DNA of 64,000 bases from positions 506,001 through 570,000 of the forward strand of contig NZ_JAUTBJ010000002.1 of assembly GCF_030819175.1 (NCBI RefSeq), read 5' to 3'. A program made the position numbers and the translations under genes. Below, piece by piece: positions 1 to 64,000 of the stretch. Below the pieces are notes generated by a model. That model searched no databases, had not been told where the DNA came from, and saw nothing but the letters and a program-made list of their open reading frames with translations. The stretch comes from Sphingomonas sp. SORGH_AS_0879 (GTDB taxonomy: Bacteria > Pseudomonadota > Alphaproteobacteria > Sphingomonadales > Sphingomonadaceae). How positions within the stretch are numbered: position 1 is the stretch's first letter; the number at the start of each line of letters is the position of its first letter.

Positions 1-151
1 CCTCGGCCTGCGGGTTCTCGCGATCGAGCGTCGCGACGCGGGCGTTGAGGATCAGCAGGTCGGTCATGGGCGGATTCCTGTTGGCGGCGATCAGCGGAAG
101 CATGGCGGTGGCGGCACCGCCCAGGACGACGGCGCGCCGGGTGGCGGTCAT
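1..151 (-). CDS. Amidohydrolase family protein, N-terminal part only (runs off the left edge)
   Basis: Only the first 50 codons lie in the window. The reading begins MTATRRAVVLGGAATAMLP, which looks like a short twin-arginine export signal. It is followed by TDLLILNARVATLDRENPQA, the typical opening beta-strand of cytosolic or exported metal-dependent amidohydrolases (YtcJ/amidohydrolase 3 type). The start ATG overlaps the stop of the upstream XapX gene by an ATGA, so the two are translationally coupled. An internal Met just before TDLL could instead be the start of a non-exported form. Family assignment rests on the N-terminal strand alone; the metal ligands lie outside the window. Confidence 0.6.
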   Translation of the reverse strand, partial: MTATRRAVVLGGAATAMLPLIAANRNPPMTDLLILNARVATLDRENPQAE

Positions 152-405
152 GCCGCGCGCTCGGCGGCTTCGTTGTTGGAGGGCAGTCGGCCCAGCACAT
201 GCTCGGAGCAGGAGGTGCGGATCGTCGCGGCCTCCTGTCGGCTCGCGAACAGGCTCTTGGCGAGCGGTACGACCTGTTCGCCGACCAATATGCCCAGCAG
301 CCCCACCAGCGCGATCGCCGGTGGAGCGGGCGACCGTACCTTGAGCAGTCCGTAGATGACGCCGACAAGCACGCCCGCCGCGATCGAGATCAGGTACGGC
401 CGCAT
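148..405 (-). CDS. XapX domain protein (DUF1427), small membrane protein
   Basis: An 85-residue protein with two hydrophobic segments (about residues 3-20 and 28-48). It carries the XapX signature: a first helix ending in GVIYGLLKVRSPAPP, followed by ALVGLLGILVGEQ. The function of XapX proteins is not established. The gene sits three bases after the isochorismatase-type hydrolase and overlaps the amidohydrolase start by ATGA. The three genes therefore look like one leftward operon of hydrolase, XapX and amidohydrolase. The C-terminal 30 residues are polar and probably cytoplasmic. Confidence 0.8.
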   Translation of the reverse strand: MRPYLISIAAGVLVGVIYGLLKVRSPAPPAIALVGLLGILVGEQVVPLAKSLFASRQEAATIRTSCSEHVLGRLPSNNEAAERAA

Positions 406-408
406 GGC

Positions 409-1068
409 TCAGTGACCGCCTTCGGAGGCGCCGAACATCGTCCTGGCATAGGTGATGCCCAGGCCGTAGCCGCCGCCGAACTTCTTCGCGACCCCGGTGG
501 TGGCGTCATAGGTTTCGGTCCGCGCCCAGTCGCGCTGCAACTCCAGCAGATATTGAAGCGCGGTCATCGGCTTGGCACCGAGCTGGATCATCCGCTGGCA
601 GGCGCGCTCATGCGCCTCCTCCGAAATGTCGCCGCAGGCGTCCGAGATGAAATAGCAGTCGAAGCCCTGGTCGATCGCCGACGCGACCGGCCCGACGATG
701 CAGACGCTGGTCCACAGACCGGCGAAGACGATCCGCTCCTTGCCGATGCGGTTGACCTCCCCGATCACGGCGGCGTCCTCCCAGGTGTTCATCGAGGTGC
801 GGTCGAACATCGCCTGGCCGGGGAAGGGCGCGGTGACCTCGTCGAACATCGGGCCGGAAAAGCTCTTCTCGGCGACGGTCGTCAGGATCGTGGACACGCC
901 GAATGCGGCTGCCGCATGGCTGACGAGCGCGGCGTTGTTGCGGAGCAGTTCGGGCGCGATCGACTTGGTCGCAAAGGACATTTGCGACTGGAAGTCGATC
1001 AGGACGAGCATGTGGTCGGTGGGGGTGATGAGCGACTTGCCCGGGGTCGGCGTGGCGGTGATCGGCAT
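409..1068 (-). CDS. Isochorismatase-family (YcaC-like) cysteine hydrolase
   Basis: A 219-residue member of the cysteine hydrolase fold shared by isochorismatase, nicotinamidase and YcaC. The catalytic Asp is visible near the N-terminus in LVLIDFQSQM. The nucleophile Cys lies in FAGLWTSVCIVGPVA in the second half. The ATG at 1068 is chosen because an AGGAAA ribosome site sits just upstream and the residues before it do not resemble the family. The substrate is unknown; YcaC-type proteins are orphan hydrolases. It is the first gene of a leftward operon with XapX and an amidohydrolase, which suggests amide or ureide breakdown, but this is only context. Confidence 0.85.
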   Translation of the reverse strand: MPITATPTPGKSLITPTDHMLVLIDFQSQMSFATKSIAPELLRNNAALVSHAAAAFGVSTILTTVAEKSFSGPMFDEVTAPFPGQAMFDRTSMNTWEDAAVIGEVNRIGKERIVFAGLWTSVCIVGPVASAIDQGFDCYFISDACGDISEEAHERACQRMIQLGAKPMTALQYLLELQRDWARTETYDATTGVAKKFGGGYGLGITYARTMFGASEGGH

Positions 1069-1222
1069 GGCTCGATTTCCTTTCTTCGGCTGCGCGCATC
1101 CGGCCCGGACCCCGGTCCGGGGCAGGGTTCGGATCTGCGGTGTTCGGATGTCTTGTGGTGGCGCGTCGGTCGGCGGTCTTGGACGATCGTGACGCGAAGA
1201 GGACGCGGCGAACGCGCCGCGA

Positions 1223-1537
1223 TCAGAGGGACAACAGGCCGAGCGCGTCGATCTGCGCCTGCGAGAAGCCATGGGTCGCCAGCGGCGGCGCAAGGTCATC
1301 GGCGGCCCGGCGCCGGCGGCGGCTCGCGCATACGAACCGGCGGACCGCCTCCAACCGGGGATCGGCGAGCGATGTGGGGCGGTTCTGGCCGAAGACCAGC
1401 GCCGCCGCCCGGCCGAGGATGCCCGCCGGTGCATCCCGGGACTGCTCGGCGCAACCGCAGCGCTCGGCGTCCTGAAGGGCGATGGAGACGGCGGCCCATT
1501 CGTGGCGGGACAGCGTGGGTTCGGCGGTGGCGGACAT
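1223..1537 (-). CDS. Small hypothetical protein (104 aa)
   Basis: The reading from the ATG at 1537 is preceded by a GGGAG ribosome site. It gives a mildly basic, mostly helical protein beginning MSATAEPTLSRHEWAAV and ending in a hydrophobic DALGLLSL tail. A cluster of four arginines lies near residue 77, and three Cys (two in ERCGCAEQ) are present. No family is recognised. Codon third positions are GC-rich as in neighbouring genes, which favours real coding. It lies 154 bases upstream of the cysteine hydrolase start, reading in the same direction. Confidence 0.6.
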   Translation of the reverse strand: MSATAEPTLSRHEWAAVSIALQDAERCGCAEQSRDAPAGILGRAAALVFGQNRPTSLADPRLEAVRRFVCASRRRRRAADDLAPPLATHGFSQAQIDALGLLSL

Positions 1538-1758
1538 GGACAGGCTCCCGTTATGGCAACCCGATCGTGCGCGCCCCGGTCCCGAAGCGGCAGCCGTAAA
1601 AGTCCGATCCATTTGTTCGACCGAATGGAAAAGCGGCGGCTTCCGGGGCCCCCACGCACAGCGAGAGCCGCCCGGCCCGTTCGTGCAAGTGGCGCATCGG
1701 ATATGCAATCGCCGGTCCGGTCATCCGGGGCACCACGCTCCCACGAAGGGAGACGAAC

Positions 1759-1872
1759 ATGGCACCGGAACCGGATCAGGACGATGAGGATGGGCGCGAG
1801 GAACGGCTCGACGAGGCGATCGAGGAGAGTTTCCCGGCCAGCGATCCGCCCGCGACCGGCGACTTCGCCTGA
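1759..1872 (+). CDS. Very small acidic protein with EESFPASDPPA motif
   Basis: A 37-codon reading frame starting MAPEPDQDDEDG and ending in the motif EESFPASDPPATGDFA. An AAGGGAGA ribosome site lies 5-10 bases before the ATG. The ESFPASDPPA tail is widespread in small alphaproteobacterial proteins of unknown function, which is why I accept such a short frame. It is strongly acidic and has no membrane segment. It lies between the leftward hypothetical gene ending its promoter region and the rightward hydrolase operon. Confidence 0.6.
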   Translation: MAPEPDQDDEDGREERLDEAIEESFPASDPPATGDFA

Positions 1873-1976
1873 CAGGGGCCAGCCGACGTGCGGATCGTGC
1901 CAATTGCAACGCGCTTCTACAATCGCCGGGCGATCGAACGGGGCAGGGTGCGGGAAACCGAAAAGGGAAACCCGCC

Positions 1977-2951
1977 ATGCTTCATCATCAGGATCGATCC
2001 GGCCACGCCGAACTGACACGCCGCACCTTGTTCGCCGGAGCCGGGCTCGCGGTCGGTGCCGTCGCGCTCACCTCCGCGGGGGAGGGCGTCGCCCAGCAAC
2101 CCTCTGAACCGTCGGCCACGCCGGGCGGGGAAGGCTATGCGACCGCGAGCGATGGCGCGCGCCTCTATTACAAGGATTGGGGACGCGGCCAGCCGATCTT
2201 CTTCCATCACGGCTGGCCGCTGACGGCGGACGACTGGGACGGGCAGATGCTGTATTTCCTGTCCAAGGGGTATCGCGTGATCGCGATGGACCGGCGTGGC
2301 CATGGCCGTTCGTCGCAGACCGCGACCGGCAACGACATGGACACCTATGCCGCCGATGTCGACGCCGTGGTCCGCAAACTCGATCTGCGCGATGCGATCC
2401 ATATCGGTCATTCCACCGGCGGCGGCGAGGTCGCCCGCTATGTGGCGCGCCACGGCCAGGGCCGCGTCGCCAAGGCCGTGCTGGTCAGCTCGGTGCCGCC
2501 GATCATGCTCAAGACCCCCGACTATCCCGGGGGTCTGCCCCGGTCGGTATTCGACGGTTTTCGGGCGCAACTTGCCGCCAATCGCGCCGACTTCTACTGG
2601 CAGGTGCCGATCCCCTTTTACGGCTTCAATCGGCCGGGCAAGCCGGTGATCGAAGGGGTGCGCCAGAATTGGTGGCGGCAGGGCATGATGGGCGGTGCCA
2701 AGGCGCATTATGACTGCATCAAGGCATTCTCCGAAACCGACCAGACGGCGGACCTGAAGGAGATGGGCGTCCCGACGCTGATCCTCCAGGGCGATGACGA
2801 TCAGATCGTACCCTATCAACAGGCCGCGTTGCTCCAGGCCAAGCTGGTCCCGAACGGCAAGCTGAAAATCTATCCCGGTTTCTCACACGGGATGCTCACC
2901 CTCAACGGCGAGACGATCAACCCCGACATACTGAGCTTCCTGAAAAGCTGA
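1977..2951 (+). CDS. Tat-exported alpha/beta hydrolase (non-haem chloroperoxidase type)
   Basis: A 324-residue protein with a twin-arginine signal (LTRRTLFAGAGLAVGAVAL, about residues 14-32) followed by an alpha/beta hydrolase domain. The nucleophile elbow is GHSTGGG, the oxyanion strand is FFHHGWPL, and a late Asp (DDDQIVP) and His (GFSHGML) complete the triad. The pattern YYKDWG and DRRGHGRS matches cofactor-free haloperoxidases and related esterases. It is closely similar in pattern to the cytoplasmic paralogue at 10002-10823, which lacks the export signal. The start at 1977 has an AAGGG site upstream. It is the first gene of a tight operon running to 7109. The physiological substrate is unknown. 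Confidence 0.85.
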   Translation: MLHHQDRSGHAELTRRTLFAGAGLAVGAVALTSAGEGVAQQPSEPSATPGGEGYATASDGARLYYKDWGRGQPIFFHHGWPLTADDWDGQMLYFLSKGYRVIAMDRRGHGRSSQTATGNDMDTYAADVDAVVRKLDLRDAIHIGHSTGGGEVARYVARHGQGRVAKAVLVSSVPPIMLKTPDYPGGLPRSVFDGFRAQLAANRADFYWQVPIPFYGFNRPGKPVIEGVRQNWWRQGMMGGAKAHYDCIKAFSETDQTADLKEMGVPTLILQGDDDQIVPYQQAALLQAKLVPNGKLKIYPGFSHGMLTLNGETINPDILSFLKS

Positions 2952-2984
2952 TCCGAGGTGGAAACAGGTTCCGGGAGACCCGCC

Positions 2985-4001
2985 ATGCCCGCTCGCCGCA
3001 TGATCATCGCCGCCGCCCTGGTGGCCCTGGCAACGACCCGGCCGGCGGCCACCGCCCCCGGCCCGGTTCCGCCCCCCTTGCGTCCGCAACAGGTCGCCAC
3101 CGGCGCGACGAAGCCGGTCGGGGGGCAGGCACCGGGCTATTACCGGCTGTTCGTCGGTCGCTTCGAGGTGACGGCCCTGCTGGACGGAACGCACCCCTTC
3201 CCATCCGACAGGGTCGCGATCGGCGCGACCAGGGCCGAGGTGGAGAAGGCATTGGGCGAGGCGTTCCTCCCCTTGCGATATGAAGGGATGATCAATGCCT
3301 TCCTCATCGACATGGACGGGCGACTGGTGCTGATCGATTCGGGAGCGGGCAATCTCTACGGCACCGAGGGCGGGGGGCTGAAACAGGCCATTGTCGCGGC
3401 AGGCTATACGCCCGAGCAGGTGACCGACGTCTTCGTCACCCATCTGCACGAGGATCATGTCGGCGGGCTGGTGCTGGACGGCCAGCCGGTGTTTCCCCAT
3501 GCCACCATCCATATCCCCCGCAAGGATGCCGACTTCTGGCTCGACGACCGCAACCGGGCGGGTGTCGATGACCTGCTCAAGCCCTTCTTCCCCGCCGTGC
3601 AGGGTGTCCTGGCACCCTATCGGCGGGCCGGGCGGGTTTCGCCCTTCGAGGAGGGGGCGGCGCTGCTTCCCGGCCTGACGCCGATCGCCGCGCCGGGCCA
3701 TACGCCCGGTCACACGGCCTATCTTCTAAGTGACGCGGGCCAGTCGCTGCTATTCTGGGGTGACACCGTGCACATGGCGCCCGTCCAGCTACCTCATCCG
3801 AAGGTCGCCATCCGCTATGACTGGAACGTGCCCATGGCCGTCGCGTCGCGCCGGACGTTGTTCGCGATGGCGGCGGACCGGCATTGGCTGGTCGCGGGCG
3901 CGCATATCTCTTTCCCCGGCATCGGGCATGTGCGGCACGATCGGGGCGGCGGATACGCGTTCGTGCCCACCAACTACACGCTGAATCGGGGCCGTCCATG
4001 A
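2985..4001 (+). CDS. Exported metallo-beta-lactamase-fold hydrolase
   Basis: A 338-residue protein with an N-terminal signal sequence (MPARRMIIAAALVALATT) and an MBL fold. The zinc-binding motif THLHEDHVGG is clear, with later metal ligands in APGHTPGH and FWGDTVH. An earlier in-frame GTG at 2958 exists, but the ATG at 2985 has a GGGAG ribosome site and begins the signal peptide directly, so I prefer it. The stop overlaps the next start by ATGA. Family members include lactonases, quorum quenchers and esterases; the specificity cannot be told. Probable location is the periplasm. Confidence 0.85.
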   Translation: MPARRMIIAAALVALATTRPAATAPGPVPPPLRPQQVATGATKPVGGQAPGYYRLFVGRFEVTALLDGTHPFPSDRVAIGATRAEVEKALGEAFLPLRYEGMINAFLIDMDGRLVLIDSGAGNLYGTEGGGLKQAIVAAGYTPEQVTDVFVTHLHEDHVGGLVLDGQPVFPHATIHIPRKDADFWLDDRNRAGVDDLLKPFFPAVQGVLAPYRRAGRVSPFEEGAALLPGLTPIAAPGHTPGHTAYLLSDAGQSLLFWGDTVHMAPVQLPHPKVAIRYDWNVPMAVASRRTLFAMAADRHWLVAGAHISFPGIGHVRHDRGGGYAFVPTNYTLNRGRP

Positions 4002-4861
4002 TCTCCATCGCCAACCACACGGTGCGGGCCAACGGCATACGCCAGAACTACATCGATGCCGGGGCCGGTGCGCCCGTCGTGCTGCTCCACGGCTTTCCGG
4101 AGACGAATTTCGCGTGGCGGCACCAGGTTCCGGTGCTGGGCGAGCTTTACCGGATCATCGCCCCCGACCTGCGCGGCTATGGCGAGACGGAGAAGCCCGC
4201 CAGCGGCTATGACAAGCGCACCATGGCGCGGGACCTGGCCGCGCTGCTCGACACGCTGGGGATCGGGCGTATCGCTTTGGTCGGCCATGATCGCGGCGCG
4301 CGGGTGGCGACCCGGTTCGCGAAGGACTTTCCCGATAGGGTCGACCGGCTGGTGGTGATGGACAATGTGCCCACCCGCATCGTCGCGCGCGACCTGGATG
4401 CCCGTATCGCCAAGGCCTATTGGTTCTTCCTCTTCCATCTGGTCCCCGACTTGCCCGAGGCGTTGATCGCAGGGAAGGAAGAGCAGTGGCTGCGCTGGTT
4501 CTTCTCGGACTGGACCTATGATCCGGCGGCGATCACGGGTGAGGCGTTCGACACCTATGTTCGCGCCTATCGCGCGCCCGGCGCGGTACGGGGGGCCATG
4601 GCGGACTATCGCGCCAATGCCGAGGATGTCGCGCAGGACCAGGCCGATGCCGATGTGAAGATCGCCTGTCCGACACTGGCGCTATGGGGCGCGAACTTCG
4701 GCGCGGTCGGCGAGATGTTCGACATGCCCAAGGTCTGGGCCGAGATGGCCGACCATCTGCGCGCGGTGCCGATCGAGCGGTGCGGACACCTGCCGCACGA
4801 AGAGCGACCGGAAGCCGTCAACGCGCTGCTGCTCGACTTTCTCGACGGGTGGGCGGGCTGA
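3998..4861 (+). CDS. Alpha/beta hydrolase (haloacetate dehalogenase / epoxide hydrolase type)
   Basis: A 287-residue cytoplasmic alpha/beta hydrolase. The nucleophile is an Asp in GHDRGAR rather than a Ser, as in haloacetate dehalogenases and epoxide hydrolases. The oxyanion motif LLHGFPE and strand APDLRGYG fit the same subfamily. The catalytic His is in RCGHLPHEE. The start codon overlaps the upstream MBL gene by ATGA, and its TGA overlaps the next gene's ATG, so it is co-translated within the operon. Whether the substrate is halogenated, an epoxide or an ester is not decidable from the sequence. Confidence 0.85.
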   Translation: MISIANHTVRANGIRQNYIDAGAGAPVVLLHGFPETNFAWRHQVPVLGELYRIIAPDLRGYGETEKPASGYDKRTMARDLAALLDTLGIGRIALVGHDRGARVATRFAKDFPDRVDRLVVMDNVPTRIVARDLDARIAKAYWFFLFHLVPDLPEALIAGKEEQWLRWFFSDWTYDPAAITGEAFDTYVRAYRAPGAVRGAMADYRANAEDVAQDQADADVKIACPTLALWGANFGAVGEMFDMPKVWAEMADHLRAVPIERCGHLPHEERPEAVNALLLDFLDGWAG

Positions 4862-6519
4862 TGGCCGGCGGACCCGAACCCGATCCCTATGCGCGGACGG
4901 GGCAGATCTATCCGATCCTCTCCGAGGAAATGATCGCGCGGGTGCGGCATTATGGGATCGAGGAGAAGATGCCCGCCGGAACCACGCTGTTCCGCCGGGG
5001 CGACCGGCATGCCGACTTCTTCCTGATCCTGGCCGGGGAGGTAGGCATCTTCCATGCCGGTTCGGTGGACGACGACGAGCGGCTGCTGACGGTCCATCGC
5101 GGCGGCCAGTTCACCGGCGAGCTCGACCATGTCAGCGCGCGGGCGTTGCTGGTGACCGCTCGGGCGCTGACCGCCGCGCGGCTGATCCGCATCCCCTCGG
5201 GCGATTTCCGCAGGCTCCTGTCCGGCGAGGCGGACATCGCCGAGATCGTCATGCGCGCCTTCATCCTGCGCCGGATGGGGTTCCTCCATCATGGCGAGGC
5301 GGGCATCACGATCATCGGCGCGGGCGCGACGCCCGACACGCTGCGGCTGGAGCGTTTCGCCATCCGCAACGGCTACCCCTTCCGGCTGGTGGACACCGCG
5401 CGGGACCCCCTGGCGATGGACCTGTTGGCCGAGTTGGGGATCGATCTCATGGACCTGCCCGCCGTGGTCACGCCGGACCGGCAGGTCCTGCGCAACCCCA
5501 GCACCGCCGAATTCGCGGATCGCCTGGGCCTGACCGAGCGGTTCGAGGCGGGCGAACGGTGGGACGTCGCGGTGGTCGGCGCGGGGCCTGCGGGTCTGGC
5601 GGCCGCGACCTATGCCGCCTCGGAAGGGTTGCGCACGGTGGTGATCGAGGCGCTGGCGCCGGGCGGGCAGGCGGGCACGAGCAGCCGTATCGAGAATTAT
5701 CTGGGATTCCCGACCGGCATCTCCGGCCAGGCGTTGGCCGGGCGGGCGCAGGTGCAGGCGCAGAAATTCGGCGCGCGCATCGCCGTCTCCCGCAAGGTCA
5801 CGGCGCTGGACTGTTCCGATCATCCGTACCGGCTGGAACTGGAGGACGGACAGATCGTCACCGCGTCCGCCGTGGTGGTGGCGACGGGGGCCCGCTACCG
5901 CCGGTTGTCCGTGCCGGATTACGAACGCTTCGAGGGGGCCGGAATCCAATATGCGGCCACCGCGATGGAGGCCGCGCTGTGCGAAGGCCAGCAGGTGGTG
6001 GTCGTGGGTGGCGGCAATTCCGCCGGTCAGGCGGCGGTATTCCTGTCGCATCATGTCGGGCATGTGCACATGCTGATCCGCAAGGAGAGCCTGGCGGCGA
6101 CCATGTCCGACTATCTCGTCCAGCGGATCGCGCTTTCCTCGACCATCACGCTGCACCCGTTCAGCGAGGTGAGCGCGCTCGCAGGGGGTGAGGCGCTTCG
6201 CGAGGTCGAGTGGCGCGACGTGCGCACCGACGAGCGGACCCGGATAGAATGCGGCGCGCTGTTCGTCATGATCGGGGCCGAGCCGAACACCGACTGGCTC
6301 CGCGACTGTTTGCCCCTGGACGCGAGCGGCTTCGTCATGACCGGAGCCGATCGCGAAGGCCGCGCGCTCGGCTCGCCCTATGAAACGTCGCGGCCCGGAA
6401 TCTACGCGGTGGGGGACGTCCGCGCGGGCTCGATCAAGCGAGTCGCGTCCTCGGTCGGCGAAGGGTCGGTGGTCGTCCAGGCGATCCACGGCTTCCTCGA
6501 ACGCCTGTCCCGCACCTGA
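4861..6519 (+). CDS. Cyclic-nucleotide-binding domain fused to thioredoxin-reductase-like flavoprotein lacking the CxxC
   Basis: A 552-residue fusion. Residues about 20-140 form a CNB/CRP-type sensor domain (LAGEVGIF, GELDHVS). A short alpha/beta linker domain covers 148-225. The thioredoxin-reductase flavoprotein fold follows, with FAD GAGPAG at 240-245, GGQAGTSS, ENYLGFP, and NAD(P)H GGGNSAG at 383-389. In thioredoxin reductase the redox CATC lies just before the second Rossmann motif. Here that stretch reads YAATAMEA (364-371), so both cysteines are absent and classical thioredoxin reduction is unlikely. The start at 4861 overlaps the upstream TGA. It probably acts as a ligand-gated NAD(P)H oxidoreductase with another acceptor; this is inference. 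Confidence 0.85.
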   Translation: MAGGPEPDPYARTGQIYPILSEEMIARVRHYGIEEKMPAGTTLFRRGDRHADFFLILAGEVGIFHAGSVDDDERLLTVHRGGQFTGELDHVSARALLVTARALTAARLIRIPSGDFRRLLSGEADIAEIVMRAFILRRMGFLHHGEAGITIIGAGATPDTLRLERFAIRNGYPFRLVDTARDPLAMDLLAELGIDLMDLPAVVTPDRQVLRNPSTAEFADRLGLTERFEAGERWDVAVVGAGPAGLAAATYAASEGLRTVVIEALAPGGQAGTSSRIENYLGFPTGISGQALAGRAQVQAQKFGARIAVSRKVTALDCSDHPYRLELEDGQIVTASAVVVATGARYRRLSVPDYERFEGAGIQYAATAMEAALCEGQQVVVVGGGNSAGQAAVFLSHHVGHVHMLIRKESLAATMSDYLVQRIALSSTITLHPFSEVSALAGGEALREVEWRDVRTDERTRIECGALFVMIGAEPNTDWLRDCLPLDASGFVMTGADREGRALGSPYETSRPGIYAVGDVRAGSIKRVASSVGEGSVVVQAIHGFLERLSRT

Positions 6520-6542
6520 TCCAGAAGAAAAGAGGACATATC

Positions 6543-7109
6543 ATGCGCCTGGCGCCAATCGCTCCCGCCGACCTCTCCGCCGCACAGCAGCCCTTGTTCG
6601 CCGCCATGCGGGAGGGCGTGGCCGCCAAATACGACCTGTTTACTACGATGCGGGCGGACGGCGCGCTGCTGGGGCCGTGGAACGCCTGGCTGCACGACCC
6701 GGAACTGGGGCAGGCATTCTGGACCGTGACCCAGGCGATGACCAGGGCGCGGCGGATTCCCGACCGCCCCCGGCAGGTCGCGATCCTGGTGGTCGGCGCG
6801 CATTTCGGGGCGGCTTACGAAGTCTATGCGCATGGCGTGGTCGCCGCCAAGGCGCATGGCATGAGCGAGCGCCGGATCGCCACGCTGGCAGCGGGCGAGC
6901 GACCGGAGGACCTGGATGATGAGGAAGCGGTCGCGCATGATGTCGCGAAGGCGCTGCTGCGGGGCGGCGTCCTGCCCGACCCGCTTTACCGGGCGGCACT
7001 CGACCGCTTCGGTCAGCCGGGCGTCAACGAGTTGATCTACCTGGTCGGGCATTATGGCTTCGTCTCGATGACCCTGAACGGCTTCGCCGTGCCCGTGCCC
7101 GCCGAATGA
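6543..7109 (+). CDS. Carboxymuconolactone decarboxylase / AhpD-like family protein
   Basis: A 188-residue all-helical protein with the CMD pattern: PWNAWLHDPELG, then RQVAILVVGAHFGAAYEVYAH, and a C-terminal LVGHYGFVSMTLN. The usual AhpD CxxC is not present (VVGAHFGAAYE in its place), so a peroxidase-reductant role would need other residues. An AGAGG ribosome site lies just before the ATG. It is the last gene of the operon with the CxxC-less flavoprotein, 23 bases downstream of it. That makes a shared oxidative or electrophile detoxification task plausible. Confidence 0.8.
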   Translation: MRLAPIAPADLSAAQQPLFAAMREGVAAKYDLFTTMRADGALLGPWNAWLHDPELGQAFWTVTQAMTRARRIPDRPRQVAILVVGAHFGAAYEVYAHGVVAAKAHGMSERRIATLAAGERPEDLDDEEAVAHDVAKALLRGGVLPDPLYRAALDRFGQPGVNELIYLVGHYGFVSMTLNGFAVPVPAE

Positions 7110-7231
7110 CGCGCGTGACGGATAGCTGACCCCCGTGTTCCCCTCGGCCGGATCATCCTCCACCCGATCGTGTGATCCTGCGTCACGCCATCGGGGGATG
7201 CGCGCTCCGGGCGGCGGGCTAAGGTACTGGC

Positions 7232-8887
7232 ATGTCACGCGGGATTGCCTCTTCGACGGTTCCCCGCTCCGGCGCGGGGCGCGTTGAACTCGTGCCGGCG
7301 GCCACGACCCTGCCATGGACGCAGATGGTGGCCGGTCTTCTCGCCGCATCGATCTTCTGCCTCGACGCCTTCATGCCGCAGGCGCTCGCCGTGGCGGGCC
7401 TGTATGTGCTGGTCCTGCTGACGGCCGCGCTCGGGGGCGGGGCGAACAGGCGCCGCCGCATCACGCTCTGGTCGGCGGCCTGCCTAGTGCTTTCGGTCCT
7501 GGGCTTCGGCATATTCGAGATGCGGGGCGCGCCGCCGCTCGCCATCGCCCATCTGGCGATCAGCGTCGTCATCCTCGTCGCGACCTCGATCCTGCTGCTG
7601 CGCGCGAGCGCGATGGACATGGCGGCGCGGCTGGGCGAGCGCCGCTATCGCAGCATCTTCGACACGCTGGCCATGGCCATATGGGAGCATGACTTCACGC
7701 CGGTGGTCGAGGGGATCAGGCGCCTGCGCGCCTCCGGCGTCGTCGATCTGCGCCGCTTCCTCGACCAGAATCCGCAGTTCGTGATCGACATGCGGCGACA
7801 GGTTCGCATCACGGACGTCAACCTGGCGGCGCTGAAGATGATGGGTGTCGCCAGCAAGGAGGAGTTCTTCTCCAGCCTGGGGGACTTCCTGCCCGAGACC
7901 GACGAGAGCTTCGCCGAGTGCATCATCGCCCTGGACGAACGCCGCCATCTCTTTCAGGCGGAAACCGTGGTCGTGTCGCGTAGCGGGGAGCCGCGCCAGA
8001 TCATCGTCGCCTTCGACCTCGGGCCAGAGGCCTGTCTCGAAAGGGTGCCCGGCAGCATTCTGGACGTGACCGGCCGCAAGGCCCTCGAAGCGCAGATCGG
8101 AAAGGCGCGGGCCGATCTCGCCGACGCGCAACGCAACGGCGCGTTGGCGGCGATGTCGGCGTCCATCGCCCATGAACTCCATCAGCCCATGTCGGCCATC
8201 CAGAGCTATGCGGACGCCGCGCGGCGCTGGATGGCGCGAACGCCGCCCGATCTGCACGAGACGACGGCCGCGCTGGCGGGGCTCGGACAGGCGGTCGGCC
8301 ATGCGCGGACGGTGATGCACCGCGTCCGCTCGCTGGTCGGCAACGCCCGGATCGCGTTCGACGATATCGATATCGGCGAGCTCCTGTCGACGACCGTGCG
8401 GCTCATGGAACGCGACGCCGTCGAGGCGGGAACCCGCATATCGCTCGACGTGGAGGCGTCGTCGGGGCCGCTTATGGTGCGGGGGGACCGAATCCTGTTG
8501 AAGCAGGTGTTCGTCAACCTCGTCACCAACGCCATCCAGGCGATGGAGGGCGTTCCGTCGGATCGACGGCTCGTCGCGCTTCGGCTGAGCCGGCGCGGCA
8601 GCGAGGCGGTGGCGATCGTGGAGGACTGGGGTCCCGGCTGGGCGGCGGCGGCGGAGGCCAAGGTCTTCGGCAGCTTCTACACCACCAAGGAACATGGGAT
8701 GGGACTGGGCCTGTCTATCAGCCGCACCTCGCTCGAACGGCATGGCGGCTCGATCGCGCTTCGTCGCGGTGGCGGCGGCGGGGCGATGGTGGAGGTCGCG
8801 CTGCCCTTAGTCGGCGTGGAGCCTGGCCCGGATGGCGGCCTCGATGGTCGCCTGGAGGAGATCGCCGTCGAGCGGCTTCTCCAATAG
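7232..8887 (+). CDS. Membrane sensor histidine kinase
   Basis: A 551-residue kinase. Four or so hydrophobic segments occupy residues 30-125, followed by a PAS-like region (about 140-285) containing ITDVNLAALKMMG. The HisKA phosphoacceptor lies in SIAHELHQPMSAI (His314). The HATPase has N box NLVTNAIQAM, DWGPGW and HGMGLGLSIS. An AAGGT site precedes the ATG. The 27 residues after the usual end (VALPL) are read antisense to the last codons of the convergent response regulator; the two genes overlap by 81 bases. The likely partners are the response regulators at 8807-9184 and/or 9261-9920. The signal is unknown. Confidence 0.85.
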   Translation: MSRGIASSTVPRSGAGRVELVPAATTLPWTQMVAGLLAASIFCLDAFMPQALAVAGLYVLVLLTAALGGGANRRRRITLWSAACLVLSVLGFGIFEMRGAPPLAIAHLAISVVILVATSILLLRASAMDMAARLGERRYRSIFDTLAMAIWEHDFTPVVEGIRRLRASGVVDLRRFLDQNPQFVIDMRRQVRITDVNLAALKMMGVASKEEFFSSLGDFLPETDESFAECIIALDERRHLFQAETVVVSRSGEPRQIIVAFDLGPEACLERVPGSILDVTGRKALEAQIGKARADLADAQRNGALAAMSASIAHELHQPMSAIQSYADAARRWMARTPPDLHETTAALAGLGQAVGHARTVMHRVRSLVGNARIAFDDIDIGELLSTTVRLMERDAVEAGTRISLDVEASSGPLMVRGDRILLKQVFVNLVTNAIQAMEGVPSDRRLVALRLSRRGSEAVAIVEDWGPGWAAAAEAKVFGSFYTTKEHGMGLGLSISRTSLERHGGSIALRRGGGGGAMVEVALPLVGVEPGPDGGLDGRLEEIAVERLLQ

Positions 8888-9184
8888 GTCCACGACGCAT
8901 CCGGCGTCCCGCAGCGTCTGCGCACGCTCATTGGGATAGGCGGTCATGAGTATGATCGGCAGTTCCGGGGCGCGGTGGTGCAGATGCTGTGCCAGCACGA
9001 CCCCGGTCATGCCGGGCATCTGAATGTCGCTGAGCACGCAGGCGAAGGAGGCGAGCGGCTGGCGCAACACATCCTCGCCGGAAGAGAAAGTGTGGCAGTC
9101 GAAGCCGAGGGATCGCAACAGGCTTGACGTCGCGGACCTGACCAGGGGCTCGTCATCCACGATGGCGATGAGGCCGGGTTTCAA
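8807..9184 (-). CDS. Single-domain response regulator (receiver only)
   Basis: A 125-residue stand-alone receiver. The acidic pair is in IVDDEP, the phosphoacceptor Asp in CVLSDIQMPGM, the switch Thr in ILMTAYP, and the conserved Lys in LLEKPLDG. There is no output domain, so it probably works as a phosphate sink or by protein contacts, or relays to the FixJ-type regulator encoded just upstream on the same strand. Its 3' end overlaps the 3' end of the sensor kinase on the other strand by 81 bases. Confidence 0.9.
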   Translation of the reverse strand: MKPGLIAIVDDEPLVRSATSSLLRSLGFDCHTFSSGEDVLRQPLASFACVLSDIQMPGMTGVVLAQHLHHRAPELPIILMTAYPNERAQTLRDAGCVVDLLEKPLDGDLLQATIEAAIRARLHAD

Positions 9185-9260
9185 TAGTCTCTCCCGTCCA
9201 GCGATGACGATTGCCGAACCCTAAGACCCGGGGAGGGGGGCTGGCGAGCCATACGATCGG

Positions 9261-9920
9261 TTAGGTGCTGGACAATTGATCCGCCAGGCGCACCAGATCG
9301 GGCACGCGGCGCAGGCCCAGCTTGCGCATCACGCTCGATCGGTGGAGCTTGACCGTGATCTCCGCGATGCCGAGTTCGTGCGCGATCTGCTTGTTGAGCA
9401 GGCCGCGCACGACGCCGTCCATCACCTGGCGTTCGCGGGGCGTGAGCAGGTCATAGCGTGCTCTGGCGTCGGCCGAGCCCTGATGGGCGGCCCGGTCCGC
9501 GCGGGCGCGTTCGAAGGCGAGGTTGACGGCGTCCAGCATGTCCTGATCGCGGAAGGGCTTGCTCAGGAAGTCGACGGCCCCCGCCTTCATCGCGCGCACG
9601 CTCATCGGAATGTCGCCATGGCCCGTCATGAAGATGACGGGCAGGTCCGCCCCGCTGGCGTTCAGCGCCGACTGGAACTCGAAGCCCCCCACCTCGGGCA
9701 TGCGCACATCGGTCACGACGCAGGCGAGCTGGTCCCCGGTGCCCATATCGAGCGCCTCGCGGGCGTTCGCATGCAGGCGCGTCACGAACCCGACCGAGCG
9801 GAACAGGCTGTCCAGCGACGCGCGCACCAGGGGATCGTCATCGACGATGATGACCAGGGGCGGCGAGGGCGCGTGGGCGACATCGCCCGGTGCCGAACGC
9901 GCAAATTGGGTGCCGTCCAT
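9261..9920 (-). CDS. FixJ/LuxR-family response regulator
   Basis: A 219-residue two-domain regulator. The receiver occupies about residues 20-140 with DDD at 27-29, phospho-Asp 71 in VVTDVRMPE, FMTGHGD and SKPF. A LuxR-type HTH follows (LTPRERQVMDGVVRGLLNKQ, then ELGIAEITVKLHR). FixJ-type regulators of this layout pair with PAS-containing kinases like the one at 7232. The gene is divergent from the haloperoxidase-like gene at 10002, with 81 bases between starts, so it may control that gene as well as itself. Confidence 0.9.
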   Translation of the reverse strand: MDGTQFARSAPGDVAHAPSPPLVIIVDDDPLVRASLDSLFRSVGFVTRLHANAREALDMGTGDQLACVVTDVRMPEVGGFEFQSALNASGADLPVIFMTGHGDIPMSVRAMKAGAVDFLSKPFRDQDMLDAVNLAFERARADRAAHQGSADARARYDLLTPRERQVMDGVVRGLLNKQIAHELGIAEITVKLHRSSVMRKLGLRRVPDLVRLADQLSST

Positions 9921-10001
9921 ACAATCCTCGATCTGCTCGCCTGAATAGGGATGGGCGCGACGGCTCGCGACCGATCGCGACCTCGCCAGGAGTTTCTACC
10001 G

Positions 10002-10823
10002 ATGCCTTACGTCACTGCCAAGGATGGAGCCGAAATCTACTATAAGGATTGGGGCACCGGACCCGCCATCTTCTTCAGCCACGGTTGGCCGCTCAGCGCC
10101 GACATGTGGGAGCAGCAGATGATGTTTTTCGGAGAGGCGGGCTTCCGCGTGATCGCGCATGACCGCCGGGGCTTCGGCCGCTCCAGCCAGCCATGGAGCG
10201 GCTATGACTATGACAGCTTCGCCGACGATATCGCGCTGGTCCTCGAAACCGCGGGCGTGGAGGAGGTGGCGCTGGTCGGCTTCTCGATGGGCGGCGGCGA
10301 TGTCGCGCGCTATATCTCGCGCTACAAGGGCGCGCGCGTCACCAAGGCCTGTCTGACCTCCGCCGTGACCCCCTTCTTCATGAGGGCGGACGACAATCCC
10401 GACGGCGCGCCGCCCGAAATCTTCGACGGCATCCGCCAGGGCCTGTTGAAGGACCGGCCGCAGTTCCTCGATGATTTCAACGCGCTGTTCTACGGAACGA
10501 ACAAAAACCCGGACGCGGTGTCCGATGGCATCCTGAAGCAGACGCTCCAGATCGCGCTGATGGGCGGGATCAAGGGCACCTATGACTGTGTCGGTGCCTT
10601 CTCGGAGTCGGATTTCCGCCCGGACATGGCCGCCTTCACCATGCCCACGCTGATCGTCCATGGCGACGCCGATCAGGTCGTGCCGATCAAACCCACGGCG
10701 GAGCAGGCGCACCGCATGATCCCGCATTCCGAGCTGAAGGTGTATGAAGGCGCGCCCCATGCGCTCGTCGTCACGCACAAGGACCGTTACAACGCCGATC
10801 TGCTGGCGTTCCTGCGCGGCTGA
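10002..10823 (+). CDS. Alpha/beta hydrolase, cofactor-free haloperoxidase type (cytoplasmic)
   Basis: A 273-residue enzyme beginning MPYVTAKDGAEIYYKDWG. It has the nucleophile elbow GFSMGGG, oxyanion strand FFSHGWPL, an Asp in GDADQVVP and a His in GAPHALVV. This is the classic chloroperoxidase/esterase pattern. An AGGAG site 9 bases before 10002 fixes the start; the reading frame is open further upstream without a better start. It is a paralogue of the Tat-exported enzyme at 1977. The in vivo reaction may be ester, lactone or peracid chemistry rather than halogenation. Confidence 0.9.
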   Translation: MPYVTAKDGAEIYYKDWGTGPAIFFSHGWPLSADMWEQQMMFFGEAGFRVIAHDRRGFGRSSQPWSGYDYDSFADDIALVLETAGVEEVALVGFSMGGGDVARYISRYKGARVTKACLTSAVTPFFMRADDNPDGAPPEIFDGIRQGLLKDRPQFLDDFNALFYGTNKNPDAVSDGILKQTLQIALMGGIKGTYDCVGAFSESDFRPDMAAFTMPTLIVHGDADQVVPIKPTAEQAHRMIPHSELKVYEGAPHALVVTHKDRYNADLLAFLRG

Positions 10824-10844
10824 TCCCCGAGGATCCGCCCACCG

Positions 10845-10875
10845 CAACGCCGCGACCCCGGGGGTTGCGGCGTTG
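10845..10875. terminator. Strong intergenic hairpin between convergent genes
   Basis: CAACGCCGCGACCCC pairs with GGGGTTGCGGCGTTG, with one G-T wobble and a very short spacer. It lies between the rightward hydrolase and the leftward zinc finger gene. There is no T-run on either side, so it is a terminator-like or transcript-end-protecting hairpin rather than a classic intrinsic terminator. Confidence 0.5.
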
Positions 10876-10905
10876 CTCGCGTCCATGCCGGTTCGGGGGA
10901 TCGGA

Positions 10906-11217
10906 TCACACGAAGCGCGGGATCGGGCCGATTTGCGGTGTCCGGTCGGGTAGCGGGACGAACGCCTCGTCGATGTAGCACCATCCCCAGCCTTCCGGCG
11001 GATCATAGCCTTCGATGATCGGGTGGCGCGTGTCGTGAAAATGCGCCCGCGCATGGCGATGGGGCGAGTCGTCGCAGCAGCCGACATGGCCGCATTCGCG
11101 ACACAGCCGCAGATGCACCCAGACGCTGCCGATCTTCAGGCATTCCTCGCATCCCTTTGCGCTGGGTGTCACATGCCGGACCGTGGTGCGGTCCATATGC
11201 CTGCACATTGCCGTCAT
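10906..11217 (-). CDS. UBP-type zinc finger protein
   Basis: A 103-residue protein filled by one UBP-type zinc finger. The metal ligands are visible in KGCEECLKIG, LCRECGHVGCCDDSPHRHA and HFHDTRHPI. In eukaryotes this fold binds free ubiquitin C-termini; bacterial versions have no established partner. A GGGAG ribosome site precedes the ATG at 11217. In my recollection bacterial UBP fingers often neighbour or are fused to CNB/thioredoxin-reductase-like flavoproteins, such as the one 4 kb away, which would make this part of the same module. That link is inference. Confidence 0.85.
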   Translation of the reverse strand: MTAMCRHMDRTTVRHVTPSAKGCEECLKIGSVWVHLRLCRECGHVGCCDDSPHRHARAHFHDTRHPIIEGYDPPEGWGWCYIDEAFVPLPDRTPQIGPIPRFV

Positions 11218-11431
11218 GCTGAATCTCCCGGAGGCTCGGATGTTCGTCTAACGGTCTGAAAATAAATCGCTTTCACCCGGTGGGGAAGGATTTCCACGCG
11301 GTACGATCGCTGTTTGGGCAGCCCCGTCCAAGAAGCATCCATCCCGTCCAAGGCCCTGGTCCGTCGCCCATGTTGTGCTCCGGGGCAAAGGATAGCGATC
11401 GGAGCGAGAGGGCGATGGGGCGGGATTGCCG

Positions 11432-12052
11432 GTGACGAAGGGCCCAGGAACCATCGGCGGGTCGCGGGTGATCGGCGTGCTGCACGGCTGCACCCTGGAC
11501 ATCGTGCCCGGCACGCTCTGGCGGGTCGAGGCCGATCTGGCCGTGGCGGGCATCCATTTGCGGGACCCCGCGCCGACGATACTGGTCGGCCTGGAGCGGG
11601 CCCTGGGAGGTGGCGTGAAGGGATTGCGCCATGCCGGCCTGCTGTCCGGACGGCTCGGCGAGACGCTGCTCCTGTCCAGGCCACCGGGGCCGATCCGCGC
11701 CGGGGCGGTGTTGATCCTCGGGCTCGGGACCACCGAGGCGATCACGGCGGATACCGTGCGCCGCGCCGCGCAGGCCGCCGCCGAACAGGCGACGCGGATG
11801 AAGGTCGGGCATGTCGCGTCCGCGTGCGGCGGGGAGGATGGAGCCGATGCCTCGACGCTCGCCATGCCGCATCTGTGGGTGGCCATCGCAGGCATCGAGG
11901 CGGTGCTCCGGGCCAGTACGCAGCCCGTGCGCCGATGGTCGTTCCTCAGCCGCCCCACAGATCTGGAGCGGTTCGTCGAGCGTTTCAGGATCGCCTTCAA
12001 CCGCGCTATAGGCGATGAACCTCCGACGGCTGAAGGAGGAACAGGTACTCCG
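11432..12052 (+). CDS. M17-peptidase N-terminal-like domain protein, reading through into a response regulator
   Basis: A coding-like frame (strong GC third positions) of about 207 residues from a GTG at 11432 (a TTG at 11426 is also possible). The pattern ETLLLSRPPGPIRAGAVLIL followed by GLG and a helix TADTVRRAAQAAAEQA resembles the N-terminal macro-like domain of leucyl aminopeptidases without the catalytic domain. There is no stop before the response regulator start at 12053, so the two are continuous in frame. The intervening codons include an apparent ribosome site (AAGGAGG), which suggests the original stop was lost, for example by an indel near the TATAG at about 12007-12011. Confidence 0.5.
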
Positions 12053-12683
12053 ATGGCACAGACAGACATTATCCGCATCCTGATCGTGGACGACCATCCC
12101 ATGTTGCGGGAGGGTGTGCGGGCCGTCATCGACCCCCAGCCGGATATGGACATCGTCGCCGAGGCGGAAAGCGGTGAGGCCGCGATCACCCTGTTCGAAC
12201 GCCATCGGCCCGATGTCGTGCTGATGGATCTCCAGATGCCCGGCATGGGCGGCGTGGCGGCGATCACGGCGATCCGCGGTGCCTATCCCAATGCGCGGAT
12301 CGTCGTCCTGACGACCTATTCCGGCGACGCGCAGGCGATGCAGGCGCTCCGGGCGGGTGCGGCGGGCTATCTGCTGAAGAATGCCTTGCGCAAGGAACTG
12401 CTCGACACGATCCGCTCGGTTCATGCCGGGGGACGCCACCTGACCGCCGAGGTCGCCACCGGCATCGCGCTGCACGCCATGGAGGACGCGCTGTCCGGGG
12501 CGTGAGGTGGAGGTGCTGACGCTGGCGGCGGGCGGCAATTCCAACAAGCAGATCGGCGGCCGCCTCGGCCTCTCCGAGGATACGATCAAGGGCTATATGA
12601 AGGTCATCTATTCCAAGCTGGGCGCGTCCGATCGCACCCATGCGGTCACCATCGCCGCACGGCGGGGCATGATCACGCTCTGA
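12053..12683 (+). pseudogene. NarL-family response regulator broken by a one-base frameshift
   Basis: The frame from ATG 12053 gives a receiver domain (IVDDHP, phospho-Asp in VVLMDLQMPGM, TTYSGD, LLKNALRKE). It stops at 12505 in the linker, right after ALSGA. Removing one G from the GGGG at 12497-12500 restores LSGREVEVLTLAAGGNSNK and then a full LuxR-type HTH (LGLSEDTIKGYMKVIYSKL) ending at 12683. The gene is therefore a two-domain NarL-type regulator with a +1 frameshift, or the sequence has an error there. An AAGGAGG site lies 14 bases before the start. If real, the product is a receiver without DNA-binding output. It could have been the partner of the NarL-type kinase at 15991. Confidence 0.8.
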
Positions 12684-12832
12684 CCCTTTGATGACTTCCT
12701 ACCGCGCAAGCTGAACCTTGGTTGGGGGTTGCTGCGGCCAAGGTGCAGGGTCGCGGCAAACCCCCGTTCGATTTTTTGGACGATCTTCGAGGGCGATAAC
12801 GACTCCCGGACATTGAATTCGGGAGGAACGCG

Positions 12833-13393
12833 ATGCTTTCGGACGCCAGGGCCTTTTCGCACACCGATGCGAACGCCGCGCCGCCCTATCTGCTGGAACT
12901 AATCGGTCGGGCGGAGCGTGCGATCGAGGACGATCCCGCGCTCACCCGTCGCTATCTGGATGAGGTCCGCGACCTACTCTCGGGCGGCGGGACCGATCCG
13001 ATGGACCGGGTGCTGCTGCCCAGCGCGGTTCCGGTGGATGGCAACGGGCCGACCAAGGGCGGTCTGGCGGCCTGGCAGATCCGCCGGGTGCGCGACCATG
13101 TCGAGCGGTATCTGGAAAGCGCGATCCTGATCGAGGACCTTGCCAATGTGGCCAGGCTCAGCCCCGGTCATTTCTGCCGCGCGTTCAAGGCCAGCACCGG
13201 CGACACGCCGCATGGCTATATCGTCCGCCAGCGCATCCGTCGCGCGCAGACCCTGATGCTGAGCACGCGCGACTCGCTCAGCCAGATCGCCTGTGCCTGC
13301 GGGCTGACCGACCAGGCGCATCTGACCCGCCTGTTCCGCCGCCTGGTCAACGAAACGCCGCTGGCCTGGCGCCGGACCTGGCAGGCCGCGTGA
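12833..13393 (+). CDS. AraC-family transcriptional regulator
   Basis: A 186-residue protein with a C-terminal AraC double HTH: IEDLANVARLSPGHFCRAFK, then TPHGYIVRQRIRRA, ISQIACACGLTDQAHLTRLF-like second helix region, and TPLAWRR. The N-terminal 80 residues are not a cupin sensor and show no known domain. A GGGAGGAA ribosome site precedes the ATG. Small AraC proteins of this kind often respond to stress or phenolics. The nearest candidate target is the MFS transporter at 13868, separated by a small leftward gene. Confidence 0.85.
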   Translation: MLSDARAFSHTDANAAPPYLLELIGRAERAIEDDPALTRRYLDEVRDLLSGGGTDPMDRVLLPSAVPVDGNGPTKGGLAAWQIRRVRDHVERYLESAILIEDLANVARLSPGHFCRAFKASTGDTPHGYIVRQRIRRAQTLMLSTRDSLSQIACACGLTDQAHLTRLFRRLVNETPLAWRRTWQAA

Positions 13394-13444
13394 CCTTCCC
13401 GGCCCTGGGGTATCCGCCCGAGGGCCCGGAGGGATCGGTTCAGC

Positions 13445-13651
13445 CTATTCCGGCACGACGCCGCGGCCCGCCACGCGTTCATAGGCCGACAGTTCGTCGC
13501 CGATCGCGACCTTCGCGGCCAGATCGTCCGCCCGGGCCTGATCCTTGGCGGCCTGTTTCGGGTTGTCCGCATTCCCGTCCGGGTCGGCGGCCCCGACATT
13601 GGGGCTGTCGGGGACGTACAGCACGCGTTCTTCGTTCGACTTGTCTTCCAT
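13445..13651 (-). CDS. Small hypothetical hydrophilic protein (68 aa)
   Basis: The ATG at 13651 (MEDKSNEERVLYVPDSP) has an AAGGAG site immediately upstream; the longer frame from 13666 begins inside that site and is unlikely. The protein is acidic and Ala/Asp-rich, with a central helix KQAAKDQARADDLAAK and an end AYERVAGRGVVPE. It has no membrane segment and no recognised domain. It is probably an autonomous gene between AraC and the MFS transporter. Confidence 0.6.
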   Translation of the reverse strand: MEDKSNEERVLYVPDSPNVGAADPDGNADNPKQAAKDQARADDLAAKVAIGDELSAYERVAGRGVVPE

Positions 13652-13867
13652 ATCCGGCTCCTTCACGCTGCTTCAAACGCGGAACGGGAGCCACGGTGCC
13701 GCTATCCAACGGAATAGGCGGGCTTTTCATCCGCAAACTGCCGCTCGGCGGTGTATCCGTTCGGGATATACAAGACGTGGCCATCGGCGGGCTGATACCC
13801 GGTGGCCGCGTAACCTAGCCTCGTATCCGACAATCTTCGGGGATCGGGTTTTCGACTGGAGGATCGC

Positions 13868-15070
13868 ATGACCATATCGACACCCCCGACGCCGCTTGCC
13901 GCCTCGCCAGCGTCGAGCCCGGCCCTCGGACGGGGGCTGACCTTCGCCATGGCGGTCGCGGCGGGGATTGCTGTTGCCAACATCTATTACAACCAGCCGA
14001 TGCTGGGGGTGATGGAGCGGGACCTGCCCGGTGCGGCGACCGGGCTCATCCCGACCGCGACGCAACTCGGCTATGCCGCCGGGTTGTTCCTGCTCGTGCC
14101 GCTGGGCGACCTGATCGAGCGCAAGAAGCTCATCGTCCTGCAATTCCTGGTGCTGGCCATGGCGCTGGTCGCCGCCGCCGTCGCGCCGAATGCCTGGGCG
14201 GTGGTGTTCGCTTCGCTCCTGCTCGGCGTGGCAGCGACGGTGGCGCAGCAGATCGTGCCCTTCGCGGCGCATCTCGCCTCGCCCGAAAAGCGGGGCGCGA
14301 CGGTCGGGACCGTGATGTCGGGCCTTTTGTGCGGCATCCTGCTCAGCCGGACGCTTGCCGGCTTCGTCGCCACCCATGCGGGCTGGCGCGAGATGTTCTG
14401 GCTGGGCGTGCCGATGGCGCTCGGCGCAGGGGGGCTGATGGCGGCGGCACTGCCGCGCAGTCATCCGGACAGCGATCTGCGTTACGGCCAGCTTCTGGGT
14501 TCGCTGCGGCATCTGTGGAACGAGTTCGCGGAGCTTCGGCTGGCGGCCGTGACCCAGGCGTTGTTGTTCGGTGCCTTCACCGCCTTCTGGACCATCCTTG
14601 CGCTGCATTTGCAGGAACCCCGCTTCGCACTCGGTGCTGATGTGGCCGGGCTGTTCGGCATCGTCGGAGCGGTCGGGATTCTCGCCGCACCGATCGCCGG
14701 GCGGATGGCCGATCGGCGCGGACCGCACGGGGTGATCGCGATCGGGGCGGCGCTGACGCTCCTCTCCTGGGCGGTGTTCGGGCTGTGGCAGTCGCTCGCC
14801 GGTCTGGTCGTCGGGGTGATCCTGCTCGACTTCGCGGTGCAGAGCGCGCTCGTGTCCAACCAGCATGTCGTCTACGCGCTTCGTCCCGAGGCGCGGGCGC
14901 GCCTGAACACCATCTTCATGGGGGCGATGTTCCTGGGCGGCGCGGGCGGATCGGCGGCGGCCACCGCGGCGTGGAGGGCGGGCGGCTGGTCCGCCGTCGC
15001 GTGGCTGGGCATCGCACTGGCGGCGGTCGCGGTCGCTCTCCAGAGCCGAAGCATCCTGCGGCGGCGGTGA
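13868..15070 (+). CDS. MFS transporter (drug/sugar efflux type)
   Basis: A 400-residue, 12-helix transporter. It starts with a disordered Ser/Pro-rich cytoplasmic tail, then [20 protein letters not shown], the signature of the YnfM/AraJ-like MFS group. The loop 2-3 motif is [12 protein letters not shown] and the second-half counterpart is [12 protein letters not shown]. No soluble domain is attached. The substrate is unknown; relatives export arabinose, sugars or drugs. The Ile-Tyr-Tyr-Asn-Gln-Pro motif in helix 1 supports the subgroup. It is followed by a convergent hairpin at 15102-15140. Confidence 0.9.
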
Positions 15071-15101
15071 AGGTCGAGCCTGTCGCCGCGATCGTGGGCA
15101 T

Positions 15102-15140
15102 GAAGGCGCCCCCTGTCCGGACAGGACGAGGAGCGCCTTC
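15102..15140. terminator. Convergent-gene hairpin
   Basis: GAAGGCGC at 15102 pairs with GCGCCTTC ending at 15140, enclosing a second inner pairing TGTCC/GGACA. It lies between the stops of the rightward MFS gene and the leftward hydrolase. No T-run follows, so it is a likely but unproven bidirectional terminator. Confidence 0.45.
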
Positions 15141-15153
15141 CGGTTCGTGGCGC

Positions 15154-15861
15154 TCAGGCGGCGGCGATGCTCTCGACCGTTTCCATGATGATGGCGGCTA
15201 CCGCCTCGGGCTGCGACAATAGGGACAGATGGCTGGCCTTCAGCTCGGTCGTCTTCGCGCTCATCCGTGCGGCGAACATGCGTTCCAGGTCGACGTTCAC
15301 GACGCGATCCTCGCTGGAGACGATGTACCAGTTCGGACGATCCTCCCAGGCGGCACGGCTGATCGCCTCGCCGAACGTGCTGGCGGGGAGGGGTGGTTGC
15401 AGCGTGGCGAGGATGCGGGCCTCCGCTTCGGGCAGGTCCTGCCCCACATCCTCCACCCAGCCTTGGGCGCTGAGCTTGAGATTGCCCTTCCCGTCATCGA
15501 CGATCTTGGAAAGTCCCGGGGGATTGGCGAACTTCCCCACCAGTTCGCCGACCGTCTCCCCCGCGGCGGGCGCGAATGCCGCGACATAGACGAGCGCCTG
15601 GACCTTCTCGTCGGTCCCCGCCTCGGTGATCACCGCGCCGCCCCAGCTATGGCCGACCAGAACCACGGGCCCCGGCACCGAATCGAGCACCAGCCGGGTC
15701 GCTGCGACATCGTCCGCCAGCGAGCTGGTCGGGTTCTGCACCGCGACGACCGGAATGCCGCGATCGAGCAGGATCGGGATGACACGTTGCCAGCTGGAGC
15801 CATCGGCCCAGGCTCCGTGGACGAGGACGACGGTGGGCGGGGATGTTGCGGTGTCGGCCAT
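15154..15861 (-). CDS. Alpha/beta hydrolase (salicylate-esterase-like)
   Basis: A 235-residue cytoplasmic hydrolase. The oxyanion strand VVLVHGAWADGSSW near the N-terminus and nucleophile elbow GHSWGGA match the small esterase group related to plant methyl-salicylate esterases and bacterial proteins of the same size. The triad ends with Asp in SSEDRVVN and His in KASHLSLL. The ATG at 15861 has an AGGAG site; the frame upstream is non-conserved. It is the fourth alpha/beta hydrolase in the first 16 kb. The substrate is unknown. Confidence 0.85.
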   Translation of the reverse strand: MADTATSPPTVVLVHGAWADGSSWQRVIPILLDRGIPVVAVQNPTSSLADDVAATRLVLDSVPGPVVLVGHSWGGAVITEAGTDEKVQALVYVAAFAPAAGETVGELVGKFANPPGLSKIVDDGKGNLKLSAQGWVEDVGQDLPEAEARILATLQPPLPASTFGEAISRAAWEDRPNWYIVSSEDRVVNVDLERMFAARMSAKTTELKASHLSLLSQPEAVAAIIMETVESIAAA

Positions 15862-15990
15862 GGTGATGCGTACTCCTGCGGTGAATGATGCAGGCCACGC
15901 TAGGCGTCGGGGCATGGGGCGGCTTGTCGGATCGGCAGCCGAGTTGCTCAAAGCTGCTGCATCGCGCCCCTCGAAACCCTGGAGGCGGCC

Positions 15991-18900
15991 TTACCGATAG
16001 GCGATGCGGGCGGGCATGACGATGGCGATATGCGTACCGTCCTGGGGCGGCGAGGTGATCGACAGCGTGCCGCCGAGCCGCATCGCCCGTTCCCGCATGC
16101 CGACCAGGCCGAAATGACCTTCGCGGTGCCCGGCGGCGAGCACGTCGGCGGGCAGCCCCCGGCCGTCATCCCGCACCGTGACCGTCAATTTGTCCAAGCC
16201 GTGGACGATCCCGACATGCACGTTCGAGGCATGGGCATGGCGCGCGGTGTTCGCCAGCGCCTCCGCGACGATGGAGGCGATCTCGTCCGCCACGGGAGCG
16301 CAGACGGGGCGCGCGCGACCCTTCTCGTCTATCGCGAAATCCATGCCCGCCGGAAGGATGGCGCCTGCAAGGGCCGACAGGCGCGGTCGCAGGTGGACCG
16401 GCTCCATATCCTCGCGCAGGGCCCTGACCCGATCGCGTCCCTCCAGCAGCACGTCGTCGGCGCGGTCCAGCGCCCCTTCCAGCGCCATACGAGCCTCACC
16501 GCCGGGCGGAAGCTTCTCGGCCGCCGCCTGGAACCGCAGCATCAGGCCCTGGAATCCCTGAAGCAGCGTGTCGTGAAGCTCACGCGCGATTCGCTCGCGT
16601 TCCGACAACTGCGCCTCGAACCCCGCCCGGGTGCGGTCGGCGATGATCCGCAGCCGCTGGCGGTAGAGCAGCCACAACAGCCCCCCGACACCCAGTGCAC
16701 AGAGCAGGGCGAACCACATCGTCTGATAGAATCGGGGTGCGATCTCGAAGCGGAGGACCGCGCCCTCGCGGTTCCACACCCCGTCATTGTTGGCGGCGAG
16801 CACATGGAAGCTGTAAACGCCCGGCCCCAAATTGGTATAGAGCGCCTGCCGCCGCCCCTGCGCATCCGTCCAGACCGTGTCCGCCCCCTCCAGCCGATAC
16901 CGGAAGCGGTTGGCCTTGGCATCGGTCAGGCTGAGGCCGGTATAGTCGATCTGTACGCGGTCGGTTCCGGCGGGAAGCGCGATCCGCGTGTCCGAGGGCG
17001 TCCACACCCGTCCGGCGGCGGTCAGCGACCGGATCGTGACGGGGGGCGGTAGCGTATTCTTCACGATGCCGGCGGGATCGACATAGGCCAGCCCCTTGTT
17101 CGTCGCGAACCAGATGCGCCCGCTGGCGTCCTGCGCGGCGTCGTTCGCCTGGTTCATATAGGTGCGAGCGGCGAAGTCCTCATAATAGCCGAAGCGTTCG
17201 ATCGGCAACGGACGGCCAGGACGATCGAAGGCCGCGTTCAGCGCCTTGGTCGAGGTGCGGACGATCCCGTCGACGCCGATCAGCCATGTCGACCCGTCCG
17301 GGGTCGGCAGGATGCCGGTGATGTCCGCCAGGAACGGATAGTCCCGCTGACGCAGATTGGCGAAGGCCCGGCCATCCCATCGTCCGACACCCGCTTCGGC
17401 CCCGGCCAGGATCGCGCGGCCGTCGAACGCCATGGTCGAGATCGCACCGATGGTCGGCGCCTTGCGCGGCCAGAGCGCGCTTTCCGTCGTGCCGATGCGT
17501 CGGCGAAAGCCGGTGCTCGGTCGACTGAAGATCAGGCCGCCCTGCGGATCGACCCGCAGCTTTCCCAACGTCCCCTTCTTCTCGCCGGAGGCCCCGGCCG
17601 CCGGAACCAGCTGCGATCCGATCAGCTGGTAGAGCCGGTCGCGACCGGTCCAGAACCGGCCTTGCTGGTCCAGCACACAGGAAATCGAGAGTGGGTCGCC
17701 CACCTTGCGGACATGGGCGACCGATCCCGATGGCGTGAGGTCCAGACGATAATGCCCTTCGAGGCTGAAGGTCAGCAGGTGCCGGTCGTCGCCGCACAGC
17801 ACGCCGATCGAGGGCTTGCGGAAGATGAGCCTGGGCGTCGGCTGACCGGCGTCGATGCGATAGATGCCCGACAGTCCCGCAACGAACAGACGGCTGCCGG
17901 TGCGCGACCGCACGAAGCCGGTGACGATGCCTTCCCTGACCGGGGACTGGGCGACGTTCGCGGGGGAGAAGCGGTCCAGGCCGGATGCCGTGCCGACCCA
18001 GATATTGCCCTCGCGATCCTCGAAGGTCGACAGGCTGAGGGTGGAGGTCAGGCCCTGCTCGACGGTCATCCGCTCCGCTGTGCCGGGGCCGTCCCGCGTC
18101 GGGGTGAAACGGGTCAGCCCGTCGTCCTGCGCCAGGATCCAGAGGTGGCCGTCCCGGTCGGCCCGCATGGTCCGCCGGGCGAACGGGGTGTTCGCGCCGG
18201 CGAGCGATACCGGTCCGCCGGTTCCGCCCAGCCGACGAAGCCCCTTGTCATCGGCCAGCCATATCGTTCCGACGGGTTGTTCCGCCAGCGTGGCATAGGG
18301 TGCGGCCTGGAAGGGGAGCGTTTCGAAATGGTCCATGCCCGGACGCAGGCGCAACACGGCGGGCGGAGACGACAGATAGACGCTGCCGTCCGCCGCCGCG
18401 AGGATCGGACCCATCTCTCCCGGCGTATAGCCTTGGCGGGGGCCGATCCGCATCCATCGGCCATCCTTGAGCCGACTGACCAGCAGCACGCCCCGGCTGT
18501 CGCCCGTCACCCAGATCGAGCCGTCGCGCGCCTGCACGATCGAATCGACGCCGCCATCGGGTGTCCATGGATTGGCATCCCGCAGGACGCCATGGCGGAC
18601 CACGGCGATGCCGCCGCTGTCATAGCCGACCCATATGTCGCCGTTGCGCGCCGCGAGCAGGGCCGTCACCTGAAGCGAGCGTCGCCGTCGTTCGTCGCTG
18701 GGCAGGATGCGCTCGAAGCTGATCCCATCGAAGCGGTAGAGCCCGGTCGAGGTGCCGAGCCAGAGGAAGCCGTCCGGCCCTTGCGTGATCGCCCGGATGT
18801 TGCCCGGCGCGCCGTCGCCCAACGTCCATCGGCTATGGCGCAAGTCGGTAAGGGCGGGCCGGTCCGCCGCCGCCGCCGCCGAAACGGCGGGGCCGGGCAG

Positions 18901-19053
18901 CATTGCCGCGATGCTCAGGCACAGCGACGGTCGGAGCGTTCGACGGTGCGTGGGTAAACGGGAACAAGCGGCAAGAATAGCAGGGAACGTCAATAGCCTG
19001 GGCCAGCCTTGCCCGCGCGCCTCCGCTCTTCCCGTGACCCCGCCCTTTTGCAT
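15991..19053 (-). CDS. Large propeller-type sensor histidine kinase (two-component regulator propeller, Y_Y_Y, NarL-type kinase)
   Basis: About 1020 residues. A long N-terminal signal or anchor region is followed by repeated propeller blades (GFLWLGTSTGLYRFDG, GDIWVGYDSGG, GNIWVGTASGLDRF, GRIWFATNKGLAY), a Y_Y_Y domain (about 680-750), one transmembrane helix (WFALLCALGVGGLLWLLY), then a HisKA_3 dimerisation helix with His about 827 in IARELHDTLLQG. The HATPase has ALANTARHAHA and DDGRGLP. The periplasmic propeller senses an unknown ligand; such sensors often respond to polysaccharide breakdown products. The start is uncertain: 19053 has no good ribosome site, and the frame stays open to 19122. 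No intact NarL-type partner is adjacent. Confidence 0.85.
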   Translation of the reverse strand: MQKGGVTGRAEARGQGWPRLLTFPAILAACSRLPTHRRTLRPSLCLSIAAMLPGPAVSAAAAADRPALTDLRHSRWTLGDGAPGNIRAITQGPDGFLWLGTSTGLYRFDGISFERILPSDERRRRSLQVTALLAARNGDIWVGYDSGGIAVVRHGVLRDANPWTPDGGVDSIVQARDGSIWVTGDSRGVLLVSRLKDGRWMRIGPRQGYTPGEMGPILAAADGSVYLSSPPAVLRLRPGMDHFETLPFQAAPYATLAEQPVGTIWLADDKGLRRLGGTGGPVSLAGANTPFARRTMRADRDGHLWILAQDDGLTRFTPTRDGPGTAERMTVEQGLTSTLSLSTFEDREGNIWVGTASGLDRFSPANVAQSPVREGIVTGFVRSRTGSRLFVAGLSGIYRIDAGQPTPRLIFRKPSIGVLCGDDRHLLTFSLEGHYRLDLTPSGSVAHVRKVGDPLSISCVLDQQGRFWTGRDRLYQLIGSQLVPAAGASGEKKGTLGKLRVDPQGGLIFSRPSTGFRRRIGTTESALWPRKAPTIGAISTMAFDGRAILAGAEAGVGRWDGRAFANLRQRDYPFLADITGILPTPDGSTWLIGVDGIVRTSTKALNAAFDRPGRPLPIERFGYYEDFAARTYMNQANDAAQDASGRIWFATNKGLAYVDPAGIVKNTLPPPVTIRSLTAAGRVWTPSDTRIALPAGTDRVQIDYTGLSLTDAKANRFRYRLEGADTVWTDAQGRRQALYTNLGPGVYSFHVLAANNDGVWNREGAVLRFEIAPRFYQTMWFALLCALGVGGLLWLLYRQRLRIIADRTRAGFEAQLSERERIARELHDTLLQGFQGLMLRFQAAAEKLPPGGEARMALEGALDRADDVLLEGRDRVRALREDMEPVHLRPRLSALAGAILPAGMDFAIDEKGRARPVCAPVADEIASIVAEALANTARHAHASNVHVGIVHGLDKLTVTVRDDGRGLPADVLAAGHREGHFGLVGMRERAMRLGGTLSITSPPQDGTHIAIVMPARIAYR

Positions 19054-19194
19054 CGTAGCATCATGGCAGTGCCGATGGAGGTGATCCAGTGGCGATTCGG
19101 CTCCGGAATGTCGGTTCGGCACGACAATGCGACCCGGCGCGCGATCGCATCCACGGAGTGCCCTATGGCAGCACGATTATCGATGTCAGGAAAA

Positions 19195-19270
19195 TGGTGC
19201 CCAAGGGCGGGATCGAACCACCGACACTGCGATTTTCAGTCGCATGCTCTACCAACTGAGCTACTTGGGC
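19195..19270 (-). tRNA. tRNA-Phe (GAA)
   Basis: Read on the minus strand it folds as a standard cloverleaf. The acceptor GCCCAAG pairs with CTTGGGC, the D arm is GCTC/GAGC, and the anticodon stem TGCGA/TCGCA surrounds loop CTGAAAA, giving anticodon GAA. The T arm GGTGG/CCGCC encloses TTCGATC. The 3' CCA is encoded (19195-19197). It stands alone upstream of yacG, and no integrase or attachment repeat is seen beside it. Confidence 0.95.
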
Positions 19271-19301
19271 CCACACCGCGATTGCGATTGGAGGCGTGCC
19301 T

Positions 19302-19469
19302 TTAGGGGTGGTTTCCGCCGGTGTCCAGCCCTTCCTCGTCACTTTCTTTGACCGGAATGCGATAACCCTCGCCCAGCCATTGCAGCAGGTCGCGGTCCTT
19401 GCACCCGCGCGAGCAGAAGGGGGCGTGGTCGGCGGCGGTCGGCTTGTCGCAGATGGGGCAGGTGGTCAT
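19302..19469 (-). CDS. yacG: DNA gyrase inhibitor YacG
   Basis: A 55-residue zinc protein. The four-cysteine site is visible as TCPICDKP and FCSRGCKDRDLLQWLGEGYRIP, the full YacG signature. In E. coli YacG binds GyrB and inhibits gyrase. The C-terminal ten residues are acidic and variable. The ATG overlaps the stop of the RNase E/G-like gene by ATGA, so it ends the infA-maf-RNase-yacG operon, as is common in alphaproteobacteria. Confidence 0.92.
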   Translation of the reverse strand: MTTCPICDKPTAADHAPFCSRGCKDRDLLQWLGEGYRIPVKESDEEGLDTGGNHP

Positions 19470-20419
19470 GACGCTCGTTCCAGTTGCAGCGGGCGACCGG
19501 TGCGGCGCGCGACCTCGTCGCGCCAGCCAGGGTTCGCCATCAATCGATCATATAGGGAGCCGGACAGCCGGTGCACGGGGGCCGGGCCCGCCGGCTCGCG
19601 CTCCCATTGCCGCAGCAGCGCACGGGCCCGCGCGCCGATCGGGTCGATCCCCAGCCGCTCGGGGATCGAGGCGCGGGGACGCGGGCGCACGATCTGGAGG
19701 AAGCCGAAGCCGTTGACCGCCGTCCGCTCGAAGGGGAGGGGCAGAGCAGCATCCAGCGCCTCAGCCACCGCCTGACGCGGCCCCTTGCCCTCCAGCGTGG
19801 GGAAGTCGATCCCGATCGACCCACCGATCCCGTGGCGCAGGATCGCCTCACCCACCGCGCGCGCGGCGGCGATGGACAGGGCTTCGTGCGGCGGCGAGCC
19901 ATCGACGTCGAACAAGGTCATCGCCGGGGTCGGCGTCATCCGCAGCACGCCCGGGCCGAAGCCGATCTCGCCCGTCACCGCTTCGTCGAGCAGTTCGGAC
20001 CAGCCGGCCGCTTCCAGATCGTCGGGTTGATGTGCCAGCATTTCGCGGACGGGAATGCCGGTGGCGACAATGCGGGCGCGCAGATCGGGGCCGGGGCCGG
20101 GGGGGGCATCCTCCGGGGCGACCTGCACCTTGGGCAATTTGGAGCGGCCGCGTTCGGGAATCGCCTCGCGCGTGACGATGACGGTCAGGCCTGAGCCTTG
20201 CGTCATCCCCTTGGGCACCGGGGCAAGCAGCACGTCGCCGCCCTGGTCCAGCGTCACCCGACCTTGCCGACCGGGGAGCAATTCGACCAGCCGCCCCTCG
20301 GCCACCGTACCGACGGTCAGCGTGCCGGTCAGTTCGATCGCGGCCTGAACGATCCGGCCATCCTCGACCAGCGCGGCGCGCGCCTCGCCGATCCCGGCCT
20401 CATAGAGCCATTCAGACAA
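19466..20419 (-). CDS. RNase E/G-family protein, short form
   Basis: A 317-residue protein of the RNase E/G family. It begins [21 protein letters not shown], a compact S1-like region. The metal-binding acidic positions appear as TLFDVDG and SIGIDFPTLEGK. It is much shorter than E. coli RNase G (about 490 residues), and the zinc-link CPxC motif is not seen. It may therefore be monomeric or have reduced activity. Such short proteins between maf and yacG are typical in sphingomonads. It overlaps maf by 8 bases. Confidence 0.8.
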   Translation of the reverse strand: MSEWLYEAGIGEARAALVEDGRIVQAAIELTGTLTVGTVAEGRLVELLPGRQGRVTLDQGGDVLLAPVPKGMTQGSGLTVIVTREAIPERGRSKLPKVQVAPEDAPPGPGPDLRARIVATGIPVREMLAHQPDDLEAAGWSELLDEAVTGEIGFGPGVLRMTPTPAMTLFDVDGSPPHEALSIAAARAVGEAILRHGIGGSIGIDFPTLEGKGPRQAVAEALDAALPLPFERTAVNGFGFLQIVRPRPRASIPERLGIDPIGARARALLRQWEREPAGPAPVHRLSGSLYDRLMANPGWRDEVARRTGRPLQLERAS

Positions 20420-20999
20420 GCGGCAGTCCGGCGGCCTTCAACAGCGCCCGCGTCTCGAACAGCGGCAGGCCGATCACGCCGGAATGACTCCCCTGAAGGA
20501 AGCGGACGAACGCCTCGGCGCGGCCCTGGATGGCATAGCCACCGGCTTTGCCCAGTCCCTCGCCGCACGCGATATAGGCGTCGATCTCCTCCTCGGAGAG
20601 CGGCTTGAACGCGACGATCGTGTCGGCCAGCCGGGTGCGCGCCTTGCCGGTGGTGTCGATCACGCACACCGCCGACAGCGCATGATGCCGCCGCCCGGAG
20701 AGCAGGCGGAGCAGCTTGCGCTGGATATCCTCCGTTTCGGCGGGCGGCAGGATGCGGCGTCCGACGGCGATGGTGGTGTCGCCCGCGACGACGATCTCGC
20801 CCTCGGCACGGTCCACCGCGTGCGCCTTCTCCACCGCCAGCCGCAGCGCATAGACACGCGGAAGCTCGGCGGGGCGGGGCGCTTCGTCGATATCGGGCGA
20901 GGCGGTGCGCTCGGGCACGACTCCCAGCCGCGCCAGCAGATCGCGGCGGCGCGGGGAGGAGGATGCAAGGACGACCGGCATGATGGGCCGTTCGCTCAC
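20412..20999 (-). CDS. maf: Maf-family nucleotide pyrophosphatase
   Basis: A 195-residue Maf protein with the N-terminal signature [16 protein letters not shown] and active-site residues in [18 protein letters not shown] and [10 protein letters not shown]. Maf proteins hydrolyse modified or canonical NTPs (dTTP/UTP type here, by the RRRDLL form) to monophosphates and affect cell division. The start may be the GTG at 20999, which overlaps the infA stop as GTGA, or the ATG at 20981. The coupling favours 20999. It lies second in the infA operon. Confidence 0.9.
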
Positions 21000-21214
21000 T
21001 TGAAGCGGTAGGTGATCCGGCCCTTGGTCAGGTCGTACGGCGTCAGCTCGACGAGCACTTCGTCGCCGACCAGCACGCGGATGCGGTTCTTGCGCATCTT
21101 GCCCGCCGTATGTCCCAGGATCTCGTGATCATTCTCGAGCTGGACGCGGAACATCGCGTTGGGGAGGAGTTCCACCACGCGGCCGCGCATCTCGAGCAGT
21201 TCTTCCTTGGCCAA
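20996..21214 (-). CDS. infA: Translation initiation factor IF-1, TTG start
   Basis: A 72-residue OB-fold protein with the complete IF-1 sequence pattern ([44 protein letters not shown]). The codon at the conserved initiator position is TTG (21214-21212), preceded by a GAGGT ribosome site at normal spacing. The longer open frame upstream (to 21304) has no IF-1 similarity and should be ignored. A weak initiator on a translation factor could allow feedback control, but that is inference. It is the first gene of infA-maf-RNase-yacG. Confidence 0.95.
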
Positions 21215-21347
21215 AAAATACCTCGGTTCGTCTTGTTTTAGGGTATGTCGAAGAGGCGCCGCCATAGCCGCAATGGCCCCAAAAGGAAAGGCGCGCCGAA
21301 TCAACCCGGGATATGGGGTCGGTGATGAGGTTCAGCAAGGTTGCCGA

Positions 21348-21398
21348 TCCTCCCCGGCACGGGGAGGGGGACCGCCGCGAAGCGGTGGTGGAGGGGGG
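21348..21398. repeat. Family B palindromic repeat
   Basis: CCTCCCCGGCACGGGGAGG followed by GGGACCGCCGCGAAGCGG and TGGTGGAGGGGGG. It is the left part of the same mosaic seen at 25302, 28591 and 44029. It lies in a 500-base gene-free stretch between infA and the S9 peptidase. Confidence 0.75.
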
Positions 21399-21439
21399 CT
21401 TCCACGAGGCGGATCGAGATTCAGATATGCCCATCTTTT

Positions 21440-21634
21440 CCCTCTCCCCTCAAAGAGGGGAGAGGGTTGCGCAGACTTGGTCTTTGCAAAAGCAAAGGCT
21501 TAGTCGGAGCTGGGTGAGGGGTGCTGCGCTCGAAGAGCGCGCGAGCCTGTGGCTCGCTCAACCCCTCACCCAAGCTGCGCTAGCCAGCAGGCTGGCAAGC
21601 TCCGCTAACCCTCTCCCCTATCCAGGGGAGAGGG
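21440..21634. repeat. Palindrome pair bounded by CCCTCTCCCC / GGGGAGAGGG
   Basis: Two copies of the palindrome CCCTCTCCCC-N7-GGGGAGAGGG (21440-21466 and 21609-21634) flank a segment with further short inverted repeats (TGGGTGAGGGG versus CCCCTCACCCA, and GAGCGCGCGAGCC). The 21305-21712 interval holds no supportable gene; everything I see there is repeat. Confidence 0.65.
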
Positions 21635-21712
21635 AAGAAGGAGTGTCATAAATCTCGATCGGCTCTAGGCGATACCCGTGCGGCGTTCCCCCTCCCCATG
21701 CCGGGGAGGATT

Positions 21713-23680
21713 TCACGCCGGGTTATGCTCCGCCAGAAACGCCGCCATCGCCTTCAGGAATTCCAGGCGATCCTCCGAGCGGGTGAAATGGTGGTCGGCC
21801 AGCGGCTGTTCGATATAGTTCACCGGCTTGCCCGCCGCCTTCAGCGCGGCGACCATCATCCGCGACTGGTTGACCGGTACGCGCTTGTCTTCCTTGCCGT
21901 GCACGATCAGCAGCGGGATCGTCATGTCGGCGGCCCCGAAACGCGGCGAGACGGCGCGGTAGTCCGGGGCCTGTTTGTGCAGCCAGTCGGCGCGCGTCTT
22001 GCTGAACAGGAACCGCGAGTCGTAGCGCTTCATCGCCTGAAGATCGGACACCCCGGCATAGGATATCGCACAGCGGTACAGCGCCCCGTCACGCTGCGCC
22101 GCGCGCATCGCGGCATAGCCGCCATAGGAGGCCCCGACCATGCACACGCGTTTCGGATCGGCGATTCCCTGCTTGGCCAGCCAGGTGACGGCGTCGTTCA
22201 GATCGTCCTGCATCTTCAGGCCCCATTCGCCCTGGCCTTTCAACGCAAAGGCGGTGCCGTAGCCGGAGGACCCGCGATAATTGGGCTGGATCACCGCATA
22301 GCCGAGTTCGGCCAGATACTGGCTCCACCAGTCCCAGCTTTCCGAGTCGCGCGCGAACGGCCCGCCATGCGGCAGCACGATCAGCGGCAGGTTCTTGTCC
22401 CCGCGACCGCGCGGCAGGGTCAGTATCGCCTCGATCTGGGTCCCGTCGCGCGCCGGGTAGCGCAGGGTGCGCACCGGCGACAGGCGCTGGCCCTTGAGTT
22501 GCGGATTGTCCCAGGACAGGAACTGCATGTTCCCGTAATCGGTATCCCAATAATAGAGCGCGCCCGGCGTGGAGGGGCTGCTGACATCGATCAGGAAGCG
22601 GGTGCGGGCGCGGTTCCATGAGATGATCTCCGCCCGGCGCGGCGCTACCGCCTTGTCGACCTGCGCCTGCAAGTCCTTGATGCGCGGGTCGGTCCAGGCG
22701 TCATGATAATATTGGTCGGTGTAGCGGATCGCCGAGATATCGTCGCCCGCCTCGTTCCCGATGATCCCGTCGATATCGTAACCGGTCACGCTGCTCAGCT
22801 TGCGACCCAGTTTCAGGTCGGGCAGCGTCACCTCGTACAGCGCGTCATAGCCGTCGCTGTCGTCGATCGCGAGCGCGGTGCCGTCGGGGCGGAAGATGCT
22901 GGGCACCAGAACCGATTCGTCCTTGCGCGCATCGGCACGTGCGATCGTGCGGAAGGACTCGGCGTTGGACTGGCGATAAAGCAGGCTCTTCTGCCGCGTC
23001 GAATCGGAATAGCGGACGCCCATGCGCAACTGGCCCTGGCCATCGGCATACCAGTCCCACACATCGGTCTGCCCGCTGACGATCCGCTTCACCTTGCCGG
23101 TGGAGATGTCGGCTTCGAAGACGGACGGATAGACATCCTCCATCGAATAGATGCCGGTCTGCTTGGCGAACAGGATGCGCGGGCTGCCGTCCCTGGCGAC
23201 CCATAGAACCTCGTCGGCGCGGAAGCCCGACCGATCCCAGTCGATGCGGGTCGTCTTCGCCATGTCGGCGCGGATGCCCAGCATGCGGGTGATGTAATAT
23301 TCCTCGCCCTCGATCACCTGCTTGGCGCCCAGCCCGACCAGCAGCCATTCGTCATTGACCCAGCGCCACCAGTTGACGTCGACCTTCTCGCCGATCGGGA
23401 CGATGGCCGGCTTGCTCTGTCCTTTGACCAGTGGAACGACCATCAGATATTGCTGGCCGTTCAGCGCGCGCTTGCCCGCAATCCGGGTGCCGTCGGGCGA
23501 AAGCGAGGGCTTTTCGAACTCGGGCAGCGCGGCGAAGGCCTCGACCGGTTGCGGTCCCGGCCTGGCGGCCGGAGCGGATGCGGCGGCGGGCTTGGCCGGT
23601 TCCTGCGTCATCCCCGTCAACGCCATCAGGGCGAGCGCCGCCACCGACGCGCCCAGCATCCTCGTCACACCCAAAGTCAT
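21713..23680 (-). CDS. S9-family (prolyl oligopeptidase type) peptidase, exported
   Basis: A 655-residue protein with a signal peptide (MTLGVTRMLGASVAALALM), a beta-propeller-like region, and a C-terminal alpha/beta hydrolase. The catalytic triad is Ser about 518 in GASYGGYAAM, Asp about 598 in KEDKRVPV and His about 630 in ADHHFTR. The oxyanion segment LPHGGPFAR is typical of acylaminoacyl/dipeptidyl peptidases. The ATG at 23680 is chosen for its AAGGGGGAA ribosome site and the signal peptide directly following. It is likely periplasmic and releases dipeptides or acylated residues. It is a single gene. Confidence 0.88.
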   Translation of the reverse strand: MTLGVTRMLGASVAALALMALTGMTQEPAKPAAASAPAARPGPQPVEAFAALPEFEKPSLSPDGTRIAGKRALNGQQYLMVVPLVKGQSKPAIVPIGEKVDVNWWRWVNDEWLLVGLGAKQVIEGEEYYITRMLGIRADMAKTTRIDWDRSGFRADEVLWVARDGSPRILFAKQTGIYSMEDVYPSVFEADISTGKVKRIVSGQTDVWDWYADGQGQLRMGVRYSDSTRQKSLLYRQSNAESFRTIARADARKDESVLVPSIFRPDGTALAIDDSDGYDALYEVTLPDLKLGRKLSSVTGYDIDGIIGNEAGDDISAIRYTDQYYHDAWTDPRIKDLQAQVDKAVAPRRAEIISWNRARTRFLIDVSSPSTPGALYYWDTDYGNMQFLSWDNPQLKGQRLSPVRTLRYPARDGTQIEAILTLPRGRGDKNLPLIVLPHGGPFARDSESWDWWSQYLAELGYAVIQPNYRGSSGYGTAFALKGQGEWGLKMQDDLNDAVTWLAKQGIADPKRVCMVGASYGGYAAMRAAQRDGALYRCAISYAGVSDLQAMKRYDSRFLFSKTRADWLHKQAPDYRAVSPRFGAADMTIPLLIVHGKEDKRVPVNQSRMMVAALKAAGKPVNYIEQPLADHHFTRSEDRLEFLKAMAAFLAEHNPA

Positions 23681-23758
23681 TCTTCCCCCTTGGCCGGACC
23701 ATCTCCCCAGGGTCCGGTCGCGCCAGAATATCACCGCCGCGCGGAGGCGAAAGGGGTT

Positions 23759-24664
23759 TCAGTGCCCGGTTGTGTGCTCGAAGCCCAGGCGAGGGGGCAG
23801 GGGGACGGGCCCCTGTCCGTCATGGAGCGACAGGCCATCGCCCATCCCGAAGACGCCCAGCCGGGTCGCGGGCACGGGCGGGGTCGTGTCGGCGGGCAGC
23901 GCGAACAGCAATTCGTAATCGTCGCCCGCCGTCGCCGCCGCGAGACGCGCCGCGCGGCCCTCTCCGCCATGGGCGCGCGCTTCCGCCGATAATGGCACAG
24001 CATCCAGATCGATCGACACCGCCAATCCACTCGCCCGCGCCATCCGCGCGGCATCGATCAGCAGGCCGTCGGAGACATCCATCATCGCATGAACGATCGG
24101 CCCCAGCACGCGTCCCTCGGCCAGACGCGGATGGGGACGGCGATAGGCGTCGCGCAGCGCGATCGGTCCATAGCCCCGCATCGCGATCGCTAGCCCCAGT
24201 CCCGCATCGCCGATCGTGCCGGTGACCCACAGTGCATCGCCATCGCGCGCGCCATCGCGCGCGGGCGCGGGGGCATCGCGGCCGAACGCGGTCAGCGTCA
24301 GGACGCGGGGACCGCGCAACGACACCGTATCGCCGCCGATCAGCCGGACATGAAAGCGGTTCAGCACCACGCCCAGCCCGTCGAGGAACGCCCGGTCCCA
24401 ATCGGCTTCGCCCAGCGGATAGTTGAGCATCACCCCCTCGACCAGCGCGCCCTTGGCGGCGAGGTCGGACAGGTTGGTGGCGACCAGTTTCCAGGCGACA
24501 TCTGCGGGGGGATCGTGGGGCAGGAAATGCACCCCCTCGACCAGCGTGTCGGTCGTGACGACCAGCGGGGCGGCGTCGATCACGGCCCCGTCATCGACCA
24601 GTCCGCGCGCGCCGGGGTGCAGCGGCAACCGGCGCAGCGCGGCGAGGAAGTCCGCCTCGTTCAT
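23759..24664 (-). CDS. thiL: Thiamine-monophosphate kinase
   Basis: A 301-residue protein beginning MNEADFLAALRRL. It has the ThiL pattern: GLVDDGAV and VTTDTLVEGVHF (magnesium and substrate site), WKLVATNLSDLAAKGA, GGDTVSLRGP, MDVSDGLLIDA and AGDDYELLF. It phosphorylates thiamine monophosphate to the cofactor TPP. It lies directly downstream of nusB (16 bases), the common nusB-thiL pair. The start at 24664 fits the family; the frame upstream overlaps nusB and lacks similarity. Confidence 0.95.
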   Translation of the reverse strand: MNEADFLAALRRLPLHPGARGLVDDGAVIDAAPLVVTTDTLVEGVHFLPHDPPADVAWKLVATNLSDLAAKGALVEGVMLNYPLGEADWDRAFLDGLGVVLNRFHVRLIGGDTVSLRGPRVLTLTAFGRDAPAPARDGARDGDALWVTGTIGDAGLGLAIAMRGYGPIALRDAYRRPHPRLAEGRVLGPIVHAMMDVSDGLLIDAARMARASGLAVSIDLDAVPLSAEARAHGGEGRAARLAAATAGDDYELLFALPADTTPPVPATRLGVFGMGDGLSLHDGQGPVPLPPRLGFEHTTGH

Positions 24665-24680
24665 CGGGCGGATCCTGGCG

Positions 24681-25136
24681 TCAGGCCCGAGCGACCTTGG
24701 CGATGGCGTCGAGCAGGCCGTTGACGAAGCCCGATTCGCGCTTCTCGTAAAAGGCGTGGGCGACATCGACATATTCGCTGATCACCGCGCCCACCGGCAC
24801 GTCGTGGCGGGCGATCAGTTCATAGGTGCCGGCGCGCAGGAGCGCCTTCATCGGCCGGTCGAGCCGGTTCAGCGTCCAGCCCGTGGCCAGCTTGTCCTCG
24901 ATCATCCGGTCGATCTCGCCCAGGCGCGCGTGCACGCCCTTGACGATGTCGTCGAAGAAATCGGTGTCGGCATCGGCATATTCGACGTCTTCGATGGTCG
25001 CGCCGATGCGGTGGTTGTGGAATTCGTGGAGCAGCGCCGCCAGCGGGGTCTGTTCCATGTCATGCTGGTAAAGCGCCTGGACGGCGGCAAGGCGCGCGGC
25101 GGCGCGCGCCTGGGTACGGGCGGTGGGACGAGTCAT
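24681..25136 (-). CDS. nusB: Transcription antitermination factor NusB
   Basis: A 151-residue helical protein: ARTQARAAARLAAVQALYQ near the N-terminus (the arginine-rich RNA-binding face), then ALLRAGTYEL, PVGAVISEYVDVAHAF and FVNGLLDAI. NusB binds boxA RNA together with NusE/S10 to suppress termination in rRNA operons. The start at 25136 is used; a longer frame begins in a non-conserved region. It is first in the nusB-thiL operon. Confidence 0.95.
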   Translation of the reverse strand: MTRPTARTQARAAARLAAVQALYQHDMEQTPLAALLHEFHNHRIGATIEDVEYADADTDFFDDIVKGVHARLGEIDRMIEDKLATGWTLNRLDRPMKALLRAGTYELIARHDVPVGAVISEYVDVAHAFYEKRESGFVNGLLDAIAKVARA

Positions 25137-25192
25137 TGGCGGGCCTTTACCGGGCTGTCGCCAATCCGTCACGTTTTTTGGTGGGGGATGTC

Positions 25193-25288
25193 CCTTGGCC
25201 TTCGACTTCGCTCAGGCTGAACGGAGGCTGGTATACTGGGCTAGCATTCCCTCGCTCCGTTCAGCCTGAGCGAAGTCGAAGGCCAAGG
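25193..25288. repeat. Family A inverted repeat pair
   Basis: A perfect 33-base inverted repeat (25193-25225 with 25256-25288), arms starting CCTTGGCCTTCGACTTCGCT, separated by 30 bases. It lies upstream of nusB. This is the best-preserved member of the family A repeats that recur in this window. Confidence 0.85.
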
Positions 25289-25301
25289 ACCGAACCCCAA
25301 T

Positions 25302-25408
25302 CCTCCCCATCCCCGATGGGGAGGGGGACCATGCGAAGCATGGTGGAGGGGCGGGGCCCCACGCGAACGGCGATCCCCCTCCGTCAGGGCTCTACCGCGC
25401 CACCTCCC
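25302..25408. repeat. Family B mosaic repeat, interrupted by the IS element
   Basis: It begins CCTCCCCATCCCCGATGGGGAGG and continues with GGGACCATGCGAAGCATGGTGG, then CCCCCTCCGTCAGGG and CCACCTCCC. In the intact copy at 28591 the last element closes as CCACCTCCCC...GGGGAGG. Here that closing palindrome is split by the IS copy, and its other half GGGGAGG lies at 26575. Confidence 0.7.
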
Positions 25409-25414
25409 TTTGCA

Positions 25415-26568
25415 GGATTCCTTTGCGAAACGGCTCATTTGTGACAGAGGATCTGGGCGAGGCTTTCGCTGCAGGGATCCGGTACGGGCCTTGGTCAGCT
25501 TTGGCTGGCCGGTTTGGAGGGGCAGGATCGCTCCGGCTCAGCCAGCGGCAAGGATGGCGGCGCGTCTGAGATTGTAGATGGTGGCAAAGGCGAGGAAGTC
25601 TGCGGCGTTCCGCTCGATCGACAGGCATCTGGTGCGCGCCTTGCCGTAGAGGCGCTTCATGGCGCTGAAGACCGCCTCGACAGGGGCGCGCCGTCTGGCG
25701 ATGAGGTGGTTGCGCCGGGCCTGCCAGCGCGGCAGCTTTGGCATGTAGCGGTGCCGGCGATGCATGATGCGATCCTTGATCCCGGCCGCCTTCAGGGCCT
25801 TGCGACGCGCCTGGCCCTCATAGGCCCGGTCGGCATAGACCGCGCCTTCGTCGCCGCAGACCAGCGCGTCGGCCCGTTCGACATCCTGGACCCTGGCCGA
25901 GGTGAAGGCCAGCTTGCGGATCAGGCCCGAGCCCTCGTCCATGCCGATATGGAAGCGGTAGCCGAACACCGGCTTGCCGTCCTTGCGCGTCCAGTCGGCT
26001 CCCGGCTCCTGGGGGTGCGGATCACCCGGCGCGATCCCGTCCCCGCGCGGGGGCTTGCGGGTCGCCTTGACCACCGAGGCATCAAGGATCGTCCCCCGCC
26101 GCAGCACCAGCCCCTGCGCATCCAGCTGCCGGTTGATCTCGGCAAAGCAGCGCTCCAGCACGTCCCCCGCCGCCGCCGCCGCGCGAAACCGGCACAGCGT
26201 CGTCTCGTCCGGCGTGCCGCCATCCAGCGCAAAGCCGCAGAACCGCCGGAACGACAGCCGGTCGAGCAGCGCCTCCTCCAGCCCGGGGTCCGACAGATCA
26301 TACAACGCCTGCAGATACAGCGCCTTGACCATCGCCAGCGGCGCATAGGGCGGTCGACCCGTCCGACCCTGCCGCAGCGGCGACACCAGCGGCTCCAGCC
26401 GGCTCCAGTCGATCAGCCGCTCGATCCCCGACAGCTTCGCATTCGATCCCAAGCGCGGATCCATCAACGCTTCCACCAGCGATCGCTGCTCGACCATCAC
26501 CATGCCCTCCTGCCCGCACAGTGAATCACTCAACCATCCTCATTGCCAGCCGTTTCGCAGAGGAATCC
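25415..26568 (-). mobile_element. IS5-type insertion sequence, copy 1 (1154 bp)
   Basis: Terminal inverted repeats of 21 bases: GGATTCCTTTGCGAAACGGCT at the left and its complement with one mismatch at 26548-26568. The flanks carry the direct repeat TTTGCA (25409-25414 and 26569-26574), the presumed target duplication. If the IS is one base longer at each end, the duplication would be four bases (TTGC). It contains one transposase gene. It is nearly identical to the element at 55559-56712 and in the same orientation. It sits in the loop of a family B palindrome. Confidence 0.9.
25538..26533 (-). CDS. IS5-family DDE transposase (copy 1)
   Basis: A 331-residue transposase. The N-terminal DNA-binding region has GIERLIDWSRLEPLV, followed by GRPPYAPLAMVKALYLQ. 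The catalytic acidic residues are Asp in TILDASVV, Asp in VYADRAYEGQ and Glu in RAPVEAVFSAMKRLYGK (the Y-x2-R-x3-E-x6-K region). The protein is intact and, by comparison of the two translations, identical to copy 2. The transposition product should be functional. Confidence 0.93.
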   Translation of the reverse strand: MSDSLCGQEGMVMVEQRSLVEALMDPRLGSNAKLSGIERLIDWSRLEPLVSPLRQGRTGRPPYAPLAMVKALYLQALYDLSDPGLEEALLDRLSFRRFCGFALDGGTPDETTLCRFRAAAAAGDVLERCFAEINRQLDAQGLVLRRGTILDASVVKATRKPPRGDGIAPGDPHPQEPGADWTRKDGKPVFGYRFHIGMDEGSGLIRKLAFTSARVQDVERADALVCGDEGAVYADRAYEGQARRKALKAAGIKDRIMHRRHRYMPKLPRWQARRNHLIARRRAPVEAVFSAMKRLYGKARTRCLSIERNAADFLAFATIYNLRRAAILAAG

Positions 26569-26589
26569 TTTGCAGGGGAGGAAAGAGCG

Positions 26590-27885
26590 TTACCGGTTGA
26601 GCCGCAGCCGCAACGCCACCGACTTGGCATGCGCGGGCAACCCCTCGGCATGGGCGAGCGCCACCGTCGCCGGGCCCAGTTCCGCCAATGCCGTCTCGGT
26701 CAGCCCCAGAAAGCTGGTCCGCTTCATGAAATCGAGCACCGACAGCCCGCTGGCGAAGCGCGCCCGCCGCCCGGTCGGCAGGACATGGTTCGGCCCCGCG
26801 ACATAATCGCCGATCGCCTCGGGCGTATGCCGTCCCAGGAACACCGACCCGGCATGGCGCAACCGGTCGAACAGTCCTTGTGGATCGTCCACCGCCAGTT
26901 CCAGATGCTCGGGCGCGAGCCGGTCGACCAGCGGCATCGCCGCCTCCAGCGACTCGACGACGACGATCGCGCCGTTCGCGTCCCAGGCGGTGCGCGCGAC
27001 GCTGGCGGTGGCCAGTTCGGGAATTTGCCGGTCGACGGCTTCGGCGACGCGCGTGGCGAAGTCCGCATCGTCGGTGAACAGGATCGACTGGGTGACCGTG
27101 TCATGCTCGGCCTGGCTCAGCAGGTCGGCGGCGATCCAGTCGGGGTCGTTCTTGCCATCTGCGACCACGACGATCTCGGAGGGGCCCGCTACCATGTCGA
27201 TGCCGACCATGCCGTACACCTGGCGCTTGGCCTCGGCGACCCAGGCATTGCCGGGGCCGGTGACGACATCGACCCGCTGGATGCGGCCCGCGCCGTAAGC
27301 CAGCGCGCCGATCGCCTGCGCCCCGCCGACGCGCCAGACCTCGTCCACCCCTGCCAGATGCGCGGCGGCGAGGACCAGATGGTTGATCTCGCCCTTGGGC
27401 GTCGGCGTGACCATCACCAGCCGCTCGACCCCCGCCACCTTGGCCGGAATCGCGTTCATCAGCAGCGAGGACGGATAGGCCGCGCGCCCGCCGGGGACAT
27501 AGATCCCCGCCGCATCCACCGCCGTCCAGCGCGCGCCCAGCCGCACGCCCTGCGCATCGACATAGTCGCTGTCGGTCGGCTTCTGCTTCTCGTGATAGGC
27601 GCGGATGCGCGCGGCGGCGAGGTCGAGCGCGTGGCGGAGTTCGGGCTCCAGCGCCTCATAGGCGGCGCGGCAATCGGCGAGCTCGATCCGCCAGCCGCTC
27701 TCCGCCAGGTCATGGCCGTCAAACTGCCTGGTGAAGGCTGCCACCGCCGCCTCGCCATCGTCGCGGACCGCGCGCAGGATCACCTGCACGTCGCGCGCGA
27801 CATCGGCATCGCTTTCGCGCCGGGCATCGACCAGTTCGTCGAACGCGGCGGCGAAACCCGGTTCCTGCGTATCGAGACGGATCAT
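26590..27885 (-). CDS. hisD: Histidinol dehydrogenase
   Basis: A 431-residue zinc enzyme that oxidises histidinol to histidine in two NAD-dependent steps. Diagnostic parts are [42 protein letters not shown], the zinc-binding SQAEHD and the catalytic APEHLEL. The ATG overlaps the hisG stop by ATGA, so hisG-hisD are translationally coupled. The IS copy 1 insertion lies just 21 bases beyond its stop and may have removed a native terminator. Confidence 0.96.
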
Positions 27886-28544
27886 GCGGCGTGCCTTTCG
27901 GCCACGGCGCGGCGGAACGCCTCGACCAGCGGCACGACCTGCGCCCGCGTCTTCATCGCGGCGCGGTTGACGACCAGGCGCGAGGTGACTTCCTCGATCA
28001 CCTCCACCTCGACCAGCCCGTTTTCCTTCAGTGTGCGGCCCGAAGACACCAGGTCGACGATGCGCGGCGCCAGGCCCAGAGTCGGGGCCAGTTCCATCGC
28101 GCCGTTCAGCTTGACGCACTCGGCCTGCACCCCCCGGCGGGCGAAATGGCGGCTGGTGATATGCGGATATTTGGTCGCGACGCGGACATGGCTCCACCCG
28201 CGCGGATCGTCGCTTTCCGCCATCGCGGCGGGCTCGGCGACCGAGATGCGGCAATGGCCGATCTTCAGGTCGACCGGCGCGTAAAGCTCGGAATAACCGA
28301 ACTCGGACAGCACGTCCGAGCCGACGATCCCCAGTTGCGCCGCGCCATGCGCGACGAAGGTGGCGACGTCGAAGGCGCGGACGCGGATCAACTCGATGCC
28401 GGGGACATCGGTGGCGAAGCGCAGCGCGCGGCTGTCCTTGTCGGTGAAGGCCGGTTCGGGCCGGATGCCGGCGGCGGCGAGCAGCGGCAGCGCCTCGGCC
28501 AGGATGCGTCCCTTGGGGACGGCGATGATGAGCGGCTGGACCAT
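27882..28544 (-). CDS. hisG: ATP phosphoribosyltransferase, short form
   Basis: A 220-residue HisG that begins [20 protein letters not shown] and has the PRPP site [15 protein letters not shown]. It lacks the C-terminal ACT-like regulatory domain of long HisG, so it belongs to the short form that needs HisZ for activity and feedback control. No hisZ is in the window. It catalyses the first step of histidine synthesis and is first in hisG-hisD. The start at 28544 matches the family; no strong ribosome site is visible. Confidence 0.95.
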
Positions 28545-28590
28545 GAGGATCGGGGACTTACCCACCCCGGTGGGGGATCGCAATTCTTAT

Positions 28591-28713
28591 CCTCCCCGGA
28601 ACGGGGAGGGGGACCAGCGAAGCTGGTGGAGGGGGCGCGCCACAAAGGGCATCCTGTGGGGCAGCCCCCCTCCGTCAGGCCTGCGGCCTGCCACCTCCCC
28701 GTGCCGGGGAGGA
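28591..28713. repeat. Family B mosaic repeat (intact)
   Basis: About 123 bases: CCTCCCCGGAACGGGGAGG, GGGACCAGCGAAGCTGG, TGGAGGGGGC, a spacer, CCCCCCTCCGTCAGGCCTGC and a closing CCACCTCCCCGTGCCGGGGA. It lies between the hisG start and the end of the L,D-transpeptidase gene. Confidence 0.75.
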
Positions 28714-28718
28714 TTGGA

Positions 28719-29438
28719 TCACACCTTGGCGGCGTAGATCATCCGGCCCGGACCGAGATTGGCGAACACCCGGTCCAGATCGCTTTCGCCGACCGCGAAG
28801 CAACCCTGGCTGCGGCCGAGCATGCCGTGCGTCTTGATCATGTCGCGATTGGCGTACCAGGCCGAATGCACCACGATCGCGCGACCCAGCGCGTTGTCGT
28901 TGGTCGGGTCCAGCCCGATCAGACGCTGCGACCGGCCATGTTTGCCGACATAATAATCGTCGGTCAGGAACGCGCCTTCCGAGCTGGCATTCGAGTTGAA
29001 CGCGTTGGAAAAGCGCTGAAGATAGCCGCTGTGCGATGGGTCCGACCCGCTGCCGTGCGAGACGAGCAGCGAGGTGCTCTTGCCGCTGACCAGATCGACC
29101 AGATGGAGCCGGGGTTCGGACGAGCCGACCGCGAAATCGACGATCGCCATCCGGTCGCGCTGGCGCACCCGCGCGCCATGTTGTTGCAGCGAGGCCATCG
29201 CGGCCCGCAGCAGCGCCGGGCGAACCACCCGCGACGAGGCGAGGATCGGTTGCGCCGGAATGGGCGAGGGCATCGTCGGATGGCTGGGCAGCGGCGGCTG
29301 GCGAACGGGCCGCAAATCACCGGCCGTCAGCCGTTCGCGAGCACCTGCCGCCCCCGGAACCGCGAGCGCACCGGCCAAGACCAGCGCGTTCTTCAGCAGC
29401 GCGCGCCGACCCGGCGCAGCGTCCAGATTATCGAACAT
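28719..29438 (-). CDS. Murein L,D-transpeptidase catalytic domain family protein, exported
   Basis: A 239-residue protein with an N-terminal Tat-like or Sec signal (GRRALLKNALVLAGALAVPGAA). The domain has VDFAVGSSEPRLHLVDL, VSHGSGSDP, GLDPTNDNALGRAIVVHSA and the catalytic Cys in HGMLGRSQGCFAV, which defines the L,D-transpeptidase-like family of about 240 residues. It probably modifies peptidoglycan cross-links in the periplasm. It is divergent from a YkuD-type gene at 29636. Confidence 0.85.
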   Translation of the reverse strand: MFDNLDAAPGRRALLKNALVLAGALAVPGAAGARERLTAGDLRPVRQPPLPSHPTMPSPIPAQPILASSRVVRPALLRAAMASLQQHGARVRQRDRMAIVDFAVGSSEPRLHLVDLVSGKSTSLLVSHGSGSDPSHSGYLQRFSNAFNSNASSEGAFLTDDYYVGKHGRSQRLIGLDPTNDNALGRAIVVHSAWYANRDMIKTHGMLGRSQGCFAVGESDLDRVFANLGPGRMIYAAKV

Positions 29439-29635
29439 TATGATCCTTCAAACCCCAGAAATCCCGCGACTCCGATGTAGCAGAGAAGGGGCGGTTTTTC
29501 TCCCCGTCCCGTCTCGGTTGATCGCTTGGTTCCATCGATTCGGCGAAAGTTCCGCTCCAGCGCAAAAAATTTCGCTCGGCACAAATTGTCTATTGACGGG
29601 TTTAAGAAATTATGAACTCGCCAAGGAAAAGGGAC

Positions 29636-30238
29636 ATGAAGGCACTCGCTCTTGCCGCCCTGCTCGGCGTCACGACGCTGGGTTTCGCCGCACCCGCCAT
29701 CGCCGAAGAGGGGCCGGGCACCGTCACGGTCGCCCAGGCCGCCGCCGCGCTGGCCCCCAACCGATTCGTCTGGACCGATTCGCAGATGACGGCGGTCGAT
29801 CCGGTGGCGCAACCGGTGACGGTGGTGGTCAGCCTGCCGATGCAGCGTGCCTATGTCTATCGTGGCGACGCGATGATCGCCGCCGCCTCGGTATCGACCG
29901 GCAAGGACGGCAAGGACACCCCGACCGGCGTCTTCCCGATCCTGCAAAAGCGCGAAATGCATCGCAGCAATCTCTATAACGACGCGCCCATGCCGTTCAT
30001 GCAGCGGCTGACCTGGGACGGCGTCGCGCTTCATGCGGGCAACAATCCGGGCTTTCCGGATTCGCATGGCTGCATCCGTCTGCCCACCGCCTTCGCCAAG
30101 AAGTTGTTCGCAGTCACCTCGGTTGGCACGACGGTGATCGTCACCGATCAGATGGTTGGGGATCATTTCGACCCGGCGCTGCTGGAAACCGAGACGATGC
30201 AGGCGAATCAGACGCAGATGGCGTCGTTGGAGCGGTGA
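29636..30238 (+). CDS. L,D-transpeptidase (YkuD domain), exported
   Basis: A 200-residue protein with a signal peptide (MKALALAALLGVTTLGFAAPAIA). The YkuD domain starts at VTVVVSLPMQRAYVYRG and includes STGKDGKDTPTGVFPIL. The catalytic motif is HAGNNPGFPDSHGCIRLP, with His, Ser-His-Gly-Cys and Arg. It cross-links peptidoglycan or anchors proteins to it. The ATG at 29636 is chosen for its AAGGGAC site and the signal sequence. It shares a 197-base divergent promoter region with the other L,D-transpeptidase-fold gene. Confidence 0.9.
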   Translation: MKALALAALLGVTTLGFAAPAIAEEGPGTVTVAQAAAALAPNRFVWTDSQMTAVDPVAQPVTVVVSLPMQRAYVYRGDAMIAAASVSTGKDGKDTPTGVFPILQKREMHRSNLYNDAPMPFMQRLTWDGVALHAGNNPGFPDSHGCIRLPTAFAKKLFAVTSVGTTVIVTDQMVGDHFDPALLETETMQANQTQMASLER

Positions 30239-30289
30239 GGGTTGGGCGTGGCCCCGTCGACTGCCCGCGAAGGCAGGCGCTCAGGACAG

Positions 30290-30364
30290 GCTTCGACTTC
30301 GCTCAGGCTGAACGGACGTTGGATTGATCTCCGCCCCTCCGTTCGCGCTGAGCGAAGTCGAAGC
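30290..30364. repeat. Family A inverted repeat pair
   Basis: GCTTCGACTTCGCTCAGGCT at 30290 pairs with the inverted copy ending 30364, with a few mismatches (TTCGCGCTGAG in the right arm). It lies between the YkuD gene and the convergent HAD gene. Confidence 0.7.
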
Positions 30365-30383
30365 GCACGGGATGACGTTTGGC

Positions 30384-31043
30384 CTATGCAACCAATCCCA
30401 ACGCCCGCAACTGGGGCCGCAACGTCGCCTCATCGGTGAAGTGCAGCGCATGAATGCCCATCGCCGTCGCCGCGTCGATATTGGCGCGATTGTCGTCGAT
30501 GAACACCGCCTCATGCGGCTCCAGCCCGAATCGGGCGAGCGCGAGGGCGTAGATGGCGGGATCGGGCTTCACCAGCTTTTCCGCCCCCGACACCACCACG
30601 TCGCGGAACCGGTCGAACAGCGCCGCTTCGCGCGCACGGAAGGGCGGCCAGAATTCATGGCTGAAGTTCGTGATCGCGAACAAGGGCACGCCAGCCGAAT
30701 CGAGCTCGGCGACCAGTTCGTGCATCCCCGGAATCGGATCGCCGATGCTGTCGTTGAAGCGCGGGCCCCAGGCGGCGATCAGATCGCGATGTTGCGGATA
30801 CAGCGCGGTCAACTCCGCCGAGGTGTCGGCGAAGTCGCGTCCCGCATCATGCTGGAAATGCCATTCGGTCGTGACGACATCGCGCAGAAACGCATCGAGC
30901 GCCCGATCGTCCGCGATCAGGCGCCGATACAGGATCCGGGGATCCCAGTCGTACAGGACGCGACCGACATCGAAGATGACGGCGGTCGGCCGATCGGCAC
31001 GCAGTCCGGGCAGGGTGCCCGTCCCGTTCGAATCGATCGGCAT
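30384..31043 (-). CDS. HAD-superfamily hydrolase (subfamily IA, YihX-like)
   Basis: A 219-residue HAD protein. Motif I is AVIFDVGRVLYDWDP, motif II is FAITNFSHE, motif III Lys is in EKLVKPDPAIY, and motif IV is AVFIDDNRANIDAA. Motif I reads DxG rather than DxD at the second catalytic position, as in other members of this subgroup. It is likely a sugar-phosphate or nucleotide phosphatase; the substrate is unknown. It ends 9 bases upstream of... the rpmJ stop lies just beyond its start, on the same strand. Confidence 0.85.
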   Translation of the reverse strand: MPIDSNGTGTLPGLRADRPTAVIFDVGRVLYDWDPRILYRRLIADDRALDAFLRDVVTTEWHFQHDAGRDFADTSAELTALYPQHRDLIAAWGPRFNDSIGDPIPGMHELVAELDSAGVPLFAITNFSHEFWPPFRAREAALFDRFRDVVVSGAEKLVKPDPAIYALALARFGLEPHEAVFIDDNRANIDAATAMGIHALHFTDEATLRPQLRALGLVA

Positions 31044-31052
31044 CAGGGCTGA

Positions 31053-31178
31053 TTAGCCCTGGCGCGCCTTGAAACGACGGTTGGTCTTGTTGATGACATA
31101 GGTGCGGCCGCGACGGCGGATCACGCGGTTGTCCCGGTGGCGATCCTTGAGCGACTTCAGGGAATTGCGGATCTTCAT
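31053..31178 (-). CDS. rpmJ: 50S ribosomal protein L36, type B
   Basis: A 41-residue basic protein beginning [17 protein letters not shown] and ending [12 protein letters not shown]. It is the C-minus form: the four zinc-binding Cys/His positions of the primary L36 are absent, which makes it zinc-independent. Alphaproteobacteria often have only this form. The ATG at 31178 is fixed by family length; the longer open frame upstream is noise. It stands apart from the ribosomal protein operons. Confidence 0.93.
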
Positions 31179-31396
31179 GATCGATTCGCTTCTTTTGAAC
31201 TGGAGGGTGATCTGGAAAGCGTCGCCGCCTAGTGGCAACGACGCGTCAAGTCAAGGTTGGGCGGCTGCTTTGGCGCGTGGGGCATGACATGTGCGTCACA
31301 CGTCATGCATCCGGAACGCGGCCTCTTCCGCCGCCGGATCAACCCCCATATGTCATGCGTTGCCCATCCGTAACATCCTCCAAGGTGCTCCTGTCC

Positions 31397-32014
31397 ATGA
31401 AAGCCCGTTCGCTCCTGATCCTCGCGGCCGCCGCCGGAACGCTGGCCGCCTGTTCCACCACGGGTGGGCGCCTGCCCCCGACCGAGGTGATTCGCTATCA
31501 TCTGGGCGAGCCGATCGCGCGCGGCACGATCCGGGTCGAGCCGCTGTCCAACACCGGCCCCGCCAGCATCGAGTTCAAGACCTATGCCGCCGCCGTGGAA
31601 ACCGCGCTTCTCCGCAACGGCTATTCGGTGGCGCAGGGTGATGCGCAGCCCGATTTCATCGCGACCGTCGCCTTCACCCGCGCCAACCGACTCGGCCCGC
31701 CGCGTCCCTCGCCCTTCTCGGTCGGTCTGGGGGGCGGCAGCTTCTCGGGCGGTCGCGGCGGCGGTGTCGGGCTGGGCGGCGGCTTGAGCTTCCCCATCGG
31801 CAAGAGCCGCCCGCAAGAGATCATCGGCACCGAATTGTCGGTCCAGATCAAGCGCCGCGCCGACCAGTCGCCCATCTGGGAAGGCAGCGCGCGCAACATC
31901 GCGCCGGTCGAGGCGCTGGCCCGGATCGATGCGCAGGCGCAGGCGGCGAAGCTGGCCGATGCGCTGTTCACCAAATTCCCCGGCGAGTCGGGCCGCACGG
32001 TCGAGGTGAAGTAA
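31397..32014 (+). CDS. DUF4136 lipoprotein
   Basis: A 205-residue lipoprotein. The signal MKARSLLILAAAAGTLAAC ends in a lipobox with Cys19. The DUF4136 features follow: SIEFKTYAAAVETALLRNGY, PDFIATVAFT, a Gly/Ser-rich loop, GTELSVQIKRRAD and AKLADALFTKFPG. The function of the family is unknown; it is probably attached to the outer membrane. The start is set by the signal peptide, with AAGG upstream. It lies 4 bases upstream of an M14 peptidase, a likely operon. Confidence 0.85.
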   Translation: MKARSLLILAAAAGTLAACSTTGGRLPPTEVIRYHLGEPIARGTIRVEPLSNTGPASIEFKTYAAAVETALLRNGYSVAQGDAQPDFIATVAFTRANRLGPPRPSPFSVGLGGGSFSGGRGGGVGLGGGLSFPIGKSRPQEIIGTELSVQIKRRADQSPIWEGSARNIAPVEALARIDAQAQAAKLADALFTKFPGESGRTVEVK

Positions 32015-32018
32015 GGGC

Positions 32019-33125
32019 ATGACGCTGACCATCAACGCCTCCTTCGACGGCGGCAATATCCGCCTGGTCGGGATCGAAGGTGACCGTGTCGACCTGGAGA
32101 TCATCGCCGACAAGGATTCGGACTTTTACCAGTGGTTCTATTTCCGCGTCGGCGGGGTGAAGGGGCGGATGCTCACCTTCCGCATCCTGAACGGCGCGGG
32201 GTCGGCCTTCCCGCAAGGTTGGCCCGGCTACCACGTCCGTGCCTCCACCGATCGGCGGGATTGGCGGATGACGCCGACGACCTATGCCGATGGCGTGATC
32301 GAATGGCAGTGGACGGGCGAGTCGGACCTGGTCTGGTTCGCCTATTTCGAGCCCTATACGATGGAGCGGCACCATGATCTGGTCGCCCGGATCGCGGCTC
32401 GGGGCGTCCATCATGAGGAGATCGGCCAGAGCCTGGACGGTCAGCCGATCGACTATTTCCGCTTTGGCGACGGCCCCAAACAGGTCTGGCTCTATGCCCG
32501 CCAGCATCCGGGCGAATCGATGGCCGAATGGTGGATGGAGGGTGCGCTCGACTGGCTGACCGGCCCGGCGGCGGCGGATCTGCTGGCGAAGGCGACCGTC
32601 CATGTCGTGCCCAACATGAACCCCGACGGCACGCGGCGCGGGCATCTGCGCACCAATGCGGCCGGGGTGAACCTCAACCGCGAATGGCATGACCCGACCC
32701 CGGAGCGCAGCCCGGAAGTGCTGTGCGTGCGCAATCGGATGGACCGGACCGGCGTCGACTTCGCCATCGACGCGCATGGGGACGAGGCGATCCCGGCGAA
32801 CTTCATCGCGGGGTTCGAGGGGATTCCGAGCTGGACCGAGGAGCATGGCGCCAAATTCTATGAATTCGGTCGCCGCCTGGCCGCGCATACGCCCGATTTC
32901 CAGACCCAGATGGGCTATGAGAAGTCGAGCGCGGGCCATGCCAATCTCGCCATGTCGACCAACCAGCTTGCCGAGCGGTTCGGCGCGGTGTCGGTGACGC
33001 TGGAAATGCCGTTCAAGGACCATGATCCCAACCCGGATGCGGTGCACGGCTGGTCCGGCGAGCGTTCGGCCAAGCTGGGCGTGTCGTGCCTGGAGGTGCT
33101 GTCCGGGATGATCGGGGAGATTTGA
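32019..33125 (+). CDS. M14-family zinc carboxypeptidase (cytosolic carboxypeptidase-like)
   Basis: A 368-residue M14 peptidase with an N-terminal beta-sandwich domain (about residues 1-125: WFYFRVGGVKG, WPGYHV) typical of cytosolic carboxypeptidase-type proteins. The zinc site is RQHPGESMAEWW (His and Glu) and AIDAHGDE (His). Substrate Arg and Asn are in GVNLNREW. The catalytic Glu lies in SVTLEMPFKDH. There is no signal peptide. It likely removes C-terminal residues from peptides. Confidence 0.88.
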   Translation: MTLTINASFDGGNIRLVGIEGDRVDLEIIADKDSDFYQWFYFRVGGVKGRMLTFRILNGAGSAFPQGWPGYHVRASTDRRDWRMTPTTYADGVIEWQWTGESDLVWFAYFEPYTMERHHDLVARIAARGVHHEEIGQSLDGQPIDYFRFGDGPKQVWLYARQHPGESMAEWWMEGALDWLTGPAAADLLAKATVHVVPNMNPDGTRRGHLRTNAAGVNLNREWHDPTPERSPEVLCVRNRMDRTGVDFAIDAHGDEAIPANFIAGFEGIPSWTEEHGAKFYEFGRRLAAHTPDFQTQMGYEKSSAGHANLAMSTNQLAERFGAVSVTLEMPFKDHDPNPDAVHGWSGERSAKLGVSCLEVLSGMIGEI

Positions 33126-33161
33126 TCCGGGTGGGGGGATGCCTTTTTGGGAAAGCCATCC

Positions 33162-33253
33162 CCTTGGCCTTCGACTGCGCTCAGGCTGAACGGAGCGGGG
33201 GGATTTTGATCCAACGTACCAAAGGCCGTTCAGCCTGAGCGAAGTCGAAGGCC
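33162..33253. repeat. Family A inverted repeat pair
   Basis: Left arm 33162-33194 (CCTTGGCCTTCGACTGCGCT...) and inverted right arm 33226-33253, spacer 31 bases. It lies between the convergent M14 peptidase and phosphohexomutase genes. Confidence 0.8.
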
Positions 33254-33273
33254 ACGACCTGCACGCGCCGGAA

Positions 33274-34659
33274 CTACCGCCGCACCCCCTGTGCCGACAG
33301 ATAGCGGTCCATTTCCGCCAACACCCGTTCCAGTCCCGTAATGTCCCCCGACTCGGCCCGCACGGTCAGCGCGGCTTGGGTATTGGAGGCGCGCAACAGC
33401 CACCAGCCATCCGCCGTCCGCACCCGGACGCCATCGGTATCGTTGACCTCCGCGCCGTCCTGGGCGAGCGCCGCCGCCACCCGCTCGACCAAGGCGAACT
33501 TGTCCGCCTCCGCCACCGCGATCCGCGTCTCGGGGATATCGACCGTCGCAGGCATCGCACCACGCAAGTCGGTCATCGATCGGCCCGCGAGATGCACCGC
33601 GCGGATCAGGCGGATCGCGGCGTAATGCGCGTCGTCAAAGCCGTACCATTCGCCCGCGAAGAACATATGGCCCGACATCTCGCCACCCAGCGGAGCACCG
33701 GTTTCAACCATTTTGGACTTCATCAGGCTGTGGCCGGTCTTCCACATCACCGGCTGGCCGCCCAGGCGTTCGATATGGTCGAACAGCGTCTGGCTGGCCT
33801 TCACATCCGCGACGATCGGCGCGCCGGGATGATCCACCAGGGCGGGGCTCGCCAGCAGCATCAATATCTGGTCGCCCCAGATCACCCGCCCCCGACCATC
33901 GACCGCGCCGATCCGGTCGCCATCGCCGTCGAAAGCGAATCCGAAATCGAGCCGCTTCTCGGCGACCAGTGCCTTCAGCGCGTCTAGATTGGCCTCGACC
34001 GTCGGATCGGGGTGATGATGCGGGAAATGACCGTCCACATCGGTGAACAGCGTGTGATGCTCACCCGGCAGGCGCTGGACCAGCTTTTCCACGACCGGCC
34101 CCGCCGCGCCACTGCCGCAGTCCCAGCCGATGCGATACTCGCCGCCCGCATAGCCCGCCATCAGCCGGTCGACATAGGCGTCGAGAATGTTGCGATCCTC
34201 GACCACGCCGGTTCCTTGGGTCCAGTCGCGCGCGGCGGCCATGCGCGCCAGGTCCTGCACGTCCTCGCCGAAAAAGGGGCGATGGCGAAGGACCATCTTG
34301 AAGCCATTGTCGTCGCGGGGATTATGGCTGCCCGTTACCTGTACGGCGCCGTCCACCCCTAGGGTCGCCTCGGCGAAATAGACCATCGGCGTGGGGCCCA
34401 GGCCCAGACGGACGACGTCGACCCCGCTGTCGGTCAGCCCCTCGACCAACGCGGCCTCCAGCGCGGGCGAACTCAGCCGCCCGTCGCGCCCCACCGCGAC
34501 GCGGGTGCCCCCGGCCCGGCGCACCCGCGTCGCGAAGCCCCGCCCGACCGCATAGGCCGCGCCTTCGTCCAGCGTCTCGGGAACGGTGCCGCGCACATCA
34601 TATTCGCGGCAAGCGCTGGGGTGGATGGCGGCGACCCGTTCGGCCCCCCGATCACCCAT
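33274..34659 (-). CDS. Phosphomannomutase/phosphoglucomutase
   Basis: A 461-residue alpha-D-phosphohexomutase. The phosphoserine loop is VTGSHNPRDDNGFK, the metal site is AFDGDGDRIGAVD, the sugar-binding loop is GGEMSGHMFF, and the phosphate-binding region is LLRASNTQAALTVR. It interconverts hexose 1- and 6-phosphates for exopolysaccharide and lipopolysaccharide precursors. The ATG at 34659 overlaps the end of the upstream DnaJ-like gene by 8 bases. The dual PMM/PGM specificity is inferred from the AlgC-like pattern. Confidence 0.92.
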   Translation of the reverse strand: MGDRGAERVAAIHPSACREYDVRGTVPETLDEGAAYAVGRGFATRVRRAGGTRVAVGRDGRLSSPALEAALVEGLTDSGVDVVRLGLGPTPMVYFAEATLGVDGAVQVTGSHNPRDDNGFKMVLRHRPFFGEDVQDLARMAAARDWTQGTGVVEDRNILDAYVDRLMAGYAGGEYRIGWDCGSGAAGPVVEKLVQRLPGEHHTLFTDVDGHFPHHHPDPTVEANLDALKALVAEKRLDFGFAFDGDGDRIGAVDGRGRVIWGDQILMLLASPALVDHPGAPIVADVKASQTLFDHIERLGGQPVMWKTGHSLMKSKMVETGAPLGGEMSGHMFFAGEWYGFDDAHYAAIRLIRAVHLAGRSMTDLRGAMPATVDIPETRIAVAEADKFALVERVAAALAQDGAEVNDTDGVRVRTADGWWLLRASNTQAALTVRAESGDITGLERVLAEMDRYLSAQGVRR

Positions 34660-34921
34660 GGCGGCGGTCCAGCAGCAGGTCGCGCGCCGCATTGACCCGG
34701 CGCGTCAGGTCAGCCGAGCCGCCGCGATCGGGATGAACCTGCGCCACCAGCCGCCGATGCGCCTGTCGGATCGCGTCGGCATCGGCATTGGGCGGCAGGT
34801 CGAGGACCGCCAGCGCCTCCGCCTCGTCACGCGGCAGGCGGGGCCTGGGGGCGGACCTGGCCGGACGCGGCATGTAGCGCCACACCAGCCAGATCACCGC
34901 CAGCGCGATCAGCCATTTCAC
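34652..34921 (-). CDS. Small membrane-anchored DnaJ-domain protein
   Basis: An 89-residue protein with an N-terminal hydrophobic anchor (KWLIALAVIWLVWRYM), a short Pro/Arg linker and a compact J domain from EAEALAVLDLPPNA to DLLLDRR. The HPD tripeptide is present in QVHPDRGG, so it should stimulate an Hsp70. Such proteins may recruit DnaK to the membrane. It overlaps the phosphohexomutase start by 8 bases and follows mipZ closely. Confidence 0.85.
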   Translation of the reverse strand: MKWLIALAVIWLVWRYMPRPARSAPRPRLPRDEAEALAVLDLPPNADADAIRQAHRRLVAQVHPDRGGSADLTRRVNAARDLLLDRRHG

Positions 34922-34943
34922 GCTCCGAGCATCCGCCGCGCCG

Positions 34944-35777
34944 TCATGCCGCCGGGCTGGCGGCGGCAGCGGCCTTCGCGTCCGGCGTTCCCTCTTCCGC
35001 CCAGGCTTCGGGCAGTTGCAGCGCCGCCATCATCTCGCGCAATTCCTGCCGCGCGGCGACATGACCCAGCCCCATCGCGCCGAATTCCTTGGCGTCGATC
35101 ATGGTCAGGCCGTTGGGGAACATCTCGCGATAGATGACGCGCTCGCCCAGCCCGGGGATCACCCGGAAGCCGACCCGCCGCGACAATTGGAGCAGCGCGT
35201 CGGACACGCGGCGCATGTTGCGCGCCTCGATATGCTGGAGCCGGTTGCGCAGCACGACCCAGTCGATGGTGGTGCCGTCCGCCCGTGCCCGCTGCTTGCG
35301 CGCGTCCCAGATCAGTTCGGAATAGAAGCTGGGGCGGGTGACCTGGAACGTCTCCGGGTCGACCTGTCCGATCAGGTCGAAATCGACGAAGCTGTCGTTC
35401 ATCGGCGTGACCAGCGTGTTCGACAGCGCCGCCGCGGTGCGCGCGAAATGGTCGTCGCGGCCCGGCGTGTCGACGATCAGGAAGTCGGCATCGTGCGAGA
35501 GACGGAACCAGAGTTCCTCGAATCCTTCCTCGGTCTGGCTGCTGTGCGTCGCGTGGACCGGCATGGGCAGGGCATGGCCGGTGCGCCGAATCGTCTCGGC
35601 CCGATTGTCGAGATATCGGCCCACGGTCCGCTGCCTGTGATCCAGATCAAGGCACGCCACGCGCGCGCCCTTCGCGGCCAGAGCGATGGCCACGTGAACC
35701 GCCGTCGTCGATTTGCCAGTGCCACCCTTTTCATTGGCAAACACGATCACATGGGTTGAAGATAGCCGTTCCGGCAA
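34944..35777 (-). CDS. mipZ: Division-plane positioning ATPase MipZ
   Basis: A 277-residue ParA/MinD-type ATPase. It has the deviant Walker A NEKGGTGKSTTAVHVA, LDLDHRQRTVGRYLDNR, VDTPGRDD and the alphaproteobacterial MipZ-specific WVVLRNRL. MipZ forms polar gradients through ParB and inhibits FtsZ away from midcell. The start is the TTG at 35777, preceded by an AAGGAAG ribosome site; no ATG is near the N-terminal strand. It is divergent from panC and first of a leftward mipZ-DnaJ-phosphohexomutase set. Confidence 0.92.
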   Translation of the reverse strand: MPERLSSTHVIVFANEKGGTGKSTTAVHVAIALAAKGARVACLDLDHRQRTVGRYLDNRAETIRRTGHALPMPVHATHSSQTEEGFEELWFRLSHDADFLIVDTPGRDDHFARTAAALSNTLVTPMNDSFVDFDLIGQVDPETFQVTRPSFYSELIWDARKQRARADGTTIDWVVLRNRLQHIEARNMRRVSDALLQLSRRVGFRVIPGLGERVIYREMFPNGLTMIDAKEFGAMGLGHVAARQELREMMAALQLPEAWAEEGTPDAKAAAAASPAA

Positions 35778-35852
35778 CTCGTCGCTTCCTTATTGATCCC
35801 CGTTGCCACCCTTCATAGAAGCCCTGGGCCTGGGGAACGAGGGGTAAAATCA

Positions 35853-36695
35853 GTGCAAGTCATTCGGGATCGCGAAGCCTTGGTCGCGGCGCTCGCCGCC
35901 ATGCGGGCCGAGGGCGCGCGCGTGGCGCTGGTGCCCACCATGGGCGCGCTCCATGCCGGTCACATCGCGTTGATCGAGGCGGCGAAGCGGCCGGGGACCA
36001 GGGTCGTCGCGTCGATCTTCGTGAACCCGAAGCAGTTCGGCGCGGGCGAGGATCTGGGCCGCTATCCCCGGCGTGAAGCGTCCGACCTGCGCATGCTGAA
36101 CGAGGCGGGATGCGACCTGGTCTGGATGCCCAGCGTCGAGATCATGTATCCGGAGGGCCATGCGACCAACATTCGCGTCACGGGCGTCAGCGAAGGCTTT
36201 GACGGCGAATCGCGCCCCGGCCATTTCGACGGAGTCGGCACCGTCGTCGCCAAGCTGTTCAACCAGATCGGCCCCGATGCCGCCTATTTCGGCGAGAAGG
36301 ATTTCCAGCAGCTGGCGGTGATCCGTCGCATGGTCGCCGATCTCGACTTTCCGATCGAGGTGGTCGGCGTGCCGACCCAGCGTGAAGATGACGGCCTCGC
36401 TTTGTCGTCGCGCAACATCTATCTGGACGAGGAAGAGCGGGCCAAGGCCGTCGCGCTGCCCCGCGCGCTGGGCGTCGCGGCCCGCGCGATCGGGCGGGGC
36501 GAGGATGTCGCCACCGTTCTGGCCGATGCGCGCGCCACGCTGACCGCCGCGGGGTTCGAGGTGGATTATGTCGCGCTGGCCGATGCCGAGACGCTGGTCC
36601 CCGATCCCGCCGCCGACCGCCCCCGCCGCCTGCTGGCCGCCGCCCGCATGGGATCGGCGAGGCTGATCGACAATATCGCTATATCGGATGGTTAA
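35853..36695 (+). CDS. panC: Pantothenate synthetase
   Basis: A 280-residue enzyme joining pantoate and beta-alanine for coenzyme A synthesis. Signatures are VPTMGALHAGHIALIE, SIFVNPKQFG, the YFGEKDFQQLAVIRRMV segment and SSRNIYL. The GTG at 35853 is used as start because a GAGGGG site lies just upstream and the family begins here; the frame remains open to 35793. There is no panB beside it. It is divergent from mipZ with about 75 bases between starts. Confidence 0.95.
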   Translation: MQVIRDREALVAALAAMRAEGARVALVPTMGALHAGHIALIEAAKRPGTRVVASIFVNPKQFGAGEDLGRYPRREASDLRMLNEAGCDLVWMPSVEIMYPEGHATNIRVTGVSEGFDGESRPGHFDGVGTVVAKLFNQIGPDAAYFGEKDFQQLAVIRRMVADLDFPIEVVGVPTQREDDGLALSSRNIYLDEEERAKAVALPRALGVAARAIGRGEDVATVLADARATLTAAGFEVDYVALADAETLVPDPAADRPRRLLAAARMGSARLIDNIAISDG

Positions 36696-36770
36696 CGAGT
36701 TAACGAATTTGTGACCGTTTTGGCCATAGGCTAACCCTCGGACACAGGATGTCCGGCAAAAGGGTGGGAC

Positions 36771-37076
36771 ATGGCCAATAGCAGCAAGTCCGCGCATTTC
36801 CTGATGGAAAGCCGGTATGCCGATCGGGTCGCGAGCGATGACGGCGCGACCCTGTACGATCTGGGGGTCGCCTATTCGACCGGGTCGGGCGGCACGGCCA
36901 TCGACCTGATCGAGGCGCACAAATGGTTCAATCTGGCGGCGGTCGCGGGCTTCCTGCCCGGGCAGATCGCACGCTCGGAAATCGCCGGCGACATGACCGC
37001 GCGTGAGATCGCCGAAGCGCAGCGTCAGGCCCGCGCCTTTCTTCAGGGCGGCATGCAGCAGATGCGCGCGGCCTGA
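36771..37076 (+). CDS. Sel1-repeat-like small protein
   Basis: A 101-residue soluble helical protein. The stretch ATLYDLGVAYSTGSGGTAID, followed by LIEAHKWFNLAAVAGF, is one Sel1-like (TPR-related) repeat. A C-terminal helix AREIAEAQRQARAF completes it. A GGGTGGGAC site precedes the ATG. Sel1 proteins mediate protein contacts; no partner is evident. It is convergent with topA. Confidence 0.75.
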   Translation: MANSSKSAHFLMESRYADRVASDDGATLYDLGVAYSTGSGGTAIDLIEAHKWFNLAAVAGFLPGQIARSEIAGDMTAREIAEAQRQARAFLQGGMQQMRAA

Positions 37077-37123
37077 ACCCTCTCACGACCGCGCGTTGAC
37101 TGCCCCGGCAGGGAAGGCCGGGA

Positions 37124-39724
<2,601 letters not shown>

Positions 39725-39820
39725 GAGTGGTAAAACTACGTCCCTTACGTGTGTACGCGAGGATGGGGAGGGGGCGGGGGGCCGTCAAGCGGGTTGGCGG
39801 GTGCGTGGCGGACGGCGGGA

Positions 39821-39913
39821 CGTGGCCTTCGACTTCGCTCAGGCTGAACGGCGCCTGGGATATAGGTCGCACATACCACCACCCGTTCAGCCTGAGCGAA
39901 GTCGAAGGCCACG
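39821..39913. repeat. Family A inverted repeat pair
   Basis: 31-base arms CGTGGCCTTCGACTTCGCTC... at 39821-39851 and the exact inverted copy at 39883-39913. It separates topA from dprA. Confidence 0.85.
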
Positions 39914-39921
39914 CGACGCGC

Positions 39922-41001
39922 TTACCCCAGCGCCACCCGGCCCCCGGCATGGCGCTCCAGCCGTCCGGCCAGTTCCAGTTCCAAGAGGATCGTCTGGACG
40001 ATCGCCGGGGGGCGCCCGCTCTGGCGGATGAGTTCGTCGACCGTCACCGCCACCGGGCCGAGCAGGTCGGTGACGCGGGCGCGGTCGGCATCGCTCGCCT
40101 CTTGGGGAAGCGGCGGCGTATAGATGCTGCCCGGTGCGCGGACCATGCGCGGGTCAATCGGGCGGATCTGTTCGAGGATGTCCCCCGCCGACTGGATCAG
40201 CGTCGCGCCCTCGCGAATCAGCATATTGCACCCCTGCGCGCGCGGATCGGCGGGGTGGCCGGGCACCGCCATGACCTCTCGCCCCGCCTCGCCCGCCAAC
40301 CGGGCGGTGATGAGCGAGCCGGAACGCGGTGCGGCCTCAACCACCACCGTGCCTTGCGCGAGCCCGGCGATGATCCGGTTGCGCGAGGGGAAGTGGCGGG
40401 CGAGCGGCTGCGTTCCCGGCGGCTGTTCGGCGATCAGCAGGCCGCGTGTAGCCACCTCCTCCTGCAACCGCGCGTTTTCGGGCGGGAAGGCGATGTCGAT
40501 GCCGCTGGCGATGACGCCGATCGTCCCGCCCTCCAGCGCGCCGATATGCGCCGCCGTGTCGATCCCGCGTGCGAGGCCGGAGGTGACGGGGACGCGGTGC
40601 GAGGCCAGATCGTGCGCCAATCCGCGCGCGAAGCGGCAGGATGCGGCGGAGGCGTTGCGGGCACCGACCAACGCCACCCCGCCGCGCTGCGCCAGCCCCA
40701 TGTCGCCGCGCACGATCAGCGCGGGCGGGGCGGTATCCAGCTCTGCCAGCAAAGTGGGATAGTCGGCCTCGCCCAACAGCACATGCCGTGCGCCAAGCCG
40801 TCCGACCGCCTCGATCTCCCGGGCGATCAGCGCGGGATCGGCAGCCTTGGGAGCCTCGCCGCCGCCGCGCCGGGCAAGACTGGGCAGCGCCTCCAGCGCC
40901 GCCGCCGCATCGCCGAAGCGCGCCATCAATTGCCGCCAGGTGACGGGCCCGATGCCGTGCGTCCGCAACAGCCGAAGCTGCGCGAACCGGGCGTCGCTCA
41001 C
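39922..41001 (-). CDS. dprA: DNA-processing protein DprA
   Basis: A 359-residue protein with an N-terminal SAM-like region (LRLLRTHGIGPVTWRQL), the extended Rossmann fold of DprA (VALVGARNAS, SGLARGIDTAAHIGAL, GGTIGVIASGIDIAFPPEN, PSRNRIIAGL) and a C-terminal winged helix (VTVDELIRQSG). DprA loads RecA on incoming single-stranded DNA in natural transformation. The start is the GTG at 41001, which overlaps the plsY stop as GTGA. Confidence 0.93.
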   Translation of the reverse strand: MSDARFAQLRLLRTHGIGPVTWRQLMARFGDAAAALEALPSLARRGGGEAPKAADPALIAREIEAVGRLGARHVLLGEADYPTLLAELDTAPPALIVRGDMGLAQRGGVALVGARNASAASCRFARGLAHDLASHRVPVTSGLARGIDTAAHIGALEGGTIGVIASGIDIAFPPENARLQEEVATRGLLIAEQPPGTQPLARHFPSRNRIIAGLAQGTVVVEAAPRSGSLITARLAGEAGREVMAVPGHPADPRAQGCNMLIREGATLIQSAGDILEQIRPIDPRMVRAPGSIYTPPLPQEASDADRARVTDLLGPVAVTVDELIRQSGRPPAIVQTILLELELAGRLERHAGGRVALG

Positions 41002-41603
41002 GGCTTCTTGCGACCGATGCGCGGCTCGGTCCCGGCGAGCAACCGCTCGATATTCGCGCCATGTTTCCAGATGACGATCAGCGCCAGCGCGATCAGCAGG
41101 AGGACCAGGTCGAACCGCCCCATCACCGCCGCGGCGAGCGGCGCACTGATCGCCGCCGCCATTCCGGCCACCGCCGAGATGCGGACGATGGCGAGCAGCC
41201 CCAGCCACACCACCGCATAGACGACACCTAGCGGCCAGTAGAGCGCGGTGACGACGCCCATCAGCGTCGCGACACCCTTGCCGCCGCGAAACTTGAGCCA
41301 GATCGGATAGCAATGGCCGATGAACGCCGCCGCCGCCGCCAGCACTTCCTCACCCGGCAGCCAATGACGCACCAGCAGAACGGCGGCGACACCCTTCAAC
41401 AGATCGAGGATCAGCGTCGCGGCGGCCAGCCCCTTGCGCCCCGTCCGCAACACGTTGGTCGCGCCGATATTGCCCGAACCGAGCTTGCGAAGGTCGCCCG
41501 CGCCCGTTGCCTGCGTCAGGATGATGCCGAAGGGAATCGATCCCAGCAGATAGCCGATCAGCAAAGCCCAGGTCGGCGGCCCCCAGATGATTTCGGTCGG
41601 CAA
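40998..41603 (-). CDS. plsY: Acyl-phosphate glycerol-3-phosphate acyltransferase PlsY
   Basis: A membrane enzyme with five or so helices. PlsY motifs are GYLLGSIPFG, KLGSGNIGATNVLRT, the GHCYPIWLKFRGGKGVAT segment and a basic C-terminus. It makes lysophosphatidic acid, the first phospholipid precursor. The TTG at 41603 has a strong AGGGGAAG site and gives a normal 201-residue length; an upstream ATG at 41648 adds 15 non-conserved residues. It is coupled to dprA by GTGA. Confidence 0.93.
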   Translation of the reverse strand: MPTEIIWGPPTWALLIGYLLGSIPFGIILTQATGAGDLRKLGSGNIGATNVLRTGRKGLAAATLILDLLKGVAAVLLVRHWLPGEEVLAAAAAFIGHCYPIWLKFRGGKGVATLMGVVTALYWPLGVVYAVVWLGLLAIVRISAVAGMAAAISAPLAAAVMGRFDLVLLLIALALIVIWKHGANIERLLAGTEPRIGRKKP

Positions 41604-41707
41604 TGGTCTTCCCCTGTGCTCCGGGTACAGACATAGAACATCGGTCATCGTCTGTCCAATCCGGCGACATGCTGGTTTCGCTCGCCCAAGCCGCTTACAA
41701 GGCGGCG

Positions 41708-42505
41708 ATGAGCGACGTGCGACCCATTTTGTTCTTCGATTCCGGCGTCGGCGGACTGTCGATCGCGGGGCCCGCGCGAGAGGCGTTGCCGACCGCGCCC
41801 TTCGTCTATGTCGCGGATAGCGCGGGCTTTCCTTATGGCGAGAAGAGCGAGGCGGAGATTGCGGGGCGCGTCCCCGCGCTGCTCGGGCGGCTGGCGGAGC
41901 GGTATCGACCGCGCCTGATCGTGATCGCGTGCAACACCGCCTCGACCATCGCTCTGCCCGCCGTGCGCGCCGCGCTCGATCTGCCGGTGGTCGGCACGGT
42001 GCCCGCGATCAAGCCTGCCGCCGCGATGAGCGAGACGCGGACCATCGGCGTGCTCGGCACCCGCGCGACGGTGCGGCAGGCCTATGTCGACGATCTCGCG
42101 ACACGGTTCGCGGGCGATTGCCGGGTGATCCGGCATGGCTCGGCGGAACTGGTGGAACTGGCCGAGGCGAAACTGCGGGGTGAGCCGCTGTCGCGCGAGT
42201 CCTTCGTGGCGGTGCTGGACGGGCTGTTCGGGCAGGAGGGGGGCGAGCATGTCGATGTGATCGTCAATGCTTGCACCCATTTCCCGCTGGTTGAGGCGGA
42301 GCTGGCGGCGGCGGCGCCCCATGCGGTGCGCTTCGTCGATGGCGGGCCCGGAATCGCGCGGCGAATCGCGTTCCTCACCCAGGGGCAGGACTGGCCCGAC
42401 TCGGCGGGCGAGGGTGTGGCGGTGTTCACGCATCTGGGCGAGCGCGAGGCCGCGTTGCGACCGGGACTGGCGGCGCGGGGCTTTTCGCGCATCGCGGCAC
42501 TGTAA
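41708..42505 (+). CDS. murI: Glutamate racemase
   Basis: A 265-residue racemase that supplies D-glutamate for peptidoglycan. The two catalytic Cys are in VIACNTAST and VNACTHFPL. The N-terminal motif is LFFDSGVGGLSI, followed by YVADSAGFPYG. The ATG at 41708 is chosen because the family begins MSDVRPILFFDS; an ATG at 41669 is an alternative. It is divergent from plsY with about 100 bases between starts. Confidence 0.95.
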   Translation: MSDVRPILFFDSGVGGLSIAGPAREALPTAPFVYVADSAGFPYGEKSEAEIAGRVPALLGRLAERYRPRLIVIACNTASTIALPAVRAALDLPVVGTVPAIKPAAAMSETRTIGVLGTRATVRQAYVDDLATRFAGDCRVIRHGSAELVELAEAKLRGEPLSRESFVAVLDGLFGQEGGEHVDVIVNACTHFPLVEAELAAAAPHAVRFVDGGPGIARRIAFLTQGQDWPDSAGEGVAVFTHLGEREAALRPGLAARGFSRIAAL

Positions 42506-42517
42506 CCCCCTCACCTC

Positions 42518-42615
42518 CGGCCAGGCTGAGCGAAGTCGAAGCCCAAGGGAAAGCCCAAGCGAAAGCCTCACCGCGAACCCACCCCATGCACTTCGACTTC
42601 GCTCAGTGCGAACGG
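42518..42615. repeat. Degenerate family A inverted repeat pair
   Basis: CCAGGCTGAGCGAAGTCGAA at 42521 and the inverted copy CTTCGACTTCGCTCAGTGCG ending 42615. The orientation of the arms is reversed relative to the other copies. The 42506-42775 gap between murI and hemA otherwise shows nothing. Confidence 0.65.
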
Positions 42616-42775
42616 CGGGGTACCTGACCGGAGGTTGGGTGGGGGGGAGGAACGTTGCGAACCATCCGCATCGGGAACCCTTCGATCCGTGGGACAATAT
42701 GTCCACCATGATCGATCACAGTAAGCGCAGTTCCCGACTCGATTCATTTACGTCTTCGGCCTACATTGCGACCCC

Positions 42776-44017
42776 ATGAGCATCGAGGGCACGGACGCGC
42801 GCGTGGATTATTCCCGCGTCTTCACCCAGGCGATCGACCGCCTGCACGCCGAGGGACGTTACCGCGTCTTCATCGACATTTTACGCAACAAGGGCATGTT
42901 CCCCAATGCGCGGTGTTTCGCCGGGCATAACGGACCCAAGCCGATTACGGTCTGGTGCTCCAACGACTATCTGGCGATGGGGCAGCATCCCAAGGTCATC
43001 GCCGCGATGGAGGAAGCGCTGCACGATGTCGGCGCAGGCTCGGGCGGCACGCGCAACATCGGCGGCAACACGCATTACCATGTCGATCTGGAAGGCGAAC
43101 TCGCCGACCTGCACGGCAAGGAAGCGGCGCTTCTGTTCACCAGCGGCTATGTCTCCAACGAGGCGACGCTGGCGACGCTCGCCAAGATCCTGCCCGGCTG
43201 CGTGATCTTTTCCGACGAACTCAACCATGCCTCGATGATCGCGGGGATCCGCAATTCGGGGTGTGAGAAGCAGGTGTTCCGCCACAACGACCTGGCGCAT
43301 CTAGAGGAATTGCTGGCGGCGACCGATCCGGCGGTGCCCAAGCTGATCGCGTTCGAGAGCGTCTATTCGATGGAGGGCGATGTCGCCCCGATCGCGGCGA
43401 TCTGTAATCTCGCCGACAAATATAATGCGCTGACCTATCTGGACGAAGTGCACGCGGTCGGCATGTACGGCCCGCGCGGCGGCGGTATCTCGGAGCGCGA
43501 CCAGGTCGCCCACCGGCTGACCGTGATCGAGGGGACGCTGGGCAAGGCGTTCGGGGTGATGGGCGGCTATATCGCGGCCGACCGGATGATCGTCGACGTG
43601 ATCCGTTCCTATGCGCCGGGGTTCATCTTCACCACCTCGCTGTCGCCGGTGCTGGTCGCGGGCGTGCTGGCGAGCGTGCGCCACCTCAAGCAAAGTTCGG
43701 TCGAGCGCGAGGGCCAGCAGGCCGCCGCGGCGAAGCTCAAGGCGATGATGCGCGACGCTGGCCTTCCGGTGATGATCGGCGAGACGCATATCGTGCCGGT
43801 GATGGTCGGCGACCCGGTCAAGGCGAAGAAGATCAGCGATATCCTGCTCGCCGAATATGGCGTGTACGTGCAGCCGATCAACTACCCGACCGTGCCGCGC
43901 GGCACCGAGCGCCTGCGCTTCACGCCGGGGCCCGCCCATGACGGAGCAATGATGGCGGAACTGGTCTCGGCGCTGGTCGAGATTTGGGAGCGACTCGAGT
44001 TGAAGATGGCAGCGTAA
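42776..44017 (+). CDS. hemA: 5-aminolevulinate synthase
   Basis: A 413-residue PLP enzyme that condenses glycine and succinyl-CoA, the alphaproteobacterial (C4) route to haem. The Schiff-base Lys257 is in EGTLGKAFG. Other signatures are [34 protein letters not shown] and [10 protein letters not shown]. There is no good ribosome site before the ATG, but the N-terminus matches the family length. It is preceded by a 270-base repeat-bearing gap that must hold its promoter. Confidence 0.96.
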
Positions 44018-44028
44018 GTTGGGTTTTT

Positions 44029-44152
44029 CCTCCCCGGCACGGGGGGTGGCAGGCCGAAGGCCTGACGGAGGGGGGCTTCGACGAAGGCCGTCCTGTGTGG
44101 CGCTCCCCCTCCACCATGCTGCGCATGGTCCCCCTCCCCGTGCCGGGGAGGA
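44029..44152. repeat. Family B mosaic repeat
   Basis: About 124 bases: CCTCCCCGGCACGGGGGG, then GGCAGGCCGAAGGCCTGACG, GAGGGGGG, a spacer, CCCCCTCCACCATGCTGCGC and the closing CCCCTCCCCGTGCCGGGGAG. The inner parts are inverted relative to the copy at 28591. It lies between hemA and a convergent lipoprotein gene. Confidence 0.75.
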
Positions 44153-44158
44153 TCGGGG

Positions 44159-44608
44159 TTATTTCTTGCAATAACCCTCGCCGGTCTTCACCGTCAGGCA
44201 CTGTGTCTTGCCCGCCAGATATTTCAGCCCCGTCGCATCGCCATTGGTGGGGCGTAGCGTCTCGCGCACGCCGTCGCGTTCGAAGACGATGGTGTCGCCC
44301 ACCGCATCGCCCTTGAACTCGCCCTTATGGTCGAGATCCCATTGCATTTCCATGCGATAGCGGCCCGGCGTCGCGGCGTGCTTGATATAGAGATACATCC
44401 CTTCCACCCCGATCCAGCGACCGACATAATCCGGGGCCTTGGCCTTGGGCATACCGGTGAAGGTCGATCCATCTCCCGCCGGACCCGCCGTGGCGGTCGC
44501 GCTGGGGCCCCCGACCGAGGCGGCGGCGGTATTGTTCACGGCCTCCGGCGTTTCGCGCGAGCAGGCGGTGAGGGTGATCAGGGCGGACAGGATCAGGATG
44601 CGCTTCAT
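44159..44608 (-). CDS. Hypothetical lipoprotein (149 aa)
   Basis: The signal MKRILILSALITLTAC ends in a lipobox Cys16. A disordered Ala/Thr/Gly-rich linker of about 45 residues is followed by a compact domain with YVGRWIGVEGMYLYI, YRMEMQWDLDHKGEFKGD and a C-terminal Cys pair (KTQCLTV, GEGYCKK) that could form a disulfide. No named family is recognised; it resembles small lipocalin-like lipoproteins. The ATG at 44608 is set by the signal. It is divergent from rpiB. Confidence 0.75.
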   Translation of the reverse strand: MKRILILSALITLTACSRETPEAVNNTAAASVGGPSATATAGPAGDGSTFTGMPKAKAPDYVGRWIGVEGMYLYIKHAATPGRYRMEMQWDLDHKGEFKGDAVGDTIVFERDGVRETLRPTNGDATGLKYLAGKTQCLTVKTGEGYCKK

Positions 44609-44726
44609 CCGGCGCAGAACCGCCGTACCCCGTCCCACGTTCCGCGACCGAAGGGGTAGCCATCCGCTCCGAGCGCGCGTAAAGGCGCACCCATTCCATT
44701 CCTACCCCGTCAGGAGCGCCCGTCCC

Positions 44727-45170
44727 ATGCGCATCGCGATCGCATCCGATCATGCCGCCGTCTCTTTGAAGACCGTGCTGGCGGACTGGCTGCGCGAACA
44801 GGGGCATGAGGTGCTAGACCTCGGCACGGACGGCACGACAAGCGTCGATTATCCCGATTTCGGCCGGGCGGTGGCTGAGGCACTGGCCGATGGCCGTGCC
44901 GAGCGCGGCGTGGCGCTGTGCGGCTCGGGCATCGGCATTTCGATCGCGGCCAATCGCAACCCCGCCTGCCGCTGCGCGCTGGTGTCCGAGCCGTTGTCGG
45001 CGGCGCTCGCCCGCCAGCATAACGACGCCAACGCCATCGCCATGGGCGCGCGCGTCATCGGCGAGGAAATGGCCAAGGCCTGCCTCGACACATTCCTGTC
45101 CACCCCGTTCGAGGGCGGACGTCATCAGCGTCGCGTCGACATGCTGACCGCCGCGCCCGCCCAGAATTGA
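44727..45170 (+). CDS. rpiB: Ribose-5-phosphate isomerase B
   Basis: A 147-residue RpiB with IASDHAAVSLK at the N-terminus, DLGTDGTTSVDYPD, the catalytic Cys in ALCGSGIGISI and NDANAIAMGARV. It interconverts ribose 5-phosphate and ribulose 5-phosphate. An AGGAG site precedes the ATG. It lies 12 bases upstream of glyA; the rpiB-glyA-nrdR order is common in alphaproteobacteria. Confidence 0.95.
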   Translation: MRIAIASDHAAVSLKTVLADWLREQGHEVLDLGTDGTTSVDYPDFGRAVAEALADGRAERGVALCGSGIGISIAANRNPACRCALVSEPLSAALARQHNDANAIAMGARVIGEEMAKACLDTFLSTPFEGGRHQRRVDMLTAAPAQN

Positions 45171-45182
45171 ACGCCCGAGGAT

Positions 45183-46490
45183 ATGCACCCCATGAGCACG
45201 CTTAACGACGTCCAGCCCGCCGGTTTCTTCACCCGCACCCTGGCCGATGCCGACCCCGCCGTCTTTGCCGGTGTTAGCCACGAACTGGAGCGCGAGCAGA
45301 CCCAGATCGAACTGATCGCCAGCGAGAACATCGTCTCCAAGGCGGTGATGGAGGCGCAGGGCTCGGTCTTCACCAACAAATATGCCGAGGGCTATCCGGG
45401 CAAGCGCTATTATCAGGGTTGCGCCCCGTCGGACGAGGTCGAGCAGCTTGCGATCGACCGCGCCAAGCAGATTTTCGGTTGCGACTTCGTCAACGTCCAG
45501 CCGCATTCGGGCGCGCAGGCGAACGGCGCTGTCATGCTGGCGCTGGCCAAGCCCGGCGACACGATCATGGGCCTGTCGCTTGATGCGGGCGGGCACCTGA
45601 CCCACGGCGCCAAGGCGGCACTGTCGGGCAAGTGGTTCAACGCGGTCCAGTACGGCGTCAATCCCGAAACGCACATGATCGACTATAACGAAGTCGCCCG
45701 GATCGCGCGCGAGAGCCAGCCCAAGATCATCATCGCGGGCGGATCGGCCTATCCCCGCGTCATCGACTTCGCCAAGTTCCGCGCCATCGCGGATGAGGTC
45801 GGCGCCTATTTCATGGTCGACATGGCGCATTTCGCGGGCATCGTCGCGGGCGGCCTGCACCCGACCCCGTTCGGCCATGCGCATGTCGTGACGACGACCA
45901 CGCACAAGACCCTGCGCGGTCCGCGCGGCGGCATGATCATGACCAATGACGAGGCCATCGCGAAGAAGATCAATTCGGCGGTCTTCCCCGGCCTTCAGGG
46001 TGGCCCGCTGATGCACGTCATCGCCGCCAAGGCGGTCGCGTTCGGCGAGGCGCTCCAGCCCGAATTCAAGACCTATATCGCGGCGGTCGTGGAGAATGCC
46101 CGCGTGCTCGCGGCGACGCTCCAGTCGCGCGGGGCGAACCTGGTCGCGGGCGGCACCGATACGCATCTGGCGCTGGTCGACCTGACCCCGCTGGGCATCA
46201 CCGGCCGCGACGCCGACGAGGCGCTGGAGCGCGCGGGCATCACCTGCAACAAGAACGGCATCCCCAACGATCCGCTGCCCCCGATGAAGACCAGCGGCAT
46301 TCGCGTCGGCTCGCCTGCCGGGACCACGCGCGGTTTCGGCCCGGCGGAGTTCGAGCAGATCGGCCATATGGTCGCCGATGTGCTCGACGGTTTGAAGGCC
46401 AAGGGCGAACATGGGGACCCGGAGGTCGAGGCGAACGTTCGTGCCCGTGTGCGTGAGCTTTGCGCGCGCTTTCCGATCTATCAGGGATAA
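45183..46490 (+). CDS. glyA: Serine hydroxymethyltransferase
   Basis: A 435-residue PLP enzyme converting serine and tetrahydrofolate to glycine and methylene-THF. Diagnostic parts are [42 protein letters not shown] and the PLP Lys242 in [14 protein letters not shown]. The start is ambiguous: ATG at 45183 has GAGG three bases before it, and ATG at 45192 has it twelve bases before. It is in an operon with rpiB upstream and a small protein and nrdR downstream. Confidence 0.96.
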
Positions 46491-46501
46491 GGACGTTACC
46501 G

Positions 46502-46693
46502 ATGGCCAAGATCGACCAGAAGATTTCCGAAGTCCAGAACGACATCAAGTCGACGCCGGGCCTGGGCAAGAGCATGGCGAAATGGGGCGCGCTCGGCGCC
46601 GTGGTCGCGATCCCGGTGCCGTTCGTCGGCCCGGTCCTGGGCGCGGCGGCGGGTGCCGGCTACGCCTATTTCAAGGCAAAGAAGAAGGCCTGA
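46502..46693 (+). CDS. Small glycine-zipper-like protein (63 aa)
   Basis: An N-terminal amphipathic helix (MAKIDQKISEVQNDIKS) is followed by a hydrophobic Gly/Ala/Pro segment (WGALGAVVAIPVPFVGPVLG) and a Lys-rich end KAKKKA. An AAGGAC site precedes the ATG. Its TGA is directly followed by the nrdR ATG. It is probably an inner-membrane or membrane-peripheral peptide; no function is known. Confidence 0.7.
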   Translation: MAKIDQKISEVQNDIKSTPGLGKSMAKWGALGAVVAIPVPFVGPVLGAAAGAGYAYFKAKKKA

Positions 46694-47161
46694 ATGCGCT
46701 GCCCCTTCTGCGGCCATGAAGACAGTCAGGTAAAGGACAGCCGCCCCACCGAAGATGGGGCGGCCATCCGCCGCCGCCGCCAGTGCGAAGGCTGCGGCGC
46801 GCGCTTCACCACCTTCGAGCGCATCCAGTTGCGGGAACTGTTCGTGCTGAAGAGCGAGGATCGGCGTGAGCCGTTCGACCGTGAGAAGCTGCTTCGGTCC
46901 ATCGCCATCGCCACGCGCAAACGCCCGATCGATCCGCTGCGGGTGGAGAAGCTCGTGTCCGGCATCCAGCGCCAGTTGGAAACCAGCGGCGAGGGCGAAG
47001 TGTCCTCCAAGCGCATCGGCGAGATGGTGATGGAGGGGCTGAAAGGTCTCGATTCGGTCGCCTATATCCGGTTCGCCAGCGTGTACCGCGAGTTCGGCGA
47101 GGCTAAGGATTTCGAGGCGTTCGCGGGGACGGTGGAAGAGGTCGCGCCCAAGGGGGAGTAG
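46694..47161 (+). CDS. nrdR: Transcriptional repressor NrdR
   Basis: A 155-residue repressor of ribonucleotide reductase genes. The zinc ribbon is [17 protein letters not shown] with [17 protein letters not shown]. An ATP-cone follows ([40 protein letters not shown]). It senses ATP/dATP through the cone. It starts directly after the small protein's stop and ends the rpiB-glyA operon. Confidence 0.96.
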
Positions 47162-47183
47162 GCGTGTGGTGGGGTTCGGGCAT

Positions 47184-47270
47184 GGGCTTCGACTTCGCTC
47201 AGCCTGAACGGAGATGGGTATTCTGGGCTTGGCAAAGACAGCCGTTCAGGCTGATCGAAGTCGAAGCCCA
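47184..47270. repeat. Family A inverted repeat pair
   Basis: GGGCTTCGACTTCGCTCAGC at 47184 and the inverted arm ending 47270. The arms carry the variant CAGCCTGAAC at the tip. It lies between nrdR and the GIY-YIG gene. Confidence 0.75.
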
Positions 47271-47336
47271 AGGGAATGCCTTGCCCCCAACCATTGTCGC
47301 GATAGCATCGGGCGATTGGTCGATGGGAACCGGACA

Positions 47337-47657
47337 ATGGCCTTCTACGGCTACATCCTCCGCTGCTCGGACGGCAGCTTCTACACGGGCCATACCGACA
47401 ATCTCGAACACCGCATCGCCCAGCATCAATCCGGCGACCTCCCCTGCTACACCCAGACCCGCCGCCCGGTGGAACTGGCCTGGACCCAGGACTTCCCCAC
47501 CCGCCACGAAGCCCTGACCGCCGAACGCCAGATCAAAGGCTGGTCCCGCACCGAGAAGAGCGCGTTGATCGCATCGGACTGGACGACACTCAAAGAAGCC
47601 GCGATACCGCACTCCGAACGTGCCCTTCGACTTCGCTCAGGGCGAACGGAAGATTGA
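47337..47657 (+). CDS. GIY-YIG nuclease domain protein with repeat-derived tail
   Basis: A 106-residue protein of the small UPF0213-like GIY-YIG group. It has AFYGYILRCSDGSFYTGHTD (GIY and YIG equivalents), an Arg in EHRIAQH and the late helix LTAERQIKGWSR. The last dozen residues (SERALRLRSGRTED) are translated from a family A repeat at 47619-47650, not from conserved domain sequence. The function of the group is unknown; GIY-YIG domains cut or nick DNA. The start at 47337 fits the domain edge. Confidence 0.85.
   Translation: MAFYGYILRCSDGSFYTGHTDNLEHRIAQHQSGDLPCYTQTRRPVELAWTQDFPTRHEALTAERQIKGWSRTEKSALIASDWTTLKEAAIPHSERALRLRSGRTED
47619..47650. repeat. Single family A repeat inside a coding region
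   Basis: CGTGCCCTTCGACTTCGCTC AGGGCGAACGGA, one arm only. It encodes the C-terminal tail of the GIY-YIG protein, and its last bases (CGGAAG) lie 10 bases before the trmJ TTG, where a ribosome site is expected. Confidence 0.75.
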
Positions 47658-47660
47658 GTT

Positions 47661-48386
47661 TTGTCGAACAGCCAACCCCCCGTCATCGTCCTGGTCCGCC
47701 CGCAGCTTGGCGAAAATATCGGCAAGGCGGCGCGCGCCATGCTCAATTTCGGGCTGGTCGAGATGCGCCTCGTCACGCCGCGCGACGGCTGGCCCAATCC
47801 GCAGGCGGGGCCCGCGGCCTCGGGTGCGGACATCGTGCTGGAACAGGCCAAGGTCTTTGAGAGCGTCGCCGAGGCGGTCGCCGATTGCTCGCAGGTCTAT
47901 GCCACCACCGTCCGCAAGCGCGGCGTGACCAAGCCGGTCGTCACGCCGGAAGAGGCCGCGCGCGAAATCCATGCCGATACGACCGGCCGCGCCGCCTTCC
48001 TGTTCGGCCCGGAGCGCTCGGGACTGGAGACCGACGACGTGGCGATCGCGCGCAAGATCGTCACCGTGCCGATCAACCCGGAATTCGGCAGCCTCAATCT
48101 GGCGCAGGCGGTGATCCTGATCGCCTATGAATGGTCGAAGGGCATGGCGCTGGCCCAGCCGCCCGAGGTCGCATTGCCGGATGTCGCGCCGCAGGGTGAA
48201 CTGGACGGGATGATCGACCAGTTGGAGGATATGCTCGACGGCGCGGGCTATTTCTTCCCGGAGGATCGCACGCCCGCGACCAAGCGCACGCTGCGCACCC
48301 TGCTGACCAAGCCCGGCTGGTCGAGCCAGGAAATCCGCACGTTGCGCGGGGTGCTCTCGACGCTGGCGCGGCCCCGCCAGCGGTAA
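47661..48386 (+). CDS. trmJ: tRNA (cytidine/uridine-2'-O-)-methyltransferase TrmJ
   Basis: A 241-residue SPOUT methyltransferase. The N-terminal strand is PVIVLVRPQLGENIGKAARAM. The SAM knot is FGPERSGLETDD, then PINPEFGSLNLAQAVILIAYE. It methylates position 32 of several tRNAs. The start is a TTG at 47661 three bases after the GIY-YIG stop; the nearest ribosome-site-like bases (GGAAG) come from a family A repeat. The C-terminal 70 residues form a helical dimerisation region. Confidence 0.92.
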   Translation: MSNSQPPVIVLVRPQLGENIGKAARAMLNFGLVEMRLVTPRDGWPNPQAGPAASGADIVLEQAKVFESVAEAVADCSQVYATTVRKRGVTKPVVTPEEAAREIHADTTGRAAFLFGPERSGLETDDVAIARKIVTVPINPEFGSLNLAQAVILIAYEWSKGMALAQPPEVALPDVAPQGELDGMIDQLEDMLDGAGYFFPEDRTPATKRTLRTLLTKPGWSSQEIRTLRGVLSTLARPRQR

Positions 48387-48428
48387 GGGGGCAAATCCCA
48401 AAGCCCCGTTCAGCCCGGTAACCATCCC

Positions 48429-48521
48429 TCCGTTCGGGCTGGGCGAAGTCGAAGCCCACGCCGATCGGGGTGTTCGGCGGAGCTTGTCCCTTGGGCTTCG
48501 ACTTCGCTCAGCCTGAACGGA
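48429..48521. repeat. Family A inverted repeat pair
   Basis: TCCGTTCGGGCTGGGCGAAG at 48429-48458 and CCCTTGGGCTTCGACTTCGC at 48488-48521, in inverted orientation. It lies between the convergent trmJ and chorismate mutase genes. Confidence 0.75.
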
Positions 48522-48539
48522 GCTTGGGTAAGGGGGCCG

Positions 48540-48848
48540 TTACCCGCGCGTCCGGTCGAACGTCGCCAGTTCATAGGCGATCGATCCCTCGACCAGCGTT
48601 TCCCACATCTCCGCGATTACCGCCTCGGGCACACCCAGCCGCTTCGCCTCGGCGCGCGCCTGCTCGATCACCTGGGTCTTGCGGTCTTCGTCGCGCACCC
48701 GGTCGCGGGTCGGTTTGATCCGCGCGGCGGCATCCATATAGGCGAAGCGGCGCGCCAGCAGTGCGACCAACTCACGGTCGGTCTGGTCCACGCCTGCGCG
48801 GACCTCCGCCATGGTCGTGCAATCGGGTCCGGCGAGGATATGAGTCAT
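48540..48848 (-). CDS. Chorismate mutase (AroQ class)
   Basis: A 102-residue all-helical protein of AroQ fold. The first helix VRAGVDQTDRELVALLARRF carries active-site Arg and Asp. The second has RIKPTRDRVRDEDRKTQVIE, and the third VIAEMWETLVEGSIAYE. It rearranges chorismate to prephenate; isochorismate pyruvate-lyase activity cannot be excluded in this family. It is a single gene. Confidence 0.88.
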   Translation of the reverse strand: MTHILAGPDCTTMAEVRAGVDQTDRELVALLARRFAYMDAAARIKPTRDRVRDEDRKTQVIEQARAEAKRLGVPEAVIAEMWETLVEGSIAYELATFDRTRG

Positions 48849-48954
48849 GGGAAGGGCTCTGCCGGGCGGCGTCCCTGCTGTCCAGCCCGGCTTGCGATGG
48901 GGCGACGGATCGCGTTAGCTTGCCGAACATGCTGTTCCGACGGGAGATAGGACG

Positions 48955-49191
48955 ATGCTGACCGGTTGGCTGTTGCTGGCCCTGACGGGGCAGGAGGTTC
49001 AACCGACGCCCGCGCCGCCCAAGGTGAAGGACAAGGAAAGGACGATCTGTCGCAGTGAGGGGACCACGGGATCCCGGCTGGGCGGACGTCGCGTCTGCCA
49101 CACGCGCGAGGAGTGGGACATGATCGCCGCCAATGCGCGCAAGGATGTCGAGGATGCGGCCAGTCGCATGACCACCGCGCAAGGCAACTGA
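48955..49191 (+). CDS. Small secreted hypothetical protein (78 aa)
   Basis: A short hydrophobic start MLTGWLLLALTGQ, then a Pro-rich linker and a domain with two Cys: ERTICRSEGTTGSRLGGRRV followed by CHTREEWDMIAANARKD. The TGSRLGGRRVC motif recurs in small exported sphingomonad proteins of unknown role, and the Cys pair probably forms a disulfide in the periplasm. An AGGA site precedes the ATG. Confidence 0.7.
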   Translation: MLTGWLLLALTGQEVQPTPAPPKVKDKERTICRSEGTTGSRLGGRRVCHTREEWDMIAANARKDVEDAASRMTTAQGN

Positions 49192-49349
49192 TCCCCGCTT
49201 CGCTTGACTCGGGTGGGCCTGTCCGCTAGGCGCGCCCCTTCGCAATTGCCCCCGCATCCCGGTGAAGCGGTGGGCCTGCGCTTGTCTCACAAAGACGGGC
49301 ATGGTGCGATACCGGGACCAACGTCGTTCGTAGTTGCTAAGGAATATAC

Positions 49350-49964
49350 ATGTCGAAGCGTCAGAGCGCAAAGTACAAGCTCGACCGCCGTATGGGCGAG
49401 AACATCTGGGGTCGTCCCAAGAGCCCGGTCAACAAGCGTGAATACGGCCCAGGCCAGCATGGTCAGCGTCGCAAGGGTAAGATGTCGGACTTCGGTCTGC
49501 AGCTTCGCGCCAAGCAGAAGCTGAAGGGCTATTATGGCGACGTGACCGAGAAGCAGTTCAAGGCCTGCTATCAGGAAGCCGCCCGCATGAAGGGCGATAC
49601 CTCGCAGAACCTGATCGGCCTGCTCGAGCAGCGTCTGGACATGATCGTGTACCGCGCCAAGTTCGCGCCGACGATCTTCGCCGCGCGCCAGCTGGTCAGC
49701 CACGGCCACATCCGCGTCAACGGCGTGAAGTGCAACATCGCGTCGCGTCGCTGCTTCGTCGGCGACGAGATTTCGCTGGGCTCGAAGGCGACCGAAATGG
49801 CGCTGGTCATGGAAGCACAGCAGCTCGCCGAGCGTGAAGTGCCCGACTACGTCACCGCCGACGGCAACACCAAGGTCGCGCTGACCCGCGTGCCGACGCT
49901 GGACGAGGTGCCCTATCCGGTGAAGATGGAACCGAACCTGGTCGTCGAATTCTATTCGCGCTAA
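49350..49964 (+). CDS. rpsD: 30S ribosomal protein S4
   Basis: A 204-residue S4 starting [20 protein letters not shown]. It has the S4 RNA-binding domain [20 protein letters not shown] with [14 protein letters not shown]4 nucleates 30S assembly and can autoregulate translation. It is a single-gene unit, as is usual in alphaproteobacteria. The 158-base leader (49192-49349) could hold its promoter and a regulatory structure; I see no clear motif. An intrinsic terminator follows. Confidence 0.97.
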
Positions 49965-49990
49965 GTTTTCGGGTCTTACCGAATGCGAAG

Positions 49991-50017
49991 AGGCGGTCCT
50001 TCGGGGCCGCCTTTTTT
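49991..50017 (+). terminator. Intrinsic terminator of rpsD
   Basis: AGGCGGTCC-TTCG-GGGCCGCCT hairpin with a stable UUCG-type loop, followed by a run of six T. It lies 27 bases after the rpsD stop. Confidence 0.93.
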
Positions 50018-50084
50018 CGTTCTGGATATGTCATGATCGGTCAAGCTGTCGTCGTGATTCCGCCACGAATCCTGGCGAGCCGTG

Positions 50085-50573
50085 ATGGCCATGACGATCA
50101 TCCGCCCCGCCCGCTTTCCCGAAGACGCGACGTCCGTGCTGGACATTTGGCGAGAATTTGTCGCCAGCCCGAGCGTCAGCCTGGACTATCAGGGCAATGA
50201 GGCGGAGTTCGCCGTGCTTCCCGGCAAATATGCTCGGCCAGCGGGGTGCGTGTTGCTCGCCGATCGGGGCGGCGCCATCGACGGATGCATCGCCTTTCGT
50301 CGGGTGACCCCGGCCATCGCCGAGATGAAGCGCCTTTATGTGCGGCCCAGGGCGCGCGGCGAACGGCTGGGCCATGGACTGGTGAAGCGGTTGATCGAAG
50401 AAGCCCGCGCGGCGGGCTATTCGGAAATCCGCCTCGACGTGCTGGCGGAGTTTACGCAGGCGCAAAAGCTCTATGCCGAGTTCGGCTTCGTTCCGGCCGA
50501 GGCGGTGTCCTATAATCCGTTACCTGGCACGGCGTTCCTGGGGCTTAAGCTGGAGCCGTCCTCTACCCTGTAG
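50085..50573 (+). CDS. GNAT-family N-acetyltransferase
   Basis: A 162-residue acetyltransferase. The acetyl-CoA loop is RPRARGERLGHGLVKRLIEE, preceded by EMKRLYVRP and followed by RLDVLAEFTQAQKLYAEFGF. The substrate is unknown; the C-terminal YNPLPGTAFLGL is typical of small-molecule GNATs. Start codons ATG 50085 and ATG 50091 are both possible (a GTG lies at 50082). Confidence 0.85.
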   Translation: MAMTIIRPARFPEDATSVLDIWREFVASPSVSLDYQGNEAEFAVLPGKYARPAGCVLLADRGGAIDGCIAFRRVTPAIAEMKRLYVRPRARGERLGHGLVKRLIEEARAAGYSEIRLDVLAEFTQAQKLYAEFGFVPAEAVSYNPLPGTAFLGLKLEPSSTL

Positions 50574-50609
50574 ATCGGGTCGATACACCTCGGCCACATG
50601 CCACCCAGG

Positions 50610-50753
50610 CTATCCACTCGCGTGCTTGTTCTGCACGATCGCGACGATGACGGCGGCGGCCATTCCCAAGGGAAAGAACAGGCCGAACTTGCCGAACAGC
50701 AGGCCGATAAGGCCGAATATGACCAGCACGGCCGGAGGTGACAGCTTTTTCAT
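50610..50753 (-). CDS. Small membrane protein (47 aa)
   Basis: MKKLSPPAVLVIFGLIGLLF followed by GKFGLFFPLGMAAAVIVAIV and a short basic end. Two hydrophobic helices with a Gly/Phe turn make a hairpin in the membrane. The frame is open further upstream, but MKKLSPP is a typical start. There is no clear ribosome site and no known family. Confidence 0.55.
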   Translation of the reverse strand: MKKLSPPAVLVIFGLIGLLFGKFGLFFPLGMAAAVIVAIVQNKHASG

Positions 50754-50846
50754 ATCGCCAGACTGAAGCCCCCGCCGCCCTTTGGCAAGCTTGCCCCGAA
50801 CCCCGACGCCGGGCACAAGGCGAGCATAACAAAGGGGAAGTTCATC

Positions 50847-52478
50847 ATGCGCCGTCTGGTCCTATTGTCCCTTCTGCTCTCGGGCACCGCCATCGCGCAG
50901 CAGCAGCCCGCCATTTCGGTCGATACGCTGAAGACGGTCACGCAAACCCTGTCCTCCGACGAATATGAAGGCCGAGCGCCCACCACCCCCGCCGAGGACA
51001 AGACGGTCGCGTACATCATCGACCGCTTCCAGAAGGCGGGGCTGAAACCCGGCAACAAGGGAAGCTGGACCCAGGACGTGCCGATGGTCGAGATCACCGC
51101 CACCGACGTTCAGCCCTTTACCGTCAAGGGCAAGGGCGCGCCGATCCCGCTCGCCTATCGCACCGACATGGTCGTCGGCACCTATCGCGTGACCCCGCGC
51201 ATCGACCTGACGACCAGCGAGATGGTCTTCGTCGGATACGGCATCACCGCGCCCGAAAAGGGCTGGGACGATTATGCCGGGGTCGATGTGCGTGGCAAGA
51301 CGGTGGTCATCCTGGTCAATGACGCCGACTGGCAGACCATGGGGCGCGAGGGCCCGTTCGAGGGGCGGGCGATGACCTGGTATGGCCGCTGGCCGTACAA
51401 GTTCGAGAATGCCGCCAAACATGGCGCCGCCGCCGCGCTGATCGTGCACCAGACCGAACCCGCGGCTTACCCCTGGGCGGTGGTGCAGTCGTCGTGGACC
51501 GGACCGCAACTCGAACTGGACGAGGCGGGCGACCATATGGACCAGAGCCAGATCATCGGCTGGCTGCAACAGGCGATGGCCGAGCGTATCCTGAAGGCGG
51601 CGGGCAAGGACCTCGCCACGCTGACCAAGGCGGCGCAGACCAAGGGGTTCAAGGCGGTGCCGCTGGGCCTGACCCTGTCGGGCGGCTTCACCAACGCGAT
51701 CCGGCGTCAGGCGTCGAAGAATGTCATCGGCCTGCTGCCCGGCACCACCGAGCCGGGGGATTATGTCCTCTATTCCGCGCATTGGGATCATCTGGGCCGC
51801 TGCGACGCGGTGGACGGCGACGATATCTGCAACGGCGCGCTCGACAATGCGAGCGGCGTGGCGGGCCTGGTCGCGCTGGCCGAGGCGCAGGCCAAGGCGG
51901 GGCCGGCGAAGCGCTCCATCGCCTTTCTGGCGGTAACGGCGGAGGAAAGCGGACTGCTTGGTTCTGGCTATTATGCGCAACATCCGGTGTTCCCGCTCGC
52001 CCGCACGGTCGGCGGGGTGAACATGGACGGGCTGAACGTCACCGGGCGCTCGAAGGACTTCGTTCTGGTCGGCAAGGGCAAGTCCGAGATCGAGGATCTG
52101 GCCAAGGGGCTGGTCGGCGCGCAAGGCCGCTATATCGGTGAGGAAGCGAACCCGGAGCGGGGCAGCTATTACCGGTCCGACCATTTCTCCTTCGCCAAAC
52201 AGGGGGTTCCGATGCTCGACGGCGGGTCGGGACAGGACAAGGTGATGGGCGGCGTCGCGGCGGGCAAGAAGGCGAGCGAGGACTATGTCGCGCACCGTTA
52301 TCACAAGCCCGCCGATGAATATGATCCCAACTGGGATTGGTCGGGCGCGGTCGAGGATTTGACGGTCTATTATCAATTGGGCAGGACGCTGGCGGACCGG
52401 CCGGGCCTGTGGCCCAACTGGTATCCCACCGCCGAATTTCGCGGTATTCGCGATCAAAGCAGGAAGAATGCCCAGTGA
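50847..52478 (+). CDS. M28-family zinc peptidase, exported
   Basis: A 543-residue protein with signal MRRLVLLSLLLSGTAIA, an inserted PA domain (about residues 120-260) and an M28 catalytic domain. Metal ligands are in SAHWDHLG (His, Asp), NGALDNASG (Asp), the catalytic Glu in TAEESGLLG, and later Asp and His (GGVNMDG, HRYHKPAD). It is probably a periplasmic aminopeptidase or glutaminyl-cyclase-like enzyme. Its stop overlaps the aguA start as GTGA. Confidence 0.9.
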   Translation: MRRLVLLSLLLSGTAIAQQQPAISVDTLKTVTQTLSSDEYEGRAPTTPAEDKTVAYIIDRFQKAGLKPGNKGSWTQDVPMVEITATDVQPFTVKGKGAPIPLAYRTDMVVGTYRVTPRIDLTTSEMVFVGYGITAPEKGWDDYAGVDVRGKTVVILVNDADWQTMGREGPFEGRAMTWYGRWPYKFENAAKHGAAAALIVHQTEPAAYPWAVVQSSWTGPQLELDEAGDHMDQSQIIGWLQQAMAERILKAAGKDLATLTKAAQTKGFKAVPLGLTLSGGFTNAIRRQASKNVIGLLPGTTEPGDYVLYSAHWDHLGRCDAVDGDDICNGALDNASGVAGLVALAEAQAKAGPAKRSIAFLAVTAEESGLLGSGYYAQHPVFPLARTVGGVNMDGLNVTGRSKDFVLVGKGKSEIEDLAKGLVGAQGRYIGEEANPERGSYYRSDHFSFAKQGVPMLDGGSGQDKVMGGVAAGKKASEDYVAHRYHKPADEYDPNWDWSGAVEDLTVYYQLGRTLADRPGLWPNWYPTAEFRGIRDQSRKNAQ

Positions 52479-53461
52479 CCACGATGCCCGTGACCACGCC
52501 TCCACCGCCCGAATGGGCCCGGCATGAGGCCGTATGGATCGGATTCCCCAGCCATCCGGAATTGTGGGAAGAGGATCTGGAGCCCGCACGCGCGGAGGTG
52601 CTGGCCTTTGCCCGCGCGGTGCATGCCGATGGCCGGGGCGAGCGGGTGATCCTGGTCGCCGCCGATGGCGAAGCCGCCGATGCGGCGCGCGCCATGGCGG
52701 GGGATGCCGCCGATGTGGTGGTGCAGCCCTTCGGCGACATCTGGCTGCGCGATACCGGGCCGATCGTCACCGGCGACGGCACGGCGCGGCTGTTCCGCTT
52801 CAACGGCTGGGGCGGGAAATACGACCTGCCCGGCGACGATACGGTCGGCGGGCGGCTGGCCGAGGATCGCGGGATCGCCGCGACGCGCTGCGACTGGGTG
52901 CTGGAGGGCGGCGCGATCGACGGGGACGGCACCGGACTGGTCGTCACCACGCGCCAGTGCCTGCTCAACCCCAATCGCAATCCCGAACTGACCGAGGAGG
53001 CGATCACCGCGCGGCTGGCGAAGGATCTGGGGCTGACCCGCGTGGTGTGGTTGGGGGACGGGCTGCTCAACGACCATACCGACGGGCATGTCGACAATCT
53101 GGCGCGCTTCGTCGGGCCGAACCGGATCGCGCTGCCGGAAGCGGCGGAGAATGATCCCAACTGGCAGGTCTATATGGTCGCCAAGCGCGACGCGATCGCC
53201 GCCGGGCTGGAGGTCGTGACCATCCCGTCGCCGGGCCGCGTGCTTCGCGACGAGGAGATCGTGCCCGCCAGCTATATGAACTTCTATATCGGCAATGCGG
53301 CGGTGGTCGTGCCCATCTATGGCAGCGAGAATGACGCGGCGGGCGTCGCGGCGATCCAGGCGATCTTCCCCGACCGCGAAGTGGTGGGCCTGCGCGCCGA
53401 TGCGATCCTGACCGGCGGCGGCAGCTTCCACTGTATCTCGCAGCAGATTCCGGCGCGGTGA
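52475..53461 (+). CDS. aguA: Agmatine deiminase
   Basis: A 328-residue guanidino-group hydrolase that converts agmatine to N-carbamoylputrescine. It has HEAVWIGFPSHPELW, GDIWLRDTGPI, FNGWGGKY, the catalytic His in DHTDGHVDN and the nucleophile Cys near the C-terminus in GGGSFHCISQQIP. The GTG at 52475 has an AGGAAG site at normal spacing and is coupled to the M28 gene; ATG 52484 is the alternative. With aguB it forms the agmatine route to putrescine. Confidence 0.94.
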   Translation: MTTMPVTTPPPPEWARHEAVWIGFPSHPELWEEDLEPARAEVLAFARAVHADGRGERVILVAADGEAADAARAMAGDAADVVVQPFGDIWLRDTGPIVTGDGTARLFRFNGWGGKYDLPGDDTVGGRLAEDRGIAATRCDWVLEGGAIDGDGTGLVVTTRQCLLNPNRNPELTEEAITARLAKDLGLTRVVWLGDGLLNDHTDGHVDNLARFVGPNRIALPEAAENDPNWQVYMVAKRDAIAAGLEVVTIPSPGRVLRDEEIVPASYMNFYIGNAAVVVPIYGSENDAAGVAAIQAIFPDREVVGLRADAILTGGGSFHCISQQIPAR

Positions 53462-53486
53462 TGCGCTGATCCCGTTCGGGGGTAGA

Positions 53487-53521
53487 GGGCCCGCGCTTTC
53501 GGAAGAGAGCGCGGGCCTTTT
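53487..53521 (+). terminator. Intrinsic terminator after aguA
   Basis: GGCCCGCGCT pairs with AGCGCGGGCC around a ten-base loop and is followed by TTTT. It lies 26 bases after the aguA stop. Confidence 0.9.
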
Positions 53522-53550
53522 GCTTGCGAGGCACGCCCCCAACCCCCGTT

Positions 53551-53580
53551 CGGCCTTCGACTTCGCTCAGGCTGAACGGA
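53551..53580. repeat. Single family A repeat
   Basis: CGGCCTTCGACTTCGCTCAG GCTGAACGGA, a single arm without a nearby inverted partner. It lies between the aguA terminator and the membrane protein gene. Confidence 0.7.
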
Positions 53581-53648
53581 AGGGAGGAAGAATCCCGTGA
53601 CCCGTGGCGTCTGGTCCGATACCCTCTTCTCAACGGAGGGAATGCGCC

Positions 53649-54671
53649 ATGATGATCGCCCGCTCGACCGACTCGCCCCGTCGCCTCAGTCCGCCGGCGA
53701 TCGTCCCTCCCATGGTGATCATAGGCGCAGCGGCGCTGCTCCGCCTGCCGGTCGCCCTGGCCTATTCCCGTATCGCGGCGCTGCTGTTCCTGTGGATCGC
53801 ATCGGATGCGATGATGCTGGGCCTGATCGCGCGTGATCGCCGTCCGGGCTGGCGAGCGGGGATCGCGGCATTGGCGACGGCGGGAATGGCGGTGTTCAGC
53901 CTGTCGCCACCCCCGATCCGCACGGCGCTGCTCACCATGCCCTGGGCACTGGCGGTGCCGGTCTTCGCCATCGCGCTGCATGGCGGCTGGGGGCTGTGGC
54001 GGGTGGTCGAGCGGGTGCGGCATTGGAACCGCTGCGATTCGGAACGCTGGGTCGCCCTGCTCGCCGAGGTCTTTCCTCGGCCCTTCGCCCGCTTCGCGGT
54101 GGCGGAGGCGCGGTTGCTGCATCTCGCGCTGTTCCGCTGGAACGCCGCGCCGGATGTGCCGCCGGGGGCGACCGGCTTCGCCTATCACCGGCATCTTCAG
54201 CCGATGATGATCGCGCTGCTTCTCCTGTCCTGTGTCGAGATCGGGGTGACGCATCTGCTGGTCGCGCATTGGAACCGGGCGCTGGCGCTGATCCTGTTCG
54301 TCATCAGCGATGTGTCGCTCGTCTATCTGATCGGCCTGATCAAGTCGCTGCGACTCGCGCCTGTGTTGCTGACCGAAACGGGGGTGCGAATCCGCGCCGG
54401 GATATTGGTCGACCGGACGATCCCCTATGACGCGATCGCCGAGGTGGCGGCGAATCCGGGTGGCAAGACGGTCCGCGCCGGGGACAGCTGGAACGTCGCG
54501 CTGCTCGCCTGGCCGAATCTGATCCTGCGTCTCGCCCAGCCGCTGCCGCCGCGTTCGCGCTGGCGGCCTGTGCCGGTTCGGCGGATCGCCTTGCGGCTGG
54601 ACGAGCCCGGCCCCTTCCTCGACGAATTGCGGGCGCGACTTGGCACTCGGCGCGTGACGGAGGAAAGTTGA
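53649..54671 (+). CDS. Unrecognised multi-pass membrane protein (340 aa)
   Basis: Hydrophobic segments near residues 20-60, 75-90 and 95-115, then two more at about 195-235, and a soluble C-terminal half with VLLTETGVRIRAGILVDRTI and PYDAIAEVAAN that looks like a PH-like (YdbS/bacterial PH) fold. A conserved-looking HWNRCDSERW precedes the second membrane pair. A GGAGGG site precedes the ATG at 53649. It lies between aguA and aguB, with a terminator before it. I do not recognise the family. Confidence 0.7.
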   Translation: MMIARSTDSPRRLSPPAIVPPMVIIGAAALLRLPVALAYSRIAALLFLWIASDAMMLGLIARDRRPGWRAGIAALATAGMAVFSLSPPPIRTALLTMPWALAVPVFAIALHGGWGLWRVVERVRHWNRCDSERWVALLAEVFPRPFARFAVAEARLLHLALFRWNAAPDVPPGATGFAYHRHLQPMMIALLLLSCVEIGVTHLLVAHWNRALALILFVISDVSLVYLIGLIKSLRLAPVLLTETGVRIRAGILVDRTIPYDAIAEVAANPGGKTVRAGDSWNVALLAWPNLILRLAQPLPPRSRWRPVPVRRIALRLDEPGPFLDELRARLGTRRVTEES

Positions 54672-54690
54672 GCCATTAAAGGGCGTCGCC

Positions 54691-55539
54691 ATGACCCAGA
54701 TCACCGTCGCCGCGCTGCAACTGGCCTTCACCGCCGATATCGACCGCAACATCGCCGAGGTCTCCCGCCTTGTCCGCGAGGCGGCGGCCAAAGGCGCGCA
54801 GGTGATCCTGCCGCCCGAACTGTTCGAGGGCGAGTATTTCTGCCGCGTCGAGGACGAAGGGCTGTTCAGCAATGCCAAGCCCACCGCCGAGCATAAGGCG
54901 GTGCTGGCGATGCAGGCACTCGCCGCCGAGTTGAAGGTCCACATCCCGACCAGCTTCTTCGAGGCGGACGGCCCGCACCACTATAACTCGCTGGCGATGA
55001 TCAATCCTGACGGCAAGGTCGCGGGGGTCTATCGCAAAAGCCATATCCCGGACGGTCCGGGATATGAGGAGAAATTCTACTTCCGCCCCGGCAATACCGG
55101 GTTCAAGGTGTGGGACGGCCCCGCGACCAAGCTGGGTGTCGGCATCTGCTGGGACCAATGGTATCCCGAGACGGCGCGCGCGATGATGCTGATGGGCGCG
55201 GAGATCCTGTTCTACCCCACTGCGATCGGCAGCGAGCCGCATGACGACAGCCTCGACACCGCGCGGCTGTGGCGGCGGGCGATGGTCGGCCATGCGGTGT
55301 CCAACGTCGTGCCGATCGTCGCGGCCAATCGGGTCGGCTGCGAACATGGCCAGACCTTTTACGGCACCAGCTTCATCTGCGACGAGCGTGGCGACATCCT
55401 GGCCGAACTGGGTCGCGAGGAAGAGGGCGCGATCGTCGCCACGCTCGATATCGACCGGGTGAAGCGCCACCGCGCGGCGTTCGGCTTCTTCCGCGACCGG
55501 CGGCCGGAACTCTACGGGCGGCTGGTGCAGGATATCTGA
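54691..55539 (+). CDS. aguB: N-carbamoylputrescine amidase
   Basis: A 282-residue nitrilase-fold amidase that turns N-carbamoylputrescine into putrescine. The Glu-Lys-Cys triad is in PELFEGEYFC (Glu), YRKSHIPDGPGYEEKFYF (Lys) and GVGICWDQWYPE (Cys). It is the partner of aguA, 1.2 kb upstream. IS copy 2 begins 20 bases after its stop. Confidence 0.94.
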   Translation: MTQITVAALQLAFTADIDRNIAEVSRLVREAAAKGAQVILPPELFEGEYFCRVEDEGLFSNAKPTAEHKAVLAMQALAAELKVHIPTSFFEADGPHHYNSLAMINPDGKVAGVYRKSHIPDGPGYEEKFYFRPGNTGFKVWDGPATKLGVGICWDQWYPETARAMMLMGAEILFYPTAIGSEPHDDSLDTARLWRRAMVGHAVSNVVPIVAANRVGCEHGQTFYGTSFICDERGDILAELGREEEGAIVATLDIDRVKRHRAAFGFFRDRRPELYGRLVQDI

Positions 55540-55558
55540 ACCTGTTCCTTCCCTTGCA

Positions 55559-56712
55559 GGATTCCTCTGCGAAACGGCTCATTTGTGACAGAGGATCTGG
55601 GCGAGGCTTTCGCTGCAGGGATCCGGTACGGGCCTTGGTCAGCTTTGGCTGGCCGGTTTGGAGGGGCAGGATCGCCCCGGCTCAGCCAGCGGCAAGGATG
55701 GCGGCGCGTCTGAGATTGTAGATGGTGGCAAAGGCGAGGAAGTCTGCGGCGTTCCGCTCGATCGACAGGCATCTGGTGCGCGCCTTGCCGTAGAGGCGCT
55801 TCATGGCGCTGAAGACCGCCTCGACAGGGGCGCGCCGTCTGGCGATGAGGTGGTTGCGCCGGGCCTGCCAGCGCGGCAGCTTTGGCATGTAGCGGTGCCG
55901 GCGATGCATGATGCGATCCTTGATCCCGGCCGCCTTCAGGGCCTTGCGACGCGCCTGGCCCTCATAGGCCCGGTCGGCATAGACCGCGCCTTCGTCGCCG
56001 CAGACCAGCGCGTCGGCCCGTTCGACATCCTGGACCCTGGCCGAGGTGAAGGCCAGCTTGCGGATCAGGCCCGAGCCCTCGTCCATGCCGATATGGAAGC
56101 GGTAGCCGAACACCGGCTTGCCGTCCTTGCGCGTCCAGTCGGCACCCGGCTCCTGGGGGTGCGGATCACCCGGCGCGATCCCGTCCCCGCGCGGGGGCTT
56201 GCGGGTCGCCTTGACCACCGAGGCATCAAGGATCGTCCCCCGCCGCAGCACCAGCCCCTGCGCATCCAGCTGCCGGTTGATCTCGGCAAAGCAGCGCTCC
56301 AGCACGTCCCCCGCCGCCGCAGCCGCGCGAAACCGGCACAGCGTCGTCTCGTCCGGCGTGCCGCCATCCAGCGCAAAGCCGCAGAACCGCCGGAACGACA
56401 GCCGGTCGAGCAGCGCCTCCTCCAGCCCGGGGTCCGACAGATCATACAACGCCTGCAGATACAGCGCCTTGACCATCGCCAGCGGCGCATAGGGCGGTCG
56501 ACCCGTCCGACCCTGCCGCAGCGGCGACACCAGCGGCTCCAGCCGGCTCCAGTCGATCAGCCGCTCGATCCCCGACAGCTTCGCATTCGATCCCAAGCGC
56601 GGATCCATCAACGCTTCCACCAGCGATCGCTGCTCGACCATCACCATGCCCTCCTGCCCGCACAGTGAATCACTCAACCATCCTCATTGCCAGCCGTTTC
56701 GCAGAGGAATCC
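55559..56712 (-). mobile_element. IS5-type insertion sequence, copy 2 (1154 bp)
   Basis: The same length and orientation as copy 1, with perfect 21-base terminal repeats (GGATTCCTCTGCGAAACGGC T). It differs at only a few bases, for example in the left terminal repeat, and near 55675, 56144 and 56321. The flanks carry the direct repeat TTGCA (55554-55558 and 56713-56717). The restored target reads TTCCTTCCCTTGCAGGGGAG, a near palindrome. It separates the convergent aguB and uracil-DNA glycosylase genes. Confidence 0.9.
55682..56677 (-). CDS. IS5-family DDE transposase (copy 2)
   Basis: A 331-residue transposase, identical in translation to copy 1, with the same catalytic Asp-Asp-Glu set (TILDASVV, VYADRAYEGQ, RAPVEAVFSAMKRL). 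It is intact, so both elements may be active. Near-identity at the DNA level means the duplication is recent or homogenised. Confidence 0.93.
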   Translation of the reverse strand: MSDSLCGQEGMVMVEQRSLVEALMDPRLGSNAKLSGIERLIDWSRLEPLVSPLRQGRTGRPPYAPLAMVKALYLQALYDLSDPGLEEALLDRLSFRRFCGFALDGGTPDETTLCRFRAAAAAGDVLERCFAEINRQLDAQGLVLRRGTILDASVVKATRKPPRGDGIAPGDPHPQEPGADWTRKDGKPVFGYRFHIGMDEGSGLIRKLAFTSARVQDVERADALVCGDEGAVYADRAYEGQARRKALKAAGIKDRIMHRRHRYMPKLPRWQARRNHLIARRRAPVEAVFSAMKRLYGKARTRCLSIERNAADFLAFATIYNLRRAAILAAG

Positions 56713-56730
56713 TTGCAGGGGAGGAATGGA

Positions 56731-57429
56731 TTATCCCCGCAACTCCACGGCCCGGGCAAAGACGGCCTCGAACATCTCGGGTGTCAGGCGGCCGGTATTC
56801 TGGTTGTAGCGCGAGCAGTGATAGCTATCGAGCACCACCGGCCCGCCGCCCGGCATCCGGTGTTCGGCCAGATGCGCGAAGCGGGCCTTGGGCAGCTTGC
56901 CGCCCAGCGCCTTGACCACCGACTGGTGCGCGATCTGGCCCAGCGCGATGACGACCTTCAGTCCCGGAAGTGCGGCCAGCTCCTGCTCCAGAAAGGGGCG
57001 GCAGGTGCGGATTTCGTCGGGCGTCGGCTTGTTCTCGGGCGGCAGGCATTTGACCGCGTTCAGGATGACCGCGCCGGTCAGCGTCAGGCCGTCATCGACC
57101 CGCGCCTCGAAATTCCCCTCGGCCAGACCGAACCGGGCGAGCGTGCCATAGAGAAGCGGCCCCGCGCCGTCGCCGGTAAAGGGGCGGCCCGTCCGGTGTG
57201 CGCCATGCTTGCCGGGGGCGAGGCCGACGACCGCCAGCCAGGGATCGGCATCGCCGAAGGGCGGGACGGGCGCGTTCCACCAGCCGGGATATTCGGCGGC
57301 GACCACCTCGCGCACTGTGGCCAGGCGCGGGCAGAGCGGGCAGTCGCGCGGCGGCTGGATGGGGATCAGGGGCGCGGGGACGGCGGGAAGGGATGCATCG
57401 GGCATCGCGCTCGGGTAGTCGGGTGACAT
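56731..57429 (-). CDS. Uracil-DNA glycosylase, family 5 (UdgB) type
   Basis: A 232-residue glycosylase with an iron-sulfur-type Cys arrangement at the N-terminus (PRDCPLCPRL). Motif A is GLAPGKHGAHRTGRPFTGD, lacking the catalytic Asp/Asn of family 1 as expected for family 5. NAVKCLPPENKP and the late VLDSYHCSRYNQNTG region complete the fold. It removes uracil and possibly other deaminated bases. The ATG at 57429 overlaps the folK ATG on the other strand; ATG 57405 is an alternative start. Confidence 0.88.
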   Translation of the reverse strand: MSPDYPSAMPDASLPAVPAPLIPIQPPRDCPLCPRLATVREVVAAEYPGWWNAPVPPFGDADPWLAVVGLAPGKHGAHRTGRPFTGDGAGPLLYGTLARFGLAEGNFEARVDDGLTLTGAVILNAVKCLPPENKPTPDEIRTCRPFLEQELAALPGLKVVIALGQIAHQSVVKALGGKLPKARFAHLAEHRMPGGGPVVLDSYHCSRYNQNTGRLTPEMFEAVFARAVELRG

Positions 57430-57904
57430 GACGACGACAAGCTATGCCATCGCACTGGGTTCCAACCGTCCCGGGCGGCATGGCGGTCCGCGCGACGAGG
57501 TTCGCGCGGCCTTGGCGGCGCTGGACGGTGTCTATGCGGTGTCGCCGATCCTCACCACCACGCCGCTCGGCCCGTCGATCCGCGCCTTCGCCAATGCCGC
57601 CGCGCTGGTCCGCAGCCCGCTGACCCCGCCCGAGATGCTGGCGCGGTTGAAGGCCATCGAACGCGACTTCGGGCGACGGCGCGGCCGGCGCTGGGGGGCG
57701 CGGGTGATCGATCTGGACATCGTGCTGTGGTCGGGCGGGCGGTGGCGTTCGGCGGGATTGACCGTGCCCCACATCGCCTATGCGCAGCGCGCCTTCGTCC
57801 TCCACCCCCTGGCGGCGATCGCGGGGGCGTGGCGCGATCCGTGGAACGGCCGCCGCATCCGCCAATTGCGACATGGTGTTGACCGCAGGCGTCCACGCCC
57901 CTAG
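57428..57904 (+). CDS. folK: 2-amino-4-hydroxy-6-hydroxymethyldihydropteridine diphosphokinase
   Basis: A 158-residue HPPK of folate synthesis. Key parts are ALGSNRPGRHG, VSPILTTTPLG, FANAAALVRS and the signature RRWGARVIDLDIVLW with magnesium-binding Asp pair. The C-terminus is Arg-rich. The start codon overlaps that of the divergent uracil-DNA glycosylase by two bases. tRNA-Lys lies 20 bases downstream. Confidence 0.93.
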   Translation: MTTTSYAIALGSNRPGRHGGPRDEVRAALAALDGVYAVSPILTTTPLGPSIRAFANAAALVRSPLTPPEMLARLKAIERDFGRRRGRRWGARVIDLDIVLWSGGRWRSAGLTVPHIAYAQRAFVLHPLAAIAGAWRDPWNGRRIRQLRHGVDRRRPRP

Positions 57905-57924
57905 GTCGCGTTCACCCCGATGGA

Positions 57925-58000
57925 GGGTCCGTAGCTCAGTTGGTAGAGCAAGCGACTTTTAATCGAGAGGTCCCGGGTTCGAGTCCCGGCGGACCCACCA
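57925..58000 (+). tRNA. tRNA-Lys (TTT)
   Basis: The acceptor GGGTCCG pairs with CGGACCC, the D arm is GCTC/GAGC, loop CTTTTAA has anticodon TTT, the T arm CCGGG/CCCGG encloses TTCGAGT, and CCA is encoded. The anticodon stem is weak: AGCGA against TCGAG leaves pairs 27-43 (A-G) and 28-42 (G-A) unmatched as tandem purine mismatches. Otherwise it is canonical. Confidence 0.93.
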
Positions 58001-58013
58001 CGGGGGTGTTTCA

Positions 58014-58028
58014 GGGCGTCTCACGCCC
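58014..58028. terminator. Short hairpin after tRNA-Lys
   Basis: GGGCGT-CTC-ACGCCC, a six-pair stem 13 bases past the tRNA. It has no T-run. It may aid transcript ending or processing. Confidence 0.4.
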
Positions 58029-58345
58029 TTACCCAAATCACACAGGATCGATCGTCGGCGTGGGCGCGGGATATCCGATCCCCCCGTGCCTTGATCGCGC
58101 GCGCCGCCGCGGCATGGCCCGGTCGCCGGATCAGCTTGCGGGATTTCCAACCGGAATGGACTGGTCTGGCACCGAAACCGCTCCTATCTGCGGTGGGGTT
58201 GATCGAGGATAATCGCAGGGCATGATTCGTGTTGTCGCAACCATTTGGGCTCGCCGATCGAATCGCGGTGAAGGGGGCGATCCAGCGCGGGTGGCGGACT
58301 GAATGTCCTGTCTTTCCAGCGCTCCTGGGGTCATAATCGTGCACG
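58029..58345. other. Gene-free interval downstream of tRNA-Lys
   Basis: No frame here looks coding on either strand, and the long minus-strand frame that crosses it runs antisense through two real genes. A repeated tRNA end marking an attachment site is not visible within the window. It probably holds the promoter of the HTH gene at 58346. Confidence 0.5.
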
Positions 58346-58810
58346 ATGGTTAATGGGGGCAACTTGGAGCACGCGGCGAAGCTGCTGTCTGAGCGGCAGA
58401 AGGAATGCTTGCGCCTGGTCGGGCAGGGTTTGCGATCCAAGGAGATCGGCCCGATCCTGGGCCTCGCGCCCGGTTCCGTCGATACGTACATCAAGGCCGC
58501 GGTCGCCAGGCTGGGGGTCAGCGATCGGCGCGTCGCGGCCCGTATCCTGTCGGAATTCGAGCTATCCCAACGATTGGGATCACCACCGGAACAGCTTCCA
58601 CCGACCGTCGAGGCTGAGGCAGACGAGGTGCAGCGGGAGCCGCAGGGGTTCTGGAGGGAAACCCTGAAGCTTCCGCCAATCGGCGGACATCCCAATCGCT
58701 TGTCGTCAAAGGAGCGCCTGCTCGCGATGGTGCGGGTGGCCTGTGTCATGACGGGGTTTTCCGCCGGTTTCATTCTTCTATTCGTGGGGGCTCTGCACGC
58801 GTTGAGCTGA
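58346..58810 (+). CDS. LuxR-type HTH protein with a C-terminal membrane anchor
   Basis: A 154-residue protein. Residues about 12-70 are a LuxR/GerE-type HTH (LLSERQKECLRLVGQGLRSK followed by LGLAPGSVDTYIKAAVARLG). A disordered Pro/Glu-rich linker follows, and the C-terminus is one hydrophobic helix (VACVMTGFSAGFILLFVGAL). DNA-binding head and membrane tail suggest a membrane-tethered regulator, analogous in layout to ToxR-like proteins. No sensor or receiver is present. It lies 18 bases upstream of the next small gene. Confidence 0.8.
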   Translation: MVNGGNLEHAAKLLSERQKECLRLVGQGLRSKEIGPILGLAPGSVDTYIKAAVARLGVSDRRVAARILSEFELSQRLGSPPEQLPPTVEAEADEVQREPQGFWRETLKLPPIGGHPNRLSSKERLLAMVRVACVMTGFSAGFILLFVGALHALS

Positions 58811-58828
58811 GCCCCGGCCGGAGGTATC

Positions 58829-59173
58829 ATGCTCAACATCGAACCGAATAACGCCGCCCGGGTGGCCGAGACGACCCGGAACGCGATCCGCCAATATGAC
58901 GAGGCGCTGAGCAGTGCGGCACGCCTGACGCTGTCCTTCATCGAGGCGAGCACCAACACCAATATTCCGGTGAACGAGACGCAGAAGATCCTAGCCGCCG
59001 TTCACCAGAGCCAGTCCGATCTGGTCTCCGCGCGTGGCACCATGGCGTCGGCGGTGTCCCTGATGACCAGCGTTCAGCGGCGCAGCAACATCGCGGAAAC
59101 CAGCTTCGGCTGTCCGGGGCCGACGCCGCTGGATTATGCGAAGCTGGCCGAGCCCGTGCGGGCTGTGGCCTGA
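58829..59173 (+). CDS. Small helical hypothetical protein (114 aa)
   Basis: A soluble helical protein beginning MLNIEPNNAARVAETTRNAI, with SFIEASTNTNIPVNETQ and AAVHQSQSDLVSARGTMASA. A strong GGAGGTATC ribosome site precedes the ATG. The pattern (amphipathic helices, no Cys clusters except FGCPGP) is that of a small four-helix protein. The family is unknown. It follows the membrane HTH gene closely and is probably co-transcribed. Confidence 0.7.
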   Translation: MLNIEPNNAARVAETTRNAIRQYDEALSSAARLTLSFIEASTNTNIPVNETQKILAAVHQSQSDLVSARGTMASAVSLMTSVQRRSNIAETSFGCPGPTPLDYAKLAEPVRAVA

Positions 59174-59209
59174 TCGAATCGATCCGGCATTGACGGTGGG
59201 CGGGTAGGT

Positions 59210-59644
59210 GTGTTGGTCCAAGCGATGGTTCCAGCGATGTTCCTCTTGCTCACCGTATCCAGCCTGATCTTCGCGGCATGTTTTGGAGGGAGGGACGCGC
59301 GATGGGCGGCAGCCTTGGTGCTCGCGGCTGTCATAGCGACCGCCGTCGCGGAGGAGCTGAATCGGAATTGGGGCTCGGTGCACCTGACGGTCGCGGCGGT
59401 GGATTTCTGTCTGCTGATCGGTCTGGGCCACCTCATGCTGATCAGCCGGTCCTTCTGGCCGATCTGGATGACGGCGGCGCAGCTTCTGACCGTGCTGTGC
59501 CACGCTGCCGCCGCGCTGGCGGGGCCGTACAACCAGCAGATCTACACCGCGCTGGCCACGCTGTGGTCGATTCCCTGCCTGCTGAGCATGGTGGTGGGAG
59601 TCGCGCTGGATCGCCGGGCGATCGCGAGATTTCCGAATGGTTGA
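59210..59644 (+). CDS. Hypothetical membrane protein (144 aa)
   Basis: Four or five hydrophobic helices (PAMFLLLTVSSLIFAACF, WAAALVLAAVIATAVAEEL, AAVDFCLLIGLGHLMLI, LLTVLCHAAAALAGPY). The start is a GTG at 59210 with GGGTAGG upstream. Its stop overlaps the TTG of the next gene (TTGA). No known family. The coupling to a winged-helix protein suggests a shared role, such as a membrane signal acting on a DNA-binding partner; this is inference. Confidence 0.65.
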   Translation: MLVQAMVPAMFLLLTVSSLIFAACFGGRDARWAAALVLAAVIATAVAEELNRNWGSVHLTVAAVDFCLLIGLGHLMLISRSFWPIWMTAAQLLTVLCHAAAALAGPYNQQIYTALATLWSIPCLLSMVVGVALDRRAIARFPNG

Positions 59645-59964
59645 AAACCTATCTGCGTCAGCGCCGCGCGCGTGCGCGCCATTTCAACCAGCGGCTGTTC
59701 TCCGACCCGGCATGGGACATGGTGCTCGACCTGTTCGTCGCGAATGTGGAGGGTCGATCGATCTCGACCTCGTCGGCCTGTATCGGCGCCGGTGTCGCAT
59801 CGACGACCGGCCTGCGCTGGCTCAACACGCTGGAAGCCGAAGGACTGGTGCGGCGTGCGGCGGATCCGCGCGATCGTCGGCAGCGCTTCATCCATCTGAG
59901 GCCGGACGCCATATCGGCGGTCCGGGCCTGGTCGATCGAAGCGATGCTGGCGCTCAGGGGCTGA
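59641..59964 (+). CDS. Winged-helix (MarR-like) DNA-binding protein
   Basis: A 107-residue protein from the TTG at 59641, overlapping the previous stop as TTGA. It has a basic N-terminus (LRQRRARARHFNQRLF), then WDMVLDLFVANVEGRSISTS, GVASTTGLRWLNTLEAEGLV and RRAADPRDRRQRFIHL, the recognition helix and wing of MarR-type domains. It lacks the dimerisation helices of a full MarR. The frame upstream of 59641 is antisense to or inside the neighbour and is ignored. Confidence 0.75.
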   Translation: MKTYLRQRRARARHFNQRLFSDPAWDMVLDLFVANVEGRSISTSSACIGAGVASTTGLRWLNTLEAEGLVRRAADPRDRRQRFIHLRPDAISAVRAWSIEAMLALRG

Positions 59965-60093
59965 TCGAGACGCCCGTGAAACAGGCCGGGGGGATAGCGG
60001 CACGACCGGGCGATCCGCGCATTCCCCTTGTGCTAACCCGTTCTTAAAGGCGAATATGGGACAGGCACGAACGTGTCCCAGGAAATGCGCCCC

Positions 60094-62574
60094 ATGGATT
60101 TTCCGCTCATCGCCCCGCGCCCGCCGCGGCTGTCCGAGCAGATCGACGGCCTGAAGCGGATCGAGCAATCCGGCCAGTTCAGCAATGGCGGGCCGGAGGT
60201 GCGTGCGCTGGAGGCGGAGATGGTGGCGCGGCTGTTCGAGGGTCGGGGGGCGGCGCTGGCGGTGGGCAATGCGACGCTGGGGCTGATGATCGCGATCCGG
60301 CAGGCGGCGGGGATGCATCCCCGCCCCGGCGACCTGGCGATGATGCCCGCCATGACCTTCGCCGCGACGGCGCAGGCCGCGATCTGGGCCGGGCTGACCC
60401 CGCTGGTCATCGATATCGATCCGCAGGACTGGACCGCCGATCCCGCCGAAGAGGAACGGATGCTGGCGCGCCATGGCGACCGGATCAGGGTGATCGTGCC
60501 CTATGCGACCTTCGGCACCGATCTGGACCTTGATCGCTATGCCTGGCTCGCCCGGCGTCACGGGGTGGGGATCGTCATCGATGCCGCCGCATCGCTGGGG
60601 ACGCTGGACGCCGTCGGACGCGGTTTCGGCGCGGGGGCTCCGTTCACCCTGGTCTATTCGATGCACGCGACCAAGACCTTCTCGGTGGGCGAGGGCGGGT
60701 TGATCTATAGCGGCGATGCCGACCGTATCGACCAGTTGCGTGCGATGGTGAATTTCGGTTTCGAATCCGGCCGCCATGCGACGCTGCCCGGCATCAACGG
60801 CAAGATGCCCGAGGTGCTGGCCCTGATGGCGCGGTGCAAGCTGACCGAGATCGATGCGATCTGCGACGCCCGCGCGGCGCTGGACCGGGAATATCGCGGC
60901 GCGCTGCCCGGATGGTCCTTTCAGCGTCAGACGGTCAGGCGGCAGGCGACCCAGTTCATGCCGGTGCTGTTGCCGCCCGAACTGGCCGGGCGGCGGGGCG
61001 AGGTCATCGCGGCCCTCGCCGGCGACGGGGTGGGCGCGGGCCAGTATTTCAGCCCGCATCTGGGCGAGCAGGCGCTGTTCCGCGAAACCGCGCTGATCGA
61101 ACCGACGCCGGTGGCCGATGCCCTGTCGGCCCGCATATTGAGCCTGCCGATCACCGATGCGATGAAGCGCGGCGATGCGCGGATCGTCGCCGGACGACTG
61201 ACGAGCGCCGTTGCGCGGATGTCCGCCGACGTGAGCGTCGAAAAGGTGCTAAGCCCGATCAACGCCGTGGTGATCGGCGGAGGACCCGCCGGGACCGCGA
61301 TGCTGACGGCGGCGAGCAAGAACGGCACGCTGGAGACGCTCGCGCAAGGGGGCCTGACCCTGGTCGAGCGGTCGCAGCATATCGGGCCGGGCGCGCTGGG
61401 CGGCTATGCCATCCGTTCCGATACGACCGCCGAAACCTTCTTGTCGGCGGTGAAGGACAATCCGCATCCCGAACTCGCCGCGCTGGAGGCGCATCCGGCG
61501 GGGCGGTTGATGGCAGGCTATTGCGGCGCGCTGGGCGCTCCGTTGCGTGACACCGCGCCGCTGCTGGCGGCGACGGCGGAGCGGTTGCGGACGATCGTCA
61601 CGGTACATGGCGGACAGGTGCTGACCGGCGTCGAAGCGGTCGGTGCGCAGCGGACGGCGGACGGCCATTGGCGGACGATCCTGTCGGGCCCGGATGGCGA
61701 GCACAGGCTCACCTCGCGCAGCATCGTCGTCGCGACGGGCGGCTATCAGAGCGACGAGCAGGTCGCGGCCAGGATCGTGGCGGGCGCGCCGCTGGGGCAG
61801 ATGGCGGGGGATCGGCTGATGCGATCGGACGCACTGCTCCGCCAGGGGGGGATGGCACAGGTGGTCAAGCGGCTGGCGTCGGTCCGGGCGCCGCGCATCG
61901 TGATCGTCGGAGCGTCCACCAGTGCGCTGGCCAGTGCCGTGCAATTGCTCAAATGCCATGATCTGCCGTTGGGCGCGGGGGCGATCACGTTGATGGTGCG
62001 CACCCCGCCCAAGCCGTTCTTTCCGACGGTCGACGCCGCCCGTCAGGAGGGTTTCACCGATTTCACCGCCGACGATGTCTGTCCGGTCAGTGGGTTCGTC
62101 CTGCGGCTCGCGGGGCTGCGGCTGGAGTCGCGCGAACTGGTGCTGCGGATGCTGTCGCTGGGCGGGCGGGAGCCCGATCCGCGCATGACCACCTATCGGA
62201 TCGTCGGGGAAGACGATCCCGAAGCGCGGGCGCTCATCGCCGAGGCCGATCTGGTCGTCGGCGCGCTCGGCTATCGTCCCCGGTCGCTGCCGCTGTTCGA
62301 TGCGGAGGGTGCGCCGATCGCGCTGGCGCATGAGGCGGGACGGCCGATGGTCGATCGCCATTGCCGCATCCTCGATGCGCAGGATCGCCCGGTGCCGGAC
62401 GCCTATGGCATCGGCCTGTCCGCCGGTTTCGTGCCCTGGGGCCCGCTCGGCGGGGAGAAGAGCTTTCGTGGTCAGGCCAACGGGCTGTGGCTGTGGCAGA
62501 ACAATGTCGGGCAGATGATCGTCGACCAGTTGCTGGGTCAGGCGATACCCGAATGCGACAGCGCGGCGGCATGA
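60094..62574 (+). CDS. DegT-type aminotransferase fused to a flavoprotein (FAD/NAD(P)) oxidoreductase
   Basis: An 826-residue two-enzyme fusion. Residues about 1-380 are a DegT/DnrJ/EryC1-type aminotransferase: SGQFSNGGPEVRALEAEM, NATLGLMIAI, cofactor Asp163 in VIDAAASLG and Schiff-base Lys194 in MHATKTFSVGEGGL. Residues about 388-826 are a two-Rossmann flavoprotein: GGGPAG at 395-400, the ATG motif in VVATGGYQ, a second dinucleotide motif VIVGASTSALASAV, and the closing VVGALGYRPRS. The layout resembles N-hydroxylating class B monooxygenases or NAD_binding_9 proteins. The ATG at 60094 has AGGAA at good spacing (GTG 60073 also open). It is coupled by ATGA to a glycosyltransferase. It could aminate and then oxidise a nucleotide sugar; this is inference. 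Confidence 0.82.
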   Translation: MDFPLIAPRPPRLSEQIDGLKRIEQSGQFSNGGPEVRALEAEMVARLFEGRGAALAVGNATLGLMIAIRQAAGMHPRPGDLAMMPAMTFAATAQAAIWAGLTPLVIDIDPQDWTADPAEEERMLARHGDRIRVIVPYATFGTDLDLDRYAWLARRHGVGIVIDAAASLGTLDAVGRGFGAGAPFTLVYSMHATKTFSVGEGGLIYSGDADRIDQLRAMVNFGFESGRHATLPGINGKMPEVLALMARCKLTEIDAICDARAALDREYRGALPGWSFQRQTVRRQATQFMPVLLPPELAGRRGEVIAALAGDGVGAGQYFSPHLGEQALFRETALIEPTPVADALSARILSLPITDAMKRGDARIVAGRLTSAVARMSADVSVEKVLSPINAVVIGGGPAGTAMLTAASKNGTLETLAQGGLTLVERSQHIGPGALGGYAIRSDTTAETFLSAVKDNPHPELAALEAHPAGRLMAGYCGALGAPLRDTAPLLAATAERLRTIVTVHGGQVLTGVEAVGAQRTADGHWRTILSGPDGEHRLTSRSIVVATGGYQSDEQVAARIVAGAPLGQMAGDRLMRSDALLRQGGMAQVVKRLASVRAPRIVIVGASTSALASAVQLLKCHDLPLGAGAITLMVRTPPKPFFPTVDAARQEGFTDFTADDVCPVSGFVLRLAGLRLESRELVLRMLSLGGREPDPRMTTYRIVGEDDPEARALIAEADLVVGALGYRPRSLPLFDAEGAPIALAHEAGRPMVDRHCRILDAQDRPVPDAYGIGLSAGFVPWGPLGGEKSFRGQANGLWLWQNNVGQMIVDQLLGQAIPECDSAAA

Positions 62575-63632
62575 GCGATCCTGTCGTCAGCCCTGTCGTC
62601 AGCGTGGTCATCCCGGCCTATAACGGCGCCGGGCTGATCGGCGAGACGCTGGCGAGCCTGGGCGACCAGACGATGACCGAATGGGAGGCGCTGGTGGTCG
62701 ATGACTGCTCGTCCGACCATACCCGTGAACTGGTACGCAACTGGCCCGACACCCGAGTCCGCCTGATCGAGAATGCGGTCAATGGCGGCCCCGTGGTCAC
62801 GCGCAATCGCGGCTTCGCCGAGGCGCGGGGGCGGTATCTGGCGGGGCTCGACCAGGACGATCTCTGCCGCCCCGAAAGGCTGGCGCGGCAGGTCGCCTAT
62901 CTGGAGGCGAACCCCGATGTCGTGCTGGTGGGCGCGCAGACCGAGCAGTTGGTCGAGGGGCGGGTTCTGCCCATGAACTATGCGGCACACAGCACGCCCG
63001 ACCTGATCCGCTGGCTGAGCTGGATCGAAAATCCGCTGGCCTGGTCGACGGTCATGGTGCGCGCGGATGTGGCGAGGCGGCTCGATCCGTTCACCCGGCC
63101 CGAGCTTCTCTATGCGGAGGACTTCGACCTCTATCACCGCATCGCCGCCTTCGGTCGGATCGCCCGGCTGGACGAGCCCCTGCTCCTCTATCGCCAGCAT
63201 GCGGGCGGCGTGTCGAAAAGGTTTATCGAGAAAATGCGGGCCAGTGCGACGCGGGTCGTGACGGAGGCGCATGCGCCGCTGCTGGGCGATGCCGCGTCGG
63301 AGGTCGCCCATCTGCTCGTCCGGCACAATATGGGCGGGGTGCCGATTCCCGATGGCGCGACGCTTCGGCGGCTGGGACAGGCGATCGCGACGTTGCAGAG
63401 CGCCTATCTGGCGCAGGTCGCCCCCGATATCGAGAGCGTGAAACTGATCCGCTGGGAAACCGCGCGGCGTTGGCGGCAATTGGCGCGGGCGGCCCTTCGC
63501 TCGGGTCGCGTGACGCTGGGCGATGTGTTCGCCTCACGCCCCCCGCATATGGGACTGGGCTATGCCGGGGTGGAGGACTTGCTGGGGTGGCGGATGATCG
63601 GGCTGGCGCGTCGCCTGGGACAAAATCGGTGA
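62571..63632 (+). CDS. Family 2 glycosyltransferase
   Basis: A 353-residue GT-A-fold transferase. It starts PVVSVVIPAYNGAGLIGETL, has VVDDCSSDHTRELV (nucleotide site), the DxD-type LAGLDQDDLCRPERLA and a downstream AEDFDLYHRIAAFG. The C-terminal 120 residues are helical and specific. No membrane helix is evident, so it is cytoplasmic or peripheral. The ATG overlaps the fusion gene's stop (ATGA), so the two proteins are made together, and the fusion's product may be its donor sugar. Confidence 0.9.
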   Translation: MSDPVVSPVVSVVIPAYNGAGLIGETLASLGDQTMTEWEALVVDDCSSDHTRELVRNWPDTRVRLIENAVNGGPVVTRNRGFAEARGRYLAGLDQDDLCRPERLARQVAYLEANPDVVLVGAQTEQLVEGRVLPMNYAAHSTPDLIRWLSWIENPLAWSTVMVRADVARRLDPFTRPELLYAEDFDLYHRIAAFGRIARLDEPLLLYRQHAGGVSKRFIEKMRASATRVVTEAHAPLLGDAASEVAHLLVRHNMGGVPIPDGATLRRLGQAIATLQSAYLAQVAPDIESVKLIRWETARRWRQLARAALRSGRVTLGDVFASRPPHMGLGYAGVEDLLGWRMIGLARRLGQNR

Positions 63633-63772
63633 GCGATGCACGCCTCTTCGAACGATCAAGGTTGATCTTGGCCAAACCGGATATTCGAATGACAGCTTGA
63701 AGACAGCCCTGTCGAAGGGTTGGTCGCGTATAAGATCATCGGCCCGCGATGGCGCACGCCGATGGATATCCG

Positions 63773-63898
63773 TCAGAAGAGATGTTCGACCAGCTTCGAC
63801 GCGCCAATGGCCACACCGCCCACGGCAACCCAGCTAGCCATCGCACCGAAAGTCAGGATGAGCAGACGGTCGAGCGGCGAAATGACGTGTTGGTCCAT
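63773..63898 (-). CDS. Very small membrane protein (41 aa)
   Basis: MDQHVISPLDRLLILTFGAM followed by ASWVAVGGVAIGASKLVEHLF: one hydrophobic helix with polar ends. A GGAGAGGA site lies about 10 bases before the ATG. No family is known. It is convergent with the glycosyltransferase gene. Overlapping longer frames on the plus strand (63720-63995) have no support. Confidence 0.5.
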   Translation of the reverse strand: MDQHVISPLDRLLILTFGAMASWVAVGGVAIGASKLVEHLF

Positions 63899-64000
63899 GG
63901 TCGTGCAATCCTCTCCAACCGGTCTGTGTGCCGGGATGGGGCAAATCTGCGATAAAATGACGGAAGACGCAAACCCGTTTTTCGAATTATGGTGATCGAT

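Follow-up and report, generated by a model that had tools for sequence, protein, structure and literature searches.

A fused DegT aminotransferase and flavoprotein encoded beside a glycosyltransferase in Sphingomonas, a candidate enzyme for N-oxidised surface sugars

In calicheamicin biosynthesis, CalS13 carries out a DegT-type amination of dTDP-4-keto-6-deoxyglucose and CalE10 then N-hydroxylates the amino sugar nucleotide, while the DnmZ/ORF36-type nitrososynthases perform a flavin-dependent oxidation of a dTDP-amino sugar with an acyl-CoA-dehydrogenase fold. DesI makes dTDP-4-amino-4,6-dideoxyglucose, and the class B flavoprotein N-hydroxylases are marked by an ATGY motif (D...ATGY). To our knowledge, N-oxidised sugars are found only in a few antibiotics. 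Another described enzyme is FrbG of the FR-900098 genes, which N-hydroxylates a CMP-linked amine (PMC7347517).

The window analysed here is a stretch of 64,000 nucleotides from Sphingomonas sp. SORGH_AS_0879, and all positions are counted from its first letter. The initial annotation described one 826-residue chain with a DegT-type and a two-Rossmann part, overlapping a GT2 gene by ATGA, and this is borne out by the open reading frame, the Pfam domains and the stop and start positions:

60094..62574, + strand: gene for the fused DegT aminotransferase and predicted FAD/NAD(P)H flavoprotein, 826 aa from ATG 60094, stop TGA 62574
60136..61197, + strand: DegT/DnrJ/EryC1/StrS aminotransferase domain, residues 15-368 (Pfam E 1.5e-58)
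60580..60582, + strand: Asp163 codon (alignment and sequence)
60673..60675, + strand: Lys194 codon (alignment and sequence)
61255..62550, + strand: two-Rossmann flavoprotein domain, about residues 388-819 (Pfam, AlphaFold2, Foldseek)
61276..61293, + strand: predicted FAD-binding motif GGGPAG, residues 395-400 (sequence motif)
61909..61926, + strand: second dinucleotide motif GASTSA, residues 606-611 (motif and alignment)
62074..62121, + strand: family signature, residues 661-676 (alignments)
62248..62274, + strand: DLVVGALGY, residues 719-727, at the place where N-hydroxylases have ATGY
62571..63632, + strand: GT2 glycosyltransferase gene, 353 aa, start ATG 62571, ATGA overlap with the stop of the fusion

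An alternative GTG start at 60073 would extend the fusion to 833 aa. The DegT domain (PF01041) is covered over its whole length at 199.2 bits, against a curated cut-off of 19.8, and the Lys194 and Asp163 singled out in the initial annotation are in place and invariant in 51/51 aligned rows, the window's protein included. These are presumably the Schiff-base lysine and the PLP-pyridine aspartate of the family, dehydratases having a histidine instead of the lysine. The downstream gene matches Glycos_transf_2 (PF00535, E 3.9e-31, 108.7 bits against a cut-off of 23.3) and may be co-transcribed with the fusion; 84/86 fused open reading frames end in [AGT]TGA, an ending which alone does not prove a four-base overlap.

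With regard to the flavoprotein half, the motifs GGGPAG and GASTSA and a confident AlphaFold2 model (mean pLDDT 93.3) together make up two dinucleotide-binding folds with predicted FAD and NAD(P)H motifs, GASTSA being the probable NADPH site as judged from sequence. The full-length model has a pLDDT of 87 and a pTM of 0.52, so that the relative placement of the two halves in it is tentative. Foldseek rows 1-5 for the flavoprotein half are EtcB, putrescine N-hydroxylase (two chains), DiatB and SidA (E 4.5e-12 to 1.4e-11, TM about 0.5), four of the five being amine N-hydroxylases, while VIA-align puts flavin-containing monooxygenases and YpdA above the N-hydroxylases and has thioredoxin reductases among its matches. 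The modelled half resembles class B N-hydroxylases in fold, more clearly by Foldseek than by VIA-align. NAD_binding_9, named in the initial annotation, scores E 0.12, under its Pfam cut-off, and Pyr_redox_2 lies above its own (residues 391-621, E 1.6e-7). The Lys_Orn_oxgnase model (PF13434) gave no Pfam match in the window's protein, and at E 0.01 matches 8/69 and 4/16 members of the flavoprotein family. Against the PDB, phmmer with the single sequence of this half returned no match, and a profile gave weak and partial matches. A signature of D661, C663, R671 and G674 with a nearly invariant R676 is kept in 16 rows, down to 22% identity.

We propose, at roughly even confidence, that the DegT half aminates an activated sugar, the flavoprotein N-oxidises the resulting amine and the GT2 enzyme transfers the product, both activity and substrate being predictions. 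The DegT half would turn a keto group of the sugar into a primary amine by transamination, the sugar being most likely nucleotide-linked. The flavoprotein half, as an NADPH- and FAD-dependent monooxygenase of the class B type, would convert this amine to a hydroxylamine and possibly further to an oxime, nitroso or nitro group, and the N-oxidised sugar would then be moved by the GT2 enzyme onto a cell-surface glycan. There is about an even chance that the chain is a bifunctional enzyme of this sort. The fusion and its GT2 neighbour together hint that the cell surface may bear an unusual amino sugar in oxidised form. For the small alcohol that the initial annotation offered as another substrate, nothing was found.

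The company kept by more distant flavoprotein homologues bears on this proposal. A PLP enzyme lies beside or is fused to the flavoprotein in 12/14 loci, which comprise nine loci (7/9 with a PLP enzyme) and five plasmid loci (5/5), read out of eight non-Sphingomonas plasmid records found; in the class and phylum searches at most four candidates were scored per genome. The partners are a DesI-like DegT, a CBS-DegT protein, nucleotidyltransferase-class I/II PLP proteins and a Cys/Met-type PLP enzyme, those on the Priestia and Erwinia plasmids scoring highest to a CobD-type decarboxylase. In two Shinella records the homologue is annotated as SidA/IucD/PvdA family. On Priestia megaterium pBM700 it occurs with an AAC(3)-type acetyltransferase, a nucleotidyltransferase-PLP protein and a DXR gene, a set which we take to be like the FR-900098 genes. 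Sugar-nucleotide genes are found as well: in Methylobacterium RmlA is directly downstream, and in Kushneria the flavoprotein, which nests among the sphingomonad ones, is followed by a GT2-like gene, RmlB, a frame-broken RmlA and a DesI-like DegT.

Within the genus, RmlB is commoner in carriers of the fusion (50/54) than in non-carriers (22/37; Fisher p 2e-4), also at completeness >=90 (45/49 vs 21/32, p 0.007), both comparisons being uncorrected for ancestry. Four of the 54 carriers (G006, G034, G065 and G081) have no RmlB over the cut-off, and dTDP-4-keto-6-deoxyglucose was rejected as universal donor on this count despite the association; GDP-4-keto-6-deoxymannose was rejected as there was no gmd association (p 0.52). 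The first three of these carriers also lack Gmd and a PF02719-type dehydratase, CDP-glucose 4,6-dehydratase not having been searched with its own model. Two carriers lacking all three are near-complete genomes, and a dTDP-4-keto-6-deoxyhexose substrate is therefore disfavoured. The genomes G034 and G065, without the searched kinds of 4,6-dehydratase, would be explained if the flavoprotein acted first, oxidising an alcohol group, on a sugar or on a sugar nucleotide, to the ketone that the DegT half then aminates, a conversion of C-OH to C-NH2 without a dehydratase or dehydrogenase which would also account for the halves being joined in either order. We consider this order of steps unlikely, as amine N-hydroxylases dominate the top Foldseek rows, sugar-nucleotide genes adjoin the flavoprotein in Kushneria and Methylobacterium, and a decarboxylase-like partner as in Priestia and Erwinia needs no ketone.

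It is similarly improbable that the oxygen goes to a different atom of the activated sugar than the new amine nitrogen, be it to a carbon or by Baeyer-Villiger or aldehyde type chemistry of the flavoprotein, since what the further homologues share is the PLP enzyme. The Pfam label Pyr_redox_2 and the YpdA and thioredoxin reductase matches of VIA-align would fit a flavoprotein half that acts as a reductase, or has no catalysis of its own, and maintains the aminotransferase or a carrier in the reduced state, which we find less probable still: the cysteines of the flavoprotein half (477, 621, 663, 757 and 821) form no CxxC, on which count a plain thioredoxin-reductase type enzyme was rejected, and the additional signature conserved around Cys663 is suggestive of a substrate site. 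The reading that we prefer is N-oxidation of the amine that results from transamination.

As to occurrence, for which the initial annotation had proposed a search of other genomes, both halves are present in 54/91 genomes of the genus and form a single stop-free frame in 51/91. Sphingomonas melonis TY carries a copy with 68% identity to the window's. The remaining three carriers are broken or split: one (G068, Sphingomonas yabuuchiae DSM 14562, also surveyed as locus L106) has its reading frame interrupted within the DegT half, and G007 and G082 have the halves on two contigs; our carrier listing of 52 includes the frame-broken copy, thus 51 are intact. Genome G018 has only a C-terminal remnant. 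For the 59 genomes from the order's other families, the best of the matches listed (E 1.7e-40) covers the DegT half only. An artefact of assembly or of a frameshift, or a gene in decay, as the few broken copies might suggest, is refuted as a general explanation of the fusion by the 51/91 intact frames and by the joining of the same halves in other lineages, Acidobacteria included, and is extremely improbable.

The architecture was surveyed in the best 80 of 204 loci, with counts from tblastn and open reading frames and neighbourhoods from a crude gene caller which mis-called some loci. Among these 80 there are 58 DegT-FAD fusions, two FAD-DegT fusions and 17 loci with adjacent genes (DegT first in 10, FAD first in 7); the others are the frame-broken L106, L114 with the FAD half alone, and L058, where the only DegT belongs to another clade and lies 3.6 kb away. 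The coupling to a glycosyltransferase holds in 56/58 DegT-FAD fusions, and the initial annotation's own counter-case, halves normally separate with unrelated neighbours and joined by error, is at odds with separate halves being adjacent in 17/80. Both trees (36 and 35 rows, with 15/58 fused loci; L047 and L106 are left out, and L114 also from the DegT tree) require two label changes for the reverse fusions, which are most easily explained by two events separate from the sphingomonad fusion, fissions being possible too. A third reverse fusion, on Granulicella tundricola pACIX904, lies alongside glycosyltransferase, sugar transferase and Wzz genes. The halves are joined in both orders and therefore by at least two fusion events, most simply three, so they probably act in the same pathway. 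How far the halves have diverged is correlated between the two (r 0.57 in 18 pairs that are separate or fused in reverse, leaving out L058; 0/2000 permutations as high).

More broadly, and more tentatively than for the reaction itself, we suggest that an undescribed flavoprotein family pairs with PLP enzymes making amines on nucleotide-activated substrates, has been joined to an aminotransferase at least twice and in both orders, and produces sugars with a hydroxylamino, oxime or nitro group, both in Sphingomonas and in the polysaccharide clusters of other bacteria, Acetobacteraceae and Acidobacteria among them. Our literature searches returned no description of the fused system, and nothing matching under N-oxidised sugars or N-hydroxylases with nucleotide sugars. 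If the enzyme makes such a sugar, the surface glycans of sphingomonads and of other bacteria, many of them ordinary soil and plant bacteria, would commonly contain N-oxidised residues. Such residues could bind metals or undergo reactions with host defences, and two steps of biocatalysis could be had from one protein. The repeated joining in two orders makes the pairing a strong and cheap lead to the substrate.

Compared with known systems, the flavoprotein half shares with the class B N-hydroxylases (SidA, PvdA, KtzI, EtcB and putrescine N-hydroxylase) the predicted fold and the two dinucleotide motifs, at an identity of at most 20% in the structure list and with no phmmer match, and it has ALGY at the place of their ATGY. 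A remote homologue of it lies in the apparently FR-900098-like gene set of pBM700. FrbG acts on an amine carried by a nucleotide, CMP (PMC7347517), its substrate being a phosphonate and not a sugar. No FrbG chain was recognised in our sequence and profile comparisons, the compared set of which may not contain FrbG. The DnmZ/ORF36-type enzymes have an acyl-CoA-dehydrogenase domain, for which a Pfam scan of the window's protein, reporting up to E 1, gives no match. For the DegT half, a 14-row profile finds 3ju7 as the closest PDB entry (E 2.2e-99), followed by 2po3 (2.6e-57); 3ju7 is an uncharacterised DegT structure, and 2po3, listed as "4-dehydrase", we take to be DesI. DesI is also the best NCBIfam model (TIGR04427), but at 153.1 bits the DegT half stays below its cut-off of 650 bits, and compared with DesI and 3ju7 only the window's protein has a fused flavoprotein. 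CalS13 (4zas) is likewise among the PDB matches of the DegT half, and whereas CalE10 is an unfused cytochrome P450, the window's enzyme carries a fused flavoprotein.

The initial annotation had proposed a bifunctional chain coupled to a GT2 glycosyltransferase, and the reading frame and domains of the window gene are as follows:

60094-62574, fusion ORF, 826 aa, ATG start (alternative GTG start at 60073)
residues 15-368 of the fusion, DegT aminotransferase domain
from about residue 388 of the fusion, two-Rossmann flavoprotein domain

The stop codon of the fusion and the start codon of the GT2 gene overlap in a shared ATGA, and the Lys194 and Asp163 residues named in the annotation are both present in the chain and invariant in 51/51 aligned rows, the window included. 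Genes resembling (as judged by eye) those for a PAP2 phosphatase, a CoA ester lyase and galE come next on the contig past the window, and therefore the fusion and the GT2 gene appear to form a two-gene unit; the same three genes are annotated in this order on a Sphingomonas parapaucimobilis plasmid. Elsewhere in the window, a transposase-like 331-aa ORF (named by eye) is present in two copies (25538-26533 and 55682-56677, both on the minus strand) which are 99.8% identical; the match continues past the ORF for only 5 bases at one end and 37 at the other. ORFs 52475-53461 and 54691-55539 resemble, by eye, agmatine deiminase and a nitrilase-type N-carbamoylputrescine amidase, a probable putrescine route.

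Both halves were found in 54 of the 91 genomes of the genus. That the fusion arose from an assembly or frameshift error, part of one outcome which the annotation considered fatal to its proposal, was rejected, as a single stop-free frame is present in 51 of these genomes; the other three carriers have a frame break (G068, S. yabuuchiae DSM 14562) or halves split over two contigs (G007, G082). In one further genome only a 102-aa C-terminal remnant is left (L039:10043-10351), the locus apparently having been lost. The best of the matches listed for the order's other families (59 genomes) has E 1.7e-40 and is confined to the DegT half, and at E 1e-40 the flavoprotein half is rare in the genomes sampled from the class (6/385) and the phylum (12/398), both counts including the window's own genome.

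One scan of named genomes gave 204 loci, and in the best 80 of these the DegT-flavoprotein fusion predominated (58 loci, 56 of which have a GT2 gene no more than 100 bases away in the same orientation), followed by adjacent genes in the order DegT-flavoprotein (11, including the frame-broken S. yabuuchiae fusion) or flavoprotein-DegT (7), and by the reverse fusion (2). The Kushneria locus has as sole DegT a distant one from another clade, and the Belnapia locus has a flavoprotein without any DegT. The opposite orders imply at least two fusion events; both trees call for two label changes to account for the two reverse fusions, which are most simply two more separate events, fission being also possible. 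A further reverse fusion, on Granulicella plasmid pACIX904, has a glycosyltransferase 2 bases downstream and is surrounded by Wzz, export and sugar transferase genes. How far one half has diverged correlates with how far the other has, even in the 18 pairs that are separate or fused in reverse (r 0.57, with 0/2000 permutations as high). It is close to certain that the halves serve one pathway. A recurring neighbour, roughly 300 aa long and carrying an EYD motif, was seen in 9/25 clustered loci and may represent an undescribed glycosyltransferase-like family; two members scanned against Pfam gave no match. Copies are:

L042:5765-6679 (found separately)
L043:6446-7321
L045:12836-13780
L044:6015-6917
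L049:20600-21316

The strongest clue to function is the context of further flavoprotein relatives, read in nine loci (L136-L143 and L146, omitting L144 and L145 as repeats of L052 and L043) and in five annotated-plasmid loci (L147-L151) taken from the 8 non-Sphingomonas plasmid records found. Their common feature is a PLP enzyme, mostly one that should make an amine, which lies beside or is fused to the flavoprotein in 7/9 and 5/5 loci, respectively, with one intervening gene on Priestia megaterium pBM700; L140 and L142 have none within the stretch viewed. The partner is a DegT of the same clade as the fusion's in L143, a reverse-fused DegT in Granulicella (L148), a CBS-DegT in L136 and L137, and a DesI-like DegT accompanied by Wzc-like and flippase genes in L138, L139, L141 and L146, two of which also have WbqC genes. 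On the Priestia, Erwinia and Rahnella plasmids it is a nucleotidyltransferase joined to a class I/II PLP enzyme, and in Shinella, where the flavoprotein homologue is annotated SidA/IucD/PvdA, a Cys/Met-type PLP enzyme inside an NRPS cluster.

The pBM700 region (L147:7563-15667) encodes two ATP-grasp proteins, the flavoprotein homologue, an AAC(3)-type acetyltransferase, the nucleotidyltransferase-PLP protein and DXR, and may direct the synthesis of a DXR-inhibitor-like compound; the last three as a set resemble the genes for FR-900098. A review describes FrbG of the FR-900098 pathway as hydroxylating aminopropylphosphonate inside a CMP conjugate, with CMP crucial to its specificity (PMC7347517). 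The very similar plasmid clusters of Erwinia rhapontici (L149:9968-20960) and Rahnella sikkimica (L150:9968-20875) hold the flavoprotein homologue, the nucleotidyltransferase-PLP protein, a CDP-alcohol phosphatidyltransferase, HAD proteins and ATP-grasp.

In the proposed working, the DegT half would aminate the substrate, the flavoprotein half would oxidise the amine, with nitrogen, we infer, as the atom oxidised, and GT2 would transfer the N-oxidised product; we give this reading as a whole an even chance. A dTDP sugar is suggested as substrate because DesI is the nearest named model of the DegT half, RmlA is directly downstream in Methylobacterium, the Kushneria flavoprotein (which nests among those of sphingomonads) is followed by a GT2-like gene, RmlB, RmlA and a DesI-like DegT, and RmlB is commoner in carriers (50/54) than in non-carriers (22/37), counts which ignore ancestry. 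The Kushneria rmlA (L058:14055-14925) is frame-broken in that record. Against a dTDP sugar, RmlB over the cut-off is absent from carriers G006, G034, G065 and G081, the first three also without matches to Gmd and PF02719. Of the four extended-SDR matches classified in G034 and G065, two are GalE, one is HpnA-like and the fourth is a weak RmlB-like one. The substrate could thus be a different keto sugar, such as a 3-keto one, or the fusion copies in these carriers may be idle.

Two-enzyme routes of the same logic are known from antibiotics, as with the nitrososynthases and with CalS13, which is paired with a P450, whereas the putative oxidising part of the window chain is a class-B-like flavoprotein fused to the aminotransferase. 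No description of such a flavoprotein in this role and fused to an aminotransferase was found in the literature searched, most subscription journals being outside its scope.
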